Assembly (NCBI GenBank): GCA_028583405.1
Contig: CM053256.1
Location: forward strand, 22,231,325 to 22,295,324
Reading direction: 5' to 3'
DNA from: Pogonophryne albipinna
Lineage: Eukaryota; Chordata; Actinopteri; Perciformes; Artedidraconidae
DNA: 64,000 nt
Shown: positions 1-64,000 of the stretch, piece after piece
How positions within the stretch are numbered: the first letter of the stretch is position 1
Layout of the letters: each line of letters begins with the position of its first letter
Program-made: the position numbers and the translations under genes
Notes under the pieces: model-generated
What the model saw: only the letters and a program-made list of their open reading frames with translations
The model's database searches: none
What the model was told of the DNA's origin: nothing

Positions 1-547
1 ATATTTCACATCATTAATCAGAATCTACAAAGTAACTCAAATAAATGTAGTGGAGTAAAAATACCAGGTTCACCTCTGAATTGTAGTGGAGTAGAATTAC
101 AAAGTAACAATGAGCTGTCATGTGGGTATATATTAATGCTGCACATTATGGACACAAGCGATTTTCACCCATTTATTAATTATATGTTTTACATTTGATA
201 ACACCAATGTGTTTAATACTGGCAACTTCTAATTGTGGGAAAAACGAAAACGTTCAGTAGAGACGTCCCATAGAACATGTTGCGAAACACAATAGCCAGC
301 GTGTAGTTCCAATCCCAGAGCTTGAAGATTAATCACGGGGACAGTAGTCCTAAACGATAGCTGGGGATTATGGGTAGTGTAGTGTCTTCGGCCATCCTAA
401 ACTCAGAAATGTTTTTCGGATTTTACATGGCATTAACACCATATCCCTACATGCATTGCGGCTAAAACATCCAATCAGCGAGCTTAAACCAAAGCTGAGG
501 ATCTTGGGTAATCAGTTCAGTGGCTGTGTATCGCAATGATGCTCGAA
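1..547. other. Non-coding flank, partly repeat
   Basis: I see no gene here. The stretch at about 440-490, with 'gcattgcggctaaa' and 'catccaatca', closely matches 52590-52645. It is therefore probably the left part of the same dispersed repeat annotated from 548. The first 240 bases look unique. Confidence 0.5.
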
Positions 548-1077
548 ATGTCCCTTATAGGCCTACGTCTGTTTCCGGTTATTTTGATTTTGAAATTCAG
601 TTCCTGACGGACGCCAAAAATGCCAGATATTATGGAATTAAACAAATAAATAAAAACAAGGATAATTGTGTGTTATTGGTGAGTAAATAACAGTGTGTTA
701 TTTAGAAAATAATAACAAATTAGAAGGAAAAAAAGATTTTAAAAAATACAGATTTCAGTTTTCTGAGGCTCTGAGCCCCATTTATTTTCCTCACAGACGA
801 CAAAAAAAGTCCGACATTATACGATTTAAAATAAAAACAATAATCGTGGCTTGAAATTTAGTAAGAACAGGTTTTTATGAACCCCACAGCTTCCGGTCTT
901 CCAAGACCCGAACGGACAAAAAGACGTGCTGCAGGCACGAAACATACTACCAATAGAAATACATTGCTTTTAAAATCGTTCTGTGTGACACAAAAAAAAG
1001 GGGGAAATCGTGTTGTGAACACGAATCAATAGATTAAATGTCGTGACTATAACACGAAATGCCGTGAGACTGGGTTG
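548..1077. repeat. Unclassified dispersed repeat, copy 1
   Basis: This block matches 15101-15627 nearly end to end. Both begin with ATGTCCCTTATAGGCCTACG and end with GTGAGACTGGGTTG. Related ends lie at about 52702-52715 and 53279-53292, and an inverted-repeat version is at 59129-59601. No long ORF in it resembles a known protein, so the class is unknown; the shared terminus suggests a DNA element or MITE. Copy 1 extends further left than copy 2. Confidence 0.7.
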
Positions 1078-1229
1078 TCCATTTAGGTAGTATAATAAAC
1101 CCAGTACCAATCTCCGGAAAACAGTGGGCATATTAGCTAAAGCTGATTCAGAAGCTTGGCTACAAGTTTGCGTGTGCATACAGCCTTTGTTTCTTTTTAT
1201 ATTGCAAAACATGTCAAACAGTCTGATTC

Positions 1230-3180
1230 TTAACCTCTTAAGCCCGAAGGTCCCCCCAGTGGACCCCCCCCACAGTTTTTTTTCGAGACTATGTCTCAGG
1301 GCTTCTTAACATTTATGAAACTATTAATGTTTCATACCCTTTTAAAGATAAGAAACTCCGCTAACTGACAATAAGAACAATTTTTAGCTAAAAAAAACAC
1401 AAGAGTAATACCAAGCCTTTGAATTAGCATTGAGCGAAAAAATGCTAACTAATGCTAACGCTTTTTTACACAGAACTCACGGTAGAAATGCCCTTATTAC
1501 TATCTTAACTGCACAAACAAGATATACGATTTAAAGCTGAGACTCCACAGATTCCAGACATGTAATATCATCACTGTACGACCCCAAATTGCGGAGCTAT
1601 CAGCCAGAAAAGAGAAAGTAAACAATAATCAAATAATTTCGTCTTACCTTTTTTGATTTGTGATCAAAAATTGTATTCACCGGAATAAAAACGCCGCTCA
1701 AGGTTAATCCAATGTCTTTGTGTCACGTAGAAATTTTGACTGATAATCCATCATCATATTTATGGCAATATACTGGGTATAAAGTTTTGCAGTCCAGGCG
1801 TGCACTTTCAGATATGCTTTGTTCGCTTCTCTATTACGTCCGCTATGGTAATGTTTACGTGGATTTGGGAACTGCCCATCGATTCTATTGGTTCTGATGG
1901 TTAAGAAAAAGGTGTAAATCACACGAATCGACCAATGGGTTCCAGAGATATGGTCCTGCGTAAAGTATAAAGAATGCCAGCCAGTTTAAGTACATTACGC
2001 AGCCGACTTCATTTATTGTTTACTACGTAACAGCAGGCATTGCAGCAGGGCCCAGAGCACACGGAGCACAGAGCGGACAGCAGATAACGGAATTGCAGTT
2101 TTAATGCTTATAGATTATCAGAACATTTCAAAGGGGACACAGCCACATTGGATATTAACCTATGGATTAACTACATCATCGTTTTTATCGTTTTAATGCC
2201 ATTGAAGACCAGTTTAGACCAGACAAAGAGGAAGGTGAGCCATGTTAGCCTAGCGCATGTTAGTACCTAGCGCCACTTGTTTTGATGTACGTTTTTGTTG
2301 ATAATGTCGCGAGTTTGTATCTTTCAGTGTTGAGGTGGGCACCGTTAGATTCTGTGTCTTTACGATCATAAACGATGTGTTGGATGTGCAGCTAGTAGTG
2401 ATTTTCGGTGCAGTAATAGGTTAGCATTTTTAGCTCGGGGCTAATTCAGAGGCTCACTGTTAGCATTGTGTGTTTTTTTTGAAAAAAAAAATGAAAAAGA
2501 TCAGTTAAATTAGTTTTTTCCCGTTATATGGATATAACATATTCATAGTTTATTAAATAGTAAGGTTCCTTAGACGTTGTTTCCTGCAAATGACGCGATT
2601 TCGGTCCGTGGGGCCTAAGAGGATAACAGAGTATGTTTTTATATTTTATTTTTTTCACAACAGTTGTATTTGGATGGAATGAATACCTATAGTGATAATT
2701 CAAAGTAATAAAATGATTTTTACAGTGAAAAAGTTCAAATGGAACTGATGGTTCCCAAATTACCCAGAGGTGAGTCCGCCTGGACTTTATTTTTCTAAAC
2801 CTCTCTAAAAAGGTCAAATTTCACTTGTTTTGCATCAATCTTGATACAGGGTACTTATTATATGTTATAGTTTGGATTCCTAAAGCTTTTAGTCTACTAA
2901 GCCATCATTCAAGGGTGGTTTTTACTATAAGTAATGTTTTTTTTTTTTAGGCGGACATTAGAATTTACATGTTTTTACTATGTTCCATCTGAATTTACTT
3001 TAAAATAAACACATCTATATTGATTCTGACACTTCTACATCCAACTCACAGATGTAACCTTGCTTTGAGAGAAAGGATTATTAATTTACCCCTTTTAGAA
3101 GTGAAGATATAGTCTTTGTTGTGTTAGTGGCATTTTCGAGCCTGAAACCTGAAAAACAGGCTCAGGGCTTAAGAGGTTAA
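1230..3180. mobile_element. piggyBac-like non-autonomous element (TTAA target sites)
   Basis: The left end reads TTAACCTCTTAAGCCC and the right end GGGCTTAAGAGGTTAA, a perfect 16-base inverted match including TTAA on both sides. PiggyBac elements duplicate TTAA and have short CC...GG termini, so this is the best class. The 1.94 kb interior has no transposase ORF. Around 2201-2235 an ATG opens 13 codons that stop at a good splice donor (gaag/gtgagc), perhaps the relic of a first exon; this is weak. The rest is AT-rich and featureless. Confidence 0.65.
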
Positions 3181-3350
3181 AGGGAAATAATGACTTTTGA
3201 TTCCTTGTCTCATTCAGTAGACAGTAAAAGACATAGAACAATCTGACAATGACTCACGGGAAAAGCATAACTTAAATAGAATGTGAACTAATGAGGGGAT
3301 TAAGTGCAGGTGTGCAACAGGTCAGATGGTTGGTGGGCTGATGGGGAACA
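3181..3350 (-). repeat. Dispersed repeat, part 1 of 2 (split by the 4.4 kb insertion)
   Basis: Together with 7734-7880 this forms one unit on the minus strand, interrupted by the long-inverted-repeat element. The flank composition (cacctgtt..., tcccc, ...gtgagtcattgtc) resembles a repeat I have seen often in fish DNA, but I cannot name the family. No coding potential. Confidence 0.4.
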
Positions 3351-3733
3351 TACGGTGGCCGGCAGGTGCAAAAGCTGCACAACGGCCCAAAACGCATACA
3401 TAAGCAGGAAACACCTGCAAATAATGAAATGAAAAACAAACAAACCCCGAAAACAAATGCAACAAAAATACGCTGCAATTACCAAAACGATATGCAAAGT
3501 CCAAAGCACGTACAAATCCCAAAACACATTAAAAAAAAAACATAACGGAAGTGCTCCAGGCCTCTAGGGGGCGTGCTACGTGGAACAGATTGATGTATGA
3601 CCAGACTTAGAGAGAACGAGCAAGAGTGATGGAAATCGGAGGAAAGAAAGTTCATTTAAGTGGAGAAAAATATAAGAAGGTACGTTTTGTTTTTATACAT
3701 AGAGCGTCATATTTATATAGCTAGCGTTAGCGT
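3351..3733 (+). repeat. Left long terminal inverted repeat
   Basis: Inverted partner of 7298-7733. The arms share the tip, the GCGTGCTACGTGGAACAGAT-type block and the 'gctagcgttagc' inner end. Similarity is imperfect, with many small indels in the (T/G)-rich middle, so the element is not very young. Confidence 0.7.
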
Positions 3734-5063
3734 GCCTAACCACTACACCAGCTGAGGAGAGCTTCACGTGAAGAGAAGATAAAGTGAGGGAAGAACATTG
3801 TTAAAAGAGATGACAAATCGAGTGCAGGCAAATAACACGGGCCATAGTGAGTACCGCGGAAAAAGGACATTTGAATTCTTAGCAGTTTGTTTATATGTAT
3901 GCATTTGTGTATAGATGTTGCAACTATACAGAGCCTTAGCAATTGCCTGTAACTATGGTCATGCTAATAAAGCTATTAAGGCGAGACACGGCAGGCAAAA
4001 ACACCGTTTTTCAAGTACTGGTCAATTTTGAGATTTTGTGCTATTTTGATTCTATAACATGTTTTCTTTCAGGCTTTTGGAAGGAAAACGTACAAAATAC
4101 ACATTTAAGTGTTTATTTTACTATAGTTTGTCTATTTGTGTCTGTAGATTTCTCCTAAATTCACCAAAAGTTAGCATTCTAACGTAACATAAAGTACCGC
4201 GACCGCTGTGTGCACCATGTCATCAGAGATATCGTTGGAAAGCTGTGTCTCTCCTGCACAATCTCATCGGATCCAAATATGGTCATTTCCTTTGTATCAG
4301 CAACCAATCGTGAAAGCACAAAGGGGTCTTAAACCAAGAAACGAAATCTCATTGGCTGGTGTCAATTTCTGACAACGTGATTCGTTCAGATGCGTCACGT
4401 GGTGTGCTAAAACACTTCCTGGTTAGCTTTCCGCTAGAAATTGAAATCTCAAAATAGCAAAAGAACGGCGAAAAAAACGTTCACAGAGAAGAAAACAACA
4501 ATTGTCACTTGCACGAAGCAAGGTTATACAAAAAACAAATGTCCGAACATGAAATACCTTCACGGAGTGCGTCGATGCGCAAGCTATCATCCAGAGAACA
4601 GGAGGGTTTAGCTAGCGCCTCACTGCAATCTTTAAAGGTCGTTTTCTCAAAATGAGTTTTTTCTCCTACTCTGAGTTCGAAATTTCAACTTCAGTAGCAC
4701 GTAGATACACCAAACCTTCCAGTTATATTCCTATCAATATTATGAAGGCTTTTACAGAAGGGTTTGTTCATATATCATTCATAGCCTGAATTATACAACA
4801 TTGTATACCTAAAAACATGGTGAAAATTGATATTTTAGGGCTGTTGACAGTATTAAAAAGAGATATCCAATATCCCTTCTGTAAATATGTGCATATTTAA
4901 TGAGATAATGGGTAATTTGCATATTTAAACATGCTATTTCAGAAAACTTGTAATACAAAAAACAATTGCCTTATTGTAAGTAATTAACTGGAGAAATTTC
5001 TAGCTGATACCTTTAAGTTAAAAAAATTACCCTATTCACCTGGGGTGTCTCGCCTTAAATTGA

Positions 5064-5190
<127 letters not shown>

Positions 5191-5407
5191 AAAATGTGAA
5201 GAGGGACAAAGTAATGACAGGAGAGTGGTTTGCATTAGACATGCTCAAGAACAAATATAGAGAAGACATTCAAGGAGAGAGAGACAGAACACAGATTCAA
5301 TGGTAAACATGATGTATCTTTCTATTTATTTAGCTAACCACTATTTAGACTGTGTTTTTGATTGACTTGATTAAATGGATTTACTACATCAATGTATGTC
5401 TTTTCAG

Positions 5408-5513
5408 GCTGCCATGTTTTGTCCTTTCTGTGGCCAACATCTGGGGACAGTTCAAGTGTTCTGTGGCTCCTGTGGCAAAAATGTACCGTTTTTGGCAGAA
5501 GTTGAACACAACA
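5408..5513 (+). pseudogene. Putative start exon of a zinc-ribbon protein, inside the 4.4 kb element
   Basis: A consensus acceptor (tcttttcag) precedes 5408 and a consensus donor (GTAAGT) follows 5513. The ATG at 5414 opens 33 codons plus one base, starting M-F-C-P-F-C-G-Q and continuing to C-G-S-C-G-K. Cysteines at residues 3, 6, 17 and 20 make a CxxC...CxxC zinc ribbon. Several multi-copy fish proteins begin with such a ribbon; from memory these include G2E3-like ligases, but I cannot verify that here. No further plus-strand exon is visible, so the gene is incomplete or rearranged. The HECT exon 350 bp downstream is on the opposite strand. Confidence 0.5.
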
Positions 5514-5849
5514 GTAAGTTCACTTTTTTTTTATTGTATCTGTTTCAAATGCAAGAAATAAGAATTCAACACACTACTTGTTTAGAATACTAATTGGCAG
5601 ATGCATACACTGTTATCAGCATGAAGGACAAATGTTTTCATTGTCTGTTTATGTGAAATATGTAGAAGCCATCATTAAATTGTAGACCAATGCATGATTA
5701 AATACACAAAACAGCTTATATTATACATTCATAATGTTTATTAGTTCTATCTTTATAGAGAAAATTATACATTTAGAATCAGATTTTGAGACAGTGAGCG
5801 GCTGAGAAAGTCACACCGCCATGGGGCACAAACAGTTGCTATGACATGA

Positions 5850-6111
5850 TGTTTTCTTCGCATTCTAAGGCATTCCATAAGGAGGGTCAGGAACTCACGC
5901 TTGGGACCACCAGTGTCCACTCAATCCTCAGTTTGTCCCTCATCATCAGTGAACTTAACTGACGTCGAATGAGAGGGATCGAACGAGGCACCTTTGAAGC
6001 CGCGGATTGCTCCATGCCATACATTGGCTCTATTAATATTGAACCTGCTGCAAGACGTATTTGTTATTTTTGCAAAGAGTTCTGCAACAATGTCCTCCAC
6101 AGTCAGGTATT
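5850..6111 (-). pseudogene. Broken HECT-domain exon (G2E3-like E3 ubiquitin ligase fragment)
   Basis: Read on the minus strand from an acceptor-like cacag just above 6111, the frame encodes about 85 residues. They include V-W-H-G-A-I-R-G-F-K, then V-K-F-T-D-D, D-T-G-G-P-K-R-E-F and L-T-L-L-M. This matches the start of a HECT domain (VKF...DxGGPxREFxxLLM), the catalytic fold that passes ubiquitin via a C-terminal cysteine. That cysteine region is absent. An in-frame TGA sits just before the V-D-T-G-G motif (about 5922-5924), and similarity fades after L-L-M-E-C-L. It is too interrupted for an ATG-based ORF search to find. Possible further minus-strand exons with splice signals lie at about 6701-6766 and 6870-6905. 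Dead as it stands. Confidence 0.6.
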
Positions 6112-7297
6112 CTGTGCTGGGAAAGACACACTGATGTACTGTAATATTATATGATGAAGCTAGTAATAAGATTTACTGTATAGAATAGAAAAATTAAGTG
6201 GTAATAGTAACAATTAATACCTTTGCTCCATTTTGTCTTCTGGCTCAGACTGGCTATCAATAATGATAAGTGCATACACATTTGTGTAGTTGCTGCAATG
6301 AGAAGACAGTTGAATAATTACTTTCAAATACATAATATATGCATGACAGTCATATTTACAAAAGGATGTCGATCCTCTTCCTGTTTTTTTTCTTCAATAC
6401 ATTGGGTTCTAAACTGACAACAGCACTTTTGGCATACTCCTGCACAATCCTTGTAAACATTTGAAATGGATGCAAGAAACAATATCTGATCTTTGAAAAA
6501 TATTTGTGGGTGTTTTTTGTATCGTCTTCACTAAGATGTCAGATGTTGTGGGTGTCATTTGGAAATGTATAAAAGTATAATTGTTCTGCTTCCTGGCAAT
6601 GTTACCCACTGTGATTGGAGGCTATACAAACAAACACATGTACAAATAAAGATACACACCAAACAACTGTGTCACGATGCAACTGTCAACATCGTTTACC
6701 TGTAGAAGTTGTTCTGACCCGGGGCAGACTGGACCTCTTCCTGGAATGGGGTTGGTTCTCCATCCTATTTTTAACCAGGAAATAAGTGCACACAACGGTA
6801 TTTATTGATTTCATGTTCACAAATTCAAACCTACATGGTATAATTACATTTTTAATTAGTCTTACCCGATCAGACGCTGGTTGTGGGTGCCTGAGAGGTC
6901 TGATAAAGGTAAACAGAAAATATATTCAAACTACTGTACTGTCAAAACATTCTGCTTCTTGTGGCACAACATAATATGTTGACAATGTTTTATTTTACCC
7001 TGGCAAACTGTTGTCCATTCTTGGAGTGCTCACTTTTTGAACATTTGGAATGTCTCACACCTGCATACACACAAATGACTGAAATAAAAATAAATTCACT
7101 TTAATTAAGAATAAATGCCACGATAAATCCAAACTGACCCAGGTACATTATATTGTTGTCCTTTAACTCTCACATTATGATTTACATTGGGGCACAATAA
7201 ACCAACTCCTCTCTGCACCTATAATATGATGTCAAGAGTTACATTTAGGTGCACAGTGCTGTCTCTTGACTTGCAAGCTCTTTTACCAAACAAGCTA

Positions 7298-7733
7298 ACG
7301 CTAGCTGGGTAAATATGACGCTCTTTGTATCAAAACAAAACAAAACGTACCTTCTTATATATCGACTTTTTCCACTTCGATCAACTTTGTTTCCTTCGGC
7401 TTCAATTTGTATCACTCTCGTTCGTTCTCTCTATGTCTGGTCAGACATCAATCTGTTCCACGTAGCGCGCCCCCTAGAGGCCTGGAGCACTGTGTGTTTT
7501 TGGGTTTGTATGTGTTTTGGGGTTTGTATGTGTTTTTGACTTTGCAGCGTTTTTCTGTTGGGTTTGTTTTTGGGGTTTGTGTATTGTATTTAGTTTGCAT
7601 CATTTCTGTAAATGCACCGTTTTTTGGTTATATTTAGGATTTGTTTGTTTTTCATTTCAGGATTGGCAGCTGTTTCCTGCTTATGTATGCGTTTTTGGCC
7701 GTTTTTCCGCGTTTGCACCTGCCGGCCACCGTA
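7298..7733 (-). repeat. Right long terminal inverted repeat
   Basis: Inverted partner of the arm at 3351-3733; see the 4.4 kb element. It contains several TTTTGGGGTTTGTATG-like units absent or degenerate in the left arm, so the arms have diverged by repeat expansion as well as by point changes. Confidence 0.7.
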
Positions 7734-7880
7734 GAAACAGGTGAAACTAATTATGCCAGAACAGACACTCAGGAAAGCTGGAAAACACACAAACACAGGA
7801 AGTAAAAACAGACTTGATACCGATTTAGAAAACTTCAAAAATAAAACACGAAACAGATCAACTGAAAAAAAATAGGATCA
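7734..7880 (-). repeat. Dispersed repeat, part 2 of 2
   Basis: Continues the repeat at 3181-3350 once the 4.4 kb insertion is removed (…gggaaca then gaaacaggtgaaac…). Class unknown. Confidence 0.4.
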
Positions 7881-8280
7881 CGACAGTTTGCACAGAATTA
7901 AGTCGGGTATCTGGAGTATCTACCAACTGGGAAGTAATGTACCCTACACACGTTTCCGTTGCATGCTTCAACGGAGACGCTTCCCATTCACTTTAAATGG
8001 GGTGACGTCACACTTTGCCGAACTGCATTGTGGTTCCGTTGCTTCGCTTTGCCTCCGTTGCTCACGCTGAAAGTTGAGAAAGTGAAACTTTTCAAGCGTC
8101 GACGGAAGCGCCCAGCCAATCAAATCATATGCCAGTACAAGCTCTAGCCAATCAAACCACGGGGCGAGAGATTAATGTGATTGGTTGTTGGTCGGGCCAG
8201 ACACGCCCACAGGCAAGCTTCAACGCGATGGAACCGTGTGTACCATACGTAAGACAATCAAATCTGTTTGTATGGGCTTC
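7881..8280. promoter_or_regulatory. GC-richer stretch with clustered CCAAT motifs
   Basis: CCAAT occurs in 'agccaatcaaatc' and 'agccaatcaaacc' and in reverse as 'gtgattggttg' between about 8110 and 8185, with a CRE-like TGACGTCA at about 8002-8009. Such clustering is typical of promoters, but no gene start is visible nearby. It may belong to a repeat. Confidence 0.25.
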
Positions 8281-8288
8281 CTTTATTG

Positions 8289-8769
8289 CAGGGGTGTCCA
8301 AACTAAGGCCCGGGGGCCAAATGCGGCCCGCGGACCATTTTGAATCGGCCCTCAGCAAATTCAAAAAGTATAATGGAATATGGCCCACAAATGAAAATTG
8401 TGCTTTTCTTATATTGTACTTCTTAAATATAAATGTAAAAATATATTACACAGTAGTATTAATGTGTTAATAAGACCATCTTTCAAATAAATTCAGCAAA
8501 TTAAAGTTGGAAACATTTCTTAGTTGATAAGAAAAAAGCCCAATGACTTATTTACATAACAAGCTTAAAACACACCCTTCCTATTTCCTCTTATTATATT
8601 CAATCCGAGGCTTCTGTTTTAAGGGATGAGCTGCCAACACTCACAAGCATCATTTACCTACATTTGATTGATTTTGCTAACTTATAACTGAACTTATGAG
8701 GCAATATACCTCTAGTGAGTGGCCCAGCCCTTCGTCTATTTTTCGGTGAAAAAAGTTTGGACACCCCTG
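8289..8769. mobile_element. hAT non-autonomous element
   Basis: Inverted ends CAGGGGTGTCCAAACT / AGTTTGGACACCCCTG are flanked by a perfect 8-bp duplication CTTTATTG (8281-8288 and 8770-8777), the hallmark of hAT transposition. Next to the left end is the 'ggcccg..ggcccgcgg' motif common in Charlie-type elements. The 481-bp interior is AT-rich with no transposase. Confidence 0.92.
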
Positions 8770-9196
8770 CTTTATTGACTTCAAGTATCAACCTGAAAAT
8801 GAGAACGATATTTCCCCAAAAATATATTTTGGCAGAATATTTTCTTTTCGTATTTGTTTTCCTTCTGTGGTCAGAAGATTCGTATAGAAAGTGGTGGATG
8901 AAGTATTCAGAAAAGAGGCAGAACATAAAAAGACTTCATTACAAAACTGATATTTTCAAATGTATGTACATGTAAAGGGGTATTATAATCAAAGGTAAAA
9001 GTAATATTTATGCTGAATAAAATATTGACAATTGAATAAGGACTGTTTTAATGCTGTGTTTATTTATGGTGTTTTATAGTTTAATATACAGTATAATGAT
9101 TCTTCATATTGCATACTGATCATTCAATGAAGTAAAAAGTATTATATTTCCCTCTGAAATGTAATGAGATAGAAGCATAAAGCAGAACATTACATA

Positions 9197-9569
9197 TTAA
9201 AGGTGGGGTATGTAAGTTTGAGAAACTGTCTCGAGATACACTTTTTGTTATATTCCATGGAATGCTCTTAACATCCCGATAGCAATGAATATCTTAAGTG
9301 CTTTGACAAAAAATCCATAAAAAAATGTCATCTGTGGAAGCCGTAGTACTGTAAAAAGCACAACCAATCATTTGAGCCGGCCCGGCTAAAGTAACTGGAT
9401 GGCCTACCTGCCTGTCAGCCTTCCATCTGTGCACAAACCTATCTCGTGCCCTCATTGGTCATATGCGTGTTCGTGTGTGTTGGAGGAGGGGCTCTGTAAG
9501 GAAGTGGCAGATGTTTTAATTCTAGCGCACTCGAGCTGGTTTCTACGAAATTACCTACCCCACCTTTAA
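9197..9569. mobile_element. MITE with TTAAAGGTGGGGTA ends
   Basis: Left end TTAAAGGTGGGGTATGTAA and right end TTACCTACCCCACCTTTAA are inverted with one mismatch in 19. TTAA at both tips may be the target duplication. Non-coding. I recall similar short elements as common in fish, but cannot name the family. Confidence 0.75.
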
Positions 9570-11479
9570 AATAAAAGTATAAAAGTACATACATATAAAA
9601 TAAAATGTTCTAGACCTTAAATTCCCTCAGTATTTAACAAGGAAGAAATGACATTTCCATTGTCCTTGTCAGCTGAATTCTAACAAAATCAAATGATTTA
9701 GCGCATACACATTAGATTAAATGTCTTGACAGAGACGTGTGGAAAAAATACAAGCATATTGCTTCCCAGCAATGATATGTTTCATGATGTATCCAAACAA
9801 ACATTGCATGTCTCCACTATATCATCCTTTAACTGCCTCCTCCCCCCTGCAGGAAACACAGAGAAAACCCAGTATCCTCAGCTGCTTTCATCCAGATTGA
9901 GTCAAGTTTCTCTTTGATGGGATAATGTAAATGTGTCATTTACACCTGTCTTGTCTTTTATCATGATAAAGCAGTTCATACTCTGGGAAAAGGGGGAAAG
10001 AGAAATGCAAGCAGTAGCTTCATTCATCGCCTGTCCTGTTTCATTCACACGCTTGTGATTCTCTATCATGCTCCTCTCAGCAGCCCGTCAAGAGGCCGGC
10101 TTGCATTGAAACAAATCTCTCATATTCTGCTTTTTGATTTCATTCTTTCTCCCTGTCGTCTCTCCTATTAGCTTATTCATTCTTCACATGTGACTGCCAG
10201 CCTGTTAAGGTCATATTAAACCAAAGCAATCCACTTTAAATGGTTATCTACGACGCGCATTAAAAAGCTCTTTGCTGCCCTTTAAATATTGTGATTGGGT
10301 TATAGGGGGGTCGCTGTTTCGGAGCGCTGATCGCTCTCCCAGGAGCCCGCTTCAGAATATAAATTGAGTAATATTATAAAGGCGGGCACTCCAGAAGGAC
10401 TGGGTAATGAATAGGATTCATGATCTGAGGAGGAACAGGAGGTCATGCAATGAAGTGAAATACTCTAATAACTCCAATCCAAACCCACTCAGATGATGAT
10501 ACATTAACTGAGAGACCCTTGTATTCCTGTTTTTTTTCTCTTACGTCGGACTATATGAGCATTACATCTATCCCGAAGCACTTGATGTGAAAAAAAGAAT
10601 GAAGAAAAAAAAAGCTGATCCGGGTGGTAATGGTTATTTAAAGTTCTCGTTTTGACTTTTACATCAAGGCCACCTACAACCGTAGTAAAGGGTCAGATCT
10701 GATCTCTGCAAATCTTGTAATCTCCTGGGATAACATTTATAAAAAAAAAAGCAGATTTGTATTGTATTTCAATTTCATGATCTTCTGCAAAACGTCTCAA
10801 GAAATGTACCAGGCAGATCAGACAAACAGATTACTCCCATGGAAGTCCTAAATACGAGATATTACGATTTTAATCCCACCGCGATTATGATTTTTTTTTT
10901 TGTTGCAAGGAATTACATTCATCATCTTACATAGTAAGCTGTGTGTATTTAAGGTGGATATTTTTGCATGTTATCCCTTCAGATCAAGACAAATCTGGTA
11001 GATGCTATCATTGGCATTATGGCCCTCTGCGTCTGACCTCTCTCACCAGTACCTGAGGATGACTGATGACATGTTATTTAACTGTGCCTGGCTGGGATTA
11101 ATAATAAAGCTTTGCTCCTCAGTCATAATGTATCTACAGGAATTATTGAAGCATTATTCAGTGGGCCTATGAAATGGCAATTTTTTTAATTTATTTACAT
11201 ATAACCAGGCTTCAGAAGTAAGGAAAAATATGGAAAGGTATTCTGTAATGTACTGTAGTTCGTTACAGGAACAAAAAAAGAAGAACTTTATGACATAAAA
11301 TAAGAGCATTATTTAAAAAATACATTAGAACTTTTAATTTAAACATTTTAAAACCTCACGCAATGGCCTCTATCGTGGTTGAAAGAAATGCTTTCACTGA
11401 ATGGAAATCCTTTCACTGAACGTGAACAACATCGCGGCATATTGCAAATCTCCGCAAAGCATGAAGATCAAAAATACAT
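9570..11479. other. Intergenic; candidate conserved non-coding block at about 10060-10560
   Basis: No gene, repeat or RNA is recognised. 10060-10560 has balanced composition, few simple runs and homeobox-like TTAAT/ATTAG words; it resembles vertebrate conserved non-coding elements, but this can only be shown by alignment. Confidence 0.3.
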
Positions 11480-11660
11480 AGTGATGTCATTATGTGACAG
11501 AAGAAAACGGAGTCCAATGGAGGCGTTTCAGGCAGGGGGGGAGTGTGTGCGAGAGAAACTCCCTCTGGAGGAAACAGTTAGTTTCTGCAGACCATTTACA
11601 TGCACAAAAGCCTATATAACGCACTACAAGAAAGGGAATAGCATAGTAAGGCCCCTTTAA
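11480..11660. repeat. Dispersed element, right-end fragment (family of 23288-24882)
   Basis: The right part matches 23550-23580 plus 23773-23845 and 24806-24882: gatgtcA…, aggcgtttc.ggcagg, gagtgtgtg, aaactccctct, then GCATAGTAAGGCCCCTTTAA. The left end is not identifiable. Confidence 0.6.
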
Positions 11661-13909
11661 TATTGTGATACTTGGAATATATTTTAGTTTACATGTTAAC
11701 AAGGTAATTAGTACTTGTATCGGAACACATTCTTAGAGTAACCTTGCAAATCTGGATATAACATCCTCTTTTTGACCCTCGATTTGTTGGGTTTTTGCCA
11801 TCCGAGCTGCGAGCCCCCACACAGATTTAAACATTTACTGTTATATCATGCTTTTAATAGAAGCCAGTGGGCTTTCTCTCTGTCAGTGGATCTTGATGGA
11901 GTGTATAGGAGTGCTGGAATGAGTCGGGCTTCTTGCAATCAGGCACAGGGAAAATGGTTAATTCCACTTGTGATGACACCAGCTCGGCAAGCACAACAGT
12001 TTTCAAGTGCTGACACTGACCAGTAATGACTGAACGAATGGATAGAGAATAGAGGAGGTGTGTGTGTGTGCATTGAGGGGGGTCGGACAGAGAAAAGGGC
12101 TAAGAAAGCATGGAGTAGTCAGTAAAAGAGACACTGGTAAAGTATGAGAGAGAGAGACACAGCTGCTTCTGCACAATCGCTTTTCAGCATCTACAGTCCC
12201 GGGCCAAAATGCCATTAATACAAGTGTCAGAGGAGTGAGTGGAATCAGGCACAGCGCAATGGCTTTGAGTGGCTTGAGAAGAAAATGCCCAGGATCCTTC
12301 GGGGACGGGCCTGTCCGAGACGGCCATCCATTCTTCTGGCCCCTTTTGTGGCGCTGCCTCCCTGTCCATCCTCTTCCCTTTTATTTTGTACGAAGATTAA
12401 ATTGCACATGATCTCTAATGTCTCCGGACCCTTCACTTGTCGTAGGTCGACGACCTCCATGCGGCTGGGATAATAGATACATCCTCTGTTTGTCTTGTGG
12501 TGAAACGCTCGTCCGCCACAGTCCAGTAACTCGCCATTGTCACACGGTCTGAAGCAATTAAGTAAAATGGTGGATAAAGCCCCGGTGCGTCCTTTCAATA
12601 TGTATTACATCCTATTGGTGAAAAGAGCTATTTAGTCGCTGTATCTAAAATGATCACTAATGCAATTACAAGTGCATTTAGAATACACATTAAGGGTAAT
12701 CTTCACCCCTTAGAGAAGACCCCAATGCTCCAACGAGAGAGGGTAACAGATTAAAGTTACAAAGGATGTCTGTGAATACATGGGATACATCAAATATATC
12801 TAACAATGAGGCAAACATGCATGTTAAGGCTGATTCGGGTCAGCATTTCTTGGTAATCTGTAAATACATGATTTATTTTCAATAGCCAAAGCTCACTTTC
12901 CGCTCATCACTTGTCCATAACACAGCATGAGACGTCCCATTACATCCTTTTCATTAGACTTCGTGTTGCTGATCTTTGAGTTTTTCGTACGTGGCGCTTT
13001 TCTTTCCTTTGTCAGTTCAGACATGCTGTCGGAAACTCTCTTTTTTTCTGTATTTCAAACTAAATCTGAAACACAAAACATACTCTTGATATATGTTGCG
13101 GGAAGTCAGGCTTGTGTGATGAGATAGTAAAGAGATTTGAATGATTCAACCTAAAGCCTCATGAAAGTGGAGCTGAAAATAGGAGCTGTGATTCAAACCG
13201 GAAAGTTCTCTTGTCAACATCAAGCCTTTGGTTGCAACAGATGTAGTTAACTATACAGCCACAACAGACTTAATGAAAACCCATACAGTAGATGTGTGCT
13301 GTGTTTGTGGAAAAAATTAACATAGTTTTATGGGATCAACTTTTCCATAAGACTGGACAGCATAAGCCCTGCAAAACATGAGAGTGTGTGGCCCTTTATT
13401 TCATTCACTGCTGACATGATGCAGCTACTGTAAATCTGATGTGAAGACAGATTTCTTCACAAACATGAACATACATCAGTGTGGTTGATCCCTAGAGGGT
13501 AAAATCACAGGGACAGGAGGAAGTTGGGTTTTGGAAGGAAAGCTTGTGGTTATGTAAGCAGTGAATATTGTCATCAACCTCTCAACAGTTCAAACTAGTT
13601 GTCTCTACTATGTATGTTCAGACCTGCAAATATTGTGGACGTTGTACAAATTAAGTAGCATTCTTCTTAGTGTTCTTTATATACAAATTAAGCATTTTGG
13701 AGCATTTTGTAATTAGAAAAACACCTTGTTTTGATTATAACTATTGATGCCTTCATATGTTTACTGTGCGTTAGCGTTAAAGCTTGATAACCCTAACAGC
13801 TAAGCTAGCTAGTCCATCAAACATCGAAGCGAAGCATCACAACAGTTATCTTACTTAGCTGTTGTGTGTTAACTTTCTCCCCCTGGTTTTATTTGGAGGG
13901 AATGTGAAA
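11661..13909. other. Intergenic; candidate conserved block at about 12180-12600
   Basis: No gene seen. The ORFs at 12184-12598 on both strands overlap each other and match no family I know. The 12180-12600 segment (GC-richer, with CCATTAATAC, TTTTATT and ATTAAAT words) is a candidate regulatory element. A short (TG)n lies near 12060. Confidence 0.3.
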
Positions 13910-13920
13910 ACAGCACTTCT

Positions 13921-14630
13921 AGAGGCTCACGCTAAGCTAGCTATTGACAGTCGGTCAGAAAATAGCATATCTGTTTACAAAGAACTGGATACAGCATTAA
14001 AGGTGGGATCCCACTCATTGCATTGAAAGTTGCTTGCATTGTTATTTAACCCCACCTCCCAGCCTTCCCTTATTGGGTTCATTCACTTTAGAAACATTAT
14101 AAAAATGAATCTGGATTCGGATCTCAGAGCAATTTACAACTTGTAGGGTTGTTTTAATTAAGGACTGTTCAAGTGCAGTACTGGATGGTTGATTTACCTA
14201 AAAAAAAGATGTCTCTTTCCCAGTGTGTGGCTGAGAAAAAGTACTTTTGGGCCCAATGGCATCTCTTATGGGGGCTAGCGTTAAGCTAGCTACTGATTGC
14301 TGGTCAGAAATATAGCATCCCTGTTTACAAAGGACTGGATACAACAGTGGAGGTGGGATTCATTCTTAAGGACCAATTTAAATAAGGGCTATTCAGGTGT
14401 GGTACTGAATAGTTGATTTGTATAAAAAACCGCGCTGCCAATCCACAGATGTCTTTTTCTCAATGTAGGTCTTTGAGAAAAAAGGACTTTTGAGCCTAAT
14501 GGCATCACTTATGCTATAGCATGTTAAGCTATAGCTATTGACGGGCGGTCAGAGACTAGCATAGTATAACAAACTAGCATGTTTTGAGCAGTGGAGTTGG
14601 GATACCGTTTATTCTTAAGAAATGAACTAG
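13921..14630 (+). repeat. Degenerate tandem repeat, three units
   Basis: Units begin at about 13921, 14271 and 14514. Each carries AAGCTAGCTA-like and GGTCAGA..TAGCAT blocks. The first two also share TGTTTACAAAG.ACTGGATACA, GGTGGGAT and an AGATGTCT..TTC block. Unit lengths (about 350, 243 and 117 bp) differ through deletions. No coding potential; origin unknown. Confidence 0.65.
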
Positions 14631-15100
14631 CAGAGGCAAGGTTACATTGCAGTGCATATTCCATCATCAAGCACTGAAACATTGACTCCTGTATGTCTGT
14701 AGTCTGAACTAAATCTCTGTAACCTACTACTTCCCTCTGTGAGAACCAGTCTGCTGACAGCTTGGAGCCAGTCCCTCTGCCACCCCCGCTCCCCCCCCCA
14801 TCTCTCTCTCTCTCACTTAATTGACTTCCCAGTTTGATAACACATGGCTGTCTGATTGGAGCCGGGCTGTCTCAGTGATGCTCAGAGGAACGTGCCTCTT
14901 CAATAGCAGATCAATTAGTCTATTAAGATAACCAGGGACATAGGTCCTCTATCCTGGCTCCTATTTGAATATGGTACAATGTGGAAGTCATTGTTCTTCA
15001 AGAATTATCCAGTTTCTCACTTAACCTGTAAGCTGTATGCATATAAATTGCTTATTATTATATCATCATAATTATCAGTCCAAAAACATATAGAAAACAT
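14631..15100. other. Intergenic
   Basis: No gene or recognised repeat; a short CT-rich run lies near 14790-14815. Confidence 0.4.
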
Positions 15101-15627
15101 ATGTCCCTTATAGGCCTACGTCTGTTTCCGGTGATTTTATTTTTGAAATTCAGTTCCTGAGGAACGGCAAAAAAGCCAGAGATTATAGAATTAAACAAAT
15201 AAATAAAAACAAGGATAATGGTGTGTTATTGTTGACTGAGTAAATAACAGTGTGTCATTTAGAAAATAATAACAAATTAGAAGGAAAAAAAGATTTAAAA
15301 AAATACAGATTTCAGTATTCTGAGGCTCTGAGCCCCATTTATTTTCCTCACAGACGGCAAAAAAAGTCCGACATCATACGATTTAAAATAAAAACAATAA
15401 TCGTGGATTGATATTGAGTAAGAACATATTTTTATGAACCACAAAGCTTCTGGTCTTCCAAGACCCGACCGGACAAAAAGACGTGGTGCAGGCACGAAAC
15501 ATACTACCAATAGAAATACATTGCTTTTAAAATCGTTCTGTGTGACACGGGGAAAATCGTGTTGGTGAATACGAATCAATAGATTAAATGTCGTGACTAT
15601 AACACGAAATGCCGTGAGACTGGGTTG
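15101..15627. repeat. Unclassified dispersed repeat, copy 2
   Basis: Nearly collinear with 548-1077, with scattered substitutions and small indels, ending in the same GTGAGACTGGGTTG terminus. The 94-residue minus-strand frame across it contains no recognisable domain and is not preserved in copy 1. Confidence 0.7.
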
Positions 15628-16414
15628 AACATATACATATTATTGTAAAGTACATGCAATATGTAAAGGAAGTATTATCAAGATGAAATTAAGTATTATC
15701 CAGGCTTAATGTTTTTTTTTACATTTTTAGTTGATATATATGTGTCTAATCGTGCGTAAATGCTTTGTGATACAGACAGATGGCAGGTCTCTTATTATTT
15801 GTATGTGAGTAGTTCATCTTGAGCCATGCCAGGTGGCTCGAATATTCATTTCATTTTGATAATTCCACAGATTACTCCAAGCAATCTCAAAGCTTCACCC
15901 GGCAAGATTTATATGTAAAAATACTTTCTTATCAGCCTAAATCACAATGTGGGGTTAGACACAGAGAGGTGTGTCCCTGAAGATTCAATGAATTTGCACA
16001 ATTTTATTAATGATGTCAGTATGATCAATGCTATTTGGTGGCTTGCATACAAAGTTGTCATTTGCAGCTGATTTTTATTAAATGTGTCTTAAAAGTTGTA
16101 GCAAAGCCAAAGTTCAGGGTTGCATTGCGTTGGAATAGACTTGGCTGTAGCCAACATGATGCTACAAATGTGTTTGTAGACTAGTAAAGCCTCAAGTTTT
16201 AAAAATGTTGTCCTGTTTTTGGAGCCCTTGGTGACCAAATATAGCGACAGAGTGAAGCTAGAGATGAGCGAAGCCTGTTGGATCCATGTGCTGTTAGCAG
16301 AGCAAATTCTTATTACTAGCTAAAACACAAGCAAGGTGCATCTGTAATTCAGTGAAATATTAATTGGAATACTAATAAGGGCAAACTGAAAACACGTTTA
16401 AAACAAAAATGTAC
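15628..16414. other. Intergenic
   Basis: Nothing recognised on either strand. Confidence 0.4.
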
Positions 16415-16422
16415 TTGTAAAG

Positions 16423-17012
16423 TAGTGATGTGTCACGAACGAGCCGGCACAAAGAGCTGGCTCTTTTAAGTGAACGACGGGTGCCGGCTCGCGGCCGAAA
16501 ACGAGCCGTTTTTTTGTATTGTTTTTTTTTAAGCAGTCTAATACAAGACAGAATGATATGATGATCTCCGCGCTACGGGTGCTCCGTGAATGCATGCAGT
16601 GACATGTAATATCCAAGGATTAGAGACTGTTGGCTGCTGCTGTTTTGAACATTGCAATATATCTATTTTCATATGTTATTTATTTATGATTATTTTTAGG
16701 CTCTGCAAAGATTTGTTGTCAGTTTGTATTGGTGTGGCTATCTGCCTTTTTTTAGCGTGGTTCTACAATCAGAACCACGCTAAAACAGACATAAGGGTCT
16801 GTAAATGCAATGATATGATATTAAAAATGTAATTTTCACTTTTGAATACTTAAGTGATATATGTGTACACATACAGTATAAATCATTAGTCAAAACAGGG
16901 CTACATTTGATTGAATTATAAAAGGTATATTTCGGCTCTTTTGAACGGCTCTCGCAAAGGAACCGAGCCATAAGATCCGGCTCCCTTCAAAGAGCCATAA
17001 TTCCCATCACTA
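16423..17012. mobile_element. hAT non-autonomous element
   Basis: Ends TAGTGATG…/…CATCACTA are flanked by a perfect 8-bp duplication TTGTAAAG (16415-16422, 17013-17020). The subterminal regions repeat GAGCC/GGCTC words, typical of the fish hAT family with AATTATGGCTC..GAGCCATAATT ends. The 590-bp interior has no transposase and contains a perfect 15-bp hairpin. Confidence 0.92.
16750..16785. repeat. Perfect 15-bp inverted repeat (hairpin)
   Basis: TTTTAGCGTGGTTCT, a 6-nt loop (acaatc), then AGAACCACGCTAAAA, inside the hAT element. Perfect pairing in an otherwise diverged element could reflect a nested micro-inversion or a recent template-switch event; a small RNA hairpin is possible but unsupported. 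Confidence 0.8.
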
Positions 17013-17889
17013 TTGTAAAGCTAACTCCTTATATTTACTTTTAAAACAACCGAATGCTGAAAATGCAGTGTTAGTGACACCGTTGTAATGTCTGTTATCT
17101 CTTAGTTGGAACAAAATGTACAAAGTAAACCTCATGCTGAATTAGACATGAAACTATTAATAATCTCATCAGAAAATGTTTATTAAATTAAGTACCATGT
17201 ATGGTAGCGGTGGGAATCACCAGGCTCCCCACGATACGATACTATCGCGATACTTAACCCTTGTGTGGTGTTCATATTTTTGTTACTCAGCCAGTGTTCT
17301 TCGTGGGTCTGGTGGACCCCGCTGCCTTTTTGGGCTTCAATTCAACACAATCAAACTATTTTATGTTAAAATACTCAACAGATGTATACTTCATCTCAAT
17401 TAAACAGCATATATGATTAATATTTTCCCTTTTACGTGTGTTAGATCACATTAATGAGTAAAAGTGCTACTCGTTTTTTTGCCCACTGACCGGCTGGTCC
17501 TGTGGCTCGTCTTTTTTTTGTAACTAGCTGATGCTCAATCTCATCCTCTTCTTCAGACTCAGAATTCTCAGAAATGTGATCCTCACATTCCTCTTCCTCT
17601 TCCTCTACAAGTCTACATCATCATCAAATGGTTCTCTCTCTTCCAGAATTTGCAAGGCCCTCTGAGCAGAGAATCTTTTGGCCATCTTGATCAGTTGTGA
17701 TAAGGACCCAAACTGGCGAAGCTTTATTTATTGTGTCTTGCCCCAAATTTGCAGCTTGGATAGAGTGTGAAAAAAAGAAAGATTGGTTCCCGCAAGACGG
17801 GAATGTGAGAGCAGACAGGTGTCGGTGCTTGAATTTATCAACAATGTTGCAACCTTGTGCGGAAATGGCAGGGGCAGAAACACAAAAGT

Positions 17890-18046
<157 letters not shown>

Positions 18047-18128
18047 CCCAGACAGGTGCACAGGACCTACAATGTCCACACTTTTGTCAGACCCGAACTT
18101 CCCTGTATGTATGTAATGTAAATGTGTA

Positions 18129-18146
18129 GGGGGGGGGGGGGGGGGG
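18129..18146 (+). repeat. 18-nt poly-G run
   Basis: A homopolymer inside the nested piggyBac-like element; the length is likely unreliable in sequencing. Confidence 0.9.
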
Positions 18147-19071
18147 TACAGTGGGTGGTCATTGAAAATGTGTTCGGATATGTTATTCACAGAAAATGAG
18201 CCAAGGCCATTGAGTGTGGGTTTGAAAAAATAATTTATCTTATCATTTTTCTTTAGTTAAATAATGAAAACGGGTCCCAGAGACCCGAATACCATACAAG
18301 GGTTAAGCCCCGATACGATAGTATTGCGATTCTACAATTATTGCGATGCGATATATTGCGATATTGCAAATGACATGGGTCATATCCATGTCCGTCTTTC
18401 CTTCCTTGTTAAAAATGTATTTGCAATATAAATAGTTTATGTAAATAACCCAATTTGTGTTCTTTGAAACTGAAAAGGAGATGGCATTGTTTTTGTTACT
18501 TTCATTGCAATTGTATACATGTCTTAACGTAACTTCCTGTTTTATATAGACATGCTTTTATTTTGAAGGCGAGTTTGTGCTATTAGCAGGAAGTTACTGT
18601 TCCCAAAACAAAAACTTGACGGATAAAGTACAGATATTAACGGAGATCAACATATAAATACGGCGATATCAAAAGATAAAGTTTACATTTAAGTATTAGC
18701 ACCCCCTGAAGAGTCACAAGGTTAGTGTTACAGTAACTGTAATATAAAAATGTGGTTTCGTTTATATACTGTATTATAACCTTGCTATTTTAAGTTCACT
18801 TGTTTAATGGCATTCTAAAGTAATGCTCATATGGATGTAGCGTACATTTATTTGTTGTTATGTGTCTTTGTGTAGCTCTTACGTTGGTTTTTTGAGTTTT
18901 CAATACATTAGAAATCATCAGTCAAGTGTCACGACCATCTTTCGGAGGGATATGCTACAGTTTGTATAATAAAATATCGATAATTGGCATCCGTGTATCG
19001 ATACAATATTGCCACGCAAAGTATCGCGATACTATGCTGTATCGATTATTTCCCCCACCCCTAATGTATGG

Positions 19072-22000
19072 TCTTTTTTACTCTAGTTTGCAACCAATGT
19101 CGGCCCCCCTGCTGGCCATAGAAATAATGAAGGTGAATGGCACTTCTGAAATGGCTTCACTTTTCGTACCCTGAGGTTGACCCTTGGGTTAAAGACACCT
19201 GATAGCGGAAAAGTGAGTTTTCCTTTTCGCACAGGTCCATGCAATAACAGGTCAACTGACACCGCATCATTACATCAGCTCCACATATCTGGTTTAGCAC
19301 CTCGGCCAATTGAGGTACATCCAGCAATTGTGTCCTTCCGTAAGCAACTTTTATGGAGGCTAACGGTAGCCTCCAAGCCCAGGGGTCAGGGGCCAATGTG
19401 CTGATGGATTATGGGGTTTCACTGAGCCTGGTGCTGTTGACAGTCTTTATTGGTTGGGAGGATGAGCTTGTAACCCTTTATATAATTATTGTATTAAAGC
19501 CAGTGTGCCCCTGCCTTTGCTGACACTTGTTCCTGGATCAATGTGGAGATAATTTCAGAAATGAATAGTTAGTATCGATCAACTCCCTCACTGATGTCTT
19601 ATCAGCCTCTCGGACAGGTCGCCGTAGATTATTGTGCCAATGTCATTTATGGCCCCCTGTCATAGAATTTTTGTTGAAGCGGGCCTGGTTCAAACAAAGA
19701 CAATTCAATTTGCAATGGATTTTGTCCCTTGTTTTTTCCCCCCACCTCTTCTCCACTCTGCGGTACACAATAAGCAATAAATCACAATCGTTTGTGTTTT
19801 TATCTCCTTCTTTCCCTCGTTGTTCCTCTGACACCCCTGCAATGGGGATGGTCTCTGAGGACAGGGGGAGGAAGGAGGAAGAGGAGGGCGAGAGTCAGCA
19901 CTTGAACTCTGGCTGAGGGATTGTGTGAGCTTAGGTTCAGACAAACCAATGACCTTCAGGCCTGGTATTTGTAAAGGAGGGAACTTAGTGTTTTTCTTAT
20001 TTACTGCTCTCTTTGTGTGGCCTTAATATACAGCCCGGAGTGTGGACATGGAGACTTGAACATCACTTTATGAGCTCCTTTGATTCATTGCGCAATTTTT
20101 ACTTTTGAAATATTAACAAAATACACACACTCGACTTAAACACGAAGATGGTGTCCAGAGCATGCAAACTAGTGTACCATTTAAAGTCGCAGTGCCGCCT
20201 TAGGTGTGTTTGTGTGTTTATTCATCCAGTAGCCTCTTTGTTTGTGCAAGGCGAGCCCCCCAGTGTCATGTTTGTACTTTCCCCTCTTGCCTTCTAAACT
20301 GTGAATGACAAGATGTATCCATCAGAGGGGCTGGAGCTCGATTTCAATAGCAGCTCAGGGGGAATCATTCAAAGAAATGTAATTTACTCACTATTGGTCA
20401 GTTTGACCCCCGACCTCAATCACTTGACACTGTTTCCATAGAAACCATTGGAAAAAGAACAAGAACAGAGTCAGATAGCATAATTTCAGCGGCTCATCCA
20501 ATACACACAGCAAAACAAATGAAGAAGGAAAAGCAAAGGTGGCAGAAAAAAGGTGAAGAAAATGTGAAATCAGAAGAAATAAACCAGAACAAACTGGATT
20601 TACACCACATTTAGACGTGGGGTTGTTAAACTGAGCTTTCTTGATCATTACATAATTATATCAACACTGCTATTTGTCATAACTGTCAAACACAGTCAAT
20701 TTTTCTGAGCTACTGACAGATTAATTACACCCAATTATTTCAGAAGTGTTCACATACTAATTAGTCATACAGTTACACAGCGCTAATAGCTCAGGGATCA
20801 AAGAAAACAAATGACTACCATACATCATTTCAATTAACCAGCATGATGGATTAATTAACACTCTGTCATTTTTATGCCCTAGGTGGTCGGATATGATGAG
20901 GGATGATCGGAGGATGATTTTCAGTTCATTAATGGGGGTGAATCCAAGAGCATCCATGTGGTTTGTAAACAGTTGCTAATCCAAATATGAATCGCATAAA
21001 ATTGACTTCATTCAGAACTGTTTCAGGTAGCGGAGATTGTTTCAAGTAGCGGAGATTCTTTCATTTATTTAAAACAAGTAAGAAAAAAAACAATACTGCA
21101 TCTGATGCGATGCAATTTAATAATGTTGGCATTGAGTTTCTTACCTCGGGAATATATATAACACAAAATGGTGGAAACTGCAACAAAAAGCATAGGCCAG
21201 GAGCTAAAGTGAATCAACAACGCTAAACTGTGAAATAGTAGTTCCGAAATATTTAGCATCAGAAATATTAACACCTGCAACAATGCTAATTTGCGAGGTG
21301 TTCATACTTGTTCTATCGAAGTCTAGAAACGATATATATTTCCTAAAATGGGTTTCTTTTAGCAAAATGATGGATATGAGTTGCCTGTGGTAAACTATTA
21401 CAGTGTTAATGTTTAGGGTTATAGGGATTGGTTAATGCCTTTAACTCAGAATAATCCAACAAAAACAATATGACGTGTTTTCCCTCTGTAATATTTGCGT
21501 TTTGTGATGATTGCCTGTTCTGTAAAGGCCTTTAGGCTGTAGATTAAGGGACTCACTATCCTATAATAGTTCCCTCATCCCTTTAATCATCTTTTAAACC
21601 TTTTTCTTGCTTTCAGATTACATAAATGTATTATAAGTAAGGCTGTTTGCAACCTTTAGTTTCCAAATCACCCACTTGCCGTGATTGCCTTTGTCCATAA
21701 GCAACCCTTTCTCCTAATAGCGATGTTTGGACTGAATACAACCAGTTTGCTACAGGAAATGCAATATGAAATAAACTTAGATTGTATATTATGTCTGTTA
21801 ATGACTACAGATCATTATTTTACATCTTAGGCCAAAATAACTTTTAAACAATAGAACATCTACAGTGTGTTTCAATATGGGATTACATCATGCAGTAGCC
21901 TAAAATCTGCCGCCTGTGTGACTGACCAATATTCTCATTAGTGCCTTTTCAATCAAAACAAAATTACTTTGTCCAGGACAGTTAACGTCAGTGCTGACCA

Positions 22001-23287
22001 CCTCTTTGACGGAGACCCTCCATCAGTCTCTGTATCTGAACATTCATCATCCGATGACAGGAAACTGCTTGTCAATGATGCTGGATTTTTCTGAGCTCAG
22101 GTTTTCTTTTTGCCTAAACCAGCTCAAAAAACTAATTACAAGACACTGCACATTTTTTATGTACGTATGCATACTCCCTTCAAACTTAACGGTCCATACA
22201 GAGGATGGAATTTAGGATCCATAACTCTAAATCTCACGTTGGAAGCCACGTCTCTCCATCAGTTTCCTCTCATGCCTTGTTGACCCACAGCGATTAGAGA
22301 ATATATGTACGATGTTGACCTCGCTAATGAAAGTTTGACATTGATTTCTAAATAGGCCATCATCGTGTTTTACTGTAGAGCACGATGCTCTCATCCTGGG
22401 GTTTGAGGCTGCAGGCAACAGTTTTCCAGCGCCTAATCCAACTCAATATGGCAGACACACTCACTCTTCATTTAAACAAACAAAAGCAGCACATAATGAT
22501 CAGCCCTGCCATTATGGCCGATTGATCTGATCTGGTCCAGGGCGCGGTGGATTTATTTTCTTTTATGCCCATATAGATGTGTGTCACAGCCTCAATATGC
22601 ATCACAAGCATGTGTGTGTGTGTCAGTCCCTATCCAAACAAATGGATGGCGGTTTGAGCCAGAGAGCCTGGAGCACTGCTTGTCCTTTAATCGCCATTTA
22701 CATACCGACGGAATCATTAATTTCCAATTCCCCTATTATTTGTCACCCCCACAAACTCCCCTCTGACTTATACTTGTGTCAATGCCAGGGCCAGTCAGTG
22801 TCATCAGACCACAGGAAGTCCCGTCTCCTTTAGATAACTCATGTTTACCTTGCTGTATTATTTTTTAATGAAGGCTCCTTGCAAGGTCAGTGTTTATTCT
22901 GGTAAACATTATGGCATGTCATGTAGTGATCAATAAGTAGTGTAAAGTCTGACCACAAATCAGATATCGTGACAGAACTGAAAGCAATAAAGCGATTTTA
23001 CAGTTACAATATCTCTTCAATAATATCCCTTATATATCTTGATTGATAAACACAAATACTGGTATTTTACCCAAGTAATTAACATAAGATACACATAATA
23101 CATTATGTAACCAGATATGTATAGAACCTGAGTTAAGATAACTGTACATGGAGAAAACTAGTCACAAATCTAAAAATAACATTATCCTTTTTTTAACTGT
23201 AACCAGAATCTTCCTAAAACAGTAATCAACACTTTAATTTCCCTAAAACACCTTCCGTGTGAGCTAAAATAATCAACATCTTACGAC
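19072..23287. other. Intergenic, 4.2 kb
   Basis: No gene, RNA or mobile element recognised. About 20660-20960 and 22440-22830 are lower in simple sequence and could be conserved non-coding elements. Open frames here (up to 94 residues) overlap one another and have no recognisable motifs. Confidence 0.35.
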
Positions 23288-23576
23288 TAAAGGGGACATA
23301 TTATGCTAATTTTCATGTTGATATAATATTTGTGCCTCTACTGTGACATGTCTCCATGCTTTAATGTTCACAAAGCTTTTTATTTTTCTCATTCTGCCTG
23401 TGCTGCAGCACCTCTTTTCACCCTCTGTCTGAAACCAGAGCCCAGTCTGCTCTGGCCGGCTCTGTTGTGATCTATCTTGAGATTTACCTAGAGATGTCCA
23501 ACCTATCACATTTAATGTATTGGGACACTAGCCAAAGGAAGCGCGAGTGTTACAGAGTGATGTCACTATGATAAGT

Positions 23577-23772
23577 GAGGCTGTGGCTCCGTGGATAGTA
23601 TGATGGACTTCGAATCAGGGGATAGCAAGTTCGAGTCCCACTGCAGTCAGCACGTCGTTGTGTCCCTGGGCAAGACACTTCACCCCAAATTGCTCCTGTG
23701 GGGATTGTCCACAGTACTGAATGTATGTAAGTCGCTTTGGATAAAAGCATCTAACAGATGACATGTAATGTA
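23577..23772 (+). mobile_element. tRNA-derived SINE
   Basis: The tRNA-like head has a pol III A box (TGGCTCCGTGGA, 23584-23595) and B box (AGTTCGAGTCC, 23628-23638). The body reads GTCCCTGGGCAAGACACTTC, and the tail GTCGCTTTGGATAAAAGC…AACAGATGACATGTAATGTAA resembles an L2-type LINE 3' end, as in several fish SINE families. ATAAG on both sides may be part of the target duplication. Not a functional tRNA gene: the cloverleaf is incomplete and a long tail follows. Confidence 0.85.
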
Positions 23773-23845
23773 ATAAGGAAGTAAACAAAGGAGTTCAATT
23801 GAGGCGTTTCTGGCAGGAGGGAGTGTGTAGAAACTCCCTCTAGAG

Positions 23846-24797
23846 CAGGGATGGGCAACTTGGATGGTGGTGGGGGCCACATAATGTATGTGCTGGCCAC
23901 CAGGGGGCCGTAGATTCACTTGGAACACACACACAAATTAGTAGTAGTGGCAGCTCAAGTTGCTTACCTTCATTACAGCAACGGTCTGCAAACATACTAA
24001 ACATTGTGGTTTACCACTGATTTCAGTGAAAATATATTCTTTCTCCCACTTTTCTTGGAAAACACGATTTTCCTCAGATACCTTTCTCTTGCTCATGCTG
24101 ACACAGAGGGCTGTGCTCATATGTGACCCGCTCTATCGAAATCAGTCGGAAGTTGCAACGGCTCATTTAAAAATAAAAGTGGATTTGTGTAAAAAACTAG
24201 TTTTTCGGGGTTCGGGTGTTCTGTTTGATTTTAAATAAACAAGTCTTTCAGAATATGACACTTTTATGGCCAACATCACACGATAAATACATTTTTGAAG
24301 CTTGTAAAGGGAAGAAGACAGGCAGCTCTCACTCACACTCTGCTCTTCCGCAGCGCTGCTCCCCCCCCCCCCATATTATGAATGTAAGGCGTATAGTAAT
24401 CATAGATAACACGGCAGGGTCTGTTACAGTTTGTTTTCATCTGATTTCAAATAAACAAAGTCTTGGCTTTTATAATATTAAACTTGTTTCGCCAAATTCA
24501 GATGATAAATACAACTTTGAAGCTTGTATAATTACAAGCAGTAACTTAACGTCACAACAGGCATAACAACAGCCGGTGTTTCTCGTGAGTGTGTTCCCCG
24601 GGAAACAAACACAATACATACAAACGCGTCACAGATTATTTCGCGGTATACAAAATCACGTAGTATCAGTACGACAAGTACAACAAATGTAAAACATTCT
24701 TCTATTAATTACGTTATTTTCTAAATTGATCTGAGGGCTGCAAAAAGAGGAGGTGGGGGCCTCATGCGGCCCCCGGTCCGCCATTTGCCCATCCCTG
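23846..24797 (-). mobile_element. hAT element with a ZBED-type transposase remnant
   Basis: Ends CAGGGATGGGCAA / TTGCCCATCCCTG, flanked by 8-bp duplications CTCTAGAG (23838-23845) and CTCTAGAA (24798-24805), one mismatch. Subterminal 'ggccac.ggggg' blocks match Charlie-type elements. Most of the transposase has been deleted, leaving only its start. Confidence 0.88.
23938..24120 (-). pseudogene. hAT transposase N-terminus (BED finger), truncated
   Basis: The 60-codon frame includes S-K-R-K-V-S-E-E-N-R-V-F-Q-E-K-W, then C-L-V-C, V-A-V-M-K and N-L-S-C-H-Y. This is the start of ZBED5/GTF2IRD2-like hAT transposases, where CxxC…HxxxxH forms the DNA-binding BED finger. The frame ends immediately after the first finger histidine; the catalytic (DDE) and dimerisation regions are missing. 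Non-functional as transposase. Confidence 0.75.
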
Positions 24798-24882
24798 CTC
24801 TAGAAGGAACTTTGGGATTTTATTTAATATATTTAACTACAGGAAAGGGAAAACCCCAAAAAGCATAGTAGGGCTCCTTTCA

Positions 24883-27587
24883 AGTTTTGTAATTGTAATT
24901 CCACATCGCCAACTGAACAGCATTTATTGGAATGGAACTGGAGGAAACAGAAATGATTGGCTAAAGTTAGAAAAACGATGCCTACAGTTAATTAAAGAAT
25001 TTGAACCTTTGGTCTTCTGCATTGAAGTCTGAAGAGCTACAATCAAAGTCTCAGAAAGTCTAAAACAATTGAATATTACTGTAAAATATTATATTTTTGA
25101 AAAGAGTGAAAACTTTGCAGCGAATATCCATTCATTATAATTAAAGCACAAAACACCTGACCAAGAAACACAAAATATTTGTGTGAAATATGTTCATTTT
25201 TTATAATTGCAATTTGCAACTTTGAAATTGCATAAACATCAAAAAAAATTCTGTTTATCATTTATTCAGGGACATTTAAACAAATTACATCACTTTACTT
25301 CCAGTCAGGGGGGATTATCGAGCTTTATGATGCAGCCGGTGAACTATCAATAGTACTGGATGGGGCTTTTGCACACTGCTCTTTTGTTTGCTTGTAAATG
25401 AGCTGCATCAAATCCAATGACCACAGAAGCCATAAACAATGGACACATTAGATGGGATTCATGATGCAAACATAGACACATAAAAGCAGAAGCACTGAAA
25501 TTAAAAGAAAAAAAGTAAATAATGAATTGGGAATTATCAAGTGCATGCAACAACATTATGCATTTTTGCACATATGAATGGCATTTCACCCATCCTCACT
25601 GTCAAGCTAATTCTCTGCTGGGATTGTGACCTTCTTGTATAGATTTTACTAAGCCAGGTAAGTGCTTTGCATGTAGACATTCTCTATTGGACCTGTCGTT
25701 GGCATCAGAATCTCAGTAGTTGCAATTACTCGCTGATCATCGCCACAAGCCAGATAATAATTAGAGGTTGACAAAATTCAGGGCCAGGTTGGAGAGCTAT
25801 TGATTTCCCCGTGTTACCTTCTTTAGAAGGATCAAGAAAATAAGACATGAAATTTACTGTCTTCATAAAAGTTTTAGTAAATCAGGCCATTTGGAAGGGC
25901 TATCGACAGTTCTTTCATTACCATACATAGTGTTCTCTAAAGCGTTTTTGATTATTAGCAATAAGAGGGCAGCTTTCTCCTTTGTGTCTTTCATGCACCA
26001 ATAAATAATGGCTCCTTTGGAATATTTGGAGGTAATTTTAATCACCCAGTCGCACATATAACCTCAGCGAGGTTATAACAGGATTACTTTCCAATTTAAC
26101 GTTGACAAAGACTGCCTTAAGCTTCCAGCTGAGAAATGCACATATGAAGGCGTGCAGAGAGGTGTGGACGGAAAAACAATTGCTAAAGGCAAGAAAAAAG
26201 GGACAGATTATCTTCTGGATAGTTGAACTAACAACATTTTATATGTTTTGGCTGGTGGCTGCAAAAGTTCCCCAATGAAATTGATCTGTGGGTAGCTGAT
26301 AGGCATCGAAAGAGGGAATTCGAATTGACAGGCATGCATTCTGTATGCAAGCAGACAAAGTCAAAAGCAGTTGGATTTGAGTTGTTGTGCGCGAGAAAGA
26401 TGTACAGGCTAAAGCCCAGGGGGTCATTTCCCTTTCTCGATGGACAGACTATTAACTTTTTGATTGGCAGCAGGGCTGACGCTGCCTGTTCATCATTGAG
26501 CCCTGTCGATTCCTCAGCATCTGGAAACAGCACATAAATTCAAAGGCCCAGAGTATGAAGAGTGCATCTCAGCATCCTCGGAAAAAAGGGCTGCATCACA
26601 TGGCCATAAAAAAAACAGCAGCATTTCACTGACGCTGATTTCCTCGCTGGCAAAGAGTCACAGAAATAAATGACTTGGAACACTCCGCGGTTGGAGAAGA
26701 CACTGAGTGCTGACAAGCTCTCTCAAAGTAGTTTTGCTGTATTTTCTCCTGGTTTATTTCTTGTTGACAGAAAATCTCACCCCTCCTGGACGTGATGATT
26801 TCAGCAAATGTATCCTGAAAAACGGCGGCACCTGGCTTACAGTGGAATATTGAAGTGATGGAACTTTCCGAAACTTCAACCCCTCACTTTAATTACTTGT
26901 TAGTCTTTTTATAGGGCAAGAAAATATGGCTGTCAGGGTTTATGGGAGGGCAGGAAAAAAAGGGCTGACCTGTTTTATCTGCCCTTGCACACGCATCAGT
27001 GTAATGATGACAAAACGGGATGTTAACTAATGATTAGTAGAAATGGTTGCAGTTAATTAGTTGGTCCTTCGTTTATCGTTCCATTTGCACATTTTGGGGA
27101 GCAATCGTTATTAATTAGGGCCATCATGCCGAAAGGGGTGAGGTGGAACCCTACAGCCAAGTTAATCAGGCTGCAATGAAAGCTCCATTATCCTGCTCCG
27201 TCCCGTTGGCCTGTGATCTATTAGCATTATCTAAAAGCTACAACGAGATCAGCGACAAGGCTGAAAGAAAAAAAAAATCAAAGGGACATAAACAGGGCTG
27301 GCTTTGATCGGCCCAGTTCTTGGGTCACTGGTTATATGGGAGGATCTCACATGATATTGTGTGGCTTTTTGTGTCATTGTATAAATCCAAGCTGTTGGTA
27401 TTGAGTGCACTGGAAGTGGTGCTTAGTGGGTGTGACTTTGGATTTGTCTGCGCTGGCGGTGGAGCTGTACTGATACGGCTCAGTTTGAACAGCCTAGGTT
27501 ACAGTTTGTAGGAGAAGTTGGGGTATAAGAGACACTTTGGTAAAGGGAGTTCTTATTGGTGGGTAAGCATTTGTCATAAGCAATAGC
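24883..27587. other. Intergenic; strong conserved-element candidate at about 26080-27260
   Basis: No gene seen. 26080-27260 is rich in homeodomain-like cores (TAATGATTAG, GTTAATTAG, ATTAATTAGG) embedded in balanced sequence without tandem runs, the usual look of developmental enhancers in vertebrate gene deserts. The nature of the target gene is unknown. Confidence 0.35.
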
Positions 27588-28471
27588 AATAAAACTGAAC
27601 TCCTCCTCATCGGCTCCAAATCCACCCTCAGCAAAACCCCCAACCTGACAGTCACCATTGATGGCACCCCTGTTTCCCCCTCCACCCAGGCACGCAACCG
27701 TGGCGTTATATTTGACCCCACCCTCTCCCTCGAGCCCCACATCCGTCAAGTTGTAAAAACCTCATTTTTCCACCTCCGCAATATTGCCAAACTCCGTCCC
27801 TCTCTCGCCCGCCCTGCAGCTGAGCGACTCATTCACGCCTTCATCTCCTCCCGCCTTGACTATTGCAACTCACTCCTCTACGGCATCAGCACTACATCCC
27901 TCAATAGACTCCAGCGTGTCCAGAACGCAGCCGCCAGACTCCTCACCCACACCAAATCATGGCATCACATCACCCCGGTCCTCAAAGAACTCCACTGGCT
28001 CCCCGTTTCACACCGCATCCACTACAAACTCCTGGTCCTCACTTACAAAGCCCTCCACCATCTGCCCCCCCCCTACCTCACTGACCTCCTCATCCTCTAC
28101 CAACCACCCCGGTCCGTCAGATCCACCTCAGCTGGTTTGCTTTCCATCCCCAAGGCCAAACTCCGGAGCTTCGGGGACAGAGCCTTCTCTGTGGCAGCCT
28201 CGAAGCTCTGGAACTCCCTGCCCAAATACCTCCGTGAGTCTGAGTCCCTCACCCTGTTCCAGTCCCGTCTCAAAACCCACCTCTTCAACTCTGTATCCAT
28301 AAGCCCCCCCCCTCTCAATCAACTTCCTCCTGACTGCTTTTTTGTTTTGTTTTGTTTCTTTGTTTCTTTTTGGTTTTGTGTTTGATTTGTTTGTCTACCC
28401 TCCCTCCCAAATGTAAAGCGTCTTTGGGTTCAAGAAAAGCGCTATAGAAATAAAATGTATTATTATTATTA
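27588..28471 (+). mobile_element. L2-clade LINE, 5'-truncated 3' end
   Basis: An uninterrupted frame of about 265 codons from 27588 to the TGA at 28383-28385 encodes the C-terminus of an L2-type reverse transcriptase: N-K-T-E-L-L-L-I-G-S at the start, S-R-L-D-Y-C-N-S-L-L-Y-G, R-L-Q-R-V-Q-N-A-A-A-R-L and L-H-W-L-P-V near the middle, F-G-D-R-A-F-S-V-A-A and L-W-N-S-L-P later. The catalytic YxDD core and endonuclease are absent through 5' truncation. The 3' tail has GTAAAGCG..TTTGGGT, GCGCTATAGAAATAAAATGT and an (ATT)n end typical of L2. The intact frame suggests a fairly young insertion. ATAAG(C)AATAG on both sides may be its duplication. Confidence 0.92.
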
Positions 28472-31127
28472 TAAGAATAGAACAGGAAAAATACATTACT
28501 TTCTTTTCACTCTTTTGTTTTTTAACTTAACATAGTGACATGTCACATCGTGTTAAAGGTTGAATGATAAAGGTTGAATGATAATAATAATAACATGATA
28601 TATTAATGTTAGAGTGGTATCTTTACCCTTGGTAATGGATGTTGATTGTTGATTACATTTTTTTTGAAAAAATGCATTGCTCTGAGAAATAAAATTGAAT
28701 ATTCTATCCTCATTTTTTAAAGTAACCTTCAAAGTTGTGTAAAATATGTTTGAGATAACAATGGGAAAAAATATCGAGATTTATTTAATACAAATAAAAA
28801 GTCTCATGCATTGGTGGTTTGATAAGTTAAAATGCCAGACTCTTCCTTTGAAGTAACCTTCAAAATGTGGGAAAAATATCAATATTTATTTTTCATTGGA
28901 TAAATGCTCTTTGGCAATTTACTGTTTCTTGATTAAAATAACTTAAACAGGATCATTAGCCATTAAGAAAAGTATAGAAATAACTGCAGTGAATCTGCAA
29001 TTCTGTAATGCACTATGCACATAACCTTTGAGGACATTTGCAGAGAGCACAACATCATGCTTTCACTGTTGGTATCTTTATCATATTTTCCACCACAGGT
29101 ACTATATAATCCCCGCACCAAATAACTAATTGCACTCTCCTTTCAAATTAAACACCTTAAAACACACGTACACTTTCTATATTATTGAGTGGCTAAAACT
29201 GCAGATTTGCAAGAATATGAGAAAATGTAAATGCACTCAAATTGCTCACAACGCTATGAGCTGATTATGCTTGAGACTTAGGACCATGAAATACCGAGCG
29301 CATTCATCACAAATAACCAGGGACTGGGCACCAAAGTGTAAGGGAGCAAATCAATGCATTTTCCCAGCTTATTTCATGCAAATGAGCTCTGAAGGAAACT
29401 GATATGGTTGAGGCAAGGTTACAAAGAAAGGGAGAAAGGCCAGTGTCCCTGAGAAATCAATGGAATAAACTTGGAGAAAATGATTTAGATAGAGCAGATA
29501 TGAACATTGAAATAAACAAATACCCTTAAAGGAAATCAATCATATCATTTAAAGAGTAAACGGCTTGAACCGGGGGTGATCTCCCTCATGGTTTGGACAA
29601 ATGGAGGATTTTTAATTTCATCATTGATATTATGCCAGACTTGGAGATTTTGCAGATGGTTGCAACCAGGAGGAGGGGAGGAAAATCAATTGAGTCTAGT
29701 ACTGTGGTCTTAAGAGATGGTAGATATTTACAGCATGGAGGTATGGAGCCTTGTATACATTTACATTTTAAGAGACAAAAAACCTCTGTATTTTATCTTG
29801 TTATTGATAATAGAAACTGTCCACTTTTATCCTGTCCCATCTCAGGGAAGCCGAGCTGTCGGACCAATGTGTTTGTGTATGCGACCGAGACAGGGGGATG
29901 AGAGTGTGTTTGTGTGCATGAGAGGGAGAGAATACGAGAGACAGAGCAGTGGTCTGAGGCAATTTCAAGCCTTTATTTTCTTGATACACAAAAGGCAGGC
30001 TTTGTGTGCGGTTGTTTCGTTTTTTCCCCCCATCCTGCTTCCACGTCAAGGCAATCGAGGTGGCATAATTGCATCACAGGTCCAGAAATATAGGGGTTGC
30101 AATTTAGAAGAGGATGAAGAAGTGTGTGTGTGTGTGTGTGGGGTAGGAAAGGCATCTCAGACAGGTTCATTTACGTCTGGAACAGGGACATAGAGGTTAA
30201 GACATTGTGACAAGAGACAAAGTAAATGTATATGTAAATGCAAGAGGTTGTTATCACTCCTAAAACACTATGCAGCTTTTCCTCGCTTTGGAGACCTAAA
30301 TTATATTTAAGGCCACATGAAATCCAATAGTCCGACTGTGACCCGCTGCTATGTAAATGGTTCAGGTAATTCTTTAAAACACTGCACTGGTGGCCAAACG
30401 TTGGGAGCAAATAACAACAAAGTGTTTACATCATTTGAATGATTTAGGGCTACTTGCAGCGATCACTTTAATAGACTCCAGTGTGCTGGCACAGACTTCC
30501 AGGTTACAGCTTTGCCTGCTCTTTCTCAATGCTTCTCTCCACAGACTTAACAAGAAGCACTCGGAAAACGACAAAACTAAATGTGCCGTTGGAGTTCTTT
30601 CCTTCACAATTACTAATGTGTACCTCAAGTCCCGTGTTGGGCTGTTTGTTATTGAAGTGACATTTTGTGTCAACGTAAACACATGACTTCCTGTGTGAGA
30701 AATGTTTTCTAGACAATAATGATATCGTAGTGTGTTTTGTTAAAGAGGTCGCTCACAGGGACGTACTGACTGACGATCTTTTCCGGAGTCTGCAATCCAC
30801 TCTTTTTCTAATGCATTTCGAGGGACATTTATTTTTTCTTTCTCTCAGATAAGACTAGCAGTTTTAAGCACATGGTTATGTATTTTTATACAACACATTG
30901 ATAGCTGTTTCAAAACTGGTTTCTCATTTTGGTGAGCGATAAAGTGAATGTTCGAAAGAAAATTGTTCAACAACAATCGAATGCAGCATTTTTCCCCTAT
31001 CGCAAACAAAGTTACATATAATTCACATATCCGCCCTGTGATTCAGATTCACTATAAATGTAATACATCTCATAAAAATCTCATACAAATCAGGAAGGTC
31101 GTTTTTTCCATGAACGATATTCGATAA
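28472..31127. other. Intergenic, 2.7 kb
   Basis: AT-rich. Includes a short (ATA)n run near 28580 and a short (TG)n near 30122. The 158-residue frame at 29717-30193 has no recognisable domain and crosses the (TG)n. No gene called. Confidence 0.35.
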
Positions 31128-31242
31128 AAACTTCCTCTGGAGGGAACTCTGGGATTTTAGCCTTTGCAGACTATTTACATGCACAAAAACCTAACACACT
31201 ACAGGAGGGGGGAAAAGCCGAAATCATATTAGGGCCTCTTTA
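31128..31242. repeat. Dispersed element, right-end fragment (family of 23288-24882)
   Basis: Matches the right third of the 23288 family: CTCTGGAGGGAACTCTGGGA, then TTTACATGCACAAAA.CCTA and AGGGCCTCTTTAA. The left part is missing. Confidence 0.6.
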
Positions 31243-32386
31243 AATGTTGAGTTATGTCAGTGATGTGTTCACAGCTTGTTTTAACCAACCCAGGTGGCCA
31301 AAAGTCAATAATTGCAGGTTACAAATATTGTACCAAATGTGAGACACAATAGAGGCTCTTGGCTAAATATTGTAGGGTTTAATACATGTCTGAGAAACAT
31401 TCCCTTTGGTTATACTTAAATCAGTCAGAAGCACAGAGGCATCCGCAGCAGAGGCAGACTCATTTGGTTTGTCACTAGCTCCTCTTTTCCTTTTTTTCCC
31501 CCTCCCCGATTGCCTGCTGTTAAAAGAGGTGTATCCAGCCACCCCTTGTCCTCTTTAATGTTTAATTACCATCTTCCGCTCACCTTTGTTGTAGTCATGA
31601 CACGCTCGCGTTAAGCCGTGTACAGCAGGCAGACAGGCAGGGTGGAGAGGGAGGGGGGGGGGGGGAGTAGGAGAAGGTCTACCCTTGTTCTTCCGCACAG
31701 AGTGGCTGGATTCACTTCTCTAATTATGCAGGCAGACATGCTCGGGGGTGAACTCTGGTACCAACATGCTGCCTCTGACATGGGATCAGGGCCCCAGGGC
31801 CGCCGCCGAGGCCTGCTGGAGAATAGGTGGGTGGAAGGGTGGGGGGTGTGGGGGGTCATTCAAAGAGACAGCTCAGGATAAGGAAGTAAATCTGCACAAG
31901 AATGAGTAAGGACGGACAAGTGGAAAAGTGGAAATTAGCAGCTGTGGTTATTTGTCTTCAATTACCTATGCTGCTGGCCTAAGAAAGAAAAAAGTGAATT
32001 TGAAAAAAAAGGTTTAGTTTTAGGGCTGACTTGCAAACTGTGTATAAAAAAAAATGGGGTTGTAATACCTTCAATTTCAGAACTAACTCATCCATTTTAA
32101 CAAGTTTGTTTAAGAATAAAAACATCATCTCTACATCCTTAGCTTACAATATGTATACCTCTGTTTTGTTCTGTGCCTGTTTGTCTGACTATTATGAATG
32201 TTTCTATTGCTTTAAATACAGTAGAGTGAAGGTCAGGGTATAATGGTTAAGACAAACAAACAATGGACTTTTGCCCAAGAGATAACTCTTTGTGTTCTGT
32301 GTAAGCCTAAAGTAGACGCTGACTTATTTTAACTTTGGAAGTTTATTTACCTAAACTAATGTAACGTACGTAACTTGCTTTATCTC
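31243..32386. other. Intergenic; GC-richer block at about 31480-31900
   Basis: 31480-31900 carries a 15-nt G run and overlapping frames on both strands without known motifs. It could be a regulatory element; otherwise nothing is recognised. Confidence 0.3.
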
Positions 32387-32396
32387 CCTAACCTAT

Positions 32397-32527
32397 TTTA
32401 TTCGCTTTTCTTTTTAATGACTGATTTTAAATGCCATTTTCTTAATGTCTTTCATTTTTTGTAAAGCACTTTGAATTGCCTTGTGTTGAAAAGTGCTATA
32501 TAAATAAACTTGCCTTGCCTTGCCTTG
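32397..32527 (+). mobile_element. Severely truncated LINE/SINE 3' tail with exact target duplication
   Basis: 131 bp reading GTAAAGCACTTTGAATTGCC, AAAGTGCTATATAAATAAACTTG and a (CCTTG)n tail is a LINE-type 3' terminus. It is bounded by the perfect 10-bp direct repeat CCTAACCTAT (32387-32396, 32528-32537), showing insertion by target-primed reverse transcription. Confidence 0.85.
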
Positions 32528-32537
32528 CCTAACCTAT

Positions 32538-33416
32538 ATTTTGTAACAAACTAACTGTAGCTCAAACCAGGATGCTTTTCCTGAACCTAACCAAACTGAC
32601 AATTTCACAAAGTTTACCACACATTAAGAACCATGGCATGACCTTTACAAGTATGTGTTGGTCTCCGGCCACCAGTAGGGGCGCTAAGTAACAAAACACT
32701 TGTAGGTCACATTAAGAAATAGGAAAAAACGACCCATTTGGTTGTATTTGTTGGGAGTGACTTGGTAAAAAACAAGTTACTTATTTAAAACATGCATTAA
32801 GGACTAGTGAGGCAAAGGATGTAATCCCACATTATCTTTTTCTTTTAGTTTCTTCAGTTTCAAGAATATAAACATGTGAAAAATGTAACTTTTGGGACAA
32901 CAACAACCAGGAACATAAGGCATAAGCAAATATACATTTATTATGATATCCTGTTTGGTGTAAAGTGGCCTCTAAAAAGTCAATTCAAAACAGATGATAT
33001 CTATATCACATAAGTGACTTCGCTACTCCCTCCAGGATCACATGAATATGGAGAAGTGTAATCATGCATGGGAATTAACACATCTGGCTAAGCATGTATT
33101 ATTGATATGAATTGATCCTGCCGTCCACACGCCCCTCTACTGCCGTGTGTGTGTTAGGTAGAAAGATAGTGAGCCATTGGGGCCAGCCAGTTTGATGGAG
33201 ATAGTAATTGATGGGTCAGCATGTTTCCTAGCGACCGCTAAAGCTTTGTTAATTGTCATAAGAAGTTCAAATTGATTGGGGCTTGCTGCATTAGTACATA
33301 CAGTGAAATTGATTCATGTTTTTGTTCTGAAATGAATGCACTTAATGGATAGGTTGGTGTGGCACTTATTGAATTCATTAATGCAAGCCTCAGGACAAGA
33401 GTGATGCCAGGGGCGG

Positions 33417-33510
<94 letters not shown>

Positions 33511-35359
33511 AATCTGTGTCAGTACAATGCCAAGAGCTGAAGGAAAGCAGCTACAGGCGTATTAACGTGTGACAGGCCCAGATACTGTAACGTAAGTAAT
33601 ACTGAAATACAGAAAATGTGGAATGATAAGCAGAAGGAGATTTGCACTGATTCTTACTCATACCCTAAAGTGGCACCAGAGAGTTTAAACCAGCAGTAGA
33701 CCTTAAACAATATTTAAAAGTGGACTTAGTCCCTGGGTCGTTGTCCATTCCTTGAGTTTGGCGTTTTTGCACAATTGTTTGCGTTTGACACATTAATGGG
33801 TGTTTTTGCGCAATCTTTTCGGAAAGCGAGTTACGGTACCAAAATCAATAAGACACATTACGTTTATTGTACAATCTAGGAGTTATGTCATGTAATTGTA
33901 TCCAATACATTACAGCTGCACCAACAAAACTGAAGCTTCAGTTAGTCTTTTGTACATTCACATTTTTTAAAGAATGTGAAATATGCAAAGCTACTCAGCT
34001 TTAAAAAAATCTACCCTGCATCTCAGTTTCTCTTTGATACTTACCTATAATATGTTGCAGTGTCCAGCAGTACGATGTGTGAAATGCAGTTTCAGTGTCG
34101 ATCTGCTGTTGACATAGACTTCGGACACAAAGTAGGCCAATTTTCTTCATCCCCATCTGAAAATACTGAGGTTCAGGTGCAGTATCTTTCTTCCTAAGTA
34201 CTCCTTGAGTAAGAAAGAAAGGTATGCACTATGCAGTCCTTGTAATGACATATACACTATAACTCCAAGAAAAATCAACAATCACCTGTTAAAAAACTAA
34301 ATAGAAAAGACTTATTGCATGCATCTCTGGTTTAAAAAAAAAGAAGAAGATTGTTGCATTCTTACAATAATCTAATGCATTTTGCTCATAAACATTGTAT
34401 ATCAGATTGAAAGTGGGGCCACCATCTGCTCCACCTTGTTATAATATGAATGAAAGCGCAGTGGCAGATGAGAGTAGCCATCATAACAGCTCGGCCTCGC
34501 AGTGAGTTACGATATCAGAGGGCGAGGTGGGTGTACCTTCACAATGTCCCTGTGTCTCCTGGATATATAGGAGCCCACATATTGACTACAGTGATTGAGA
34601 TGAAGTGCTTTAATATGCTAAAGACCACCAGGGGCACATAACAGGAGATGCACACAGCACAGTGTTATTCCTATCTATCTGCTATGTGGGGTTTTCCAGA
34701 CATTTCTAATGCAGGCGCTGAGGTGAGGCTTATTTTGTGTGTTAAAAAAGAGCCACGTTTAACACAGCAGCAAGAGAGAAGTTACAAGCACCAACAACTC
34801 TTTCTAATCATGTTAAGGAGGGGTGAAAAAAACAAGAAATGTACCCTTCAAATGGAAAAGTGGAGCCTCTTAACCAGGCTACAATTGTATTTACAGACCT
34901 TGCATTGTGCTGAAACACCAAAGTGAACCCACAAAAAGACAAATGGAGAGAACAAGGGAGAGGAAGAGGAGAATGAATGAGGACCCACAATTGCACAAAC
35001 AAATACTCAAAACAATAGTGCAGCTTACACCATTAACAAGATTAAATCCTAAACCATAAAGAGATGTTGTAACGGCATAAACATAAGCTTGTGGACATGG
35101 CCGTGGCAGGATAATAGCTGGAGGGGAAAGCAGAGGTTAAACCTTTTGTAAAACTGCTACTGTGAGCCGGCTGCTTTGGAATCACTGATTGTATTGCTGA
35201 TGCTTTTAATGGTTTAACCTCCATTTTTGCTAATATAGATGTAGATTTTTTATATACTGGCACATGATTTACAGAGATCACCTTGCATTCAATTCAATCT
35301 CGATACACAAGCTCAGCACTTGACTTTTTTATGTTTGGGTTTCATTGGAAAATATGTCA
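32538..35359. other. Intergenic with a (GA)n tract
   Basis: No gene seen. Candidate conserved block at about 34440-34640. The frames around the GA tract are repeat artefacts. Confidence 0.35.
33419..33509 (+). repeat. (GA)n microsatellite
   Basis: About 45 uninterrupted GA units. Confidence 0.95.
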
Positions 35360-36760
35360 GTATTTTTTTAATGTGCCCGGGCCGAGAGCCAATGCGGTCG
35401 CTCGTAAAGCGGCTCCGGTCCTCGGTGCCACACACATAACCATGTACGATTACAAGCAGGGATAAAAGAGAGATGGGGGGTAGACAAAGAGGCTCAGTGA
35501 CATAGTGCAGCACAATTAAAACAATAAAGTCCCACAAATGAACATGTCACCGTGGAACCTTATCAATTAGGCATCAAAGTGGAGGCCCCCCTCTGAGGTG
35601 CTTCCACCTATTCTTCCCGTCGCGCAACACCGTAATAATTCCCCCTCGCCCGTCGACTGGGAACCTATTTGTATGCGTGGGTGTTTCCTCCTCGCACAGC
35701 GGCATGGTCGGACGCTCTATTAATCTCTCTATATGAACAGTTACTGGCGCTGATGAAATTGGGCCCAATGAGGCGAGCCTCCAGTGGCCGGGATAGGCCC
35801 CATTCATCTTGATTTGATTCGCGCGCTGACACTGGAGCACTCCGATGACAGAGGTTAAGTCACAGAGTGGCCGTTGCCTTCTTGTTTGCTCTTTCAACTT
35901 CCCACCTTTAACCAGCCCACGGACATGAGAGGTGGGAGATGTTATGTCGATGTTATGGGGCCACAAACCGGAACATCGGATAACTCCCACACGGCTGATT
36001 TCACCGCCCCTCTCACCGGCCGGCACATTTCAAACAAATACATACAGCACTGCTCCTTGATAGTTTGTGACTCTACCAGATCAGAGATAGATGTGGGGGA
36101 ATAGAATCAGCTGCCTGACAAGCGGCACCTTCTCTCATCCAGCAATTTCACAGTGTCATTTTGGGATTATTTCATTACTTGCCATGATCCATGACTGAAA
36201 CTCATTTTGGCCCTGAGTGCTCAGAGAAAATGTGTGACATGCGCTTGTGAAGAAGTGAGAGATGGTTGCACTGAGCAGAAGAAAAAAAAAACTCTTACCA
36301 TTGAGCCATTTCAACAATTAAACCTCAGCTCTTTAAAGTATTCATAGGAAAACTTCAGGCCGTCACTAGATACTGCGCGTGTTTTCCTTGGAGAGATTTT
36401 TCTTGTCTTGTTTATTCGTGAACTTCAATTCATGTTTAAGTAATTAGCATTGTAGCAGCAGCGGGCTAATGATACCAAGTTGTCTTTTTCCATGGTTCAT
36501 CAGCCACTGAGACAGCCCATCCAGCCAGGGCTATGATGTCAGTGAGGAACAGGTCCAAAGGCCTGTAGCGGCTTGTAGCACTTCGCCCTCCAGCACCTCT
36601 CGACTTTGCGAGGTGCCTCTCGAGTTACAGAAGGATTCCAGGCAGAGGAAGTATCACCACATTAGCTCCATTAGATTAATTAAGAATGTTTAATTTCTAA
36701 AATGGAGCATGAGACGGAGACATGACTCACAGCTTGCCATTTCCGTCCTATCTTTAAAAA
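35360..36760. promoter_or_regulatory. Candidate conserved non-coding cluster
   Basis: Balanced, non-repetitive sequence with ATTAAT, ATTAGCATT and TTAATTAAG words. The 150-residue minus-strand frame at 35574-36026 shows no domain, signal or splice logic and is probably chance in GC-richer DNA. A CACCTCTCGA…GCGAGGTG stem lies at about 36593-36614. Alignment to other fish is needed to prove conservation. Confidence 0.3.
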
Positions 36761-38334
36761 AAAAATTACTTAATGGTTTGGCATGCACATGAGGCAACAC
36801 TATACCGCGCTAATTTTCAGCGCATGCTTAGTATTGGCACTTTATGAAAACTAGCTGCTCATGTGAAGGAGCATGAATGATGAGGTGGCTCTTTGAAATA
36901 GGAGCCTCCACTGAGAGTGCAAACACACATTTTCACAGCAGATTACACAGAATCACGAGTGTCTACACACAATGTTCCTATATTGTTATTCATCCTTTTA
37001 TTCAAGCATAATCACCTGTCGTGGATGTGTTCAGCTGCACGTTAAGAGGCTTTGTTTATGCTGATAAATTCATCCTTTACAAAAGCCACAATGTTAATTG
37101 TTCCATGTCTATCATACTGCTTTTCATGTTTTCAATGGGAGTGATTCACACCAATGGGAGATTACCACTGTAGGCTTGCACTGTTACCTTACCAAATGCC
37201 TGAGACAATATGCGTATACATCCACCGCTGGTATTGTTACCTTACCTCCCAGTCGGGGTGCACTGTAAACCGCTTAGACATGGAGAGCTTTACTGCCTTT
37301 ATAGCCTCACTCCCCTAAGTCAGCACTGGAGACCTTCATTGGCAAGCACACACACACACACACATATAAATGTACACACATCAGTTCATGAAAGCTTTAA
37401 TTCTGCTGTTCTAAACATCCAGTGTCAATTAGGCCAGGGAAAAAAACCTACGCTGAAAATGCATTTATTTTTTCCAGCAGCAACAAAACAGGGCTTGTTT
37501 GAAGTAATAAGCAAAAAAAGAGAGTAATGATTGCTTTAGTACCTAAGAGGGGTTGTACGACTTGGGTCTGGTTTTTGAAGTCTTGCACTTGGCTTGGACT
37601 CGTGCTTTGTTTGACACTGAATTTTCAAGTGTTACAGGCAGGTAATCTACTTTTAACTTGGCAACATTTGCCCTGTGTAGTGTGTACCTTCATTCCAAAT
37701 CAGTTTTTACTACATTTCCAAACTGTGTGTTTGGTTTCGCAGGAGGTAAGAGGATTAACATTGGAAAGACACTATTGCCTATTATGGTCTTAACTAGGAC
37801 TTGGTATTGACTGCCTTTGGACTTGCTCTGGACTAGAACTTGTGTGGAAAGGTTTTTTTGAATTTATTTTTGAATATATTCTTATTTCTAAGAATACTTG
37901 GCAATATATAAGCAATGTTCCAAATTCATACAGTTATCCCCAAAAACAATTATCCTACAAAACTTTCCATGTAAGATCATAAAACTCTTACACCACTTCA
38001 AGCTACAAACAGTAGACTGATAAATCAGAGGTAGCTGTGGTCTAAGAAGGCACATGAAGACAACCCCTTATTTGCGTGACTCACCCAACCGATCTGTGTT
38101 AAGTGGGGGCTGGGGAGCTACAGTATGGGAAGTGGTTTGGATTATGACGACAGTAAACAGGACTACAATTTTAGTTTGAATTTACAGTCTTGTTGCTGCA
38201 TCTGTGCACTGGTTAAGCTCTGCAGATTGGCATAAGGCATGGCTCAAGAAATAATTCTCAGTTCATAATGGACAATTTCACACTTCACTAATACATATGT
38301 GTCCATCTAAGCTGCCACCGCAAACGTTTTAGCT
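36761..38334. other. Intergenic
   Basis: Only a short (CA)n at about 37349-37364; nothing else recognised. Confidence 0.35.
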
Positions 38335-38450
38335 AGGATTAAGAAACTAAAACTTGGTTAGGGTTAGGAAAAGATTGTGGTCATGGCTAAAAGAAAACTT
38401 CTTTGACTTCTGGGTATAGGCAGGATGCAAACCACATTCTACAGTGCAGA
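38335..38450. repeat. Possible dispersed repeat fragment (GGTTAGGGTTAGGAAAAGAT)
   Basis: The ACTTGGTTAGGGTTAGGAAA phrase occurs in many fish interspersed repeats by memory. It looks telomere-like over two units but is too short to be an interstitial telomere array. Confidence 0.3.
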
Positions 38451-39889
38451 GGCAGCGTCATGCTCCCCAGGAGAGGAGAGTCATTATCTGAATGAAAGGC
38501 TCATGGGTCCACTCAGTTCTTTGAATTTAATTTGGACCAAACACAACTCTGGTACCAGGTCAGGTTTCTGTTACAGTCTAATCCAGTTGGGTAGGGACCT
38601 GATTGTATTACCACAGGTTTAGGGTCTGCAATACAATGTGTCTTAAGATCTTTAATGCATCATTAATATACTGTTTAATCATTAAGTTTGGGATCTGTTG
38701 CAAAAAGACCCATCAAGACTTGCACAACCACATGATGTTTCTTTTCAGGAAACAAAAAGGTCTCAGCATTCAAACAAATGGCCAACGCTGTGGAGGGTTA
38801 TTTTGGTTTAAGTATATCTGAAAAGGTTGATTAAGGCCTGACACAATTTCTTGAACAGTTTTGAGGCCAAGTCATGTGCTAGGGGAATTCCTTCAATCTA
38901 ATACCTCAAAAAAGAAGGCCCATGATCTTCATACCACATTTAACATAAGCATTTTCAGAATATAATTAACTAAAAAGAGATTGTTTTCTGCCTCTTTCTG
39001 AACCAAAGCTGTTTAATTACTTCATCTCAGCTACTCTTTTCATGTTACACACAAGGAAATGTTTGTCACATAAATCTGTTTGTTGTGGAGGAGCATAATT
39101 GGTTTCCATAACACACAATCTGCATTTCCGAGTATATGCTCATTTTACAACATTTTACGAGATGCTTTTGGTAGGGGCGCTAGCAGTGACGCATTGTGTC
39201 TGTAAGGCAATTATTTGTCTGTTCTTGTGTGTGTGTTGTGATGTGACATCAGGACCTGGACAGGCTTTGGTGAGAAAGTGTGTGTTGGGGGAAACCTGGC
39301 CCTCTGAGGTTTGGCTGTTCTGACTGCACTGGGCCAGATGGGGATAATGGAATGTCATTCTGTCAGCTCCTTGGCTGATTAGGGAGTGTTTGTTATTTAT
39401 TGATTGTCTTTCATGGCAAATTATCTATGCACAGGTCAGTGCCAGCATTTTATTCCTGGAGCTCTGATGGCCAGCTATTCCCATCCTCACACAAAATCAA
39501 TGAGTACAAATAAAATGGAATTTAAAAAATAGGGGAAAATTAGCAAACATCTCAGCGTGGCCGCTGTCATGCATATGTTAGCCGTGAATCGCAAGCAGGG
39601 TGACATGAGCTTCGCGTTTCCATAAAATGTGCACTCGTCCCAAGTATTCAATTTTAACAGCAGTCATGTCTCATCCTCTTCCAGTCTTGAATGCACCTTT
39701 TCACCCCTAATCACCATGCAAGGGTCTGCTATCTGCACACCTTGATCATATTTATCATTCGTATAACAGTGACAGCCACCTGACTGGTTGTATTAGGTCA
39801 TATTGTCATATAACAGACAGTTTACGAACACATTTGAGTCTTTTGCATCTGATTTGGTGAGATTGCAAGATTTGTTATTATCTCCGCCC

Positions 39890-40030
39890 AAGGAGGTTAT
39901 GTTTGTTTGTCAGTTTGTTTGACTGTTTGTCAGAAGGATTACGGAAAAACTTCTCGCCGATTTTCATGAAACTTGGTGGAAGGTTGAAGCATTACATTTT
40001 GGAGCGTATTCAAATCAGATAGTGGATTCA
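39890..40030 (+). repeat. LINE-like 3' fragment (CTCCGCCCAAGGAGGTTATG type)
   Basis: CTCCGCCCAAGGAGGTTATG, then GTTTGTTTGTCAG, AGGATTACGGAAAAACTTCT and TTTTCATGAAACTTGGTGGA. I recall this phrase set from a widespread animal repeat, possibly RTE-type LINE, but cannot confirm the class. No coding. Confidence 0.45.
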
Positions 40031-43000
40031 CGCCTTATTTTTGATTGACGTTGGTGCTCTTTGATTTTATTTGGAAGACTTGTTGATTTAGCATGTTAGC
40101 TTGCTAACATAATAACCTTTGCTAATTAAAATTATGAAAGGTACACAGCTGAGGCTCATGGCAAAGCTTGTCAAGTACTTGGAAAAAAACAAAAACAAGT
40201 ATTTAACAATCAGATTTGAAAATGGCCAAAGATGAAAATCACCAAAGTCATCTTGGGTTCCTCCTTAGGGAACATGCATGTCCAAAGTGCCATGACAAAC
40301 CATTTGATGGACATTTCATTTGAGACTAAATGTGGTGGATTGTCTGACTGCTAGAAAGACCAACATTGTTGAAACATTCTGATTAAAGGGCTTAATGTTC
40401 TTGTAGTATTTTTACATCAAACTATCTACACTGAAAATCAAGAGAATAGTGGTCATTTTGGGACCTAAAGTTTTTAAATATTCTATAATTTGGAGTTCCT
40501 CACATTATTGTAACTTAAAAAAATTCTGTAGACTCCTCTTATCGCCTTTAATGGCCTTTCAGAGTCCCCAAGCTCTATTTTGAACACCATAGACGTTGAG
40601 AATGACCTCATGTTATTGCACTGCATCTTCAATCTACTGTCCCAGCTTTCATTTATTTAGTCTATTTTCATTGACAGACTACATCTACTATTTATGGTGC
40701 TAGAGAGTCAACAACTGTCGCGCCTGCCTCTCCTTACACATACCCATTCTCTACCTCTTTCTGCCTCTCTGTGTTGTCGGTGATGTCTGTGTGCTCGAGA
40801 TGGATGCAGCCCTCTTTATTAGATAGCATCAGTCTTTTGTCTGACGACTAGAATTGCACAGTGGTGGCTGTCTGCGCCGCTGCACTGGATTTCGCTTCAG
40901 CGCTGCGTGGCCGATCGCTCAGAAGGCTTTTTGTTTAACCTGGCGGCCATGTGATGGGGGCCCACTTGGCCTCGTCATCCGGAGCATAAAAGGCATCGGT
41001 GTCGGGCCTTCTTCTCAGACCAAGCAGCTGTCCGAGCCACATTGACTTTCTGTCAACGCCTGCCCGCTTATTGTTTGTGAGTTTGATTAAAAAAGACGAA
41101 AAAAAGGAGAAGAAGAAGCAGGACGAAAAATGCAATTACTCAAGTTGGAGGAAACCGAATGCAGACCTCATAGAGATAATCACAGACTAATGTGACATTC
41201 CTCCATCACCACAGCAACCAGAAAAAAGCCTCTGAGCAGCAGAAAAGTAGTATGAGAGGGGAAAAAAACTAAAAAGCACTGCTGTGCTGTTCTGTACAGG
41301 CACAGATTCCACATCTTCTGTAAAGTGTTTTTGGATGTCCTTCGCTGTTGCAGAAGTGTAATGGCTTGTTGTGCACAAATGGATTTTTATGAAGCATCCC
41401 AGCTGCATCTGTCTCACTTTGCATCCATTAAAATAGCTGCAGTTACAGTATTGTGCGCTACATCTGGACGCTACAAAATGCTACGTGACTGATACTCACT
41501 ACTACTTCACCCTGGAGACCAATACAAAAAGTAAAGCTTTTCTGATAAGAGTGATAAGAAACGACAACCCTAATGCCAAAAATGGGTAGGAAAAAAAAGA
41601 AAAAAAAGAACATGTGTTACTTACGCAGACACACACTCACTTACACTCCAAGTTAGTGACTGCGGGTGGTATATCTGTGCGTGGTGCGTCTCTTAATTTC
41701 TGCCGGGTAAACAGCTTCCAGATGTACGAGTTTCCTGCTGGCCCCGCCCAGTCCAGATGCCCAGTCTGCCAGCAGATCTGCCTCAAATTGGGCACATTTG
41801 AGCAATCATTTAGTTCCCATCTTCCTCAAGGGGAACTTTTTATTAATAAAGCCTTTTCATCTCTATATCTTTGATTAGGATGCGTGGTGCTGGGGGGTGA
41901 GGTGGAAGGGGATAATGACTCAGTCATGTGAAAGCAGATTGGAGGGGGGGATCAGGGTTTTTAAAGGGAACTTGTGTCGGGGGAGGGAGGTGTTGTTGTT
42001 TTTTAAACGTGTGTTACAGTACAGTGGAAGGAAACCGGTGATAGGAAAGAAAAAGGACATCCTCTGTTGTAAGTGGTTCCAGGTTAGCCGATCCCCATAC
42101 TTACTGGAGCATGTTGCCCTCAGCCACAAACTCCAGAAACTCCTACCACGCTTTAAATCACCCATACACCACAGCCTCTTATCTCAGGCTGGAGCTTTTT
42201 CATTATATTTTTGGCGGTTTTGTAAATAAGTCCAGTGTATGAAATAGAGATGTCACAGTGTGTGTGTGTTTTCTTTCATAATCCAGCTCATTCCATGCTC
42301 ATTATGTCCAATTATGTCACTGACATTTTGAAATTAGTGTATGTCATCAATTAATGCCATATATATTTTTATTGCACAACACATTTCTCCTCATTAGACA
42401 CATATAATGGTACATTTGTAAAAGGCCCAAAAAAGAAAAGAAGAAACCTAAATACAATGGCATTTGGAGAGTGTTGACCTGTCATATAGGCTATAATGCT
42501 AATTAATGCTAATAAACCCAATTTAAGCTAAGTGTGAAAATTGCCAAACATATGAAAATGAGCAGCCTGCAGTTTCTAATTGCTGGGGACCCTTACCATA
42601 GGTTTCTGATATAAAACGTTGGGGTACTCAACATTTCCTGGTTCACAGTGACGGCAAGTAATAATAAAAATGTAAGAACTACTTATTTTCAGTGCTTGAG
42701 CACATTCGTATTTGTTTTCGGAATCACATCGTCGTAGCAATATCAATCTCTTCTGTATCTCTTTTTCCTCTACTGCTATGCCTATAAACAGACAGGTAAA
42801 CAAACCAGAAAATGAGCTGATGGAGGTTTAAAGCATCTTGATGTTTGATGACAGTGAGTCCCGGCTCTGCCTGACTGGGGGTCAGCGAAAGGACTGGCCT
42901 CGTGGTGGCCTGATTCCATTTCAGCATCTCTGTCCCCCTCCTCAGCCTCGACCGGCCGTCACTTTCCATTTGGGCCCGCTGTGAAATGCTGACATGCCCA

Positions 43001-43907
43001 AAGACATATAGGATTCCATTATTTTCACTCATATGAGGGTGCCACACTTGATTCAAGCAGAGCTGTCATGGCAAACCATGGGGTCCCTCCCCGTGTACAC
43101 ACACACAAATAAACCCCCCCTTTTTCCAACAACCTGCTCACCTTGAAAACCCTGCGTTTGGCGCCAATGAAAACAAACTAATTTCTAATGCGAGCGTGAT
43201 CCCTCTCCATTAAGCCAATGAAATATTTTATGCAATTGCCGACTGGGTGTCTATAAAGCAGTCGAGAGCAAAAGGAAGCTTATAACACTGGTGCTGTAAA
43301 TCAAATAGATTTAATTTCAATTACATTTCAAAGGGGGTTCGCCATCAATAATTAAACGGATGTGTTTATGACTTACAAAGATCATAATTAATCTGCTCCG
43401 GGGAGGGAGGTTTTACGCAGATTATATCCATCATGTTCTGTTTTGCTCCTTACAGGCCGCGGCGTGGCGGAGGGGAACATTGATTAAGACGTGCTTAGTG
43501 GATTATAAGCTGCTGTTCCTCGGGCAAGTCATAAAGAATAAAAGCAATTTTTTACCTTTCTGCCAAAGCCCGTACAGTTTTAACAGGCTATGATTCATAA
43601 GCCTGTTCATAAGCAGCCTGATTCATAAGCAGGGCGGTGAACATGGATTCGTTTATGACCCGCCTCACATTTAGTGATTAATTCAGCCGGGGAAAAATTA
43701 GTGCTTACAGTTTTTGTTATCATGTTGAGATTATATAGACATCTTGTGTTCCACATTGTATATTTATTATTAGTTCAGTGCCAAATGTGGGTTCTTTACA
43801 TGAATAGATTTGGACATTGACGGTCATGCCATGACAGCTCTGCTTGAATCAAAGGCAAAGTGCTTCCAGATGTCTAGAGAGATGTCATTATCTGTATAAT
43901 ATGAATC
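40031..43907. other. Intergenic; candidate conserved blocks
   Basis: No gene seen. 40690-41060, 41640-41880 and 43080-43720 are the least repetitive parts. The last has ATTAAACGG, AATTAATCTG and TTGATTAAG words and is a good enhancer candidate. The 110-residue frame at 41897-42229 has no known domain. Confidence 0.3.
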
Positions 43908-43915
43908 GATTAGAG

Positions 43916-46713
43916 CAGGGGTCTTCAACGTTTTTCAGGCCAGGGACCCCCAAACTGATGGAGAGCTGGAGCAGGGACCCCCCTACTATATGTATGGCAT
44001 ACAATTGTGTTTTATATTAAACGGGGCCTAGTGCCGTGTATAAACATAGCTACTCTGTTATGGTACATTCAATACAAAGCTATTCAAATAATACACAGGT
44101 TAATATATTCTTGTTTTCATTTTAAACATGTGTAAGGTACAGGGTGGCTGTGCCACTGCCATTTATAAACATACATCTTGCACACAACACTGAGCTATTA
44201 AAATAATTCATAGATTTTAACTTTAAACATACATGTAGAAGGGACAGTGAATCCTCAAACCATCTGTGGATGGCACACGTACTCCCACATTAGTGAGATG
44301 TCTGACCCTGATGAGTAGCACACAGCTTATCTAACCTTGGACGGATGGAGGTTGTCAGGCAGAGGGTCATATCAGCCTCAGGCTGCAGCCTTGACCTGTA
44401 TTTGTTTTTCAAGTAAGTGAGTGAGGAAAATCCACTTTCGCAAAGATAGGTTGTTGCAAAGCGCAAAAGGCTCATCATAGCTTTTCCTGCCAATTGCGGA
44501 AAGTCTTTCTGGCAAGAGATCCAGAACTGGGTGAGTGGTTTTGTGTCATATGTGTCTGAACGTACTGTCCGTGGATAGTTCGATTAGCTGATCCTCCTCT
44601 GTCACTGTCAGGCGTGTGTCGTCTGCTGCGTTGTCTGTGAATGGAAACAGTATCCATGTCTTGTCCCTGCGCCAGGAGTCAGCCTCAGAAAAATAGTGCC
44701 CAAATTGTCCCTCGAGCGCCTCCAAATGCGCAAGAATTGCGCGTGTTACGGGGGCGAGAGCCCAGCAGAATCTCCCAGCTCATCCACTGATGGAAACATG
44801 GAAAATATTTCCTCCCGATGCGCTCCCTCCATCTTTTGATTTTTTTTAGAAAGCCTTCCATTTTGTCATACAGATGAATGGCATGTGTATTGGGGCCTTG
44901 CATTGAACTGTTCAGTTTGTTCAGCTCAGCGAAAACATCAGGAAGATAGGCAAGTTTGGTGACCCAAACATTATCACTGAAAAGTGCAGCCAGCTCTGTG
45001 CGCTTTTGGAGAAGTAAAAACTCCCGAATAGACTTGCGCAATTCCAACACACGTGACAACACTGTTCCACGTGAAAGCCATCGAACCTCGGAATGGTACA
45101 GTAGCACAGTGTGTTCTTCTCCCTCAGCAGCACAGAGATTAGAGAAGAGACGCAATGTTTGCAATGCGCTCTTCTTGACTAGATTGACTACTTTCACTAC
45201 CGAGTCCATGACATCTGCCAATTCAGCGCTCATATCTTTGGCAACAAGTGACTCCCTGTGTAGCATGCAGTGCGTCCAAATCACTTGCGGAGACACATCC
45301 CTTACAAGCGCGATTAGTCCACTTTTTAAACCAGCCACCGTCAGTGCACAGCGCAATACATTTTGTCCACGGAATGTTATTTTCTCTGAAAAAAATATCA
45401 ATCACTTTGAAGATTTCAGAACTAGTTGTGCGTTGAGGGAGGCACTTACAAAACAAAAATTCCTCCTGCATTTCCTTATCATCGACAAAGCGCACAAACG
45501 CCAGAAGCTGGGCGTTCTTAGACACATCTGTTGACTCATCTAATTGTAATGCAAATGCATCTGCCAACCTCAGCTTCTCTATCTCTATCTCACATCAGAT
45601 GCCATCTCGTCTATACGACGAGCTATGGTTGTGTCCGACACTGGAATGGTTTTCAGTTTGTTAATGTCAATATCATTCCCATACATTGTTTTACACATAT
45701 CGGTTGCTGAAGGCAATATTAAATCCTCTGCAAGTGTGTATGGCTGTTTCTTCTGGGCAATCCGAAGAGCAATTTGATAAGAGCATTTCAAAGCTAGCTC
45801 ACGAACTTTGACTGATTTTCTGATCAATATCTGTTGACCTTGGAGGGATTTGAGGCTAGCTTGGAAGTATTCAACAGGTTTGTCTTTTAAGTGGCTGTGT
45901 GTTGTCTCCAAGTGACGCTGCAGCTTTGATGGCTTCATAGGTTCATTTGAAAGAACAGTAGAGCAAATGACACACATTGGAAATTCAATGCGACCTGTCT
46001 CCTTAAAGGTAAAACCAAACTTCAGATAATTATCTGCATATTTTCGGGTCTTCTCTCGTTTGCGCTTACCCTTATTAGCTGCTACATCAGCAGCAGGTTC
46101 CGCCTCGCCACTTGCATGTTCACTGGTGGTTTCTGAGGTAGGTGGATGGTATCTCTCTTGTGCTTGTGGATTTTTTTGGTCGAGTTACAAAACGATCAAT
46201 TTTTATATATATATAAAGGTATGGTCTTCTCAATAATATCGCAGCGTGCATCCTTGTGTCTGTGTCCTTAGTAAACTGGGGACTGAATAGGCTCTCGGCC
46301 AATCACGGGGAACCTGACAGAGCCAGCGTGTGTCATGCGGTCTCGTGATTGGCACAGCAGCGATAAGGGCAGGTCCTCCCCTTTGTGTACAGGAGGCCTG
46401 GTGGGACAGGTCCGGGGTAGTCTCCTGCTGCGAGTGAACCGGCGCCTAGCTTGAGATAGCTACTGTGTGTAGCTGAATGCGTGCATTGACTGAAAGATAA
46501 CGTCTTCTGCCTCCATTTCTCCGTTCGCTACAATATGTCGGATTCATGTTAATGTGCATTTAAAGACATTTCAATTTGTGGGGAATTTTTTTTTAGAATT
46601 TTTTTTTTTTAAAGAAATATAAAAAATGTCTAATCAACCAAAGATTTCGCGACCCCCCTGTAGTACCTCCGCGGACCCCCTGGGGGTCACGGACCCCCTG
46701 TTGAAGACCTCTG
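43916..46713 (-). mobile_element. hAT transposon with decayed ZBED-type transposase
   Basis: Ends CAGGGGTCTTCAACGTTTTT and the complement of CAGAGGTCTTCAACAGGGGG are flanked by a perfect 8-bp duplication GATTAGAG (43908-43915, 46714-46721). GGGACCCCC / GGGGGTCC words lie just inside each end. At 2.8 kb it is nearly full length for the family, with one transposase frame on the minus strand, broken by frameshifts. Confidence 0.95.
44290..46140 (-). pseudogene. hAT (ZBED5/FAM200-like) transposase, frameshifted
   Basis: Once a cut-and-paste transposase. In order on the minus strand: a lysine/arginine-rich start and BED finger (C-V-I-C at about 45970, H-L-E-T-T-H at about 45904); A-L-Q-L-D-E-S-T-D-V with the first catalytic aspartate region (about 45540); C-T-D-G-G (about 45340); T-H-C-M-L-H-R-E and W-L-S-R-G-T-V-L downstream; and the C-terminal dimerisation motif with Y-L-C-E-S-G-F-S-S-L (about 44440), ending at the stop at 44290. 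Frame changes near 45595, 45335 and 44750, and another between about 44650 and 44500, mean it cannot make a whole protein. No clear ATG opens the first segment. Confidence 0.9.
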
Positions 46714-46929
46714 GATTAGAGGAATCATAACTGACCTGATGTTTCAATATTTCTCTTTGTTCACCCAATATTGAGCACTTTCTTGTAGAGGAAATATCTG
46801 TATCCATTGCATAACTTTGTTTCACTGAGAAGCATATTCAGATTTGGGTACATCCCTAGAGGCTCCTGAATTGTCCATACCAAATGTAATGTTCACTGGG
46901 AGTTGAACCTCAAACATGACACCGATACA

Positions 46930-47250
46930 GGCAGAAGGTTCAAGAGGTTCAGTTTAGTTTAGTCAGGTACAGGCAGGATCAAAAAGAGGAGACTTGATTG
47001 ACATCAGACCTGATTGACATCAGGCTAACTAATCCAAAAAAGGGGGCAGGCAGGATACTACCTGCTGGGCTACAGAACAATGGAGAGCTTGGAAGTACAA
47101 AAGCCCAGAACAAGAGGAAGTGAAGTGGTATATACACTATGGGGCTCACTATCGAATGAGTTGAAGGTGAAGGGATGGGCTGAATGACCAGGTGATAAGA
47201 ATGAGCTGATTGCAAGGGCTGGGAGGGAGGCAGCATTTCAAATGACAGGA
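46930..47250. repeat. Probable dispersed repeat, unclassified
   Basis: Phrases such as GAATGAGTTGAAGGTGAAGG, CAGGTGATAAGAATGAGCTG and TGACAGGAAGGTTAAT resemble LTR-type or non-LTR repeats in fish. It has no second copy in this window, so the call rests on memory only. Confidence 0.3.
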
Positions 47251-50200
47251 AGGTTAATTAATGATATGCAAAACCAACCAATACCAGTCAAGATATTTTT
47301 TATCTAAATTTCATATGCCAGGTTTTTCACTAGCCTGTAATCTTTGCTTAGTCATTTTATCAAATTATTTTATAGACAAACATGCCTCTGCAAAAAGCAT
47401 TATGGGATATTAGAAGAAGAACCAAAGTGTTGCGACTTAACAGCTGATGTGTGATCTACCCAAACATCATCTCGAACATAACATTTAGGATTATTTATTT
47501 AAAGTACTAACACAATCCACATCAGTCCCCTTTTTCACAAGTAAATCAGGTGTTGGATTTTATGTTTATGGTTCACTATTGTATGGACAATTGTACACTG
47601 CACTAAAACGTTTAATATACACATATTTAAATGTGTTTCTTGTCAAATGTTTTGTTATAGCCAGTCATTTCTAAAGGTTATTCTTATTTTTAAGTCTCAG
47701 ATTTATATTGACAAAATAAGATGTAAATTACATTTCTTAAATGTAAGAATTCACATAATAAAAGTTCTGTATGAGGTCAAGCAATACATTCTTATTTCTA
47801 TTTAGATGTAAAAGAAAAAAAATAGTTTTAGAGCCCATTGTACAAAAATATCTATTGAAGTTAAAACTAAATATGCCCTTCACAATGTAACACTCGTAAA
47901 AAATAACCAACAACCAATGTCCTCTCACTCATGCCTACATTTTTTCTTGCAGACTGTACGTAAAAAATGTTTTCCTCAGCAAAACGTCTTTTTAGTCATT
48001 GAAACTTTAATCAAGTAGATCTGGTCCATTGTGCTCGCTCTAAACAGCATCCCAACTTGGCAATCTTTCGAAAATACATTGAACTTGTTTCATGGTGAGT
48101 TGACAAGGGAAAATCCCATCAGCAGTTACCAGTCAAACAGAAAATGGAGAGTGTCAAGCAGTACACCAAATCAAGACAGATCCTGCAGCGAAATGTGTTT
48201 AGGCATTGTACCGGTTCCACTTTTCCCGTCTCGCTTCTTTTCCTGCTCCCTGGGCCGGGCGGGGGGGAATTAGCCATTATGATGGCTCCCAGCCCGGCCC
48301 CTCCACTGATGGGCAGAGCAGTCTGGCCCCGTTTTCGTCACCTGTCTCGGCTTCTGGGATTTAACATGGCTGGGTGTCTGGCAGCAGACAAGGCGAGCAG
48401 AGGATTGTGGGTTGGGGTAAGGGGGGGGGGCAAAAACAAACAAACACAAAGAGAAATACAACATGCTTGTGAACAAAAGAATTAGACATACGGGGCATGG
48501 AGAGATTGCTTTTTTGTGTTGGGGGTCAGTGGATTTGAGAGGCAGCATTTTGCTTTGTATGTAATATATAGACGTATGTACAGCCAGTGGAACTTTAGTA
48601 TGCAGGCAGAATGAAAACAAAGAAGAAGGAGGTGCTGGATTGATTTTTCTACACTCCGCGGTATGAAAAGGTCACTTTGATCAATGCCGCATAATTGGGA
48701 CTGTACCAGGATCATATCGGGTCATTTTACTGTTTAACGATGAAATATTAAATATTGGGTAGGTAAGATTGCAGTCATTAGCGGCCTCTTTCATTTATAG
48801 CCCTTTAATTAATTTGAACCTGACCCCGAGTCCAATACTTTGGAGTGTGCAGACTTAAAAGCACTCTCTGCTGAAACCACAAGCTCTTAGCCAATTGGAT
48901 CCACTTACCTATACACATACCTCACTTTGTTAATGGATACGGGAGAATAGTATTAGCACTTTAGTAAATAATATCACTCTACTAATAGTATTCTTGGAAG
49001 CCGCAAAGGAAACTGTGCTAATTATGTTGCATTTAACCCTATTTTCTTTTTTTAATAACAGTTTTTCTCATCTGCTTTGGCTCAATTATTTAGTCATAAT
49101 CATTGTATTTCAAAACAGAATATAATTTGTTCTTACTTCCAACAAATGTGTATGTGTTTTGGCAAATTTGTGCAACACAGTAAGTTCACAACTGTTCATC
49201 ATAATTTAAGCCATCACATGCACAATTATCTCTTCAGTTATCAAAATATGTCAGAAATACATTACATTTACATAATATCTATGACACTTTCACTTTGGGA
49301 CTTTTCAAAAAAGATCAAAGGCAAACTTTCTGTTTACAGTACATTTAACACTTTGCTAAACCAATAAATGTATATCCTTTTATGTGTACTCTACAGTATT
49401 ATTTATTTAAAGTCTACTTTTCCGGTAGACTTTAAACTACTTTTGAAATAAAATATAAAACGGCCAAGTGCATTAATCTCGACAAAACAGATTATTGTAT
49501 ACTACAGTACACAGTCAGTGAGTTTGCATATAACAAACATTTCCAGGGTTGAATTACATAGTAAAGAAACATTTTATCCAGTACATTTCACACAATGACA
49601 ACACCACTTTTCATATGGTGATATTCGCCAATGTACTAACATAATAACCAGGTTCTGAGCTTGAGTGAATGATGTTACCCTTTTGCAGACATGCAATAGA
49701 TGAGTGATGTACCATGATCAGTTGGGACTATTGCAATATATATTATTAAAACGGTATCCAAAGATAAGCCAAAGCAAGTAAAAAGAAACCTCAATACATT
49801 TGTAAAAGAAACATTGCCCTTTGAATTTCTTCTAAAACAGTAAGTCTGCAGCAAGTATATTTTCCTTCCATCAAGTAGTTGCGGAGACTTTTAATCAGAT
49901 TACTGACCGACGCAGTTCATCAAATCATAAAATAGCCCGAGTTCGACTTGAAAGAAAATGCTTTATCACTGTCAAACTTGACTCCATATTTTCCCCAGAC
50001 TTTAATTCATTCATTTCCTTCCTTCTAAAGCTCTTCATTATTAACCAAGATTGGACATAAAGACAATATGTGAGGAGTCATGCCGCCGCATAGATGAGTG
50101 CTCTTTCTGTAAATGACCAGCAGTGGGCTGGTAAAACAGAGAGTGCATCGGGGCAAAGGGAGGACAGTAGGACGACTAAAAGCACTTTAATGACATGGCT

Positions 50201-50860
50201 GGACTCGTGTTTCCTAATGATGCAGGCGAGATTAATTATGCTCCGCGTATGGGTCATAATTATACGAGCACTGATCCTTTCCACCGGCTCTGCTCAGGCA
50301 CTCTCCGCCCCATGCCTTGAGTTTCAGATAATCCATCAACACATTCGCATATTCCTTTCATTGTGGTGTTATTTATTTATCTATCACGGTTGTGTATTTA
50401 TTTATTTACGTTTGACATAAGTAAGAGGGGGATTTTAGATCCTGCAGAGTGATCACGTTACATCGCCCACTTTGATGTTATGAGTTGGACTCTAATTCTG
50501 ATATCACTAACCGTAAAATAGCTTTTTTCTCAGAACATTTTAATCAAAAGTATAATTATAAGTGTTTTGACTATTTACATCTCTTTTTACAATTTTGGAT
50601 GTGAAGCAAATAGCCAGATTCTACTTTTAGTGTTCATGCATTTCTTGTTGGTTTTTCATTTGCATGAGAAATATATGTAGTTTCAGCATCTAACAGATAT
50701 TGAAAATAAAAAAATTGAGTTTATGACATCTTAAGATGAACATTTTTTGCCATATTTGGTGCAAGTGAAGCACCTACATGAGCCAAAACAAATCCTTAAA
50801 TTAAACATTTTGTCATTCCCATCACAAGAGATGAAACCTGTAAAATTCAATCTGTTGGTC
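47251..50860. other. Intergenic; candidate conserved blocks at about 48030-48840 and 50040-50400
   Basis: No gene seen. Both blocks are non-repetitive; 50200-50280 has CGAGATTAATTATGCTCCGC and GGTCATAATTATACGAG, typical homeodomain-site spacing. Elsewhere AT-rich. Confidence 0.3.
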
Positions 50861-51300
50861 ACGCTTTTAGCAGGAAGTTGGACCCAATCCCAGAATCAAA
50901 AAGGGAGGCAGGTATAAAGAACAAAAAGCCAGTTGTAATAAACAAGAGCTGATAACAAAGAACTGGTTAACACAACAACACAAAAACAGAGGGATCAGGG
51001 AAGGTAATACAAAGCAAAGGAACATACCAAAAATAAACATGGAAAAATAGAGTAACACAGCAATAGGGGTAGAGAACACTGAGAAAAATAAGGCATATGT
51101 ACACACTGGACCAATCACATTAACAAGACACAGCTGGAGGTGGCAAACACATAAGGGTGAGGGACACAGGTGGAGAGAATCAAGGTGGGGTAAGCAATCA
51201 CAAAAAGGTGGGATCAAAAGAGAGGAAGTGAAATCAGACAGAACAGTGTTTTACAAAATAAAGCAGGAATCAGAAAATACAAAACCCACCAAACTTTGAC
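50860..51300 (-). repeat. Probable dispersed repeat, unclassified
   Basis: Purine-rich text (AAGCAGGAA, AAGGCAGGTATAAAGAACAA, GAGCTGATAACAAAGAACTGG, GACACAGGTGGAGAGAATCA) strongly resembles a common fish repeat. The 116-residue minus-strand frame is a by-product. Ends are not defined. Confidence 0.45.
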
Positions 51301-52195
51301 AACTTGAAACCTAAATAATTGTATTTTGAATAAATGTATTGTAAGTTACTAATGCCCAATCAGGTAACCCAATTGTGATTGAGCCTAAAACTAAATTATT
51401 TCTTGCATTTTTGTCTTTTGTGATATTCCTGGAAAAAGTACAAGCGTCCACATTTGGGCAGTGAGATGAAAAAACACTCCAGCAATTATTGCTTATAGTC
51501 ATAGTTGATGCCCAAGACAACAAACTAATCTTTGAGATTGTAGCTTTATAGACCATGTACAACAACACTTGTTTTGTAGTGACAGAACAAAACAAGCAGT
51601 GCATTTTAAAGTCATAATGATTCAAGATATTCAATATTTTGAAGCTTAGTAAAGTCAAAACTAAATAGCAAACCATTGACTGTACATATGCATTAATCGT
51701 TTTTTAAGAAATGCGGGAATATGCACTTACTTGTTACTTGGTAAAGTTAAATAATAACTAAAGTGGAGCTACAAATGACAAATGACTTTTGGACTGATAG
51801 TATACATATTAATTATACTCTTATAAGATGTATGTAGATAGTATAATAAATGTGCAGAATATGACAGTTTAATGGTGGAGGTATACACATATATTGATAG
51901 ATGTCGTAATGCACTGTTGAGGAACCTGCAACCCAAGTTTTTCATTCATTGCATAACTACACCGTTTGTGTATATGATATGTCAATAAACCTTAGAAAAT
52001 CTTGAAATCTTGAAAGGGATGTGCAAAATAGTTATTATATACAGTCTTTAATTAACTATTAGTAGAGAATAACGAGTAATTAATATACTTTATACGGATC
52101 CTATTAATATCTAATAATACAAATAATAAAATTCAATAAAGTGCTTTAACCACTAGGTGTCCCTTTATATCAGCTGTGCACCATTATGGTGTAAA
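51301..52195. other. Intergenic, AT-rich
   Basis: The 121-residue minus-strand frame (51311-51676) shows no domain or transmembrane logic I recognise. Nothing else seen. Confidence 0.3.
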
Positions 52196-52270
52196 TTCAA
52201 TTCAAGTTTATTTATATAGCCCAAAATCACAAATCCTATTTGTCTCAGAGGGCTTGTATACAGCCTATCT
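52196..52270. repeat. Dispersed repeat end (TTTATTTATATAGCCCAAAA)
   Basis: CAATTCAAGTTTATTTATATAGCCCAAAATCACAAAT..TCTCAGAGGGCTT is the reverse of a LINE/SINE-type 3' end I recall from many fish. Only about 75 bp remain. Confidence 0.5.
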
Positions 52271-52559
52271 ATCAATTGGATCAAATATAAAAGTCAGCCG
52301 AATTAGTGTTGATACTGCAAGGAGACGTATTGTGTGAAAAGAAATGTCAGATGTTGTTTAATTGCTGATATATTTATGATCCACGTCACGTTTTCAGTTT
52401 TGGCGGCAGTTCTTCCTGTTTGTCTAGAAGTCTTCTCATCAGGGCTCTATAAATAGAGAACTACGGCAGATATGCAATATTAAATGCAGCCGAACCGTGT
52501 ATTACAATGCCGTTATGTGATGACCTCCAAAGAGAAAAGCAAGCACACTCGGAATAAAG

Positions 52560-53292
52560 TATTATTTTTATGTTTTTGGATTTCACATCGCATAAACACC
52601 ATCTCCCAACGTGCATTGCGGCTAAACCATCCAATCACCGAGCTGATGATCTTGCCTACGTCTGTTTCCGGTATTGCTTATGATGATGTGATGTGAGATG
52701 TGGGATGTGAGACTGGGTTGAAGAATTGCACAGGGGAAAATAACGTATCTATGCCACAATTTTAGATGTAGATTTTGTTAAACTAATACGTTTGCGCTGT
52801 GAACCAACACTATAAATTGACGGGGAAGGGGGTAGCAATAAAGATAACACCATTAAACAGTTACACAACATAACAGAAATAATATCGAGAGCAGCGTCCC
52901 TAGCAACCACCTTGGTAACAATGAACACGTTGTATGTACACAATTTCCTGAAGTACTCTTCATAATAACTAGCAAACTAAAGATCATCTGCATCCACTGC
53001 ACACATAATCTGAAATATTTCTCGCATCAAATGACATCAAAAAGCATTTTAATGGCCAAACTAACCTTAAAATAGGCATTTTCCACCGAGAATAAAACAA
53101 AGGTCGGCCATGTTTTTTTTTTATGCGGAGAGAAATTTGAAGATCACGTGACATAGACGCTAGCCATTGGAAATGAATGGTGAAAAAAAACGTAAGGATC
53201 TTACAATTTCAGAGGCGTTTTTGTAGAAATAATACATCCCAAGTTGTGGACCAACGTAGTTATTACACGTTTCGATGTGAGACTGGGTTGAA
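52560..53292. repeat. Unclassified dispersed repeat, diverged copy with two termini
   Basis: 52590-52680 matches 440-570 of copy 1 but with internal deletion, and reaches a GTGAGACTGGGTTG terminus at about 52702-52715. A second identical terminus lies at 53279-53292. The sequence between could be another partial copy or two adjacent insertions. Confidence 0.5.
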
Positions 53293-53579
53293 TATACATA
53301 TTACTATGTTCCCCCATCTCACGTTGAAGAGGATGCTTGTGTTTAACAGTGTTGAATTGATTTTGTTACTTTTTCATATGCAAACTATTGCTTTTGTCAT
53401 AAGAAACTATTCAGACATATCAAATGTATTAAGTTAATATAAAGATTATGTTATATTTCACTATTACAATCTGTCCTTCCCTGTTGCAGTCTCTTAATAT
53501 TAATTTAGGGAATAGTGTGTCTATTGTAGATTAGTCATGTCTATTATTGTCAAGTACAGTTACGATATAACACTTAGTA
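53293..53579. other. Intergenic
   Basis: Nothing recognised. Confidence 0.4.
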
Positions 53580-53857
53580 GAATTCTTGAGGAACAAGCGA
53601 GTGATCCTCAGAGAGACATGAGAGGCCGGATGGAGGAAAAGGAGGCAATTTTCCTTGAGGATAAGTAGAGTCAGTACTTGATTTAATAAATCTCTATGAG
53701 ATGCTCCCGTCGAGCATCCTGAGAGCTGAGGGGGGGTTGTTGGGGAGAGGGATGATGGGCTAACAGGGATGTCTTAATTCCTTGACATAAACATACACAC
53801 AGATTAATGAAGCCTTGGGAGATTGTGAGGAAGGGGAAAGATTGCTTATCGATCCAT
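53580..53857. repeat. 278-bp duplicated segment, copy 1
   Basis: Matches 60300-60577 over 278 positions with three substitutions and no gap (about 99 percent). The following sequence (53858-54110) is non-repetitive and looks like part of the same possibly conserved block, so this is probably the original site. Non-coding; the 62-residue frame is also present in the other copy because the DNA is. Confidence 0.9.
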
Positions 53858-54600
53858 ATCAACATTTTCATGCTAATCCCGGCCAGGAGACAGAGTGTCT
53901 GGTATCAGAGTTAATAATCTGATTTCTAGGCTGTCCAGGACAATTCCAGCCAACGTGAGGGCCTAATCACAGCGCCGTCTTCCCATCTGAGAGCAGCTGC
54001 CTTGGCCCTTGGCAGCACGTCACCCCCCCTTCACCACATCACTCCCCCACCCCCGAGCCCCTGGCCCCTGCCACCGGCTCGGACAGTGATGGAGCATATG
54101 ATAGAAAGGCGTTGACAAATTTAAAAAAAATTAATTTCAGAGGAGATTTGAAGCAGAAAGATTGGTTGGGGACCATGGTGGCTCGCTAAGTGCTTAAAGC
54201 ATAGCGCTGACCTTCGTCTGTAAGAGTGCTTGTAGGATTCCTCTGCATGTTCCCTCTCTGTGATGTTTGACCTCCTGAGCAGTTGGTGGTGACAATTCTT
54301 GAGCTTAGAGTTGCAAGGTTGTATCTGGGTGAATTGCAGTTTGGAGACAGGAAGGCTCAGTCCCAATTCCCTCGGCCCTACCCCTAGTTTTGTAGTGACC
54401 TCGAACGAGTTGTGGCCCTATCGGAAACGAGCCAAAGGGGATAAGGGTTGAGATCTTTATGTAGGAAATTGGACACTACTCGTCATGTCATCAGCAGACA
54501 AGTAAATTACAACACATTGTGTGTCTCAATTTCTGCTAGATGAGCAGGGAAATAAAAAATAAAAATGCTGCTGGTGCACGGACCATACAGTCAATGCTTG
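53858..54600. other. Intergenic; possible conserved block to about 54120
   Basis: 53880-54110 contains AGTTAATAATCTGATTTC and a C-rich run; no gene. The remainder is featureless. Confidence 0.3.
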
Positions 54601-54636
54601 CTAAGCTGTCGAATTAGATATGGATGTCGAATTAAC

Positions 54637-55601
54637 CAGTGACGTGCGGTGAGGTTCATGGCTGGTGAGGCACTGACTCTTTCTTTTAAATTAGACTTTA
54701 ATCGAAATATTCGGTTATTTACAAAAGCTTTTTTAGTCTGATGCTTCAATTCATTCTAAACAGACCGTTCAACAAAAGGATACCCAAAATCTAAATATTG
54801 GATTGTTCTTTCTTAGTAAGATCCCATTTTCATTACAATGGTGGTCTTACCTTGACTTGAAGATGAAGTCCATGCTATCCTTCTGGACAACAATCTTTAT
54901 TACTTTTTTGTAAAAGTCCTCCTTATCTTCCTCTAGTTTAAAAAGTCTAGTTTGTTGTTTGCGTCTACCGTCTCTGCGTAGAATAACAGTAGCAACAAGA
55001 AACTGGGCTCACGTGCGCCCCCTTCAGTGCGGCAGAGGTTATGGCTGCCTCCCCTGGTGCTTTTTTCATTGCCGTTGTATGATGAGACCAGCGAGCTTAA
55101 ATATCATATATACGTGAAATAAGTTCTTTAGAGACTATGGATGGCGAGGATAAATGTAATAAAGGGATCTACAAACATTACATTTGTGACATACAGTGGG
55201 GTGGTGCAGGCATGCGCTTAGGGCCCGCTTTCCAGACAGTTTCTGTGGGGTGACGCATTCTGAGGTGAGGCAGAGCTCATCTGTGCCTCACCTTACCCCA
55301 CAGTAACTGGCTTGAGCGCGCTCACAAAATAAGTGCCCGCGTTAAATTAGTGCCCGTGCTCCAGCCAGTTACTGTGGGCTTACGAGAGGCAGAGCTCGTC
55401 CATGCCTCACTTCTCATCGCTACCCGTAGTTGTAGCGGAGCTCGTCAAATTTGCTGATTTTGACTATAAAAAGCGATTGGAATCATACATAAATCACATT
55501 TACAATACAGATCAGTGGAGACATTTTATTATTATTACTATTTAGTTTTTCTTTAGTTGTTTTTCCGTTACATTGGAGTATGACAGGGGAGGCTCTGCCT
55601 G
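54637..55601. mobile_element. hAT-like non-autonomous element in copy A
   Basis: Begins CAGTGACGTGCGGTGAGG and ends GGAGGCTCTGCCTG, flanked by a perfect 8-bp duplication GAATTAAC (54629-54636, 55602-55609). Comparison with the uninterrupted homologous copy at 58563 confirms the insertion borders. The CAGTGACGTGCGGTGAGGTT opening is familiar from many fish genomes. No transposase. Confidence 0.85.
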
Positions 55602-55648
55602 GAATTAACGTTAGATATGTAACAGAAAATGTAATCATTACGAAGACC

Positions 55649-56391
55649 CAGAGATGGGGTCGTTACTAAAATGTTTTAATATATTACATATTACATATTA
55701 TATTAAAGTAATATATTACACTACTTCGTTACTATCTACATAAAGTAACTCGTTACTTTACTCGTTACTTTACTCGTTACTTTACTCGTTACTTTACTCG
55801 CCGAGCACGTACGAACTGCGCATGCGTGAGTGGCAATAACTCTCCTTACCAGCAGGCGGCGGTAGTGTGTATTCGTCATTCAAAACAGGCAAAAACCGGA
55901 AGACAGAGAAGAAGAACAGACTACGTGATATAAACAAACAACAAATAGCATGTGCGGTAGCTTCACCTTAGCATGTGTTCTTTGCAGGTGCTTGTTGAGG
56001 TTGGACGTGGTGTTTACAGCAGTGGATAACAGCTTCTGGCCTGGACACAGTTTGCACCTCACCGTCACATTCCTGTCTATTCTTCGGACGAACTCAAAAT
56101 AATGGGCATACCTCCACCCCTCGAAAGTTATCGCTGACTCAGCCATGTTTATGCAGCACTGCATGTGGAGATGTGGACGCGCGCGCAGATTACGTACATA
56201 TAAACCTGCGGCGGAAACCCCTCTTGTCTGTCAGTGTAATTATGACTGATTTTAGTAAGTAACGAAGTAACGCGTGTCGGGGCAATGTTAGTAACTGTAG
56301 TGTGATTACTGAATTATAAAAGTAGCGCGTTACACTACTCCGTTACCGACAAAAGTAATATTATTACAGTAACACGTTACACCCAACTCTG
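55649..56391 (-). mobile_element. hAT element with BED-finger exon in copy A
   Basis: Begins CAGAGATGGGGTCGTTACT and ends AGTAACACGTTAC..CCAACTCTG, flanked by a perfect 8-bp duplication CGAAGACC (55641-55648, 56392-56399). Near the left end are four tandem CGTTACTTTACT units (about 55748-55800). It retains only the first transposase exon. Confidence 0.93.
55945..56164 (-). pseudogene. First exon of a hAT/ZBED transposase
   Basis: Minus-strand ATG at 56164 followed by W-R-Y-A-H-Y-F-E-F-V, then C-K-L-C and H-L-Q-R-T-H: a complete BED zinc finger (CxxC…HxxxxH). After the residues H-A-K the sequence is AAG/GTGAAG, a plausible splice donor near 55970, so the remaining open frame is probably intronic. 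The other transposase exons are absent from this 743-bp element. Confidence 0.7.
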
Positions 56392-56497
56392 CGAAGACCA
56401 ATGTATTGCACATGTCTATCGTTAGTTCAACAGCGAGCTAACAAGCTCTAGTGTCCGTAAAAAAGTTGTTCGATGATTGCTGCTTTTTCCTTTCTAG

Positions 56498-56578
56498 CAT
56501 GTTCTCCGTCTAACGGAAGCAGCCATCAGTCCGTCTTGCAGCAAGTGTCGGCCGTGTGGCCTCGACAGACTGCAGTCA
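56498..56578 (+). other. Exon-like cassette A (probably non-coding)
   Basis: 81 bp between an acceptor (tttcctttctag) and a donor (GTGAGT). Shares AGCAGCCATCAGTCC and GTGTGGCCTCGACAGACTGCA with cassettes B and C. The ATG near its start stops after four codons, so it would be untranslated. Confidence 0.5.
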
Positions 56579-56620
56579 GTGAGTGACGATAAGTTATCTA
56601 GATAACGTTACGTTTAATTT

Positions 56621-58371
56621 AGTGGGAATGCTGTTAACAGCATTCCAACTATCTGTTCTTCTACGCACAAAATTCTTTCATTTGATTCCGCCCGTTATTT
56701 TGTCGGTCTTCTCCTCCCGCATTGAACATCGCAGAAACTCTGTTCAAACATCAAAACGTTCAGCTCGGTCGGGAATCGATTGCTATTACATTTATCATTC
56801 ATAACTTTCATAATTCCAGAGATACATCCCATAATTCATCACAAGTCAATGGAGAAATTATTCAGACTTCAACACATCTTCATGCGACTTCAACTGCTAA
56901 CTGTTCATTCATACTTTCATTCAGAAACCTCATTCCAACTTTAAAATGTTACACATCTTTCTGACATTATTCGTGTAACACATCTGATTCTTACTTTTAG
57001 AGATATTAAACATTGTTCAGACCTTGTTTTAGAGGTTTTCTTCAGATTTTAACATTAACTAGAGTGCGTGATGTCACAGCTCGAGTGTAGGAAATCTTGA
57101 AATTTGCCTTCATATATTTTTTAAAAACTGCCATAATTCCCAAACCCTACATTCCTGAGACATAATTTTTCATGACAAACTTAGGAAAACATCTCGTAGC
57201 TTGAAAAATGACAAATAATTAAGCAAAAATAATTAAACAAAAATGCCTCTTGAGGGCATAAAGTGACACAAACGTTCAACATGTCTCCATTAAAGCCCAT
57301 TGTAATTTCAGGCTGATCTTTCCCCACCACAGCAGCCGCACACCATTAGTTAATCTGCCAAAAAGGCCACATTATTAACCCGACACAAAAAGTACACTTC
57401 AGATGCTCAAGTTCCTTGACATGCTTCACGCCTTGAAACTTCACCGATATCTGTTACGGTTCTTCAACAAAACGTTCACATGTAAGAGGTTTATCTCTCA
57501 TTCAGAACAATGGAAACCTTTGATCTCTGGACACCTCGTTAGCTCAAATATAAACACCTATGTCATGGATCACGATGATGTCATAACTCCAACTGACTGA
57601 GTGAAAATGCTCCGAACGGCCCAAAACTTCACAGGTTTGGTAACGATGCAGCCATCAACGCATCTAAGCGTATTATGGGGTGTCATCAAATGCAGTTGCC
57701 ATGGCGACAGACCACTCGCCATGAAACGCGATGTCGCTGTAAGTCCAATGGACACAGTCCAATCGTCCCCCAATCTTCACTTGTATATCACCGGTCCATG
57801 CCTCAACAGCTCTACGCCAAATCTGAGATCTCATAATATGCCGTTTCCATGGAAACGCATCCCTCGCCATAAAACACGATGTCGCTATAACTCCTTTGAA
57901 AATGTTCAAAAGGTGCTCAAACTTCACATGTGTGCTAACAGTCCAGCCGTGAAGACATCTACTGGACATGCCGTTGCCATGGCAACACAATGCCCGCCAT
58001 GAAACACGGTTTTCTCATAACTTCAGTGAAAATGCTCCAAATGGCCCAACACTTCACAGGTTTGGTAACGATGCAGCCATCAACGCATCTAAGCCTATTA
58101 TGGGATGTCATCAAATGCCGTTGGCATGGCAACAGATCATTCACCATCAAGTTAGTTCAAAAGTTTGCAGTTCAAATATTCTGCTGCTTTTCCAAGCCTT
58201 TTTACTTTTTTTTCTTCTCTCACCACACATTCAAGCCCCCTGTGTTCATGTACCATTTAATCTAAATTCTTCACTTTCTTCTCACACATTACATTTCAGC
58301 ATAGCAGTTTAGCCTCAGATTTTCAGCATAAAGCATTCCCACTAGGAATTTCTTCAGGAATTGCATTCTCT
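56621..58371. mobile_element. Unclassified insertion with GTGGGAATGC ends and internal tandem repeats
   Basis: Copy A breaks at TTTAATTTA and the matching sequence resumes at about 58372 (GTTCAATTTGTTCCCC), as copy C shows. The insert begins AGTGGGAATGCTGTT; its complement AGCATTCCCACT lies at about 58331-58342, and a weaker version at about 58360. No coding region is recognised; the 133- and 114-residue frames follow the tandem units at 57587-58150. Confidence 0.65.
57587..58150 (+). repeat. Tandem repeat of about 130-148 bp, four units, each with an X-box-like palindrome
   Basis: Units share GTGAAAATG.TC.., ACTTCACA, CATC and ATGAAACACG.T phrases. Palindromes sit at 57695-57708 (GTTGCCATGGCGAC), 57843-57856 (GTTTCCATGGAAAC), 57973-57986 (GTTGCCATGGCAAC, perfect) and 58120-58133 (GTTGGCATGGCAAC). 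These match the RFX-factor X-box consensus GTNRCC(N0-3)RGYAAC to varying degree. Confidence 0.75.
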
Positions 58372-58746
58372 AGTTCAATTTGTTCCCCAGTTATCTAACA
58401 TTAGTTAATTTGAAAATAATGTTACAGTTGTTTGTGGTAGCTAATAATGTTTACTAGCTTGCTAAGAATATTTGTCTGTACTGGCCGTGCACCTGCTTGC
58501 TAAACGTTAGCTAGCTGGCTAGTCAGCTAGCCGGTTAGTTAGTTAGCTAGCTGGCTAACTGCCGAATTAGACACGGATGTCGAATTAGATAACATTAGCT
58601 ATGTTACATAATATTATGTCATTACGAACACCAACGTATTGCACGTGTCTAACACGTGTTAGACAGCTAGCTAGCTAGCTAAGAGGTTCTGGTGTCGGTC
58701 GGTATAGTTAGCTGACTTCGCTAACAACGTATGTATATCTTTCTAG

Positions 58747-58822
58747 CACTATCTCGGTGTCACTGAAGCAGCCATCAGTCCCCGCAGGTTTCGATCGTGT
58801 GGTCTCGACAGACCGCGTGACT
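58747..58822 (+). other. Exon-like cassette B (probably non-coding)
   Basis: 76 bp between an acceptor (tctttctag) and a strong donor (GTAAGT). Shares CACT..AGCAGCCATCAGTCC and GTGTGG.CTCGACAGAC with cassettes A and C. No useful start codon. Confidence 0.5.
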
Positions 58823-58919
58823 GTAAGTTATCTACGTTTCATTGAATTTGTTCCCCAAGTGAAATAATTTAAGTGTCAGTAATACAGTTGTTAGCTAATT
58901 GTCTCCTTTTCCTTTCTAG

Positions 58920-58985
58920 CACGTTCTTCTGCTCCGTGTAACAGAAGCAGCCATCTTGTGTGGCCTCGACAACAGACTCCATGCA
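58920..58985 (+). other. Exon-like cassette C (probably non-coding)
   Basis: 66 bp between an acceptor (ttttcctttctag) and a donor (GTGAGT). Its flanks match cassette A on both sides (acceptor tract; GTGAGTGACGATAAGTTATC). Confidence 0.5.
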
Positions 58986-59128
58986 GTGAGTGACGATAAG
59001 TTATCTAGATAACGTTACATTTAATTGAATTTGTTCCCCAGTTAGCTAACATTAGTTAATTTCCCTTGAAAATAATGTTAGTTGTTTGTGGTAGCCAATA
59101 ATGTTAACTTGCTTGCTAAGAATATTTG

Positions 59129-59601
59129 CAACCCAGTCTCACGGCATTTCGTGTAATAGTCACGAAATACATTTAATCTATTGATTCGTGTTCACCAACA
59201 CGATTTTCCCATTTTTTCCGTGTCACACAGAACAATATAAAAAGCAATGTATTTCTATTGGTAGTATGTTTCGTGCCTGCACCACGTCTTTTTGTCCAGT
59301 CGGGTCTTGGAAGACCAGAAGCTGTGTGGTTCATAAAAACATTTTCTTACTCAATATCAAGCCATGATTATTGTTTTTATTTTAATTGTATAATGTCTGA
59401 CTTTTTTTGCAGTCCGCGAGGACTATTTAAATATTTGTTTCCTTCTGATTTGTTATTATTTGGTGCAGGCACGAAACATACTACCAATAGAAACACATTC
59501 TAATTTGTTATTATTTACATTGCTTTTAAAATCGTTCTGTGTGACACGAATCAATAGATTAATTTTGTGACTATAACACAAAATGCCGTGAGACTGAGTT
59601 G
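59129..59601. mobile_element. Fold-back version of the GTGAGACTGGGTTG repeat
   Basis: The left arm begins CAACCCAGTCTCACGGCATT and the right arm ends AATGCCGTGAGACTGAGTTG. The arms pair over about 60 bp at the tips and more loosely further in. Both contain sequence from the right end of the 548-1077 repeat (for example the 'gaagaccagaag' and 'ggtgcaggcacgaaacatactaccaatag' regions). Without it, 59101-59128 joins sequence homologous to 58450. Confidence 0.8.
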
Positions 59602-59848
59602 CAACACACCAACACTGTGCATAATTTGGTCCTGAAACGTATGTCATGCACAGATAGGAGCCTCTCAGTTTAAAGATAAAAAAAAATAAAAGAACAATCA
59701 GAGAATAAAGTAGAATTTATTTTGAGTATTTGCTTGCTTAAGGGGAAATTGTGATGCATCATGTGAAAAAATCTAATAACTTGTAGAATAACAAATGTTG
59801 TTGTGTATCTCCATTTTACCCATATAGGGCTCTTGCTCTTCTCTTCAG

Positions 59849-59930
59849 CTGAAGATGATAGTCAAAGTGCAATACCGAAACCAAAAAAAGTACATCAAAA
59901 TTCCAGAAGCTGACATCTTCATCACTGAGG
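59849..59930 (+). CDS. Candidate start exon of an unknown protein (partial)
   Basis: A good acceptor (cttctcttcag) precedes 59849. The ATG at 59855 opens 25 codons plus one base: M-I-V-K-V-Q-Y-R-N-Q-K-K-Y-I-K-I-P and so on. The end fits a GC-type donor (GAGG/GCAAGT); read through, a TAA follows two codons later. The short alternating beta pattern resembles the start of a PB1/ubiquitin-like fold, which begins some multi-copy fish proteins (a guess: SAMD3-like). It follows cassettes A-C on the same strand, which could be its 5' untranslated exons. No further coding exon is visible before the retrotransposon at 60577. Confidence 0.35.
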
Positions 59931-60299
59931 GCAAGTAAACAACTTTACATGCATGTGACGATCCACCCTCATTAACCAGTCTGCCCTCCTCCAAAAAATG
60001 ACCAAATAGGTCGATTGTTCAGCAGCTTATTACGAGCTATAGTCACGTTTTAAAGTCTTGTAAGAAACAACAATTTGCGGCATATGCTCCCGTTGATTGC
60101 AAACGCTCCGAAGGGTCGTATATTCACTAATAACCCTCTCTGGAAAATCCTAAATTGTAGGATAGTTTGGCCATTAAAATGTTTTTGATTTAATTTCTAG
60201 CGAGAAGTGTATATTGTACTTTTAGATTCCACGTCCAGTGGATGTGTAGGATCTATAGTTTGATAAATATTATGAAGATTATTTGAGGTCTCGCCAGGA
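59931..60299. other. Intergenic or intron
   Basis: No exon or repeat recognised. Confidence 0.35.
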
Positions 60300-60577
60300 G
60301 AATTATTGAGGAACAAGCCAGTGATCCTCAGAGAGACATGAGAGGCCGGATGGAGGAAAAGGAGGCCATTTTCCTTGAGGATAAGTAGAGTCAGTACTTG
60401 ATTTAATAAATCTCTATGAGATGCTCCCGTCGAGCATCCTGAGAGCTGAGGGGGGGTTGTTGGGGAGAGGGATGATGGGCTAACAGGGATGTCTTAATTC
60501 CTTGACATAAACATACACACAGATTAATGAAGCCTTGGGAGATTGTGAGGAAGGGGAAAGATTGCTTATCGATCCAT
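60300..60577. repeat. 278-bp duplicated segment, copy 2 (cut by the LTR element)
   Basis: Second copy of 53580-53857, three substitutions in 278. It stops exactly where the LTR begins, so its continuation should lie beyond the far LTR, outside the window. Confidence 0.9.
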
Positions 60578-60970
60578 GTTGCGACCTGGCTCAAAAGGCC
60601 ACAACAAAAAGGAGACACAACATGTCAACGGGTAGGTAACGGTGTTTATTTAAGACAAACAAATCAAATCCAGTAAAGTATGAGGTGTGGATGTCAGTGG
60701 TATCAGTAATGTAAATGCAGGGTGAGGATTGTATGGACATGTATGTGTGTGAGAGTGTTGAAGTGCACAAAGTAAAGCAACTGAAGAAACTCCTACTATA
60801 CTCAACAAAACCGGTGTGCCTGCAGGGAGAAGCAGAGAGAGAACAGAGAGGAGCAGAGAGGCGTTAAATAGCTGCAGGACACCAGACCCAGGTGCCCTGA
60901 GTTACTGCAATCACCAATCATCACAGCACAGCCACCTCCTCTCTACTGATGAACCCACAGGGGCATCACA
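60577..60970 (-). repeat. 3' LTR (394 bp)
   Basis: Runs TGTGATGCCC…GGTCGCAACA on the minus strand (TG…CA). It contains a TATA-like CTATTTAACG (near 60873) and AATAAA (60645-60650) about 70 bp before its end, the usual promoter and polyadenylation order. Confidence 0.92.
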
Positions 60971-61941
60971 GCCCCCCCCTTAAGACGGGGCCCCAAAGGG
61001 ATCCACGACAACCCAATATCCTTCTTAATTCCAGCTTTTTTAATTTCCTTCTTAGGACTGGAGGACGCTCCTCCTCCGCCACTGTCCCACTCCTCCTTGG
61101 GTTGGCTGGCGTTGAGCCACAGCATGTAGGCGCTCATCGGCCTCTTGGGCGCGCCGACCTCCTTCGGCCTCCTCTTCTTCGGCCTCCTCTTCTTCGGCCT
61201 CCTCTTGTTCGCTTTGCAGGGTTTCCTCTCTTTCTTCTCCTTCTTCTTTGTCTCGATCTCAAAGTCAAAGGACCTTGCTGGACCACATTTTCCAGACTCC
61301 GAAACAGGTAGGTCAGTCGACATCCTACGGCTCTGCGCACGCGTAACAGTATAAACTGGAGACACACTTGGAAATTGCAAACCGCTCTCATCTGGCTCTA
61401 CATATGCCAACGGCCTGGAAACCACCACAGGCGGTGGCACACCCGCCCACACAGCACTACCAGCTAGATCGTTGCCCAAAATCATCTGTACCCCATCAAG
61501 TGGCAACGCGGGACGCACGCCGATAGACACAACTCCCCGTACCAGCTCACAATCCAGCACTACTGTATGACGTTGCACAGGAATCAAGCCCATCTCCATG
61601 CCCCTCATCAGTACAAAATCCCCAGTTTCTGTCTCTGACGAAAAAGGCAACACTGACTCAACAATAAATGAGTATCTAGCTGCTGTGTCACGCAACACCT
61701 TAATCGGAACATACTTGTCACTACCGACCATCGATACAACGGCTTCCATTATGAACGGCTCAAAAACAGAACCCACCTCCAAGTCGGCACAAACCAGCTT
61801 CTTAACAGGCACCATGCCCGATCTTACACTCTGCGGCTTTTTAACCAAAACGGCAGAACAACACATGGCTGGAGCATGTGATGAAGAACGAGGCTTCCCC
61901 TCAGGTTCCAGCAACGGACACCGCTCCTTCCAATGACCCTC
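60943..61941 (-). CDS. Protease region fused to an SSRP1-derived HMG-box tail
   Basis: Continues the gag frame after an in-frame TAA (61942-61944), so it has no ATG of its own; the frame ends at 60943 inside the LTR. Order: second half of the zinc knuckle (G-H-W-K-E-R-C), a linker, a retropepsin-like protease core with L-R-D-T-A-A-R-Y-S-F-I (61678-61689 codes D-T-A-A) and V-Q-M-I-L-G-N-D-L (about 61480), then T-R-A-Q-S-R-R-M, where reverse transcriptase would normally follow. Instead come SSRP1-like pieces (61018-61275). Retropepsins need D-T/S-G at the active site; here the glycine is alanine, so activity is doubtful. Described as found; I do not reconstruct an intact form. Confidence 0.8.
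   Translation of the reverse strand, partial: EGHWKERCPLLEPEGKPRSSSHAPAMCCSAVLVKKPQSVRSGMVPVKKLVCADLEVGSVFEPFIMEAVVSMVGSDKYVPIKVLRDTAARYSFIVESVLPFSSETETGDFVLMRGMEMGLIPVQRHTVVLDCELVRGVVSIGVRPALPLDGVQMILGNDLAGSAVWAGVPPPVVVSRPLAYVEPDESGLQFPSVSPVYTVTRAQSRRMSTDLPVSESGKCGPARSFDFEIETKKKEKKERKPCKANKRRPKKRRPKKRRPKEVGAPKRPMSAYMLWLNASQPKEEWDSGGGGASSSPKKEIKKAGIKKDIGLSWIPLGPRLKGGAVMPLWVHQ
60971..60982 (-). other. Polypurine tract
   Basis: AAGGGGGGGGC immediately upstream of the 3' LTR on the minus strand, the expected plus-strand primer site for reverse transcription. It overlaps the end of the gag-protease-SSRP1 frame. Confidence 0.85.
61018..61275 (-). other. SSRP1: Captured host SSRP1 (FACT subunit) fragment, internally deleted
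   Basis: SSRP1 is the HMG-box subunit of the FACT histone chaperone. Four separate signatures occur in order: S-F-D-F-E-I-E-T-K (61246-61272) from the SSRP1 middle domain; a basic linker with three 15-bp repeats coding K-R-R-P-K; A-P-K-R-P-M-S-A-Y-M-L-W-L-N-A-S (61105-61152), the diagnostic start of its HMG box; K-E-E-W-D from the end of the HMG box; then a serine/glycine-rich S-G-G-G-G-A-S-S-S and K-K-E..K-K-D tail. Roughly 40-50 HMG residues between L-N-A-S and K-E-E-W-D, and the stretch between the first two signatures, are missing. All pieces are in one frame with the protease. No intron remains, consistent with copying from mRNA. Confidence 0.82.
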
Positions 61942-63099
61942 TTATCGGCAATAATGACATTGGCCCACTCTGGCGCCCTCGGATCGCCCTGGACCTGCAA
62001 ATCTACGGGAGGAGCCTGGTGAGAACTTTGCACCACCGCGGGAATAGCCACCATCTTCTCCACGTCTCCAATCACCCCTAGACCACTTCTCTGTAAAACT
62101 GTCCTTATGTGTCAACACAAAATCATCTGCTAATTCAGCAGCTCTGAGCGCGGTGGAAGGTTTCTGCTCATTTACATAAGTGGCCACACGCTGAGGGATA
62201 ACATCTTTAAATTGTTCCAATACAATGAGTTCACAAAGACCGTCAAAACTGTCAACCTTTGCTGCCGCACACCAGCGCTGAAAATTAGAAGTCAAATCAC
62301 GGATAAATTCCACATGTGTCTGCTTATCCCCCTTGACCCAACTTCGGAACTTTTGACGATACGCTTCAGGAACAAGTTTGTATGATTTTAACACCGCTGA
62401 TTTTACTCTGGCATAGTCCAAAGCATTTTCGCCACAAACAGCTGAATAGGCCTCCTGTGCTCGCCCAGTGAGTACACACTGAAGTAACAGCACTTTGTCC
62501 GAATCTAACCAGTTTCTTGCCTTTGCTATGCGTTCAAATAGAGTAAAAAAAATGTCAGGGTCACGCTCATTGAACTTTGGCACTAACCGCAAGTAAGAAA
62601 TAATATCGCCACTACCTGATGCCGACCTATCAGAACCATCCTCCACCAGAGAAAGCTTGCCCTCTCCAATCAGCCGTAATCTAGCATGTTCCACCTCACA
62701 TTTCATCTTTTCCACCTCCAGCACCTTCTCCACCTCTAAACGCTTCTCTACCTCCTGCTGCTGACCCCTCATCTCCAACTGCAACTTCTCCTGCTCCAAC
62801 CTCAACTTCTCCTGTTCAAACTGCATGGCCAAAAGCTCCTTTTGCTGCTCAAACGTTAAACCAGCTGTCTGAACCACTACCGGTACGAACCCTGCCGCAC
62901 CAGACTCACTCTTCTGCAACACCCCCTGCTCAAACAAAGATGACACGATGACAGTTTTAATGTCATGTTTCCGCTTGCTCCCCACAACAGCAATGTCATA
63001 ATGCTTTGCTATTTCGACCAACTGCGCCTTCTGGCAATCATCTAAGAAAGACACTGAGGGCGCATCCACAAACGCTGACAAAGAAGTCATAATAACCAA
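61942..63099 (-). CDS. gag: Gypsy gag polyprotein, ending at an in-frame stop in the zinc knuckle
   Basis: 385 codons from the ATG at 63099 (another Met at codon 4). Residues about 83-142 form a strongly charged Glu/Gln/Leu coiled coil. About 167-330 is the capsid-like region, with Y-L-R-L-V-P-K-F, F-R-S-W-V-K and L-C-E-L-I-V-L-E-Q-F; the segment from about 247 resembles the SCAN fold, which is derived from Gypsy-type capsid C-termini. About 339-377 is Arg/Gly-rich. The frame stops at TAA inside a CCHC zinc knuckle: C-H-Y-C-R, stop, then E-G-H-W-K-E-R-C in the same frame. Gag packages the element RNA in cytoplasmic particles. The stop may be a disabling mutation or may be read through; the protease follows in frame. 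Confidence 0.88.
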   Translation of the reverse strand: MVIMTSLSAFVDAPSVSFLDDCQKAQLVEIAKHYDIAVVGSKRKHDIKTVIVSSLFEQGVLQKSESGAAGFVPVVVQTAGLTFEQQKELLAMQFEQEKLRLEQEKLQLEMRGQQQEVEKRLEVEKVLEVEKMKCEVEHARLRLIGEGKLSLVEDGSDRSASGSGDIISYLRLVPKFNERDPDIFFTLFERIAKARNWLDSDKVLLLQCVLTGRAQEAYSAVCGENALDYARVKSAVLKSYKLVPEAYRQKFRSWVKGDKQTHVEFIRDLTSNFQRWCAAAKVDSFDGLCELIVLEQFKDVIPQRVATYVNEQKPSTALRAAELADDFVLTHKDSFTEKWSRGDWRRGEDGGYSRGGAKFSPGSSRRFAGPGRSEGARVGQCHYCR

Positions 63100-63644
63100 T
63101 CAGAAAGCAAAGTACTAAACTGCCAACACGCATGGGCATAAAATGAACCCAACAGAGAATTTCCCCCTAACTGCCGAAACAAAATCTTCCTAATCTCACC
63201 TAGTCTTCATGTGGCTTGCGGTGGGTAATTACGCACTGGAACCCGGCGGAGTTATGGAGCGACCTGCACGCAGGTAACACCAAGAACTCACGCGGACGTG
63301 CCCCCGAGACAGCTGTCCGAAAACAGCTGACACTAACCACGTCGCCACAACACTATGAAAAAAAAAAAAAAACAGACGCAACCCAAGGGGAAACGCCACT
63401 TAAGCCTAGCGGGGAAAATCTCTTTTACAAAAGCGTAACAAACAGCAACATCTTACCTTCTGATTGGCACACAAAACCTGACGACATGTCAAACACTACA
63501 GCCTCCTAAAACCCAAAAGACATGATGTGTCCCCCAAATAGCAGCGACAAGCCAGCACACAGCTGGACCACAACAATGAATCAGCTGCTCAATGACACCA
63601 TGTGCTCTGAGCACTACACAAACTTTTTAAACAAATAACCCGTT
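63100..63644 (-). other. Untranslated leader of the Gypsy element
   Basis: Between the primer-binding site and the gag ATG. A 12-nt A run lies near 63360. The plus-strand 97-residue frame here is a shadow. Packaging signals usually lie in this region, but none can be identified by eye. Confidence 0.7.
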
Positions 63645-63657
63645 GGACGAGCCCCCA
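63645..63657 (-). other. Primer-binding site, tRNA-Pro type
   Basis: TGGGGGCTCGTCC on the minus strand, two bases after the LTR end. This matches the 3' end of tRNA-Pro (the same 13 bases as the primer site of murine leukaemia virus), so reverse transcription would start on tRNA-Pro. Confidence 0.8.
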
Positions 63658-63659
63658 TT

Positions 63660-64000
63660 TGTTGCGACCTGGCTCAAAAGGCCACAACAAAAAGGAGACA
63701 CAACATGTCAACGGGTAGGTAACGGTGTTTATTTAAGACAAACAAATCAAATCCAGTAAAGTATGAGGTGTGGATGTCAGTGGTATCAGTAATGTAAATG
63801 CAGGGTGAGGATTGTATGGACATGTATGTGTGTGAGAGTGTTGAAGTGCACAAAGTAAAGCAACTGAAGAAACTCCTACTATACTCAACAAAACCGGTGT
63901 GCCTGCAGGGAGAAGCAGAGAGAGAACAGAGAGGAGCAGAGAGGCGTTAAATAGCTGCAGGACACCAGACCCAGGTGCCCTGAGTTACTGCAATCACCAA
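63660..64000 (-). repeat. 5' LTR, partial (window end)
   Basis: 341 bp identical to 60577-60917. About 53 bp should remain beyond the window. Confidence 0.92.

What the first reader, a model, noticed from the sequence alone, without database searches (positions are those of the whole stretch)
60943..61914. Gypsy retrotransposon that replaced its pol gene with a fragment of the host chromatin gene SSRP1
Protease sequence runs in frame into four ordered SSRP1 signatures (S-F-D-F-E-I-E-T-K, the HMG-box start A-P-K-R-P-M-S-A-Y-M, K-E-E-W-D, and the Ser/Gly-Lys tail), with internal gaps and no introns. Reverse transcriptase and integrase are gone. This fits template switching between element RNA and SSRP1 mRNA, followed by deletions. 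An HMG-box and basic linker fused to gag-protease could tether particles or cDNA to chromatin, or simply be passenger sequence. I am not aware of a described vertebrate Gypsy family carrying SSRP1, but I cannot search.
Basis: partly seen in the sequence, partly recalled or inferred. Interest (0 to 1): 0.88.

Follow-up and report, generated by a model that had tools for sequence, protein, structure and literature searches.

The report
Jumping gene carrying SSRP1 fragment
In an Antarctic plunderfish, a retrotransposon that lost its own copying enzymes carries, fused to its capsid-protease gene, a shortened copy of a host chromatin gene (SSRP1) taken from spliced messenger RNA, and that fragment recurs at about 260 other places in the genome.

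Summary
Window 60577-64000 (minus strand) is a young 3,477-bp non-autonomous Gmr1-like Ty3/gypsy element: 394-bp LTRs (392/394 identical), TSD ATCCA, SCAN-domain gag, retropepsin, then in frame 255 nt of host SSRP1a. Its SSRP1a gene (C3, 26.39 Mb) matches the segment exon by exon in order, with exact runs up to 77 nt; three host introns (95, 967, 75 bp) are absent, two within exact runs, so the donor was spliced mRNA. Joins lie partly at short repeats. Full-length relatives in the same genome have integrase and RNase H where this element has SSRP1. A 33-nt SSRP1 probe finds 264 places, one being the host gene. All 40 copies examined carry the same in-frame segment; Gymnodraco acuticeps has related fusions. 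gag and protease look constrained (pN/pS 0.26, 0.39); the SSRP1 part does not (1.18), and only 18 of 69 HMG-box positions remain. Best reading: host-mRNA capture, probably by template switching, amplified in trans by relatives, the SSRP1 tail mostly a tolerated passenger. Gene capture by LTR elements is known; my searches found no vertebrate gypsy family built on SSRP1.

The parts
60572..60576 (.). Target-site duplication ATCCA (the second copy lies just beyond the window, after 64053)
   Evidence: L019 flanks TGGAT/TGGAT in element sense; a paralogous uninserted copy of the site reads CGATCCATATCAAC near 53850
60577..60970 (-). 3' LTR (394 bp)
   Evidence: 341/341 identical to the part of the 5' LTR in the window, 392/394 over the whole LTR in L019
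60971..60982 (-). Polypurine tract TAAGGGGGGGGC
   Evidence: identical in 29 of 32 copies with two near-complete LTRs, nearly so in 3; shared with a full-length relative
60983..61020 (-). Remnant of the element's own 3' end, downstream of the lost pol
   Evidence: aligns to the 3' end of a full-length relative, L060
61021..61275 (-). SSRP1a-derived segment, in frame with gag-pro
   Evidence: blocks against host exons; 40 of 40 copies
61246..61274 (-). SSRP1a exon A block (RSFDFEIETK), 29 nt exact
61219..61248 (-). SSRP1a exon B pieces (16 and 25 nt) joined at an 11-nt repeat
61162..61211 (-). 15-nt tandem repeat coding KKRRP units (3.3 copies; one unit in the host gene)
61104..61180 (-). SSRP1a exon C block, 77 nt exact, start of the HMG box
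61083..61099 (-). SSRP1a exon C/D block (KEEWD), exact, crossing a 967-bp host intron that is absent here
61044..61069 (-). SSRP1a exon D/E block (SSSPKKE), exact, crossing a 75-bp host intron that is absent here
61276..61941 (-). Retropepsin (protease) region and the linker to the capture point
   Evidence: fold match to retroviral proteases, best E 2.7e-4; 90% nucleotide identity over 321 nt to full-length relatives
61918..61959 (-). CCHC zinc knuckle, interrupted in this copy by a stop at 61942-61944
   Evidence: other copies compared
61945..63090 (-). gag, with a SCAN domain at about 62101-62370
   Evidence: Pfam SCAN E 3.6e-18
63645..63659 (-). Primer-binding-site region AATGGGGGCTCGTCC next to the 5' LTR
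   Evidence: leader 96.7% identical to a full-length relative over 245 nt
63660..64000 (-). 5' LTR, cut by the window's end (continues to 64053 in the genome)

Best explanation
This is one copy of a young, multi-copy, non-autonomous Gmr1-like Ty3/gypsy family. During reverse transcription in a virus-like particle, the element's cDNA switched onto a packaged, spliced SSRP1a mRNA in the protease-integrase linker and switched back just before the 3' end. That replaced integrase, RT and RNase H with SSRP1a sequence, which was then shortened by further deletions, some at short repeats. The element kept LTRs, PBS, PPT, gag and protease, so its RNA can be packaged and copied by enzymes from full-length relatives in the same genome, with its own Gag-Pro-SSRP1 protein co-assembling. 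The SSRP1 tail is tolerated rather than maintained. Shown: spliced-mRNA origin, breakpoints, copy number of the SSRP1 probe, mobility marks in the copies examined, helper candidates, constraint on gag-pro. Inferred: the particle-stage switch, trans mobilisation, and expression of the protein.
For: Host SSRP1a located. Two host introns (967, 75 bp) are bridged inside exact 17- and 26-nt runs; the 95-bp B/C intron is bridged without a gap but with 3 mismatches in 12 nt around the join. 175 of 183 nt identical over 61 aligned codons. Microhomology at joins: 6 nt ACAAAG, 11 nt GAAGGAGAAGA, 3 nt GGA at the 3' join. Same segment in 40 of 40 copies; 264 probe places, 0 in the reversed control. 32 of 40 copies have two near-complete LTRs; of these 16 pairs have no base mismatch (14 also no gap) and 28 have a 5-bp TSD. 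Relatives: 118 of 118 scored hits among 4011 candidates match a protease-integrase query; of the top 41 (86-92% identity) 22 list an open frame of 1000 aa or more. Pieces of one of them show no SSRP1 after protease and RNase H (Pfam E 1.7e-23) near the 3' end. Two gag types on one pro-SSRP1 half point to recombination. pN/pS gag 0.26, pro 0.39, SSRP1 1.18.
Against: No RNA, protein or transposition data. Read-through from an insertion near SSRP1a, then splicing, would leave similar marks. The 5' join and the NAS-KEEWD join show 4-5 unassigned bases, not microhomology. The 40 copies were the best-scoring ones, so intact frames are over-represented; recombination blurs the pN/pS values. No stop in SSRP1 in 40 copies and only 3n indels there could hint at constraint, though only about 1.1 stops were expected. 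Odds set to 0.8, down from 0.86 in my draft, because on recheck the B/C intron is not bridged by an exact run and the read-through rival overlaps this statement.
Confidence: 0.8

Rival explanations
1. The SSRP1 tail is kept because it works: its KKRRP-rich basic stretch acts as a nuclear-localisation or nucleic-acid-binding tail on Gag-Pro, helping complexes reach or hold chromatin.
For: Basic KKRRP units rise from one in host SSRP1a and in the Gymnodraco fusions to two in P0050 and three (37 of 40) or four (3 of 40) in the copies examined. The SSRP1 frame is open in 40 of 40 copies and its indels are multiples of three. Fusions persist in two named species.
Against: pN/pS about 1 in the segment against 0.26 and 0.39 in gag and pro. 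Host-to-element changes are 6 nonsynonymous to 2 synonymous. Only 18 of 69 HMG positions remain. Slippage of 3- and 15-nt units gives in-frame length changes anyway.
Confidence: 0.12
2. Capture by transcriptional read-through: an ancestral copy sat in or near SSRP1a, a chimeric transcript was spliced and packaged, and recombination restored the 3' end, as in classical retroviral transduction.
For: Sense orientation, exons in order and intron loss fit this too; the first and last joins lie inside exons, where non-homologous joining could act.
Against: No LTR, leader, gag, protease or 3'-end piece of the element is found in the 20 kb fetched around the host SSRP1a, though an ancestral insertion could have been lost. 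The 5' join is inside exon A, not at an exon start, so a spliced element-SSRP1 junction is not what remains.
Confidence: 0.2
3. Sequence sharing is the benefit: up to 77 nt identical to an essential host gene makes small-RNA silencing of the element costly to the host.
For: 36 of 40 copies share 77 nt, and 38 of 40 at least 73 nt, exactly with spliced SSRP1a; 263 non-host places carry the probe.
Against: No small-RNA data; most of the element offers unrelated targets; a neutral passenger of recent origin would look the same.
Confidence: 0.05
4. Artefact or low-complexity similarity: a Lys/Arg-rich stretch that only resembles SSRP1, or a one-off assembly join.
For: The linker is low-complexity and rich in K and R.
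Against: Exact 77-, 29- and 26-nt matches in exon order, the same joins in 40 of 40 copies, fusions in another species.
Confidence: 0.01

Closest known systems
Bs1 of maize (LTR element with fragments of three host genes; PMC13317346, passages seen)
   Same: LTR element that carries transduced fragments of host genes and forms a chimeric reading frame
   Different: Plant element and other host genes; here vertebrate, one host gene, many near-identical copies. That Bs1 lacks RT and links the fragments to gag is recalled, not from a call.
LTR-mediated retroposition in metazoans (Tan et al. 2016; described in PMC5408686, passages seen; the paper itself was not held)
   Same: Template switching between element RNA and cellular mRNA at short similarities; reported in zebrafish and other animals
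   Different: Those are described as retrocopies of genes; here the chimera keeps gag and protease in frame with the host piece and has become a mobile family of its own
Teleost retroviruses with cellular genes, CNPase or macro-domain ORFs (Basta et al. 2009; seen only as described in PMC4977317)
   Same: Fish retroelements that took up cellular coding sequence
   Different: Those are described as additional ORFs in epsilon-like sequences; here pol is replaced and the host piece is fused to gag-pro
Gag-onc fusions of acutely transforming retroviruses (recalled)
   Same: Host cDNA fused in frame to gag, pol lost, movement needs a helper
   Different: Not an infectious retrovirus, no room for env between gag-pro-SSRP1 and the PPT, no growth-gene cargo, germline family
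Gmr1-like Ty3/gypsy retrotransposons with SCAN-type gag (PMC3424704 and PMC4131045, passages seen)
   Same: SCAN gag; relatives show protease, integrase, then RNase H last
   Different: This family has no pol and carries SSRP1a

Membership tests
Gmr1-like Ty3/gypsy retrotransposon | gag with a SCAN-type domain | tested here: met
   Pfam SCAN E 3.6e-18, above cut-off
Gmr1-like Ty3/gypsy retrotransposon | integrase upstream of RT/RNase H (domain order recalled from the literature) | tested here: met
   Only in relatives: integrase zinc-binding domain directly after protease (P0005, P0011, P0020; L059 and L062 run into the same stretch) and RNase H as the last coding sequence before the PPT (L060). 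Not testable in the window element, which has no pol; the RT itself was not looked at.
Gmr1-like Ty3/gypsy retrotransposon | RT phylogeny | not tested
   The element has no RT; no tree of relatives was built
LTR retrotransposon (mobile copy) | paired LTRs, TSD, PBS, PPT | tested here: met
   for the window copy and 32 of 40 copies; 28 of 32 have a 5-bp TSD, 4 do not; two pairs of copies share the same flank and so are duplicated insertions. The PBS was not matched to a tRNA.
LTR retrotransposon (mobile copy) | own RT and integrase (autonomy) | tested here: not met
   none between protease and PPT; filed as non-autonomous
Host-gene capture from mRNA | introns of the donor gene absent at splice sites | tested here: met
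   967- and 75-bp introns bridged within exact runs; 95-bp intron bridged without a gap, 3 mismatches in 12 nt
Host-gene capture from mRNA | microhomology at joins | tested here: inconclusive
   6 nt, 11 nt and 3 nt at three joins; the 5' join and the NAS-KEEWD join have 4-5 unassigned bases instead; 11 of 40 copies have one codon more at the 3' join
SSRP1/FACT subunit protein | complete HMG box and structured SSRP1 domains | tested here: not met
   HMG box 1-18 of 69, below cut-off; tail predicted with low confidence, pLDDT mostly under 60
Gag-onc-like defective transducing element | movement by a helper | not testable with these tools
   Candidate helpers exist; no transposition assay

The most novel reading that the evidence does not exclude
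A vertebrate gypsy lineage evolved a new kind of Gag: a Gag-Pro protein with a C-terminal chromatin-protein tail, in which a single SSRP1 basic unit was tandemly amplified (one to three or four KKRRP units) into a nuclear-entry or chromatin-docking tail. The tail would let a polymerase-less element compete with its own helpers and spread to a few hundred sites.
Probability: 0.1. Interest if true: 0.85.

Novelty: new variant of a known kind. Interest (0 to 1): 0.62.

Why it matters
It is a datable case, in an animal genome with full-length relatives alongside, of a retroelement taking up host mRNA and founding a mobile family. Donor gene, joins, intron losses, candidate helpers and many descendants are all in one assembly, so the steps usually inferred for gene capture (template switch, deletion at repeats, recombination with relatives, trans mobilisation) can be ordered from sequence. 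It also suggests that gag-pro fused to a nuclear host fragment remains mobile.

Tried and rejected
Exon-boundary guesses from isoform gaps suggested the capture starts at an exon edge (one gene model of another fish). The host gene itself showed exon A runs through that point, so this was dropped.

A functional HMG box was considered and rejected. Selection on the SSRP1 segment was considered and not supported. In one search the codon comparison had an offset error in exon A and its codon counts are void; one search replaces them. One search was a script that failed; one search replaces it.

PDB search of a possible exon at 59857-59935 gave nothing; Pfam on three other window ORFs gave nothing at E 0.01; Rfam on 40000-64000 gave nothing at gathering score.

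Not achieved: genome-wide counts of the NAS-KEEWD join and of longer SSRP1 forms (all unanswered). No tree, no tRNA test of the PBS, no transcript or small-RNA data. Of the 264 probe places 100 were listed and 164 not; only the 40 copies were read as elements, so SSRP1b or fragments may be among the rest.

Literature: (search listings, titles and abstract starts) showed no paper on SSRP1 capture by a retrotransposon or a gag-SSRP1 family; the library lacks most subscription journals. Passages only were read in PMC13317346, PMC5408686, PMC4131045, PMC3424704, PMC5941688, PMC10256766, PMC10716251, PMC8672886 and PMC4977317. Tan 2016, Emerson and Thomas 2011 and Basta 2009 were not held.

Full report
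What is there. The window's right end holds an LTR element on the minus strand. LTR copies lie at 60577-60970 and from 63660 to beyond the window. In the genome the element is 3,477 bp with 394-bp LTRs identical at 392 of 394 positions and a 5-bp duplication, ATCCA on the plus strand. A 282-bp repeat at 53576-53857 is an uninserted paralogue of the target: it reads CGATCCATATC where the element sits between CGATCCA and ATCCATAT. gag (63090-61945) has a SCAN domain (E 3.6e-18). One stop interrupts the zinc knuckle. The same frame then runs through the protease, whose predicted core matches retroviral proteases (best E 2.7e-4), into the SSRP1-like tail and ends at 60943.

Species. The genome holding the window has contigs C1-C7 of the same lengths as chromosomes 1-7 of Pogonophryne albipinna in PMC10716251, for example 59,391,674, 50,992,350 and 47,603,259 bp. 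Total size and scaffold number differ slightly (1,073,210,567 bp in 861 contigs; 1,074,502,020 bp in 1,111 scaffolds). P0001, a named P. albipinna protein, is a further copy, 96% identical over all 332 residues.

Donor gene. SSRP1a of the same genome lies on C3 near 26.389-26.400 Mb. The element's segment matches five exons in order: exon A 29 nt exact; exon B 16 and 25 nt; exon C 77 nt; C/D 17 nt; D/E 26 nt. The host introns between B and C (95 bp), C and D (967 bp) and D and E (75 bp) have GT...AG borders and are absent from the element: C/D and D/E are crossed inside exact runs, B/C without a gap but with 3 mismatches in the 12 nt around it. Over 61 aligned codons 175 of 183 nt agree, with 2 synonymous and 6 nonsynonymous codon changes. 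The donor was therefore spliced mRNA in sense orientation. The residues KKRRPKEVG match icefish and P. albipinna SSRP1a and differ from Eleginops and Cottoperca, which suggests capture after Eleginops split off; this rests on few residues.

Joins. Exon A meets exon B at ACAAAG, present in both; a second deletion within B lies between two copies of GAAGGAGAAGA; the join from C to C/D has four extra bases; D is shortened in the P. albipinna copies but longer in two Gymnodraco acuticeps proteins. The 3' join to the element's own end shares GGA; 11 of 40 copies have one codon more there. The residues QP at the NAS-KEEWD join recur in Gymnodraco and in 39 of 40 copies, one having HP, so these fusions share one ancestor. 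P0050, from an unnamed source, has a shorter variant ending after the basic stretch.

Relatives with pol. A search with a protease-integrase relative found matches in 118 of 118 scored places (4011 candidates); of the top 41, at 86-92% identity, 22 list an open frame of 1000 aa or more. Pieces of one such element (L059, L060, L061) and the junction of another (L062) show protease at 90% nucleotide identity over 321 nt. In the first, the leader is 96.7% identical over 245 nt and the LTR ends are 83-97% identical. In both, the frame passes from protease towards integrase without SSRP1. In the first, RNase H (Pfam E 1.7e-23) lies last before the PPT.

Family. The first genome search scored 40 of 582 candidates, and all 40 cover the query fully at 98-100%. 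A 33-nt probe with up to 3 mismatches gives 264 places, one being the host gene, and none for the reversed control; 100 places were listed, all without mismatch. Of the 40 copies, 32 have two near-complete LTRs: 16 of 32 pairs have no base mismatch (14 also no gap), mean divergence is 28 in 12,604 aligned sites, and 28 of 32 show a 5-bp duplication. Two pairs of copies share the same flank and are duplicated insertions. With a recalled range of 1e-9 to 1e-8 substitutions per site and year this would be roughly 0.1-1 million years; the rate is an assumption. PBS and PPT regions are kept with small differences in those 32.

Coding state. Among the 40 copies, stops lie in gag in 3 (the window copy and two others, whose stops are at other codons), frameshifts in gag in 2 and in protease in 2, none in the SSRP1 segment; L028, L032 and L034 align only from inside gag and L024 has a 489-nt gag deletion. 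Pairwise pN/pS is 0.26 for gag, 0.39 for protease and 1.18 for SSRP1. Counting variant codon types instead gives 0.36, 0.49 and 0.92. About 1.1 stops would be expected among 21 random changes in the SSRP1 segment, so their absence says little. These copies are the best-scoring ones and are biased to intact frames. Two gag types, 4-9% apart, share one protease-SSRP1 half that differs by 1-2%, which points to recombination between family members.

How it most likely works. Shown: mRNA origin, loss of pol, retained cis signals, recent insertion, coding constraint on gag and protease. Inferred: an element cDNA switched templates in the protease-integrase linker to SSRP1a mRNA and back near the 3' end; RT and integrase come from full-length relatives; the element's own Gag-Pro-SSRP1 co-assembles. 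Constraint on gag-pro suggests the element still uses its own Gag. The 20 kb fetched around SSRP1a hold no piece of the element, which gives no support to a read-through origin but does not exclude it. The SSRP1 tail holds 18 of 69 HMG-box positions, is poorly structured in prediction and evolves without detectable constraint, so it is most likely a tolerated passenger. The increase of KKRRP units from one (host, Gymnodraco) to two (P0050) and three or four (P. albipinna copies) is the one observation that could point to use; slippage explains it too.

Comparison. Host-gene capture by LTR elements is known: Bs1 in maize (PMC13317346, passages), LTR-mediated retroposition in animals (PMC5408686, passages), fish retroviruses with cellular ORFs (PMC4977317, passages), and zebrafish LTR elements said to hold cellular genes (PMC8672886, passages). 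SCAN gag is a Gmr1-like trait (PMC3424704, PMC4131045, passages). Searches listed nothing on SSRP1 carried by a retrotransposon. I rate it a new variant of a known kind.

Noticed in passing
53576-53857 and 60296-60577: A 282-bp repeat at 99% identity, 6.7 kb apart; the second copy is the element's target and the first shows the uninserted site. Its nature was not worked out.
   Followed up: partly
gag of L019-L058: Two gag haplotypes, about 4% apart in the 5' part and 9% in the 3' part, are joined to almost the same protease-SSRP1 half, a sign of recombination among family members.
   Followed up: partly
62707-62825 and gag indels: Tandem repeats (9-21 nt units) in gag; gag indels among the copies are mostly multiples of three.
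   Followed up: no
L060, L061 (full-length relative): The middle of the LTR differs strongly between the full-length relative and the SSRP1 family, while the LTR ends and leader are alike.
   Followed up: no
44685-46184 minus and 27567-28385 plus: Long open frames that look by eye like transposon remnants (hAT/ZBED-like and LINE RT-like, recalled); Pfam at E 0.01 found no family.
   Followed up: partly
59857-59935 plus: A short open stretch (KMIVKVQYRNQKKYIKIPEADIFITEGK) between AG- and GT-like borders could be a host exon; no PDB sequence match.
   Followed up: partly
groups at 54-56% and 46% identity: Further Gmr1-like groups with several nearly identical long open frames lie in the same genome, suggesting more than one young lineage.
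   Followed up: no
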